From the IMG/VR virus record IMGVR_UViG_3300027704_000221, positions 1 through 20,059 of that record: 20,059 nucleotides of DNA, one strand, 5' to 3'. A model generated the notes under the pieces. The model was given only the letters and a program-made list of their open reading frames with translations. It made no database searches and was not told the DNA's origin. Positions 1 through 20,059 of this stretch are shown here, piece by piece; positions within the stretch are counted from its first letter, which is position 1, and each line of letters opens with the position of its first letter. The position numbers and the translations under genes are program-made. Source of the stretch: a virus.

Positions 1-141
1 CTGTAGCAAGTCTTGTATGGATTGATATAACCACACCACCGGCATTAACACGACACTCATGACCCCTAGTACTGATAGTATGATACCCATCAGCACTATG
101 AACCCGCTAGTCTTTACCTTTATGAGTGTATCCTTAGTCAT
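1..141 (-). CDS. Small membrane protein, C-terminus outside the window
   Basis: Reading from the ATG at 139-141 to the window edge gives 47 residues with no stop. A short charged N-terminus (MTKDTLIKVK) is followed by a hydrophobic stretch from about residue 13 to 40, rich in Ile, Val, Leu and Met, which should make one or two membrane spans. The start lies 3 nt after the TAG of the preceding gene, and an AGGGG purine run sits just upstream of the ATG. I do not recognise the family. The gene continues the minus-strand operon of small genes and its end lies outside the window. Confidence 0.6.
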   Translation of the reverse strand, partial: MTKDTLIKVKTSGFIVLMGIILSVLGVMSVVLMPVVWLYQSIQDLLQ

Positions 142-144
142 GTT

Positions 145-282
145 CTACCCCTTTTCCATCAGTTCAGCGATACGTTCCTTCTGGCGTTGTATCTCTTCTG
201 CTTGATCAAGTATCTTATCCTTTTGACGTTCTATCTTGTTCCATGTCTTAGGGGTTATTACCTTCTTCTTAGGGTCTTTCAT
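145..282 (-). CDS. Short charged coiled-coil protein, unknown
   Basis: A 45-residue protein starting MKDPKKKVITPK and ending RIAELMEKG. The second half (residues 17-43) is a regular run of Glu, Gln, Lys and Ile with heptad-like spacing, so it is probably one coiled-coil helix. I chose the ATG at 282 because AAGGA lies at the right distance before it. A longer reading to 336 would overlap the upstream gene and has no ribosome site. It is packed between its neighbours with gaps of a few bases. Function unknown. Confidence 0.5.
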   Translation of the reverse strand: MKDPKKKVITPKTWNKIERQKDKILDQAEEIQRQKERIAELMEKG

Positions 283-290
283 TGTCTTCC

Positions 291-527
291 TTATAGTGTG
301 ACTTTGGTTATGTTTTCCATACGAAAACTTCTCCATCCCTTAGCATCAACGTCCCATACGCTTAGTACGTCTTCGTTGATTACTGTTACCCTACCACCTT
401 TCAGTGGAGGAGTGTCCTTTAGTGTACACCACATCACTCGTTCATCTCCGTCTATCTTGTTAAACGTCACTTCAGCCATGGTGTCTGTCAGAAGGTTCAC
501 TAGTGTACTGCGTTCAATTATACTCAT
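291..527 (-). CDS. WYL_2 / Sm-like SH3 beta-barrel family small phage protein
   Basis: A 78-residue protein with the pattern R..L...L......V.F.K.DG..R.M.CTL, then a loop, then VWDVDAKGWRSFRMENI. This matches the small phage family once called DUF2693 (WYL_2), predicted to fold as an SH3-like barrel and common in T4-like phages. The conserved cores are FNKIDGDERVMWCTL at about residues 22-36 and the WD...GWRSFR segment at about 58-69. Its function is not known; a host-takeover or nucleic-acid role is inference only. The ATG overlaps the TGA of the upstream gene (ATGA), implying coupled translation, and AAAGGA lies before it. Confidence 0.65.
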   Translation of the reverse strand: MSIIERSTLVNLLTDTMAEVTFNKIDGDERVMWCTLKDTPPLKGGRVTVINEDVLSVWDVDAKGWRSFRMENITKVTL

Positions 528-676
528 TCTATATTTTCCTTTATTACGTCTTTGTTATGTCTACGAAAGCGTTTGTTATACCCTCGTTTGATACTCTTCG
601 CTACCCCTGACTTTGTGAGGTAGCAATAGTATTTTCTTGCATCGGTGAGAGCGTCATACTCAGCCCCACCTTTCAT
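524..676 (-). CDS. Small basic conserved phage protein (MKGGAEYDAL type)
   Basis: A 50-residue reading frame starting MKGGAEYDALTDARKYY and ending in a basic stretch with KSIKRGYNKRFRRHNKD. The motif series KGGaEyDaLt..rkyy then iKR.yn.RFRr is one I recognise from many T4-like phages, where a protein of this size is annotated as hypothetical. A TTG at 695-697 in the same frame, overlapping the stop of the SET-domain gene, would extend it by seven residues and may be the true start, since the ATG has no clear ribosome site. Its TGA overlaps the ATG of the next gene. The basic C-terminus suggests nucleic-acid binding (inference). Confidence 0.65.
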   Translation of the reverse strand: MKGGAEYDALTDARKYYCYLTKSGVAKSIKRGYNKRFRRHNKDVIKENIE

Positions 677-693
677 TGGAATACGTTCTTTAC

Positions 694-984
694 TCAATTG
701 ACTTTATACTCCGTGTAGTATACCGTGATTTCATCACCAGCTTTGATGTCTCTAATCGCAATCATCTCTCTGAAATTAACTTGCTTGAGTATGAATGCAT
801 TAGGAGTCTCTGAATGATTGACAAACCCACCTAGTGGCGTTCTAATCAGATGTCCCTCAAAATCTACATGAGTCCATCCCAATCGTCTTGAGGGTTCTAT
901 GTCTGACTTTGCAAACAACCCTAGTCCTTCAATCTCACTGTTCTGTATGGTTACATCATACGGAAGCGGTCTATATGTACTCAT
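694..984 (-). CDS. SET-domain protein (putative lysine methyltransferase)
   Basis: A 96-residue protein that keeps the SET-domain signatures in order: GLGLFA at 20-25 (start of the SET fold), the NHSETPNA block at 56-63 (the NHS/C segment that helps bind S-adenosylmethionine and forms the pseudoknot), and DIKAGDEITVYY at 79-90 with the final tyrosine pair. Known SET enzymes methylate lysine side chains with S-adenosylmethionine. At under 100 residues this is close to a bare SET core without pre- or post-SET zinc modules. The ATG at 984 overlaps the upstream TGA (ATGA); the three-residue longer reading is less likely. The substrate is unknown; host ribosomal, chromatin or phage proteins are all possible. 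Confidence 0.75.
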   Translation of the reverse strand: MSTYRPLPYDVTIQNSEIEGLGLFAKSDIEPSRRLGWTHVDFEGHLIRTPLGGFVNHSETPNAFILKQVNFREMIAIRDIKAGDEITVYYTEYKVN

Positions 985-1154
985 TCTATCCATCCTACGA
1001 ATATGTTAATCATTATAAGGTATGCACATACAATGTTCGTTACCACTATGAATGTTCTGATAACAGATATACGATTTTCATTTGTAGCATCGTATCCGTC
1101 CTCTTCGTCAAAGGAACCTAGCGCATGTTTCCAAATTGTCCATAGTTTCTTCAT
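981..1154 (-). CDS. Small membrane-anchored conserved phage protein
   Basis: A 57-residue protein: MKKLWTIWKHALGSFDEEDGYD, then a hydrophobic stretch of about residues 34-53 (VIRTFIVV...CAYLIMINIFV) that should span the membrane once. The N-terminal kKLWxIWKhALGSF pattern followed by a single span is familiar from small hypothetical proteins of marine T4-like phages. The start lies 2 nt after the TGA of the preceding gene, and its own TGA overlaps the ATG of the SET gene. Function unknown. Confidence 0.6.
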   Translation of the reverse strand: MKKLWTIWKHALGSFDEEDGYDATNENRISVIRTFIVVTNIVCAYLIMINIFVGWIE

Positions 1155-1156
1155 CG

Positions 1157-1420
1157 TCACGGCTTATAGTGAGTTTCGTATAATCTTTCTAGTTTATCAA
1201 GGTCTGGGTGACTGTGTATCCACTGTCCTGTACATGGGTCAAACTCTTCTCTGAACCATGCGTCCATCTTGTCGTTTCCTGTGGATATTGATACATCCAC
1301 CTTCTTACATTCATTATCAAACTCTGTGTCTGATATAATAGACGTAGCTTGAACCTCGTATGCATATGCAGCCATACAAATTCTAATGCGGCGTCTTATT
1401 TCTTCTGACTTTCTGTCCAT
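1157..1420 (-). CDS. Conserved phage protein, helical (YAYE...SDxEFD motif)
   Basis: An 87-residue protein. The core RIRICMAAYAYEVQATSI, ISDTEFD, then TGNDKMDAWFREEFDPCTGQWIHSHPDLDKLERLY, is a pattern I know from hypothetical proteins of marine T4-like phages. The helix plus 'iSDxEFD' segment recalls the Ia domain of NAD-dependent DNA ligases, which binds NMN, but no other ligase part is present, so the similarity may be superficial. I favour the ATG at 1420, with GGA six bases upstream, over a TTG 18 nt earlier. The gene overlaps a 36-residue frame at its start and ends 2 nt before the next ATG. Confidence 0.65.
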   Translation of the reverse strand: MDRKSEEIRRRIRICMAAYAYEVQATSIISDTEFDNECKKVDVSISTGNDKMDAWFREEFDPCTGQWIHSHPDLDKLERLYETHYKP

Positions 1421-1506
1421 CTGCGTTCCATCAACCAATGTGTTACATCGTCACAAGGGTCGTCTACACCTTGCCATTGTACTGAATAACCTCTCCAGTG
1501 TTCCAT
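1396..1506 (-). CDS. Very small Trp-rich protein, unknown
   Basis: A 36-residue frame starting MEHWRGYSVQWQGVDDP and ending WTESQKK, with five tryptophans. It bridges the gap between the genes at 1464-1670 and 1157-1420, overlapping each by 25 to 43 nt. Its composition (QWQGVDDPCDDVTHWL) looks like a real small folded domain rather than noise, but it has only a weak purine run before the ATG and I cannot place the family. It is the best candidate for the bases between its neighbours, which are otherwise unused. Confidence 0.4.
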   Translation of the reverse strand: MEHWRGYSVQWQGVDDPCDDVTHWLMERRWTESQKK

Positions 1507-1670
1507 CTCTTGGCGTGTTCCTTTGCTTCTTCCCTACTTGAAAATAATCTAGGGGGTGAATCTTGTCGGGTTATCTGTCCGTCCAAGGCATACTCGCCAA
1601 CGTCTATCTGTACTCTTACAGCGTAATACCCACTCCAGATGGCTTTGGGTGTTTCAGTTGCTAAAGACAT
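1464..1670 (-). CDS. Small hypothetical protein
   Basis: A 68-residue protein with a probable beta-rich first half (WSGYYAVRVQIDVGEYALDGQI) and a helical SREEAKEHAKRWNTG stretch resembling the 'S.eeA...A..wn' ends of small phage proteins that bind or pack against nucleic acids. A good AGGAG lies seven bases before the ATG at 1670, inside the end of the preceding gene, so translation should be coupled. Function not recognised. Confidence 0.55.
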   Translation of the reverse strand: MSLATETPKAIWSGYYAVRVQIDVGEYALDGQITRQDSPPRLFSSREEAKEHAKRWNTGEVIQYNGKV

Positions 1671-1810
1671 ATCTTTTCTCCTGTATTGATCGCTTTCGCA
1701 ACCGAAATAGCAAGATGTTTATAGGATGTCTGAATGACTAACCTATTCTTATAGTAGACAACGTACCTCTGTCTGTTGTCCAACTGATATGCTCTTGCCT
1801 CATTTACCAT
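1661..1810 (-). CDS. Small hypothetical protein, first gene of its unit, possibly leaderless
   Basis: A 49-residue frame, MVNEARAYQLDNRQRYVVYYKN through AINTGEKICL, whose stop overlaps the next gene by ten bases. The layout (beta strand RYVVYYKNRLVIQTS, then helix HLAISVAKAINTG) resembles a small single-domain protein. It is the first gene after a TTGACA-N17-TACAAT promoter, but the -10 box ends only three bases before the ATG. A transcript from it would therefore start at or inside the start codon. Either the mRNA is leaderless or initiation uses a later codon such as the in-frame TTG at residue 10. Function unknown. Confidence 0.5.
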   Translation of the reverse strand: MVNEARAYQLDNRQRYVVYYKNRLVIQTSYKHLAISVAKAINTGEKICL

Positions 1811-1813
1811 ACT

Positions 1814-1842
1814 ATTGTAACACTAAAAAGTCCCTTTGTCAA
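1814..1842 (-). promoter_or_regulatory. Sigma70-type promoter for the 1810-to-1 operon
   Basis: On the minus strand TTGACA (1837-1842) is followed, 17 bp later, by TACAAT (1814-1819). The -35 is perfect, the -10 has five of six consensus bases, and the spacing is optimal. It starts directly after the stop of the 1843-2022 gene and points into the chain of small genes that runs to the window's left edge. It lacks the dyad seen in the promoters near 5470, 8340, 9380 and 9706. Confidence 0.75.
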
Positions 1843-2022
1843 CTACTTTTTATATTTAGTTCTTAGGTATGCTGTACGTCTTCTTACACGATACAACCAC
1901 ACCTTATACACTACCCAATACATCGGGTATACCAGCGGGATACCATAACTACGGCGTCCACTTACTACAAGGACATGCCATATCCACGACTTGCCGATTC
2001 TGGTGAATCCAACGATACCCAC
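1843..2022 (-). CDS. Small basic, aromatic-rich protein (GTG start)
   Basis: A 59-residue frame that opens with GTG directly after the stop of the preceding gene and closes at the next promoter. The protein has a hydrophobic, Trp- and Tyr-rich middle (SWIWHVLVV, YPMYWVVYKVWLY) and a strongly basic end (RVRRRTAYLRTKYKK), so it may sit on the membrane. No strong ribosome site precedes the GTG; coupling to the upstream gene could explain initiation. It fills a 180-base stretch that would otherwise be empty. Not recognised. Confidence 0.45.
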   Translation of the reverse strand: MGIVGFTRIGKSWIWHVLVVSGRRSYGIPLVYPMYWVVYKVWLYRVRRRTAYLRTKYKK

Positions 2023-2247
2023 TTACACCATAATCTTTTCTTTGTATTCATCCCACTTGCGTTCTATATTATATAGCGTCACATGTAAGTCATTAAGGTC
2101 TTGTTCTGATAACGACTCCATACACATATCGTATCTCGGCTCTGGATCACCTAGATGATCTCCCACTCTATGCATCAACTCTGTGAGCAAGTCACATGTC
2201 TCAAACTCATCGAGCGATACAGTCACCTGTACTGCAATATTACTCAT
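2023..2247 (-). CDS. Small acidic helical protein, unknown
   Basis: A 74-residue acidic protein (MSNIAVQVTVSLDEFET...IERKWDEYKEKIMV), apparently a short strand followed by two or three helices. It is joined to the upstream gene by an ATGA overlap with a GAGG ten bases before the ATG. I recognise no family; it is typical of small early T4-like phage genes. Confidence 0.6.
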   Translation of the reverse strand: MSNIAVQVTVSLDEFETCDLLTELMHRVGDHLGDPEPRYDMCMESLSEQDLNDLHVTLYNIERKWDEYKEKIMV

Positions 2248-2462
2248 ATTACTATAACCTCACCTTCTGTCTCAATCCATACCTTTGCACCACATGATAG
2301 GGGCTTGTCTGGACTATACACGACTTTACTGTCGCCCTTGATATGAACCTCGTGTCCATACCGATTCTCTTTGTACGTCTTAGCAGTGATTACTGGTTCA
2401 CGTTTTCCGCTTTTTGCGTTGCTTTTTATTATGTGCTGGTTTATGTGTATCTTCGTCTTCAC
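2244..2462 (-). CDS. Conserved marine-phage protein (INQHIIKSN...GHEVHI type)
   Basis: A 72-residue beta-rich protein. Three motifs in a row, KIHINQHIIKSNAKSG, EPVITAKTYKENRYGHEVHI and YSPDKPLSCGAKVWIET, are ones I know from a highly conserved hypothetical family in marine cyanophages and related T4-like phages. No enzyme activity is known for it. Translation starts at GTG (2460-2462), supported by GGAG seven bases upstream, and the gene overlaps the 3' end of the upstream gene by 65 nt. Its conservation suggests a core role in these phages, but none is established. Confidence 0.7.
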   Translation of the reverse strand: MKTKIHINQHIIKSNAKSGKREPVITAKTYKENRYGHEVHIKGDSKVVYSPDKPLSCGAKVWIETEGEVIVI

Positions 2463-2646
2463 TTACACTCTCCTCTGGTCTGGGCAACTTTCGCCATGCT
2501 TCTGTATATAGACAAAACTTCTCGTGTCCACTTGTTGACTTATAAGTGAACTGAGCAGATAGTTTCTCAAGTACCTCGCCCTCACGCCTTCCATTGAGTC
2601 CACATGTATGTTCTATCCAATCCCCGACATCTGGTTTTTTAGCCAC
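2398..2646 (-). CDS. Small conserved phage protein (VGDWIEHTCG type)
   Basis: An 82-residue protein with VGDWIEHTCGLNGRREGEV, then LSAQFTYKST and EAWRKLPRPEE, and a charged tail ending NKKQRKKRKT. The vGdWIe...GreGeV..i...qF.y opening resembles small SH3/KOW-like beta barrels. The family looks familiar from marine T4-like phages but has no known function. It starts at GTG (2644-2646), directly after the stop of the upstream gene, so start choice relies on coupling. The basic tail overlaps the next gene in another frame. Confidence 0.6.
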   Translation of the reverse strand: MAKKPDVGDWIEHTCGLNGRREGEVLEKLSAQFTYKSTSGHEKFCLYTEAWRKLPRPEESVSEDEDTHKPAHNKKQRKKRKT

Positions 2647-2883
2647 TTAACTATACTCATCCAAGTTATAGTGCTTCTTATGAGACTCATACATCTTATC
2701 TGAATGTGCATCCAGCAAGTTTGCAAATCCATGCAAAGCTGTGTGTATGGAGTCAGCATCAGGTGATGTGATTTCTCCATCATACATCATATCGGCATAG
2801 TTTTTTAAGATTGTTGTAAAGTGTCCGATTTGCATGATTTCTTGTTCAATGTCAAATCTATCTACAGGTATTAAGGCCGGCAT
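2647..2883 (-). CDS. Small helical conserved phage protein (FDIEQ type)
   Basis: A 78-residue protein starting MPALIPVDRFDIEQEIMQIGHF, which resembles the widespread phage family with an 'FDIEqaIm' N-terminus followed by helices (ILKNYADMMYD, HTALHGFANLLDAHSDKMYESHKKHY). I took the ATG at 2883, which has GGAG seven bases upstream. The frame stays open to 3066, but that extension would overlap the preceding gene by 200 nt and has no family match. Its 5' end overlaps the upstream gene by 26 nt. Function unknown. Confidence 0.6.
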   Translation of the reverse strand: MPALIPVDRFDIEQEIMQIGHFTTILKNYADMMYDGEITSPDADSIHTALHGFANLLDAHSDKMYESHKKHYNLDEYS

Positions 2884-3250
2884 ATCGGTACTCCAATTCA
2901 TATTGCATTGCTGTTTTAATTGATGGGTTGATGGCGGTGACGTTACTAAGAACTGCTTCGATGTGGCTTTCTGACATGTCCATAAGTTTCTTATAATGTA
3001 ATGGTTCTGATCCATCCTTACCATAAGACCCCCATTCACACGCTTCACGAATGTCATCATGGGCATGGTTTATAGTGACTGTTAGATATTCCTCATCACC
3101 GTTAGCACTAGAGCGTATATAGTCTAGTCCACCATCAATGATGTATTCTTTACCATTAGTATCTGTATGTGTAACATAGTCATGTCTGTGCCGACTTGTT
3201 ATTACAGTACCATCTGGTGTTTTGAGTGCATTTCTAAGAATACCGCTCAT
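2858..3250 (-). CDS. Conserved T4-like phage protein (SRHRHDYVTHTD family)
   Basis: A 130-residue protein: LRNALKTPDGTVITSRHRHDYVTHTD, then GKEYIIDGGLDYIRSS, then a TINHAHDDIREACEWGSYGKDG block and a helical C-terminus (SESHIEAVLSNV...YELEYR). This is a widely conserved hypothetical protein of T4-like phages of enterobacteria and marine hosts. The His-rich SRHRHDYVTH stretch near residues 19-28 could bind metal, though no function is established. It is the first gene behind the promoter at 3280-3308, giving a leader of about 25 bases containing a GGAG site. Confidence 0.75.
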   Translation of the reverse strand: MSGILRNALKTPDGTVITSRHRHDYVTHTDTNGKEYIIDGGLDYIRSSANGDEEYLTVTINHAHDDIREACEWGSYGKDGSEPLHYKKLMDMSESHIEAVLSNVTAINPSIKTAMQYELEYRYAGLNTCR

Positions 3251-3279
3251 ATTTCTCTCCAGTTGTTATTACAGTATCT

Positions 3280-3308
3280 ATTATACTACATTACTGGGGG
3301 CTTGTCAA
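3280..3308 (-). promoter_or_regulatory. Consensus sigma70 promoter
   Basis: TTGACA (3303-3308) and TATAAT (3280-3285) on the minus strand are both perfect and 17 bp apart. Transcription should start near 3273 and serve the genes from 3250 downward. It sits five bases after the stop of the iscA-like gene, so it separates the iron-sulfur unit from the small-gene unit. The spacer is C-rich and has no dyad, unlike four other promoters here. Confidence 0.85.
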
Positions 3309-3313
3309 GGGGT

Positions 3314-3634
3314 TTATATTGTAAAACTTTCTCCACATCCACATGAAGCCTTCACATTAGGGTTATTGTACTCAAATCCTTCATTCAGTCCTTGTCGTAC
3401 ATAGTCTAATTCAGTACCATTGAGTGCTATTAGACTCTTAGGGTCTAAGAAGAACTTGAGTCCATCGTTCTCTATGACTGTATCCGTACTATCCAACTCA
3501 CTCACAAACTCCAGTACATATGCATACCCATTACAACCAGATGTTCTCACACCAAGTCGTATACCCAAGGTATTCTCTCTCTGGTACATATGTTCGTGCA
3601 TCTTGGCAAGTGCTGGTGGTGTTAGTGTTACCAT
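3314..3634 (-). CDS. iscA: A-type iron-sulfur carrier protein, IscA/ErpA family
   Basis: A 106-residue protein of the A-type carrier (HesB/IscA/ErpA) family, the usual length. The three cluster-binding cysteines are present: Cys34 in TSGCNGYAY, and Cys98 and Cys100 in NPNVKASCGCGESF. The family receives Fe-S clusters from a scaffold such as IscU and hands them to target proteins. Its ATG overlaps the end of the iscU-like gene by seven bases, so both are made together, probably from the same transcript. A-type carriers are known in some marine phages; the scaffold beside it is less usual. Whether it acts like IscA, ErpA or SufA cannot be decided by eye. Confidence 0.9.
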   Translation of the reverse strand: MVTLTPPALAKMHEHMYQRENTLGIRLGVRTSGCNGYAYVLEFVSELDSTDTVIENDGLKFFLDPKSLIALNGTELDYVRQGLNEGFEYNNPNVKASCGCGESFTI

Positions 3635-4050
3635 CTTATGTCTCTACTCCATTCAGAATCGTCTTTCTTGAGCGCATCCTGTTTCCCTTGATAATCCTTT
3701 ATCGCTGCTTTGATAGCATCCTCTGCTAATACACTACAATGTATCTTAACAGGTGGTAATGCAAGTTCTTCTGCAAGTTCCATGTTCTTTATCTCCCCTG
3801 CCCTCTCTATAGTCATCCCCTTCACCCACTCTGTGAGCAATGATGATGAGGCGATTGCACTACCACACCCATACGTCTTGAACTTAGCATCAGTGATGAT
3901 ACCCTGTTCAACTTGTATCTGTAGTTTCATTACATCACCACAAGCGGGAGCGCCAACCATACCCGTTCCGACATTAACGTCCTCAGAATCCATAATCCCC
4001 ACGTTACGAGGATTTTCGTAATGGTCTAACACTTTTTCACTATAAGCCAT
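3628..4050 (-). CDS. iscU: Iron-sulfur cluster scaffold protein, IscU family
   Basis: A 140-residue IscU-type scaffold of normal length. Conserved features are all present: ENPRNVG near the N-terminus, Cys37 and Asp39 in APACGDVM, Cys62 in TYGCGSAIASSSLLTEW, the LPPVK motif (98-102) that the HscA chaperone reads in bacterial IscU, and His104-Cys105. IscU holds nascent 2Fe-2S clusters made with sulfur from IscS. No iscS, hscA or ferredoxin gene is in the window, so it would have to work with host partners; the intact LPPVK fits that. AAGGAG lies seven bases before the ATG. It follows the 457-residue gene by 16 bases and overlaps the iscA-like gene. Confidence 0.92.
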   Translation of the reverse strand: MAYSEKVLDHYENPRNVGIMDSEDVNVGTGMVGAPACGDVMKLQIQVEQGIITDAKFKTYGCGSAIASSSLLTEWVKGMTIERAGEIKNMELAEELALPPVKIHCSVLAEDAIKAAIKDYQGKQDALKKDDSEWSRDIRW

Positions 4051-4066
4051 GTTATGACTCCTTTAG

Positions 4067-5440
4067 TTAAGATATTTTTAGAAATGGCCCTGCTGTTTCG
4101 TACTGTTTCTTTGCACCATAATAGAGTATTGATAGGAAATCTTCAAGTTTACCTCTTTGATCTATGGTTTTCAATATAGTCAACCACTGAAAACACTGAA
4201 GTTTAGCAGATAGTTGTGATGCAACACGATTGTTCTCTTTTTCTAGTTCAACAACTCTTCGTATCGTGTCTTCCCAATCATCAGAACCAAAATCTATGGT
4301 ACTACCACCGATAGTCAAACTAGACAGTTTCTTTTGTTCTAGGACATACGATTTGATATTACTTTCAGAGAACTTTCCTACTGCTGGTATTTGTGAACCC
4401 ATTCTTCTTTTTAAACCAACTGTAGAGAGGAATGGATCAATCGCTTCTTTAGACGATACTTTACCTAGTTTCGCTGCAGCGCCCTGTCCTGTCATATCCA
4501 TTTGTGTAGACTCACGAACACCACCAGAGAATGCACGAACCTGTACGTTCACCTCTTTACCTCCAACATTAATTTTAAATGCAAGTTCTCCTGTGTTGAA
4601 CTCATCATTCCTTGCAAGGTCGAGGTTTAGTTTGATACTGTCTCTGATTATTGATATGTCACTAATGGTGTTTAGTGTTGTTACATTGGTTTCTTCTAAT
4701 GATGCAAACTTACCTAGTTTCTTCAGTGAAATGCCAATCAACTCTCTCTTGATAAAAAGTCTTCGCATATAGTTGTTGAGCATGTCAAGTTTCTGTTTCG
4801 GGCTAAGTTTAAAATCTCCGATTGTCTTCAACTCAGTCATTATTCTTGCTTTTTGTTGTATCTTCACAAGATATATGTCAGCAGGGTTCCAAGAGTCTTT
4901 TGTAGATACTCCACACTTGTTAATTGCAATACCTTCCAAATAAGGCATGATACCCTTATCTCTAGAGTATTCATATCCTCTATTCGAACCCAACCATTTT
5001 TTTAGTGATGATGCTTGCATTTCAAAAGTGGTATGCCATGCATCATCGTATTTTGGATATATCTTTGCAATCAAGTCGCCAGTCGGCATTCCTCTACCAT
5101 CAATGAACTGTTCACATACAAATCGTGTTGCGTTTTCTTGCATTGCAGTATCAGCAGCGTTCATGTTGGAACCACCAGCACCAGAACCATTACCAAAAGA
5201 TATGTTCAAATTCTTTATGTCGAATTGAGCTGTCATTTTTCTTTTAATGCTAGCAATATTATCTTTCTTCTCGACTGTCCTTGGAATCTTAATAACATTA
5301 AAATCTTTTGTGGGGTCAAGAACTATAGTCTCTCCATAGTTCTTATTTACAAATTCATACACTGATGCAGCAGACTCAGAAGACTTCTTTTTCTTCTTTA
5401 GAATCTCATTTGTATTTTTTGGACGAAAATTGAATGCCAT
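4067..5440 (-). CDS. Large conserved protein of unknown function, early/late promoter
   Basis: A 457-residue soluble protein with no membrane span. It opens with NFRPKNTNEILKKKKKSS, has a glycine-rich SFGNGSGAGG segment near residue 80, a RDKGIMPYLEG...KDSWNPADIYLV block around 160-190, and a helical C-terminal half. I have seen this NFRPK/GNGSG/WNPADI arrangement in hypothetical proteins of marine T4-like phages but know no function. The WNPADI block loosely recalls the 'PxDI' strand of PD-(D/E)XK nucleases; without a clear second catalytic lysine that is a guess. It has its own promoter region with a TATAAATA late box, and AAGGAG before the ATG. Being upstream of iscU may be chance or may mark a shared job. 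Confidence 0.75.
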   Translation of the reverse strand: MAFNFRPKNTNEILKKKKKSSESAASVYEFVNKNYGETIVLDPTKDFNVIKIPRTVEKKDNIASIKRKMTAQFDIKNLNISFGNGSGAGGSNMNAADTAMQENATRFVCEQFIDGRGMPTGDLIAKIYPKYDDAWHTTFEMQASSLKKWLGSNRGYEYSRDKGIMPYLEGIAINKCGVSTKDSWNPADIYLVKIQQKARIMTELKTIGDFKLSPKQKLDMLNNYMRRLFIKRELIGISLKKLGKFASLEETNVTTLNTISDISIIRDSIKLNLDLARNDEFNTGELAFKINVGGKEVNVQVRAFSGGVRESTQMDMTGQGAAAKLGKVSSKEAIDPFLSTVGLKRRMGSQIPAVGKFSESNIKSYVLEQKKLSSLTIGGSTIDFGSDDWEDTIRRVVELEKENNRVASQLSAKLQCFQWLTILKTIDQRGKLEDFLSILYYGAKKQYETAGPFLKIS

Positions 5441-5458
5441 GTATAATCTCCTTACAAG

Positions 5459-5466
5459 TATTTATA
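5459..5466 (-). promoter_or_regulatory. T4-late-type promoter box TATAAATA
   Basis: TATAAATA on the minus strand, the consensus -10 element of T4-like late promoters (read by the phage sigma factor gp55 in T4). It lies 18 bases before the ATG of the 457-residue gene, with AAGGAG between. It also serves as a possible sigma70 -10 (TATAAA) directly beside the dyad at 5468-5482, and a second sigma70 reading exists upstream (TTGACA at 5496-5501, TACAGT at 5473-5478, spacing 17). The gene may thus be expressed both early and late. Confidence 0.6.
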
Positions 5467-5467
5467 C

Positions 5468-5482
5468 ATGTTACTGTAACAT
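5468..5482. promoter_or_regulatory. Operator-like dyad, copy D
   Basis: ATGTTACAGTAACAT (minus strand), a 15-bp palindrome with 7-bp arms around one central base. It fits the pattern WTGTT-N5-AACAW found at three other promoters and lies one base upstream of the TATAAA/TATAAATA box, exactly as copy A lies one base upstream of its TATAAT. Confidence 0.5.
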
Positions 5483-5484
5483 AA

Positions 5485-6294
5485 TTAGAAGAAGTTGTCA
5501 AGGGTTGCAACACCATATTTGTCTGCAACTCTGTTTACGTTACTCTTATTGTGTTCTACACTATTTCCTTGGTGCTCGTAAGGCATGGTGGCTGTGAGCG
5601 TGTAGGATAGCTCGCCTGGACGTTTAATCTTCCACTGCAAGTCTTTACCCTTTGGATAATCTAGTGTCCATTCCATTGTAGACTTCTTTAACATCTTCCT
5701 AGACTTCTTACTGAGCGGGTATATGTACCTAAACTGCTTACCAAATACACGAGAGAATCCCATTTCACCCATATGAGCATCACTTGGGCGAGGCCCATAC
5801 TTGGTGTCCATACGGTTCATTACTTTCTTCATCTTACGTTGTATCGTTCTGAAGTGTACCTTCTCACCACTGTCTGTGACATATACGTCACTCCAGATGA
5901 ATCCACCATACAAGAAGTTCGCTGCTTGATAGACATAGCCGGGCTTGCCCACAATACCATCGGCCCATGTGTATAGGAACTTAACGTCTGGTTTGTTCTT
6001 CTTAATCCAAGCGATAGTAGCACTCTGCATCTGTGACTCAGAGTTTCGGGGCATAGACTCATCCATGCACATCTTACCTATCTCAAAGTAGTCTGCTGTG
6101 GTTAGTTCTGGGAACATCTTCTTGATTGTCCCCATTGGATTAGTACCCCAACCCAGCGTTAGAACACCCACCAGCACATCGTCCTGATAAGCACCTAACC
6201 AATGCTTGGTTAGTCTTGGCATTACCTGACTGTAATGTCTTTCCTGTACAAATAGAGTCGCAACCCTATAATCAACAGGTTTCATTACAATCAT
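5485..6294 (-). CDS. Mom-like DNA-modification protein (GNAT fold)
   Basis: A 269-residue protein resembling the family of the phage Mu Mom protein, which converts adenine in DNA to a methylcarbamoyl form and so blocks restriction. Visible family features are HYS at 20-22, the LVGVLTLG strand at 41-48, MPRNSES at 81-87, ADGIVGKPGYVYQAANFLYGG at 111-131, and a C-terminal KQFRYIYPL strand at 186-194. These mark a GNAT-like acyltransferase fold. About 75 C-terminal residues extend beyond this core. The gene overlaps the upstream one by ATGA; an in-frame ATG three codons later is an alternative start. The modified base and co-substrate in this phage are unknown. Confidence 0.75.
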   Translation of the reverse strand: MIVMKPVDYRVATLFVQERHYSQVMPRLTKHWLGAYQDDVLVGVLTLGWGTNPMGTIKKMFPELTTADYFEIGKMCMDESMPRNSESQMQSATIAWIKKNKPDVKFLYTWADGIVGKPGYVYQAANFLYGGFIWSDVYVTDSGEKVHFRTIQRKMKKVMNRMDTKYGPRPSDAHMGEMGFSRVFGKQFRYIYPLSKKSRKMLKKSTMEWTLDYPKGKDLQWKIKRPGELSYTLTATMPYEHQGNSVEHNKSNVNRVADKYGVATLDNFF

Positions 6295-6485
6295 AGGTAC
6301 TCGACTGTCGTAGTGATTGTTGGATTGTGACGAGGTTGTGCATTCTCTGGGAAGAACGTCATTGTCTCTGTTTCCTTACGAATACGTCTAACAATCCCTT
6401 GATTTGGGCCCATCATAGACAATTCTTCAAAATATTGCACCTTCTCTGCTTTCAACAGTCGCCTGTCCTTGATAAATTCACTCAT
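6291..6485 (-). CDS. Small hypothetical protein upstream of the Mom-like gene
   Basis: A 64-residue protein, MSEFIKDRRLLKAEKVQYFEEL then GPNQGIVRRIRKETETMTF, ending TITTTVEYL. The start at 6485 has AGGAG six bases upstream and overlaps the end of the preceding gene by eight bases; its stop overlaps the Mom-like start. Charged helix first, beta-like end. Phage Mu mom is translationally coupled to a small upstream gene (com) that controls it. This gene is in the equivalent place, but it shows no zinc finger (no cysteines at all), so it is not a Com homologue by eye. Confidence 0.6.
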   Translation of the reverse strand: MSEFIKDRRLLKAEKVQYFEELSMMGPNQGIVRRIRKETETMTFFPENAQPRHNPTITTTVEYL

Positions 6486-6714
6486 CAGTATCTCCTTCCC
6501 AACCGTCAATTATTGTCTGTAGAACCATTACAACATAACCTTCAATCCATTCCTCACCATTTAGGTAGTCTTGGATTTCATCAATCATGTCTTCTGTCAA
6601 GTCTTCTAGACTGTCCACACCAAAGGTTTCTTGGACATCTTGGAAAACCCAATCATATGCTCGTTCTTCAAGCATGTCGGCAAGTTTGCCCATTTTCTTC
6701 ACTTCAAAAGTCAT
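6478..6714 (-). CDS. Small acidic hypothetical protein
   Basis: A 78-residue very acidic protein with MGKLADMLEERAYDWVFQDVQETFG, SLEDLTEDMIDEIQDYLNGEEW and an acidic end (GDTDE). It looks all-helical. Excellent AAGGAG seven bases before the ATG. It ends inside the start of the next gene (eight-base overlap) and follows the tRNA-containing gene by three bases. Strong acidity with helices is common in phage proteins that mimic DNA or bind host proteins, but nothing specific is recognisable. Confidence 0.6.
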   Translation of the reverse strand: MTFEVKKMGKLADMLEERAYDWVFQDVQETFGVDSLEDLTEDMIDEIQDYLNGEEWIEGYVVMVLQTIIDGWEGDTDE

Positions 6715-6717
6715 TCA

Positions 6718-7143
6718 TCATCTCCTTTTGCCCGTATCTGGGTCATTTGCTTCTTGTGTTGATAGGACTTGCATCCCACCCTTATTATATGCCTGTCCAA
6801 TAACTAAATCGCCATTGTACCTTGGACGTTCCTTCTTCAAGGCGTTGCCAATACCATTCCCTAAAGATGGAATACTGGCAGAGGGACAGGGAGTCGAACC
6901 CCGACCTACAGTGTTGGAGACTGTCGTGCTACCGTAACACTTTCCCCCTTTAGGTTTCTTTACGTTACCCTGTACATAGTTGATGTACTCATCAAGCGTG
7001 TACACTGGACATCGTATAGATTTTAGAAACTTGTTATACTCCCTCCAAGCAACTGTGTACTTCTCTGGGTTAACCTTTTTCTTCTTCTTCCGTCTGCTGT
7101 TCAGATTGTTGTAGTAGACGGGCATTAGGTGCATGCCGCTCAT
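6718..7143 (-). CDS. Conserved phage protein with a tRNA gene inside its coding sequence
   Basis: A 141-residue protein. The N-terminal part (VNPEKYTVAWREYNKFLKSI, then YTLDEYINYVQGNVKK) and the C-terminal part (IPSLGNGIGNALKK, RYNGDLVIGQAYNKGG, ending GKRR) both fit a phage family with an 'AWxEYNkfLK ... iPSl ... YxGd.v.Gia..hk' outline, common in marine T4-like phages. The join between them, residues 65-90 (KGGKCYGSTT through PSAS), is encoded by the tRNA-Trp gene at 6876-6949, read without a stop. The protein may therefore use tRNA sequence as a linker, or the tRNA may have landed there in a permissive loop. GGAGG lies nine bases before the ATG. The first 23 residues overlap another frame and are low-complexity basic. 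Confidence 0.6.
   Translation of the reverse strand: MSGMHLMPVYYNNLNSRRKKKKKVNPEKYTVAWREYNKFLKSIRCPVYTLDEYINYVQGNVKKPKGGKCYGSTTVSNTVGRGSTPCPSASIPSLGNGIGNALKKERPRYNGDLVIGQAYNKGGMQVLSTQEANDPDTGKRR
6876..6949 (-). tRNA. tRNA-Trp, anticodon CCA
   Basis: A complete cloverleaf on the minus strand, 74 nt. Acceptor AGGGGGA (6943-6949) pairs with TCCCTCT (6880-6886) including one G-U. The D arm is GTGT/GCAC. The anticodon stem is ACAGT/ACTGT around loop CTCCAAC, with anticodon CCA at 6915-6917. The T arm is CGGGG, loop TTCGACT, CCCTG. Discriminator G is followed by an encoded CCA. The variable loop is short (four bases). The anticodon reads UGG, so it is tryptophan-specific. The gene lies wholly inside the coding sequence of the 141-residue protein on the same strand. 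Confidence 0.9.
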
Positions 7144-7246
7144 TATATATTGCCTCCATCAAAACTTCCATAGATAGATTATCTATGGACTCGCCATATT
7201 TTTCTGCAAGGTCACTAATGGACTGTTGCTTGTTTACACAACTCAC
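7070..7246 (-). CDS. Possible small protein overlapping both neighbours (GTG start)
   Basis: A 58-residue frame beginning at GTG: SCVNKQQSISDLAEKYGESIDNLSMEVLMEAIYNE and ending QQTEEEEKG. It covers the bases between the 55-residue gene (ends at 7215) and the 141-residue gene (starts at 7143), which have no other coding frame. A GGAAGGGGG run precedes the start. The helical, acidic sequence looks natural, but 74 nt overlap the start of the next gene in another frame, where both readings are low in complexity. Uncertain. Confidence 0.4.
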   Translation of the reverse strand: MSCVNKQQSISDLAEKYGESIDNLSMEVLMEAIYNERHAPNARLLQQSEQQTEEEEKG

Positions 7247-7382
7247 CAACGACCCCCTTCCAATAGTTCTGGCCCCATTTAGAACCAGATTCTACACATC
7301 TAATGTACGCCCTTTCGGCATTTTCTATCAACCTAAGATAGTCTTGTGTCGAGTATTGTTTGTGCGATTTCAATAACTTCAT
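7215..7382 (-). CDS. Small hypothetical protein
   Basis: A 55-residue frame, MKLLKSHKQYSTQDYLRLIENAERAYIRCVESGSKWG and on to KQATVH. GGAGGG sits seven bases before the ATG at 7382, although that run also encodes part of the WHIGGFGYE segment of the overlapping upstream gene (50-nt overlap). Helical, no recognised family. The longer frame to 7484 lies entirely inside the upstream gene and is not preferred. Confidence 0.45.
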   Translation of the reverse strand: MKLLKSHKQYSTQDYLRLIENAERAYIRCVESGSKWGQNYWKGVVGELCKQATVH

Positions 7383-7665
7383 ATCCAAACCCTCCAATAT
7401 GCCAGTCTGTACGTTCTGTTGGAATACATCCTGTCTTCCAATTATATATAGTGAATACCTTAGTAGACACCTCATCATAGTCATCAGACACTTCTGCTTG
7501 TACTACCCATTCAGCATTAACCTTCTCATAAGGATCAGCGTCAGTGTAGGTTGGTTTACCAAACACCTCACATAACTCTAGATAAGTTGTTTGTATCTTG
7601 CCTTGAAGACAAGAACCGTTTATGTTGACATAAGCATCTGCCTCATATTTTAAAATATTAATCAT
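7333..7665 (-). CDS. Conserved phage protein (IYNWKTG...WHIGG type)
   Basis: A 110-residue protein. The segment FTIYNWKTG, a short loop, then TDWHIGGFGYEVIEIAQTIL is a pattern I recognise from a hypothetical family in marine and enteric T4-like phages, in which a 'yk..r.w.v' strand precedes a 'WhIGG.....A..l' helix. The first half (CEVFGKPTYTDADPYEKVNAEWVV) fits the same family. A GGAGTG site precedes the ATG. It starts within the last bases of the preceding gene. No known biochemical role. Confidence 0.65.
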   Translation of the reverse strand: MINILKYEADAYVNINGSCLQGKIQTTYLELCEVFGKPTYTDADPYEKVNAEWVVQAEVSDDYDEVSTKVFTIYNWKTGCIPTERTDWHIGGFGYEVIEIAQTILDTRLS

Positions 7666-7840
7666 ATTTCACTCCTATTATTACTCCTAAACTCATTAGT
7701 GAGATTCCTAGTACAGTATACTTTAAAATCTCTACCATTGTCAAGGAGTTTTCCATACATTTTCCATCACAGTCTGCACCAGCAGTACCCAACAGGATAA
7801 AAAACCCTATAAATCCAATTACATAACCTACATATTTCAT
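7658..7840 (-). CDS. Small two-span membrane protein
   Basis: A 60-residue protein with two hydrophobic spans, about residues 3-20 (YVGYVIGFIGFFILLGTA) and 38-57 (ILKYTVLGISLMSLGVIIGV), joined by a loop with two cysteines (ADCDGKCMEN). The ATG at 7838-7840 overlaps the TGA of the upstream gene. A hairpin membrane protein of this size could be a holin, antiholin or superinfection-exclusion protein, but nothing here decides between them. Confidence 0.6.
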   Translation of the reverse strand: MKYVGYVIGFIGFFILLGTAGADCDGKCMENSLTMVEILKYTVLGISLMSLGVIIGVKYD

Positions 7841-8031
7841 ATTAAACTCACTCCACTTTCTGCGGCCTGTTGCATCTCTGCAATCTCTGCCATCTGTCCC
7901 CAATAAACGGACTCTTCCATAACAGTCACTTTACGTCCCATCTCTTCAAGAACCATTTGTAACTCAGCAGCGTTGCCGAAGCAACCCTCTTCTGAAATTA
8001 CTACACCTTTTTCAATCAATACATAATTCAT
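7837..8031 (-). CDS. Small acidic hypothetical protein
   Basis: A 64-residue protein, MNYVLIEKGVVISEEGCFGNAAELQMVLEEMGRKVTVMEES followed by a helix rich in Met, Ala and Glu. A beta-hairpin, helix, strand layout is likely. I chose the ATG at 8031, which has GGAAG four to five bases before it, over a reading nine codons longer with no ribosome site. Its stop overlaps the next start (ATGA). Not recognised. Confidence 0.6.
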   Translation of the reverse strand: MNYVLIEKGVVISEEGCFGNAAELQMVLEEMGRKVTVMEESVYWGQMAEIAEMQQAAESGVSLI

Positions 8032-8041
8032 TAAACTTCCT

Positions 8042-8284
8042 TTATTCCTTGGGGGCAAACAATTGACTCATTCCCTCATGCACAACATTGTATGCATTCA
8101 CTTCATAACACCAGTTTGAGTAGAAATCATCATCATCCTCTTCACCACTAGCGCACCATTCAGTCCACTTACGATCCATTGACATCATGCCCTCAAGCAT
8201 GTCGCCACGACCGTGACTCGTGATAGTGGCAGTCGCTTCTGCCCAAGTTGGTGTTTCTTGGTGAAAACTAGGAATTCTAAACAT
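8042..8284 (-). CDS. Conserved small phage protein (FYSNWCYEVNAYN type)
   Basis: An 80-residue protein with a helical first half and FYSNWCYEVNAYNVVHEGMSQLFAP near the C-terminus, a motif I know from small hypothetical proteins of T4-like phages ('yssWyYEVNAYN.V...l'). The ATG at 8284 has AGAGAG six bases before it; an ATG two codons earlier lies too close to that site. It is the first gene of the unit driven by the promoter at 8324-8352. Confidence 0.6.
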   Translation of the reverse strand: MFRIPSFHQETPTWAEATATITSHGRGDMLEGMMSMDRKWTEWCASGEEDDDDFYSNWCYEVNAYNVVHEGMSQLFAPKE

Positions 8285-8323
8285 AATCATCTCTCTCTAT
8301 TGGTTTCTCTATCTTATGTAACC

Positions 8324-8352
8324 ATTATACGTTGTTTTGAGAACAAAGTCAA
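8324..8352 (-). promoter_or_regulatory. Sigma70 promoter with operator-like dyad, copy C
   Basis: TTGACT (8347-8352), 17 bp, TATAAT (8324-8329) on the minus strand. The spacer is almost filled by TTGTT-CTCAA-AACAA (8332-8346), one of four WTGTT-N5-AACAW dyads. Downstream of the -10 the leader resembles those of the promoters at 9365 and 9690 (TATAATGGTTACATAAGA then GAGAAA). The AT-rich stretch between 8353 and 8411 holds no gene and no convincing terminator. Confidence 0.8.
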
Positions 8353-8411
8353 GTGTTTTTTTCAATTATTTTCACTTTTTTTATACCTTTTTGGAATAAG
8401 AATCAATGTTC

Positions 8412-8912
8412 TTATAACGAACCAAGAGCGTACTTAATCTCTTCAAACAAGTACTCTTCTAGGTCATCCTCATTAGCTTGATACCTGATACCGATACCAC
8501 CGGCAGCAACCCACCTTTTGATGTTAGATGGTTTGTCATCTACCAGAATGTTGGGTTTACCATCAATCTTATCAGTGGCAAAGTTCTCTTTCTGTCCTGT
8601 GAATATCAACTTATCCACCTCAGGCAAGAACTGTTTCTCTGTTAACCATACTCTTTTCCAGTATGCAGAGTTGTCCCTGTCACCCCTGAGAGGCGAAGAA
8701 CAAATACCCCAATCACCAGTTGACTTAACAAAATCAACCAACTCTTGAGATGTTTCGAAAACATCCAAAGTGTTAAAGAAATCTGTCCCTTGTAGGGCTT
8801 GAATTGATTTCTCTTTATCTATAATTTGTTTCCAATGTCTAACATTGTAGTAGTCTTCCAACCCCTTAAAGAAGTCTGCGAGGACTCCATCCATATCTAA
8901 ATATACTGTCAT
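8412..8912 (-). CDS. HAD-family phosphatase, 5'(3')-deoxyribonucleotidase-like
   Basis: A 166-residue protein of the HAD superfamily. Motif I is VYLDMDGVLADFF (nucleophile Asp6, acid Asp8), directly at the N-terminus as in NT5C-type nucleotidases. Motif II lies in WGICSSPLRGD, motif III is probably the lysine in FTGQKENF, and motif IV is ILVDDKPSNIKRW. Relatives remove phosphate from deoxynucleotides. In a phage this could tune nucleotide pools, or act on polynucleotide ends. The start at 8912 is fixed by AGGAG five bases upstream; a six-residue longer frame would have no site. It ends before the promoter at 8352. Confidence 0.8.
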   Translation of the reverse strand: MTVYLDMDGVLADFFKGLEDYYNVRHWKQIIDKEKSIQALQGTDFFNTLDVFETSQELVDFVKSTGDWGICSSPLRGDRDNSAYWKRVWLTEKQFLPEVDKLIFTGQKENFATDKIDGKPNILVDDKPSNIKRWVAAGGIGIRYQANEDDLEEYLFEEIKYALGSL

Positions 8913-8920
8913 ATTTTCTC

Positions 8921-9142
8921 CTAATTGCATTGTACTTTTGGTGTGAATGAACCATCACTGTGGTGAATGTTGGCAGTCCAACACCTCATCTCATGTTTAG
9001 GTGTACTTGTTAACATGTATGTGTCGATGTCAAGTACCTGAGTTGCTATTGTTTGGGGAACATACCCCTGTACAACATGTCTCTTCACATCCTGTTCACT
9101 GGTTGCGGCGACTAAAGCCACTACTAATAGTAATTCGTTCAT
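8921..9142 (-). CDS. Small protein with hydrophobic N-terminus
   Basis: A 73-residue protein starting MNELLLVVALVAATSEQDV, which could be a signal peptide or short anchor, although it has no N-terminal basic residues. The rest (TYMLTSTPKHEMRCWTANIHHSDGSF, then PKVQCN) has two cysteines that might pair outside the cytoplasm. Its ATG overlaps the preceding TAA by one base, with GAGGG seven bases before it. Its stop is eight bases upstream of the nucleotidase start. Not recognised. Confidence 0.55.
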   Translation of the reverse strand: MNELLLVVALVAATSEQDVKRHVVQGYVPQTIATQVLDIDTYMLTSTPKHEMRCWTANIHHSDGSFTPKVQCN

Positions 9143-9333
9143 TATTTTACCCTCGTGTCAATTAATATCCTACCCTCGAAATTAACCTGCGGGTCAATTA
9201 ATATCTTACCCAAGTCGATTTTCTCAAAGACGATATCCATCGCCTGAATAATCCACTCTTGCTTCTTCTCTACAGCAGACTCATAGTCCTTCTGCAACTG
9301 TGTCAATTCTGACATTGTTATTGATTTAATCAT
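9142..9333 (-). CDS. Small helical hypothetical protein
   Basis: A 63-residue protein: a long helix (SELTQLQKDYESAVEKKQEWIIQAMDIVFEKIDLG), then two copies of an ILID strand (GKILIDPQ and GRILIDTR). The repeat is also seen in the DNA as two GATATTAATTGAC runs. GGAG lies seven bases before the ATG at 9333. It is the first gene behind promoter 9365-9393. Function unknown. Confidence 0.6.
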   Translation of the reverse strand: MIKSITMSELTQLQKDYESAVEKKQEWIIQAMDIVFEKIDLGKILIDPQVNFEGRILIDTRVK

Positions 9334-9364
9334 AATATATCTCCATTTCTCACTTTATATACCT

Positions 9365-9393
9365 ATTATACATGTTTTCACAACATATGTCAA
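9365..9393 (-). promoter_or_regulatory. Consensus sigma70 promoter with operator-like dyad, copy A
   Basis: TTGACA (9388-9393), 17 bp, TATAAT (9365-9370), both perfect, on the minus strand. The spacer carries ATGTT-GTGAA-AACAT (9372-9386). The 25 bases from the -10 down to 9346 are identical to those of the promoter at 9690-9718 (9671-9695), so the two control regions share a common origin. Confidence 0.85.
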
Positions 9394-9402
9394 GTCTTTT
9401 TT

Positions 9403-9660
9403 TCAACTAAATGCAATTAAACTTAACAATAAACTGTTTAATGCGAACCCGATTGCATTGGATACGATGTACAAGGTATCCTTGGCACCGATAGCCCTGA
9501 CTAGGAACAGTGCTAATCCCATCCATACAAGTAGTATGAAGTTCAATGGGGGCAGTTCAGTTGACCATCCCATTAGAACTGAGATTGATGTTGGAGCAGT
9601 TGCACCATGAATTAGAATCATTCCAATCCATCCACAAGCTTCTGATAGTTTTTTATTCAT
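9403..9660 (-). CDS. Three-span membrane protein, SemiSWEET/PQ-loop-like
   Basis: An 85-residue protein with three hydrophobic spans: ACGWIGMILIHGATAPTSISVL (about 8-29), LNFILLVWMGLALFLVRAI (about 39-57) and LYIVSNAIGFALNSLLLSLIAF (about 63-84). The length, three-helix layout and the final 'i.sN.igf.ln...l' helix fit bacterial SemiSWEET proteins, which dimerise to carry sugars. The usual PQ pair after helix 1 is replaced here by APTS, so the assignment is tentative. A different small membrane protein remains possible. I took the ATG at 9660, which has AAGGA six bases upstream. It has its own promoter and stands alone between promoters. Confidence 0.55.
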   Translation of the reverse strand: MNKKLSEACGWIGMILIHGATAPTSISVLMGWSTELPPLNFILLVWMGLALFLVRAIGAKDTLYIVSNAIGFALNSLLLSLIAFS

Positions 9661-9689
9661 AATATATCCTTTTCTCACTTTATATACCT

Positions 9690-9718
9690 ATTATACCATT
9701 GTTATCGTAACAAGTCAA
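9690..9718 (-). promoter_or_regulatory. Sigma70 promoter with operator-like dyad, copy B
   Basis: TTGACT (9713-9718), 17 bp, TATAAT (9690-9695) on the minus strand. The spacer carries TTGTT-ACGAT-AACAA (9699-9713), with 6-bp arms. It lies just beyond the terminator of the upstream kinase unit and drives the SemiSWEET-like gene. Confidence 0.85.
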
Positions 9719-9739
9719 GTGTTTTATGAAAAAAAGTCG

Positions 9740-9768
9740 AAAAAAAAGTCCTTGCAAAACAAGGACTT
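9740..9768 (-). terminator. Rho-independent terminator after the kinase unit
   Basis: On the minus strand AAGTCCTTG pairs with CAAGGACTT in a perfect 9-bp stem with a 5-nt loop (TTTTG), directly followed by eight T. It lies 28 bases after the stop of the kinase gene and 22 bases before the next promoter. It is the only clear intrinsic terminator in the window. Confidence 0.9.
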
Positions 9769-9795
9769 AAAAGTTTTATCAAAAATATTTTATTA

Positions 9796-10461
9796 TTATC
9801 GTTTCTTCTTACTCAACTCTTGTTCGACCCATCGTTTGGCGATAGTATTAGTTACTTTTGCCTTGACTATTTTGCTGATTCGTTTCCAAACCTTGAGGAA
9901 TACGTCTTCACCAGCGTCATTGTTATCTACAATGATAAAGTCTTTGGAACCGAAAAGAGATTGGAATTTACCAATGTTTCTTTGCACTTCATTCCACATC
10001 TGAGCAACCTGTTTCTCTGGTAATGTACGTTTACGCATTTTATTACGTTCCTGTGCAGTATCCAGTGAGGTGTTAACGAAGATCATAGAGCAGTCATATC
10101 CAAGGCCTTTGAGCGATTGCATCTGTGATGCTATCTTACTATAGTCCTTACCTGTACCGTCAATAATGATACCTAGTCTGCCGTTCAAGAATCCACCCTG
10201 TTTTACCTTAGTGGTTTTCTTCGCTTTTACACGAATTTCTTGTCCTTTATCAGAGAAGATGTCCTCTGGTGTGGCTTCCAGACCAGCATCCTTCAACATC
10301 TTTTCATAGATATCATCACTATTAACAATCTTCATACCCAAGCCACCAGTAGTCTTACGAACAACATAGGATTTACCACTGCCTGGGCCACCAGCTAGAA
10401 AGATTGCCTTAAATATGTTGGGGTCGTAAACTCCCTCTTGTACGTCTTGAAATGTCTTCAT
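9796..10461 (-). CDS. P-loop kinase, AAA_33 / zeta-toxin / polynucleotide-kinase-like
   Basis: A 221-residue protein with a Walker A motif GGPGSGKS at 24-31, an NSDDIYEK segment near 47-54 in the place of the substrate-binding aspartate, a Walker-B-like IIIDGTGKD near 98-106, and a basic lid-like RNKMRKRTLPEKQV. This outline is shared by polynucleotide kinases and zeta-type kinases. T4-like marine phages often carry such a kinase near the tail genes; its substrate is not known. The ATG has AGGA seven bases before it and overlaps the upstream gene by 53 nt. A strong terminator follows. Confidence 0.75.
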   Translation of the reverse strand: MKTFQDVQEGVYDPNIFKAIFLAGGPGSGKSYVVRKTTGGLGMKIVNSDDIYEKMLKDAGLEATPEDIFSDKGQEIRVKAKKTTKVKQGGFLNGRLGIIIDGTGKDYSKIASQMQSLKGLGYDCSMIFVNTSLDTAQERNKMRKRTLPEKQVAQMWNEVQRNIGKFQSLFGSKDFIIVDNNDAGEDVFLKVWKRISKIVKAKVTNTIAKRWVEQELSKKKR

Positions 10462-10606
10462 TAGTTTGTCCTAACAACTCTCGAATTTTGTTTGTGTAAA
10501 TCTCTTCATAGTATTTATCATCCCCTGTATCCTCATTTTCAACCCTTCGGTTCAGTCTTCCTTGGAAGTTCATCTTTTTAAGTCTGTTTTTGAGTTTAGT
10601 GGTCAT
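10409..10606 (-). CDS. Small basic hypothetical protein
   Basis: A 65-residue protein, basic at the start (MTTKLKNRLKKMNFQGRLNRR), then acidic (VENEDTGDDKYYEEIYTNKIRELL). GAGG lies six bases before the ATG. Its last 53 bases overlap the start of the kinase gene, so the two are probably coupled. A stretch of about 60 bases separates it from the hub gene and shows neither a clear promoter nor a terminator. Not recognised. Confidence 0.55.
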   Translation of the reverse strand: MTTKLKNRLKKMNFQGRLNRRVENEDTGDDKYYEEIYTNKIRELLGQTNEDISRRTRGSLRPQHI

Positions 10607-10669
10607 AAGTTACCTCGTTAATTGTGAATGTTTAGCATTACGAAAAATTGAGTTGTACTTTGGCCCTCC

Positions 10670-12127
10670 TTAGTATGTTGTTGGGTTTGGATCTTCCTCG
10701 CCCGTTGGGATTAATTGATCTATCACTTCTACGTCTTCTGCGTCTTTAAATGATACACCATTTGCTGGATACGCTTCTCTAACCGTATCACGAACAACTT
10801 GCATGTGACATGTGTGTTTAGATTGTCCATCGCCACGAGTAAATTTATGTCTCAGTTTAGTGATTAAATACCTACCACTATAATATGGATCGCCTGCACC
10901 ACCATCAGCTACTCTTGATTTCTTAGCAGGAATATTGATACCTATCATATCACCAGCAGAAAAAGAAGTCTGTCCATGAACCGTGATGTTCATAGTTATT
11001 GCAGCATCCATTGCCGCAAATCTACCTTTTCTACGTTGTAACCAACTGTCTGTGCCAGTATAATCATACTGTCCAGTGTGTCGTACTGATAACAACCCGC
11101 CGGGCTGGTTTCTGTCCACAGCCTGCATGTATACAGTAGATTGATCATAGTCTACAAGGAAATTACCAAAGTCATCCTTACACTCAGACGCTAGAGGTTT
11201 GGAGTCTGAAGCATAGTCTTTGTGACTATCGACATGTTTGTCCTGTTTTTCACCCTCTTCAAAACTTTCAAAATAGTTGTAGTTAAAGTTCTCTACAGTT
11301 TTGTTAACCAAGTCAATCATTATAAGGTTAGACGCATACATACCCTTTCGCATATTCATCATAACATTAGTAGAACCTACTACAGTATGATCGATCATAT
11401 TCATCATATGTCTAAGTACGTTAGTATCACCCAAATTTCCTGTCTCACTTACAAAAACAGCTCTAACATTCTTTCTATCCATCATACTATCAACAGTTCT
11501 AAAGTAGAACCCCTTGCATGTTTCGTAGAATAGGAAAGTGGGTGCAAAATTGTACTCAGAAGATAGACATCTTTTTGCAATCGAATTGATAAAATCAAAT
11601 GGACGCATATTAGGAGATACAAACTTGTAGTTGTTTGCTGTCTCTTCGTAATAGAATTCCTTCTTGGAGTTCAATAAGTCTTCATCTCTAATGATCTTTT
11701 GAATTATATCTTTAGCGGGTTCTCCATCAAACGCCTGACTTACCCGAATTCTATTACTACGAACTGCTTCAGCAGTTGTGAAGGAAAGAACAAATGCAGA
11801 AGTTTGTGGGTTTACCTCTACCTTAGAGTCAATCTTATAGATGTATAGTGGATGTTCTGTGAAATCAAGTGATTTGCTTCTATCAGCTACGCCAACTTGA
11901 GGTGTTGACAACTTTAAAATTAACTTTTCCTGTCCAATGATTGGAAGGGAAGTCACTAGGTTGTTTGTGTCTACAATAGCAATATCACCAGTAAGTGCTG
12001 TTTTGAAAATATCTTCAAAAATATTTATTGATGATACCAATTGGGTGATGTCAATAATCTCGCCACTTGTTGAAGCAATCTTACACTCATCTATTATATA
12101 TTCGCCTGCATATTGAAGTTTGGACAT
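10670..12127 (-). CDS. Baseplate hub / tail structural protein
   Basis: A 485-residue protein without membrane spans. The N-terminus (EYIIDECKIAS..GEIIDITQLVSSINIFEDIF, TALTGDIAIVDTNN and LPIIGQEKLILKLSTP, residues 8-75) is the beta-rich opening of hub proteins found in marine T4-like phages. A later FSAGDMIGINIPAKK...YYSGRYLITKLRHKF segment near 390-435 looks like the second barrel of gp27/gpD-type hubs. I infer a trimeric hub at the centre of the baseplate, as gp27 in T4. No lysozyme domain as in T4 gp5 is visible. It starts two bases after the gp53 stop, so it is made with the other baseplate parts. Confidence 0.65.
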   Translation of the reverse strand: MSKLQYAGEYIIDECKIASTSGEIIDITQLVSSINIFEDIFKTALTGDIAIVDTNNLVTSLPIIGQEKLILKLSTPQVGVADRSKSLDFTEHPLYIYKIDSKVEVNPQTSAFVLSFTTAEAVRSNRIRVSQAFDGEPAKDIIQKIIRDEDLLNSKKEFYYEETANNYKFVSPNMRPFDFINSIAKRCLSSEYNFAPTFLFYETCKGFYFRTVDSMMDRKNVRAVFVSETGNLGDTNVLRHMMNMIDHTVVGSTNVMMNMRKGMYASNLIMIDLVNKTVENFNYNYFESFEEGEKQDKHVDSHKDYASDSKPLASECKDDFGNFLVDYDQSTVYMQAVDRNQPGGLLSVRHTGQYDYTGTDSWLQRRKGRFAAMDAAITMNITVHGQTSFSAGDMIGINIPAKKSRVADGGAGDPYYSGRYLITKLRHKFTRGDGQSKHTCHMQVVRDTVREAYPANGVSFKDAEDVEVIDQLIPTGEEDPNPTTY

Positions 12128-12129
12128 TA

Positions 12130-12654
12130 TTACGCCTTAATGGATTTTCTAAATTCTTCTCGTATCGTGTCTACATATTCGGGACGAATGAGTTTAATTC
12201 TTCTCTTCTTTTCTACCTCTGCCTCTTCATACTCGGCATTAGTAATTGCAGTTGCATCAGCAGGGATAGTCTGAGCAACGTCATTTGGCAATTCTATTGT
12301 CACTGTAGTATCACCCGATTCTTGGTATATTTCGTAATGATGAATAGCGTCTACATTATCATATTTAGACTTCGTGTACCTTTCGAGCCTAGTCACTGAC
12401 ATAGGCCAATCTGTGTACACATCGTTGATGTTGTTAACCATTAGAATAATCCAATGTAGGTTAGCATCTCCATAATACTTGTGTGCAATATCTTCTGGTT
12501 TCTCAGTATCTTTAATATCATAATAGTCAAATGAGGATTTATAGATAATGGAACTTTCTGATATTCTTGCTCTACGAGTGATATCAACCATTTTGGTTGT
12601 TATTCCATCACCCTTTACATCATATTCAACTTTTGGAAAATGCAAGAAATACAT
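12130..12654 (-). CDS. 53: Baseplate wedge subunit, gp53-like
   Basis: A 174-residue homologue of T4 gp53, which joins neighbouring wedges around the baseplate hub. The family core is visible: YYDIKDTEKPEDIAHKYYGD at 44-63, then LHWIILMVNNINDVYTDWPM at 66-85, a LysM-like fold in which the 'W.il..N.i.d.y.dwPm' helix is diagnostic. T4 gp53 is of similar length (about 195). The ATG overlaps the stop of the gp48-like gene by one base. The C-terminal RIKLIRPEYVDTIREEFRK is also typical for the family. Confidence 0.85.
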   Translation of the reverse strand: MYFLHFPKVEYDVKGDGITTKMVDITRRARISESSIIYKSSFDYYDIKDTEKPEDIAHKYYGDANLHWIILMVNNINDVYTDWPMSVTRLERYTKSKYDNVDAIHHYEIYQESGDTTVTIELPNDVAQTIPADATAITNAEYEEAEVEKKRRIKLIRPEYVDTIREEFRKSIKA

Positions 12655-13559
12655 TAATATCCCTCCTCTATTCGTCTTTTAGTGATAATCTCTAGTTCTT
12701 TAAACTGTAAAGTCAATTCTGTTTCTGTTGGTCGGTTGTCGTTAAAGAACTGTGGACGTTCACCGCCATACTTTACATCAACACTCTCTAGCACACACTC
12801 AGAAATCTTATGCAATTCTGCTTGATGGGAATATGTAATATTATATGTAGATGGAGCAACTAATGTGCGGCCGAAATCAGCGCCATTTGGAATGTGAGGT
12901 GCCATGTGAAATCTAAATGACTTAACAATTTGTTGAATAACATCAGCTTCTGCGGCATTATGTGGAAGTAGTCTAAATGTAAATGAGAATGATCTTCTGT
13001 CTACACCCTCAAACATCAACTCTGTGTTATTGTTTTTAGTTCTACCTGTTTTAATATTTGCTAATGAATCAGCACCAGTTACACCAAGGCCTTCAGCCAT
13101 AGAACCTACCCCTCTGGCAGCTGCTTCGGTAAAACTTTGGCCCATATTGTCTTTCGCAGCTGCCACCACAGAATCCACAACGCCACTACCATCAGCAACA
13201 CTCTTTATTGCACTTGAAACACCAGCAACCATGGCACCCATTTCTGGTTCACCAAAGTTTGACTTTTGTGATACACTAATTTGAGCAGGAAGATACAATT
13301 TTACTGAACCGGCCGCCCTCCTTGTAGGAGCTCTAACCACTGTTAAATTTTGTTTACTGTTTGTTGGTTCTTCTCCAAAAGCACCGCCCGCTAGATATGC
13401 GTTTTCGCCTGTTTGTACTCTTGCATTAAACCTAACATAGTGTTTACCATTCGCACCTCGACTAACCCCATACTCTAAGTCAGAATCGTTTCCGGCAATA
13501 CTTCCCTGCCCTTCAAATAGAGGCCTCAATGCTCCAATTACTTTTCCGCCTTTTGGCAT
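12654..13559 (-). CDS. 48: Baseplate tail tube cap, gp48-like
   Basis: A 301-residue protein resembling T4 gp48, which sits on the hub and carries the first ring of the tail tube. Marks of the family are the VKLYLPAQISVSQKSNFGEP strand region at 86-105, FEGVDRRSFSFTFRLLP at 183-199, and the helix with IVKSFRFHMAPH at 211-222 followed by a TYNITY strand. The middle (110-170) is an Ala/Gly/Ser-rich stretch. The length agrees with T4 gp48 (about 360) minus some loops. AGGAG lies nine bases before the ATG, and a TATAAATA late box 32 bases upstream. First gene of the minus-strand baseplate operon. Confidence 0.8.
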   Translation of the reverse strand: MPKGGKVIGALRPLFEGQGSIAGNDSDLEYGVSRGANGKHYVRFNARVQTGENAYLAGGAFGEEPTNSKQNLTVVRAPTRRAAGSVKLYLPAQISVSQKSNFGEPEMGAMVAGVSSAIKSVADGSGVVDSVVAAAKDNMGQSFTEAAARGVGSMAEGLGVTGADSLANIKTGRTKNNNTELMFEGVDRRSFSFTFRLLPHNAAEADVIQQIVKSFRFHMAPHIPNGADFGRTLVAPSTYNITYSHQAELHKISECVLESVDVKYGGERPQFFNDNRPTETELTLQFKELEIITKRRIEEGY

Positions 13560-13590
13560 GTCTAAATACTCCTGTAATAGTTCATAAAAG

Positions 13591-13598
13591 TATTTATA
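13591..13598 (-). promoter_or_regulatory. T4-late-type promoter for the gp48-gp53-hub operon
   Basis: TATAAATA on the minus strand in the 48-base divergent gap. Transcription would start near 13585, giving a leader of about 25 bases with an AGGAG site. A one-mismatch box in the opposite direction (TCTAAATA, 13561-13568) could serve the gp4 gene, in which case the two transcripts would overlap at their 5' ends. Confidence 0.65.
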
Positions 13599-13607
13599 AG
13601 GTTTGTC

Positions 13608-14039
13608 ATGGCGTATAGTGGAAAATTCATACCTACCAATATAACAAAATATAGGGGGGATGTCAAGAAGATTGTGTATCGTTCTTTGTGGGAGCGTAGA
13701 TTTATGGTGTATTGTGACAACACTAGTGCAATACTAGAGTGGGGCAGTGAAGAAGTTATCATACCATATATATCTCCCCTAGATGGCCGAATGCACCGAT
13801 ATTTCCCAGATTTCTATATAAAAGTCAAACAAAAAGATAAAACCATCAAAAAGATGATTATCGAAGTCAAACCAAAGATACAATGTGGCCCACCTAAACC
13901 TCCCAAACGTAAAACCAAACGGTTCATCAATGAGGTTCGTACATGGGGTGTTAATGAAGCAAAATGGAATGCAGCAATCGAATGGTGCAATGATAGAGGT
14001 ATGGAATTTAAGATACTTACTGAAGACCATGTAGGTTAA
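13608..14039 (+). CDS. 4: Head completion protein, gp4-like (PD-(D/E)XK fold)
   Basis: A 143-residue homologue of T4 gp4 (gp50/gp4, about 150 residues), needed to finish filled heads before tails attach. YRSLWERRFMVYCD at 24-37, RYFPDFYI at 64-71 and IIEVKPK at 84-90 form the E, PD and ExK pattern of the PD-(D/E)XK nuclease fold, all key residues present, so an endonuclease trimming role is plausible. The C-terminal NEAKWNAAIEWCNDRGMEFKILTED is typical for the family. AAGG lies six bases before the ATG. It heads the plus-strand tail genes and diverges from the gp48 gene. Confidence 0.85.
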   Translation: MAYSGKFIPTNITKYRGDVKKIVYRSLWERRFMVYCDNTSAILEWGSEEVIIPYISPLDGRMHRYFPDFYIKVKQKDKTIKKMIIEVKPKIQCGPPKPPKRKTKRFINEVRTWGVNEAKWNAAIEWCNDRGMEFKILTEDHVG

Positions 14040-14043
14040 TCTG

Positions 14044-14051
14044 TATAAATA
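14044..14051 (+). promoter_or_regulatory. T4-late-type box TATAAATA
   Basis: TATAAATA between the gp4-like stop and the next ATG. It is a perfect late-promoter element, but the ATG begins only five bases after it, so transcripts from it would start at about the start codon of the next gene. It could feed the downstream genes while the next gene is read from the longer gp4 transcript. Confidence 0.5.
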
Positions 14052-14056
14052 GAAGT

Positions 14057-14608
14057 ATGACATATTTTGACGAAATCTTAGAACGAAGTGGTGGTAATGA
14101 ACGATCAGTAAGATGGTTCAGAGATCAGATTCGTGAGTTGGGCACTCCACCCCCAAAACGACTAATCAGTGAGGGTAAAGTGAGAGCTGCACCCCTGTTT
14201 GGTAAAATGAACTTCTTTGGATATGATCCAAAACATAAGGCGACTTTACCATACTATGACAGGTTCCCCCTTATCATGCCCATTGAGGTTGCAGAAGGTG
14301 GATTTATTGGATTAAACTTCCACTACCTATCCATCCCTATGAGAGTCAAACTACTCAATGTGATATCAGAATATGCATCTGATGACAATATGAACGATAA
14401 GACAAAAATACGTTTGACATGGAATAGAGTTAAAAGAAATCCATTAGTCAAACCAACAGTAAAGAGATACCTATTCGAACATGTAAGATCGCCGTTCAGA
14501 GTGATTGATGCAGATGAAATGATGACAGCAGTGTTACTGCCTGTACAGAAGTTTGTCGGTGCGAGTGAAGGTAAAGTTTATTCAGATTCTAGAAGGATAG
14601 CAAGATGA
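14057..14608 (+). CDS. Conserved T4-like phage protein (LPYYDRFPL family), virion-associated by position
   Basis: A 183-residue protein with a very well-kept block at 51-91: NFFGYDPKHKATLPYYDRFPL then GGFIGLNFHYL, followed by IPMRVKLL. I know this block from many T4-like phages of marine and other hosts. By position next to gp4 it may be the counterpart of T4 gene 2 (DNA end protector, next to gene 4 in T4), or another virion assembly protein; I cannot choose between these by eye. Its stop overlaps the next ATG (ATGA). Only a weak AGAAG precedes the start. Confidence 0.65.
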   Translation: MTYFDEILERSGGNERSVRWFRDQIRELGTPPPKRLISEGKVRAAPLFGKMNFFGYDPKHKATLPYYDRFPLIMPIEVAEGGFIGLNFHYLSIPMRVKLLNVISEYASDDNMNDKTKIRLTWNRVKRNPLVKPTVKRYLFEHVRSPFRVIDADEMMTAVLLPVQKFVGASEGKVYSDSRRIAR

Positions 14609-15435
14609 CTGGCACAATTGAAGCATTTTCAAATACGTTTAGTAAAGGTGTTGCACGGCCCAATCTATTTACGGTAGATTTCACTAAAGCCCCAGTATCA
14701 TATAGGGGTGGTGCTGGTGGCGGCCCGCCAGGCAGTGTGCAAATGACTTCTGGCGGTAACGATGAGTTTAGTTTGCGTGTTCAGAGTGTTACAATGCCTG
14801 GCAAGAACATTACAACCACACCAAATGATAATGCATATGGGCCTTCCTATGAGATGGCGAATGGAATTAGTTTTGCAGAAGAAATTGAAGTAACATTTAT
14901 TCTTGATCAAGATCATAGAATACGAGAATTCTTTAATGATTGGCAGGACGCTGTTGTCAACCCAAGCAATTATGACTTGAATTACTATGATGACTATGTT
15001 GGGACAATGGGAATTTACCAGTTAGACCAGAACAACGAAGCAGCTTCTGCCATAGAAGTGCAAGACGTTTTTCCAAAATCAGTTGGGCCTATTTCATACA
15101 GTATGGAGTCTGGGAGTTCCTTTCAAACAGTATCAGTAAATATGGCTTTTAGAAGATGGGTTCCAATAGTTTGTAACTTCAAGGGTGAAACTGTTGCGTA
15201 TTGGTTAGATTCAGAAAAACCAAGAGTTTCAAATCCATGGCCATCACTTTTAAGTCCCTTATATAAGATTCAACAAACTTTTGGTATCGGTATACCGCCA
15301 GGAATTGAACAAGGATTAAATCAAGTGCAAGCATTTTCCAACTATGCTTCAGACCCAACAACCTTCCTAAAGAGAACTGTTGCAAGCAAAGTGAGTGGGA
15401 AACTAGGCGGATTCCTGTCTGGATTTGGGACATAA
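14605..15435 (+). CDS. Tail tube family protein, probably baseplate tube initiator (gp54-like)
   Basis: A 276-residue protein of the T4 gp19/gp54 tube family. The core runs from FSLRVQSVTMPGKNITTTPND (about 50-70) through EEIEVTFILDQDHRIREFFNDWQD (about 91-114), a YYDDYVGTMGIYQLD strand, to VFPKSVGPISYS and a closing VNMAFRRWVP strand. In T4, gp19 builds the tube and gp54 starts it on the cap. Because this gene is next to other baseplate genes and carries an extra C-terminal part (about 80 residues beyond the core, Gly-rich end), gp54 is the better guess; a true tube protein cannot be excluded. AAGGA precedes the ATG. Confidence 0.75.
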   Translation: MTGTIEAFSNTFSKGVARPNLFTVDFTKAPVSYRGGAGGGPPGSVQMTSGGNDEFSLRVQSVTMPGKNITTTPNDNAYGPSYEMANGISFAEEIEVTFILDQDHRIREFFNDWQDAVVNPSNYDLNYYDDYVGTMGIYQLDQNNEAASAIEVQDVFPKSVGPISYSMESGSSFQTVSVNMAFRRWVPIVCNFKGETVAYWLDSEKPRVSNPWPSLLSPLYKIQQTFGIGIPPGIEQGLNQVQAFSNYASDPTTFLKRTVASKVSGKLGGFLSGFGT

Positions 15436-15438
15436 ATA
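15431..15438 (+). promoter_or_regulatory. Late-promoter-like box CATAAATA
   Basis: One mismatch from TATAAATA, overlapping the stop of the tube-initiator gene and 33 bases before the chaperone ATG, a typical late-promoter distance. An AGGAG site lies between. Weak evidence on its own. Confidence 0.35.
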
Positions 15439-15470
15439 GTATTAACAACATAATGTAATAGGAGATAATA

Positions 15471-16172
15471 ATGGCATTACCAAAACTGGCTACGGCTAAG
15501 TATGAATTGACACTTCCCTCAACAGGGAATAAAGTTGAATATCGACCCTTCTTGGTTAAAGAAGAGAAGATACTTTTAACTGCACAAGCAACAGGTGAAG
15601 AATCTGACATGCTACGGGCAGTAGAACAAATTATTGAGAACTGTACGTTCGGCACATTAAAAACTGGCGGACTACCCTTCTTTGATATTGAGTACGTTTT
15701 TATCAAACTGCGCTCTAAGTCTATCGGTGAGGTTGCAACAGTTAAAATATTGTGCCCTGATGATAAAGAGACTAGAGTGGAAGTTGATATTAATTTAGAT
15801 GAAGTTGAGTGTGTACGAGATGTGTCACACAATGCAGAAATCAAACTGACTGATGATGTGGGACTAACGATGGAGTATCCTCGTATAGATAGTCTTGCAA
15901 AGATTTCAAAAGTTTCGGATAGTGAAGCAGGATTTGCAATTGTAAAAGATTGTATATCGCAGATACATGATGCAGAAAATGTTTATGCAAAGAGTGACAT
16001 GGATGGAAAAGAACTTGATGAATTTATTGACTCCCTGTCACACAGTCAATTCGAAAAGATTCAAGAATTCTTTGACACTATGCCTAAAGTGAAACATGCG
16101 GTTAAAGTAAAGAATCCAAATACTGGAGTAGAGAGTGAAGTGATTGTGGAGGGTATGCAGAATTTTTTCTAA
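15471..16172 (+). CDS. 26: Tail assembly chaperone, short form (gp26/gp51-like)
   Basis: A 233-residue protein related to the T4 baseplate hub assembly family (gp26/gp51). It opens with LPKLATAKYELTLPSTGNKVEYRPFLVKEEKILL, where the 'yel.LPstgk.v.yRPFlvkEEKiLL' pattern is the family mark, and ends in a KVKNPNTGVESEVIVEGMQNFF tail. Such proteins are thought to hold the tape measure and hub during assembly, like lambda gpG. Here the last two codons before the stop are TTT TTC, preceded by T, forming a slippery run with a downstream RNA structure. A small share of ribosomes should shift to make the longer form. AGGAG lies six bases before the ATG. Confidence 0.8.
   Translation: MALPKLATAKYELTLPSTGNKVEYRPFLVKEEKILLTAQATGEESDMLRAVEQIIENCTFGTLKTGGLPFFDIEYVFIKLRSKSIGEVATVKILCPDDKETRVEVDINLDEVECVRDVSHNAEIKLTDDVGLTMEYPRIDSLAKISKVSDSEAGFAIVKDCISQIHDAENVYAKSDMDGKELDEFIDSLSHSQFEKIQEFFDTMPKVKHAVKVKNPNTGVESEVIVEGMQNFF
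16163..16169 (+). promoter_or_regulatory. Slippery heptamer T_TTT_TTC for -1 frameshifting
   Basis: In the frame of the short chaperone the bases read T TTT TTC and the next codon is the stop TAA. This fits the X_XXY_YYZ rule for -1 slippage: both tRNA-Phe can re-pair on TTT one base back. The stop codon in the A site right after the heptamer may add pausing. Confidence 0.85.
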
Positions 16173-16363
16173 TAGCCCTCTCCCACAACACACTTGAGAA
16201 CTATTTTAGACTAAACTTTACACTTATGCATCAACATAAGTATTCTTTAACTGAAATCGAAGGTATGTTACCGTGGGAGAGGGAGATTTACGTTGCCATG
16301 CTCTCACAGTACTTAGAAGATGAAGCAATGCGAGCACGACAAAATGCCGCTGATAGAAGATAA
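16169..16363 (+). CDS. -1 frame extension making the long tail chaperone (G-T type fusion)
   Basis: In the -1 frame the reading continues from CTA at 16169 for 64 codons to TAA at 16361-16363: LIALSHNTLENYFRLNF, then HKYSLTEIEGMLPWEREIYVAML and SQYLEDEAMRARQNAADRR. The 'i..mLPWEReiYv.mL..yleee' motif is that of the short second part of phage tail chaperones and of the gp51 side in T4-like phages. No start codon with a ribosome site exists in this frame: the only ATG (16226-16228) lacks one and would remove 19 residues. So it is most simply reached by frameshift, giving a 297-residue fusion spanning 15471-16363. Confidence 0.8.
   Translation, partial: LIALSHNTLENYFRLNFTLMHQHKYSLTEIEGMLPWEREIYVAMLSQYLEDEAMRARQNAADRR
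16176..16283 (+). promoter_or_regulatory. Long-range RNA stem stimulating the frameshift
   Basis: CCCTCTCCCAC (16176-16186) is perfectly complementary to GTGGGAGAGGG (16273-16283), an 11-bp GC-rich stem starting exactly six bases after the slippery heptamer. Its 86-nt loop contains a second hairpin of 7 bp (16222-16228 with 16235-16241, loop CATCAA). Spacing and strength are those of frameshift stimulators. Since the loop is large, a pseudoknot or branched fold may form. Confidence 0.75.
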
Positions 16364-16376
16364 ATAGGAGAATACT

Positions 16377-16700
16377 ATGTCTGAAGAAGTAAAGAATGTA
16401 ACGCACCCAGCAGATACTAATGGGGACGGTAAAGTTTCTAAAGAAGAACATGATATGTTCTTGGAGTTCAAACGTAAAGAACTTGAAGACAACGATGCTA
16501 TGCGAGATGCCCAGCGTCAGATGACTTGGTTTGCATTGTTTGGATTGTTGCTATATCCATTCGCAGTAGTACTTGCATCATTAGTAGGATTAGATGAAGC
16601 ACAAAAAACACTAGGTAGTATGGCACCAACATATTTTGTTGCTGTTGCTGGTATAGTTGCTGCGTTCTTTGGAACACAAGCATACTCTAAAAAGAAATAG
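16377..16700 (+). CDS. EF-hand membrane protein between chaperone and tape measure
   Basis: A 107-residue protein. Residues 13-24 (DTNGDGKVSKEE) are a textbook 12-residue EF-hand calcium loop with Asp13, Asn15, Asp17, Ser21 and Glu24 in the ligand positions. After a charged helix (KRKELEDNDAMRDAQRQ) come two membrane spans, about 51-71 (WFALFGLLLYPFAVVLASLVG) and 83-101 (APTYFVAVAGIVAAFFGTQ), and a basic end. I recall similar proteins in marine T4-like phages, always unnamed. Position next to the tape measure suggests a tail or DNA-entry function, although a holin-like role fits the two spans too. AGGAG precedes the ATG. Confidence 0.75.
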   Translation: MSEEVKNVTHPADTNGDGKVSKEEHDMFLEFKRKELEDNDAMRDAQRQMTWFALFGLLLYPFAVVLASLVGLDEAQKTLGSMAPTYFVAVAGIVAAFFGTQAYSKKK

Positions 16701-16709
16701 GTAAAGTAA

Positions 16710-19700
16710 ATGGCTGATACTGTAAACGAATCCTTAGTTAAAGTAACTGAAGAACTGAAGGAAGCAAATCAACGCTCACTTGAAGCGTCTAAGGAACTTG
16801 GAAAAGTTACTGCGGCATCTAAATCGGGCGCATCTTCTATTGGAAGTGCAGTCAAAGAGGCGGTTGGACTAGATAAACTTGAATCAACGATTATGAGTTT
16901 GCCTGGCATGAATGTTGCTAAGGCAATTAAAGATGCTATCTTCAAGAAAAAAGCACGAATCAGAGATGAAAAGAATCTTGCTAAGCGTTTAGGTATCACC
17001 AGAGAACAACTAGTTTTCCAAGTAAAAGAACAAGAACTTCTTCAAGCACGAGAGAACGAATCAAAGGTTTTGATTGAAGCTGCTGAGAAACTAGGTTTTA
17101 ATACAGATAGAATTGCCAGAGTAAATGAAGACGGCAATGCAGAATTAAACGGTACACTTAGAGAGTCTAATGGACAGTTTGTTTCGAGAGCAAATGCAAG
17201 TGCAGACGCTAACCTTGCTGCATTAAAAGACTTTTCTGGAAATCAAGAAAAAACTCTTTCAGAAGGTATTGGAAGTATGGTATCAGCACCGTCTGTTGAC
17301 GGTGGCCCAAGTGGTGCATCTCTATCAGAGGATGCTGGAGAAGACAGAAGAGTAACACAAGCAACCCTTAATGAATCTGAAAAACAGACTTCGTTGTTAC
17401 AACAAATTGTTGATGGCATTCTAGATGGCAATGATTCAGCTGAAGAGAGTGGTGGTGGATTACTGAGTAAAATGGGCAATTTACGTTTGGCCATGATGGG
17501 TGTGGGAGCAACTGTTGGCGGATTTGCTGCGAGAGCTCTAACTAAAGTTAAAGGTGTTGGTGGTAAAATTGCTGGCGGCGTACGAGCAGCTGGTAGGGGT
17601 GTTGCAAAAGGCGCTGGTGCAGTTGCAAAAGGCGCTGGTGCAGTTGCAAAAGGCGCTGGTGGTATTGCAAAAGTTGCTGGAAAAGGATTACTCCGTGGAG
17701 CAGCAGGCGCTGCCAAATTTATCCCTGGCATTGGACTTGCAGTGACCGCTGCAATGGGTATCTTTGATGGTATGTCTGCTGGTATTGAAGAGTATAAGAA
17801 GTCTGGTAAATTAGGTGCGGCAGTTAAAGAAGGTATCGCTGGTGCGGCATCTGGATTAACATTCGGACTTGTATCACAAGAATCTATTTCTGCTGGTATG
17901 GATAAGATTGGTACATTTTTCTCTGATGGTTGGACTTCATTTACAAGTGGTGTAGGTAAAATTGCTGGTGGTATTGCTGATTTTGCAAAAGACCCACTAG
18001 GAACACTGTCTGAAGTTGGTACTGCACTGTCTACAAAATTTAGTGAAACCGTAACGTCAATTAAAGATGGGGCATCTGCACTAAACACTAAGTTCGCAGA
18101 CTTGACAGGTATTGATGTTGGGGCAGGATTTGCAGCAACCGCTGGACTAATTAAGTCTGGTGCTGCAGCACTTGGTACTAAATTCACTGAACTGACAGGT
18201 ATTACTATACCAACAGATTTCGCTAGTCTAAAGACAGGAATCATTACTGGTGCTACAGCACTTGGTACTAAGTTTACAGAACTTACAGGCATCACAATCC
18301 CTACAGACTTCGCTAGTCTAAAGACAAGTATTGTTACTGGTGCTGCAGCACTTGGTACTAAGTTTACAGAACTTACAGGCATTGACATTGGCGCATCACT
18401 TACTGGTGCAAAGGACAAGATACTTGGTCTGGGAACAAAGGTTGCAGATGGATTTAATGGACTATTTGGTGAGGAAGGATTCAGTGTTGCTGGTGTCAAG
18501 ACTGCAATCTCTGGTATAGCAGGTGCTGTCTCAGGTAAGTTTACCGAATTAACTGGTGTCAATTTACCATCATTCGCATCTATTACAACTGGTATAGCAG
18601 GAATTGGTACTGCTGTTGCAACTGGACTTGGTTCATTGGGTGTTCCTACCTTTGCAGAAGTCACTGGTAAGATGTCAGGAATCGGTACTTCTATTGCTAC
18701 TGGACTAGGTGCATTATCTATCCCTACATTCAGTGAAGCTGGTTCTGCAATGTCAGGACTTGCTGAAGGTTTGGGTAATAAAATTAGTGGAATGTGGGAT
18801 AGTGTTACAAGTCTATTTTCATCTGCTGATAAGAAACAGTCAGATATTGATAAGATGAATGCACTTGATGAATCAAAAGAATCTGGATTATATACAACTA
18901 GACGTGGCAGAGATAATCTTTTAGATCAATCAAAAATATCTGAAGCATCAGATGTACAACTTCAAGCAATCCTTGATGATACAAAAGGTACTTCCGTTGG
19001 TGGTACAAATGATATGAGTAGTGAGAACATTGCTGCATTAGAAGAGGAACTTGCGGCTCGAAAGATTAACACAGAACTTAAAGTTGAGACTAATAAAGTT
19101 GAATCTAAGGGAACAGAACTTAAAGTTGAGACTAATAAAGTTGAATCTGATGCACTAAAGGTTAAAGTATTTGGTAAAGAGTACACGAAAGAAGAACTCA
19201 TCCAAGCGAGAAAAGATGGTACAGTTAAGAGAAGTATAGCAACCTCTAAAATAAGAGAACTAGACATGATGGAGAAGAGGGAACAGATGAATGAAGCTGA
19301 TGTTACCTCTGGAACATTTGTACAAGGTAAACTCGTAACTCCACCTGAGTCTACTCATAAAATGACTGATGGTTCTATAATGAAAGATTCTGATATGAAA
19401 GGTTCATCCTCCCCACTAGGTATGGGTTCTGAGTCAATCACTAATTCTGTTGTAAACTCAGCAGCTACTGCAAATGCAACTACTAGTAACTTGACGTATA
19501 TTCCTTCTAAATTAGATACCACTAATAATATTAGTAGTAATAGTGTATCTACTAATGATATGCCTGCTGGTGCAGTAATGCAGGCAGATACAGTTATGAT
19601 AAACACACAAAAAACTGTTGCATTAAGAGAACAGGGACTTGATACTCAACAGGCGGTTGCAATGGCACCTATGATATTCCAATCAAAGTCTAGTAGTAAT

Positions 19701-19793
19701 GTGACTAATAATGTCAGTACTACTAAACCTATGATGATGCCAGTACCAGTATCTAATACAGGTGATGGTGGGTTTAACTTCTCAAACGGTTAA
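16710..19793 (+). CDS. Tape measure protein (gp29-like role)
   Basis: The largest gene in the window, 1027 residues. It starts with a coiled-coil part (VKVTEELKEANQRSLEASKELG and a long helical region to about 165), then has Gly/Ala-rich hydrophobic stretches with VAKGAGA repeats (about 298-318), a span-like IPGIGLAVTAAMGIF (about 338-352), a long repeated ALGTKFTELTGI array (about 440-670), and a low-complexity C-terminus ending NTGDGGFNFSNG. Tape measures fix tail length and thread into the host membrane at infection. It follows the chaperone as in other phages and is larger than T4 gp29 (about 590). No sequence likeness to T4 gp29 is visible by eye, so the call rests on position and composition. 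Confidence 0.8.
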   Translation: MADTVNESLVKVTEELKEANQRSLEASKELGKVTAASKSGASSIGSAVKEAVGLDKLESTIMSLPGMNVAKAIKDAIFKKKARIRDEKNLAKRLGITREQLVFQVKEQELLQARENESKVLIEAAEKLGFNTDRIARVNEDGNAELNGTLRESNGQFVSRANASADANLAALKDFSGNQEKTLSEGIGSMVSAPSVDGGPSGASLSEDAGEDRRVTQATLNESEKQTSLLQQIVDGILDGNDSAEESGGGLLSKMGNLRLAMMGVGATVGGFAARALTKVKGVGGKIAGGVRAAGRGVAKGAGAVAKGAGAVAKGAGGIAKVAGKGLLRGAAGAAKFIPGIGLAVTAAMGIFDGMSAGIEEYKKSGKLGAAVKEGIAGAASGLTFGLVSQESISAGMDKIGTFFSDGWTSFTSGVGKIAGGIADFAKDPLGTLSEVGTALSTKFSETVTSIKDGASALNTKFADLTGIDVGAGFAATAGLIKSGAAALGTKFTELTGITIPTDFASLKTGIITGATALGTKFTELTGITIPTDFASLKTSIVTGAAALGTKFTELTGIDIGASLTGAKDKILGLGTKVADGFNGLFGEEGFSVAGVKTAISGIAGAVSGKFTELTGVNLPSFASITTGIAGIGTAVATGLGSLGVPTFAEVTGKMSGIGTSIATGLGALSIPTFSEAGSAMSGLAEGLGNKISGMWDSVTSLFSSADKKQSDIDKMNALDESKESGLYTTRRGRDNLLDQSKISEASDVQLQAILDDTKGTSVGGTNDMSSENIAALEEELAARKINTELKVETNKVESKGTELKVETNKVESDALKVKVFGKEYTKEELIQARKDGTVKRSIATSKIRELDMMEKREQMNEADVTSGTFVQGKLVTPPESTHKMTDGSIMKDSDMKGSSSPLGMGSESITNSVVNSAATANATTSNLTYIPSKLDTTNNISSNSVSTNDMPAGAVMQADTVMINTQKTVALREQGLDTQQAVAMAPMIFQSKSSSNVTNNVSTTKPMMMPVPVSNTGDGGFNFSNG
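17601..17663 (+). repeat. 21-bp tandem repeat, three copies, in the tape measure gene
   Basis: Copies at 17601-17621, 17622-17642 and 17643-17663; the first two are identical and the third differs in its last bases. Each encodes VAKGAGA (third VAKGAGG). Near-identical bases show recent duplication rather than protein selection alone. Confidence 0.9.
18168..18400 (+). repeat. 90-bp tandem repeat in the tape measure gene
   Basis: Units start at 18168, 18258 and 18348 (the last is partial) and encode ALGTKFTELTGITIPTDFAS plus ten more residues, a 30-residue period. Weaker copies of the TKFxELTG core are seen earlier (near 18030 and 18080) and later (near 18535). This is the kind of repeat that changes tail length in steps. 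Confidence 0.85.
19071..19148 (+). repeat. 42-bp direct repeat in the tape measure gene
   Basis: Two identical 36-base blocks at 19071-19106 and 19113-19148, six bases apart, each encoding TELKVETNKVES. A recent in-frame duplication. Confidence 0.9.
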
Positions 19794-20006
19794 TTACTTA
19801 ACGTGTTTATTCGTCAGAACATCACCGTCTTTACCGACATATACTAACCACCCATCTTCATTAACTCTGAAGACATCGTGTGGTTGGTATAGGTGATACT
19901 CTTTATCACTACCGTCCTTTTGTTTACCCATCACTTCGCCAGGCCAATCGCCTTCAACTCTTAAATTCTTACCCACTTGGGTTATATTATACTCTACCCA
20001 CATCAT
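19794..20006 (-). CDS. Small hypothetical protein, convergent with the tape measure
   Basis: A 70-residue beta-rich protein (MMWVEYNITQVGKNLRVEGDWPGE, YHLYQPHDVFRVNEDGWLVYVG, ending TNKHVK). Its stop codon directly abuts that of the tape measure gene, with no visible terminator between. The ATG overlaps the TGA of the gene before it (ATGA); a second ATG follows at once. Not recognised; the sequence resembles a small SH3-like barrel. Confidence 0.6.
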   Translation of the reverse strand: MMWVEYNITQVGKNLRVEGDWPGEVMGKQKDGSDKEYHLYQPHDVFRVNEDGWLVYVGKDGDVLTNKHVK

Positions 20007-20059
20007 AATTCTAAATCCTTGATATGATTACCAATCTTTTCAAAGTACCCATTTGGGCC
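20003..20059 (-). CDS. C-terminal end of a gene entering from the right edge
   Basis: The last 18 codons of a minus-strand gene: GPNGYFEKIGNHIKDLEL, then TGA. It is the only open minus frame leading into the next start and joins it by an ATGA overlap, as seen elsewhere in the window. Too short to name. Confidence 0.5.
   Translation of the reverse strand, partial: GPNGYFEKIGNHIKDLEL

Follow-up and report, generated by a model that had tools for sequence, protein, structure and literature searches.

Programmed frameshifting in tail assembly chaperone genes has long been known (PMC5009743). The T4-like locus described here resembles lambda G/GT in that a single locus, shortly ahead of the tape measure gene, would yield a short form and a form extended in the −1 frame. 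It differs from lambda in its conserved Shine-Dalgarno (SD)-like and stem elements, and no sequence kinship to lambda is claimed; lambda G/GT also uses a different slippery heptamer. The Vandenendeviridae and Andersonviridae, which are other phage families, have a chaperone frameshift at GTTTTT, and neither an SD element nor a covariation-tested stem is reported in the accessible text of that account (PMC12846349). The E. coli dnaX signal has an 11-bp hairpin after a 5-nt spacer (PMC8861025), and its internal SD and hairpin act together (PMC5600365). With an SD-like element upstream, a heptamer and a stem, the phage site is built like that of dnaX: both have an internal upstream SD, a heptamer of the X_XXX_XXY type, a short spacer (5 nt in dnaX, 6 nt here) and a hairpin of similar length (11 bp in dnaX, 10–11 bp here). 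The upstream SD distance in dnaX is about 10 nt. The two sites differ in that dnaX, a host gene, has A_AAA_AAG and makes a shorter product, while the phage gene has T_TTT_TTC, a longer predicted protein and an 86-nt structured loop.

In the T4-like phages themselves, Vladimirov, Gautam and Davidson 2022 (Virology 566:9) reportedly identified the chaperones, in a paper whose title is said to propose a mechanism other than frameshifting. As summarized in PMC10885494, that study describes some T4-like phages as having one short gene and one fused long gene; in PMC12846349 it is the reference given for slip sites of the poly-T kind in T4-like chaperone genes. Frameshifting may thus well be on record already for some of these genes. 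A full-text literature search, whose reach did not extend to Vladimirov et al. 2022, found no description of gp26/gp51 frameshifting in cyanophages, and the literature searched holds no description of stimulators of a T4-like chaperone frameshift. Stimulator elements specific to clades are thus new as far as the literature was searched.

The window is a 20,059-nt stretch of viral DNA (positions 1 to 20,059 of IMGVR_UViG_3300027704_000221) from a marine relative of phage T4, and the gp26-like gene, its signal elements, its extension and the probable tape measure gene all lie on the plus strand. The gp26-like gene (15471–16172) encodes the N-terminal (G) part of the tail assembly chaperone, a zero-frame product of 233 aa with profile matches to PF12322 T4_baseplate (1.7e-66) and, over residues 1–233, to phrog_150 (3.3e-71). 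It ends in the codons AAT TTT TTC TAA, so that the candidate slippery heptamer T_TTT_TTC (16163–16169) is in phase and is followed directly by the zero-frame stop TAA (16170–16172). A spacer of 6 nt (16170–16175) separates the heptamer from the 5′ arm of a stem (16176–16186). The −1 frame extension, the gp51-like T part, runs from 16169 to 16363 and consists of 64 codons (LIALSH...AADRR) plus a stop at 16361–16363, with the next ORF starting at 16377. Its profile matches are phrog_634 (5.5e-27), the gp51 family ‘baseplate hub assembly catalyst’, and, at 2.3e-5, 46 positions at the C-terminal end of phrog_150. The sequence-only reading had proposed this arrangement, and each element that it listed stands where it placed it: the heptamer, the TAA, the 6-nt spacer, the 11-bp stem with its 86-nt loop and inner hairpin, and the 64-codon −1 frame. 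From its sequence, the locus can be taken with high confidence to be a tail assembly chaperone gene whose reading involves a programmed −1 ribosomal frameshift. The feature is real and conserved, and it is very probably functional.

The chaperone locus sits between the tail tube gene (14605–15435; phrog_45, 2.5e-42) and the probable tape measure gene (16710–19793, 1027 aa). The product of the latter has a family match to an unnamed PHROG only; its position, its length and the annotation ‘putative tail tape measure’ of the gene at the corresponding place in HTVC008M suggest that it is the tape measure protein and would be the client of the chaperone. One small ORF (16377–16700) intervenes. It encodes 107 aa with an EF-hand-like calcium-binding loop (DTNGDGKVSKEE) and hydrophobic stretches, and its match to EF-hand_5 in Pfam (4.4e-4) is below the cut-off; Melnitz and HTVC008M each have an ORF of similar size at this place, and that of HTVC008M shows the HPADTNGDGK start. 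The head closure (gp4-like) protein encoded at 13608–14039 also matches a TnsA-like endonuclease N-terminal domain (Pfam, 3.6e-23).

The sequence anatomy, conservation, covariation and codon bias of the signal are direct observations. Four viral-contig scans together with phage records supplied 189 loci in which the end of gp26 could be read, and the gp51 part was located automatically in 181 of them. The gp51-like part (phrog_634) is in the −1 frame of gp26 in 179 of these 181 loci and in frame 0 in the other two. An in-phase T_TTT_TT(C/T/A) is found near the gp26 end in 177 of the 179 −1 loci, as TTTTTTC in 162, TTTTTTT in 13 and TTTTTTA in 2. The extensions are mostly 59–68 codons long, with an unbroken frame; an intact −1 frame in relatives was a test set beforehand, and both it and the conserved heptamer bear out what the sequence-only reading expected. 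Within the ORFs of the window, T_TTT_TTC occurs in phase only once in 5,703 scanned codons. The differences between the window’s extension and those of close relatives fall mostly at third codon positions of the −1 frame, a pattern that fits translation of this frame. Inspection by eye shows this junction in KVP40, LPCS28, Bhz51 and V45v66, and also in phiM7 and Ah1, and the same arrangement is present in Melnitz, Mosig, S-H9-2, P-SSM4, HTVC008M and P-HM2.

The few exceptions have individual features. Both frame-0 loci (L009 and L113) are one contig, in which the heptamer lacks two bases and the fusion is encoded in frame. On this 236-kb IMG/VR contig, the 2-nt loss relative to the 92%-identical L114 lies at about locus position 2705–2720, and the in-frame fusion without a short form reflects natural mutation or else a mistake of assembly. 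Two −1 loci were scored without the heptamer: the gp26 call of L101 stops early, which leaves its junction unread, and L036 has TGTTTTC, against TTTTTTC in the closely related L020. CBA120 (Ackermannviridae, L087) and Vibrio phage D531 (L095) have a T-like part in the −1 frame without T_TTT_TTN; the slip sites at the 3′ ends of their gp26 genes, ATTTTC and CTTTTC, resemble weaker −1 sites. In the records of P-HM2 (L196), S-CAM4 (L193), ACG-2014b (L192) and Ah1 (L195), gp51 is truncated or unannotated (93 bases in P-HM2), and no joined CDS is annotated in these four.

The sequence-only reading listed the heptamer, the spacer and the stem correctly and missed an element upstream of them, the SD-like GGAGGG at 16148–16153, inside gp26 and 9 nt before the heptamer. 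It lies at a conserved Glu-Gly, whose Glu is five codons before the slip codon. Among 131 dereplicated loci, this Glu is encoded by GAG in 97 of 105 cases, as against 29.8 expected from each gene’s own usage (z=15), while Glu-Gly elsewhere in the same genes has GAA 29 times and GAG 7 times. The mean pairing energy with the anti-SD at the element is −7.4 kcal/mol, stronger than anywhere else in the 150 nt leading up to the slip site, over which the mean is about zero. In 105 of the 131 loci, 8–9 nt lie between the end of the purine core and the heptamer. The window’s own element has full strength, at −9.8 kcal/mol. A strong element is present in 97% of the cyanophage-like relatives and in about 60% of the window’s class, so about 40% of that class is without one. 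By analogy with dnaX, where SD and hairpin cooperate, GGAGGG would be an upstream stimulator of the frameshift.

Downstream of the spacer, a perfect 11-bp stem (CCCTCTCCCAC/GTGGGAGAGGG) is formed between the 5′ arm, read in the −1 frame as part of ALSH, and the 3′ arm (16273–16283), which encodes part of PWERE, and closes 86 nt. When the −1 frame was re-coded synonymously 3,000 times, an 11-bp stem of Watson-Crick pairs with its start close to this distance never arose; with G-U pairs allowed, 1.8% of the re-codings reach 11 bp. The predicted local fold of the window is 6.6 SD more stable than the synonymous re-codings, and the pair probability of the stem is 0.8–1.0 in longer sequence contexts. 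The class of the window consists of 40 relatives with the LSH motif; this boundary, like that of the other class below, is an amino-acid motif set after inspection of the data. Members of the class form a mean of 9.3 of the 11 pairs, which is above synonymous re-coding (z=10.5) and above swaps of arms between relatives (z=5.2). An independent count found 84.5% of the cells paired and a covariation score reached by none of 500 shuffles, which ignore relatedness. Since the innermost pair (16186–16273) is not conserved, the 11-bp stem of the sequence-only reading is present in the window, while about 10 bp of it is kept in the class. The inner 7-bp hairpin (16222–16241), which that reading had included in the structure, is likewise present in the window and has all seven pairs in only 2 of the 40 members; it was rejected as a part of the signal and is probably incidental.

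Could the frameshift be real and the far stem of the window be incidental, arising only from the ALSH and PWERE motifs? Both arms do lie in conserved codons, changes on both sides are seen in only 3 of the 11 pairs, which is within the range of the shuffles, and RNAalifold on all 40 members predicts no structure; it gives the stem in 24 members with at least 10 pairs, a subset picked for that stem. Because of the RNAalifold result on the full class, pair counts, arm swaps, synonymous re-coding and APC-corrected mutual information were relied upon, and these speak for the stem. In the 40 relatives, APC-corrected mutual information puts the pair 16180–16279 first of 7,381 column pairs, with about four independent C-G/T-A switches, and 16177–16282 ranks 47th; both pairs join third-codon (wobble) positions of the −1 frame. 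The covariation of paired bases anticipated by the sequence-only reading is thus found. Together with the excess over synonymous re-coding and the lack of a Watson-Crick equivalent in re-codings of the window, it makes an incidental stem unlikely. A search of Rfam gave no matching family for the structure.

A conserved stem in the same position is not limited to the window’s class. In 71 relatives, Met replaces the Leu of LSH, and a different, local hairpin of 10 bp is found, also 6 nt after the heptamer; it is the form in most of the cyanophage-like relatives. Its pairing exceeds that of arm swaps (z=9.5) and of synonymous re-coding (z=20.6), alignment columns 15 and 29 rank first of 7,381 with about nine independent switches, and 89.7% of its cells are paired in 38 of the 71. 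By score, no relative has both structures. The 17 relatives in neither motif class were folded individually. These comparisons make it reasonably probable that the T4-like chaperone gene carries a dnaX-like cassette of three parts, common to marine, Aeromonas, Vibrio and other T4-like lineages, in which two alternative RNA structures with the same 5′ arm position have changed places as the downstream stimulator. The need for pairing would then have shaped the encoded residues, SMAH with LESY or LASY in one structure and ALSH with the PWERE codons in the other, while T4 uses two separate genes.

If no frameshift takes place, gp51 could be a separate small protein with its own start, perhaps coupled to the gp26 stop, and the overlap would reflect tight packing. 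Several records do annotate a CDS of its own (L001:3781–3924, P-SSM4, MA10 and P-RSM6, for example), and an ATG is the sixth gp51-frame codon from the heptamer in 58 of 131 relatives. However, 52 of the 131 loci, the window included, have no ATG, GTG or TTG in the first 10 codons from the slip site. Neither is such a codon found in any of the 131 loci in the open −1 frame up to 36 nt upstream, in keeping with the earlier expectation that the second part would not always carry its own start and ribosome site. The first −1-frame ATG in the window’s extension (16226) is preceded by no purine-rich sequence, and a start there would leave out 19 conserved residues; where the early ATG is present, the conserved GAGG is more than 20 nt before it. 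A separate gp51 also leaves the conserved heptamer, the constant 6-nt spacing and the constancy of frame unexplained, so it is a very improbable account of the locus, even though a secondary internal start is possible in the 58 loci where an ATG soon follows the slip site at that one position. Least probable of all is a fusion made by RNA polymerase slipping on the T run, for which there are six T's and the ability of a downstream structure to act on the polymerase too, but of 173 loci, 161 have a run of exactly six T's and no more, slippage on T runs normally requires longer runs, and the in-phase heptamer and the ribosome-specific, fixed-spacing SD-like element point to ribosomes.

The relation of a ribosomal frameshift product to the T4 proteins can be read from the profile matches. 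T4 gp51 (249 aa) matches positions 13–280 of phrog_150, which is nearly the whole G+T profile, while T4 gp26 matches positions 14–235 only. For this reason the frameshift product would correspond to T4 gp51 and the unshifted product to gp26, two members of the same protein family, gp26 being the short form and gp51 the full-length G+T form. The product described by the sequence-only reading as a gp26-gp51-type fusion should thus be read as a long form equivalent to T4 gp51; its frameshift is supported, but gp51 is not a mere second half. T4 has two genes, 26 and 51, on opposite strands, where the window has one gene with a predicted frameshift. A tree built to see if T4 gp26 and gp51 stem from a duplication was unresolved, with long branches meeting, and no evolutionary direction is drawn from it.

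From these features we infer the occurrence and efficiency of slippage, the roles of the SD-like element and the stem, and the chaperone function. For most ribosomes, translation would end at the TAA at 16170 with the 233-aa short form, gp26. A minority would pause on T_TTT_TTC, held by pairing of GGAGGG with the anti-SD of 16S rRNA and by the stem 6 nt after the heptamer, and slip back one base, the P-site TTT and A-site TTC tRNAs re-pairing with TTT TTT. The shifted ribosomes would then read on to 16363 and make a 297-aa fusion with the gp51-like T part at its end. On the model of lambda G/GT, the short form may coat the tape measure protein and the rare fusion may recruit the tube protein. 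An AlphaFold2 model of the in-frame fusion L113 has a pLDDT of 87.8. Its strong fold matches are predicted viral proteins only, many of them named gp26 or baseplate hub, and sequence and fold searches of the PDB gave nothing significant, with the HK97 chaperone 2ob9 at E=4.2.

For the main marine T4-like phages, the signal offers a testable mechanism by which both chaperone forms would be made, beside the separate genes of T4. What cyanophage records list as small ‘gp51’ genes probably encodes C-terminal extensions and not proteins of their own. With more than 100 natural frameshift signals and two downstream structures for one slip site, the family would be useful for probing what a stimulator needs.
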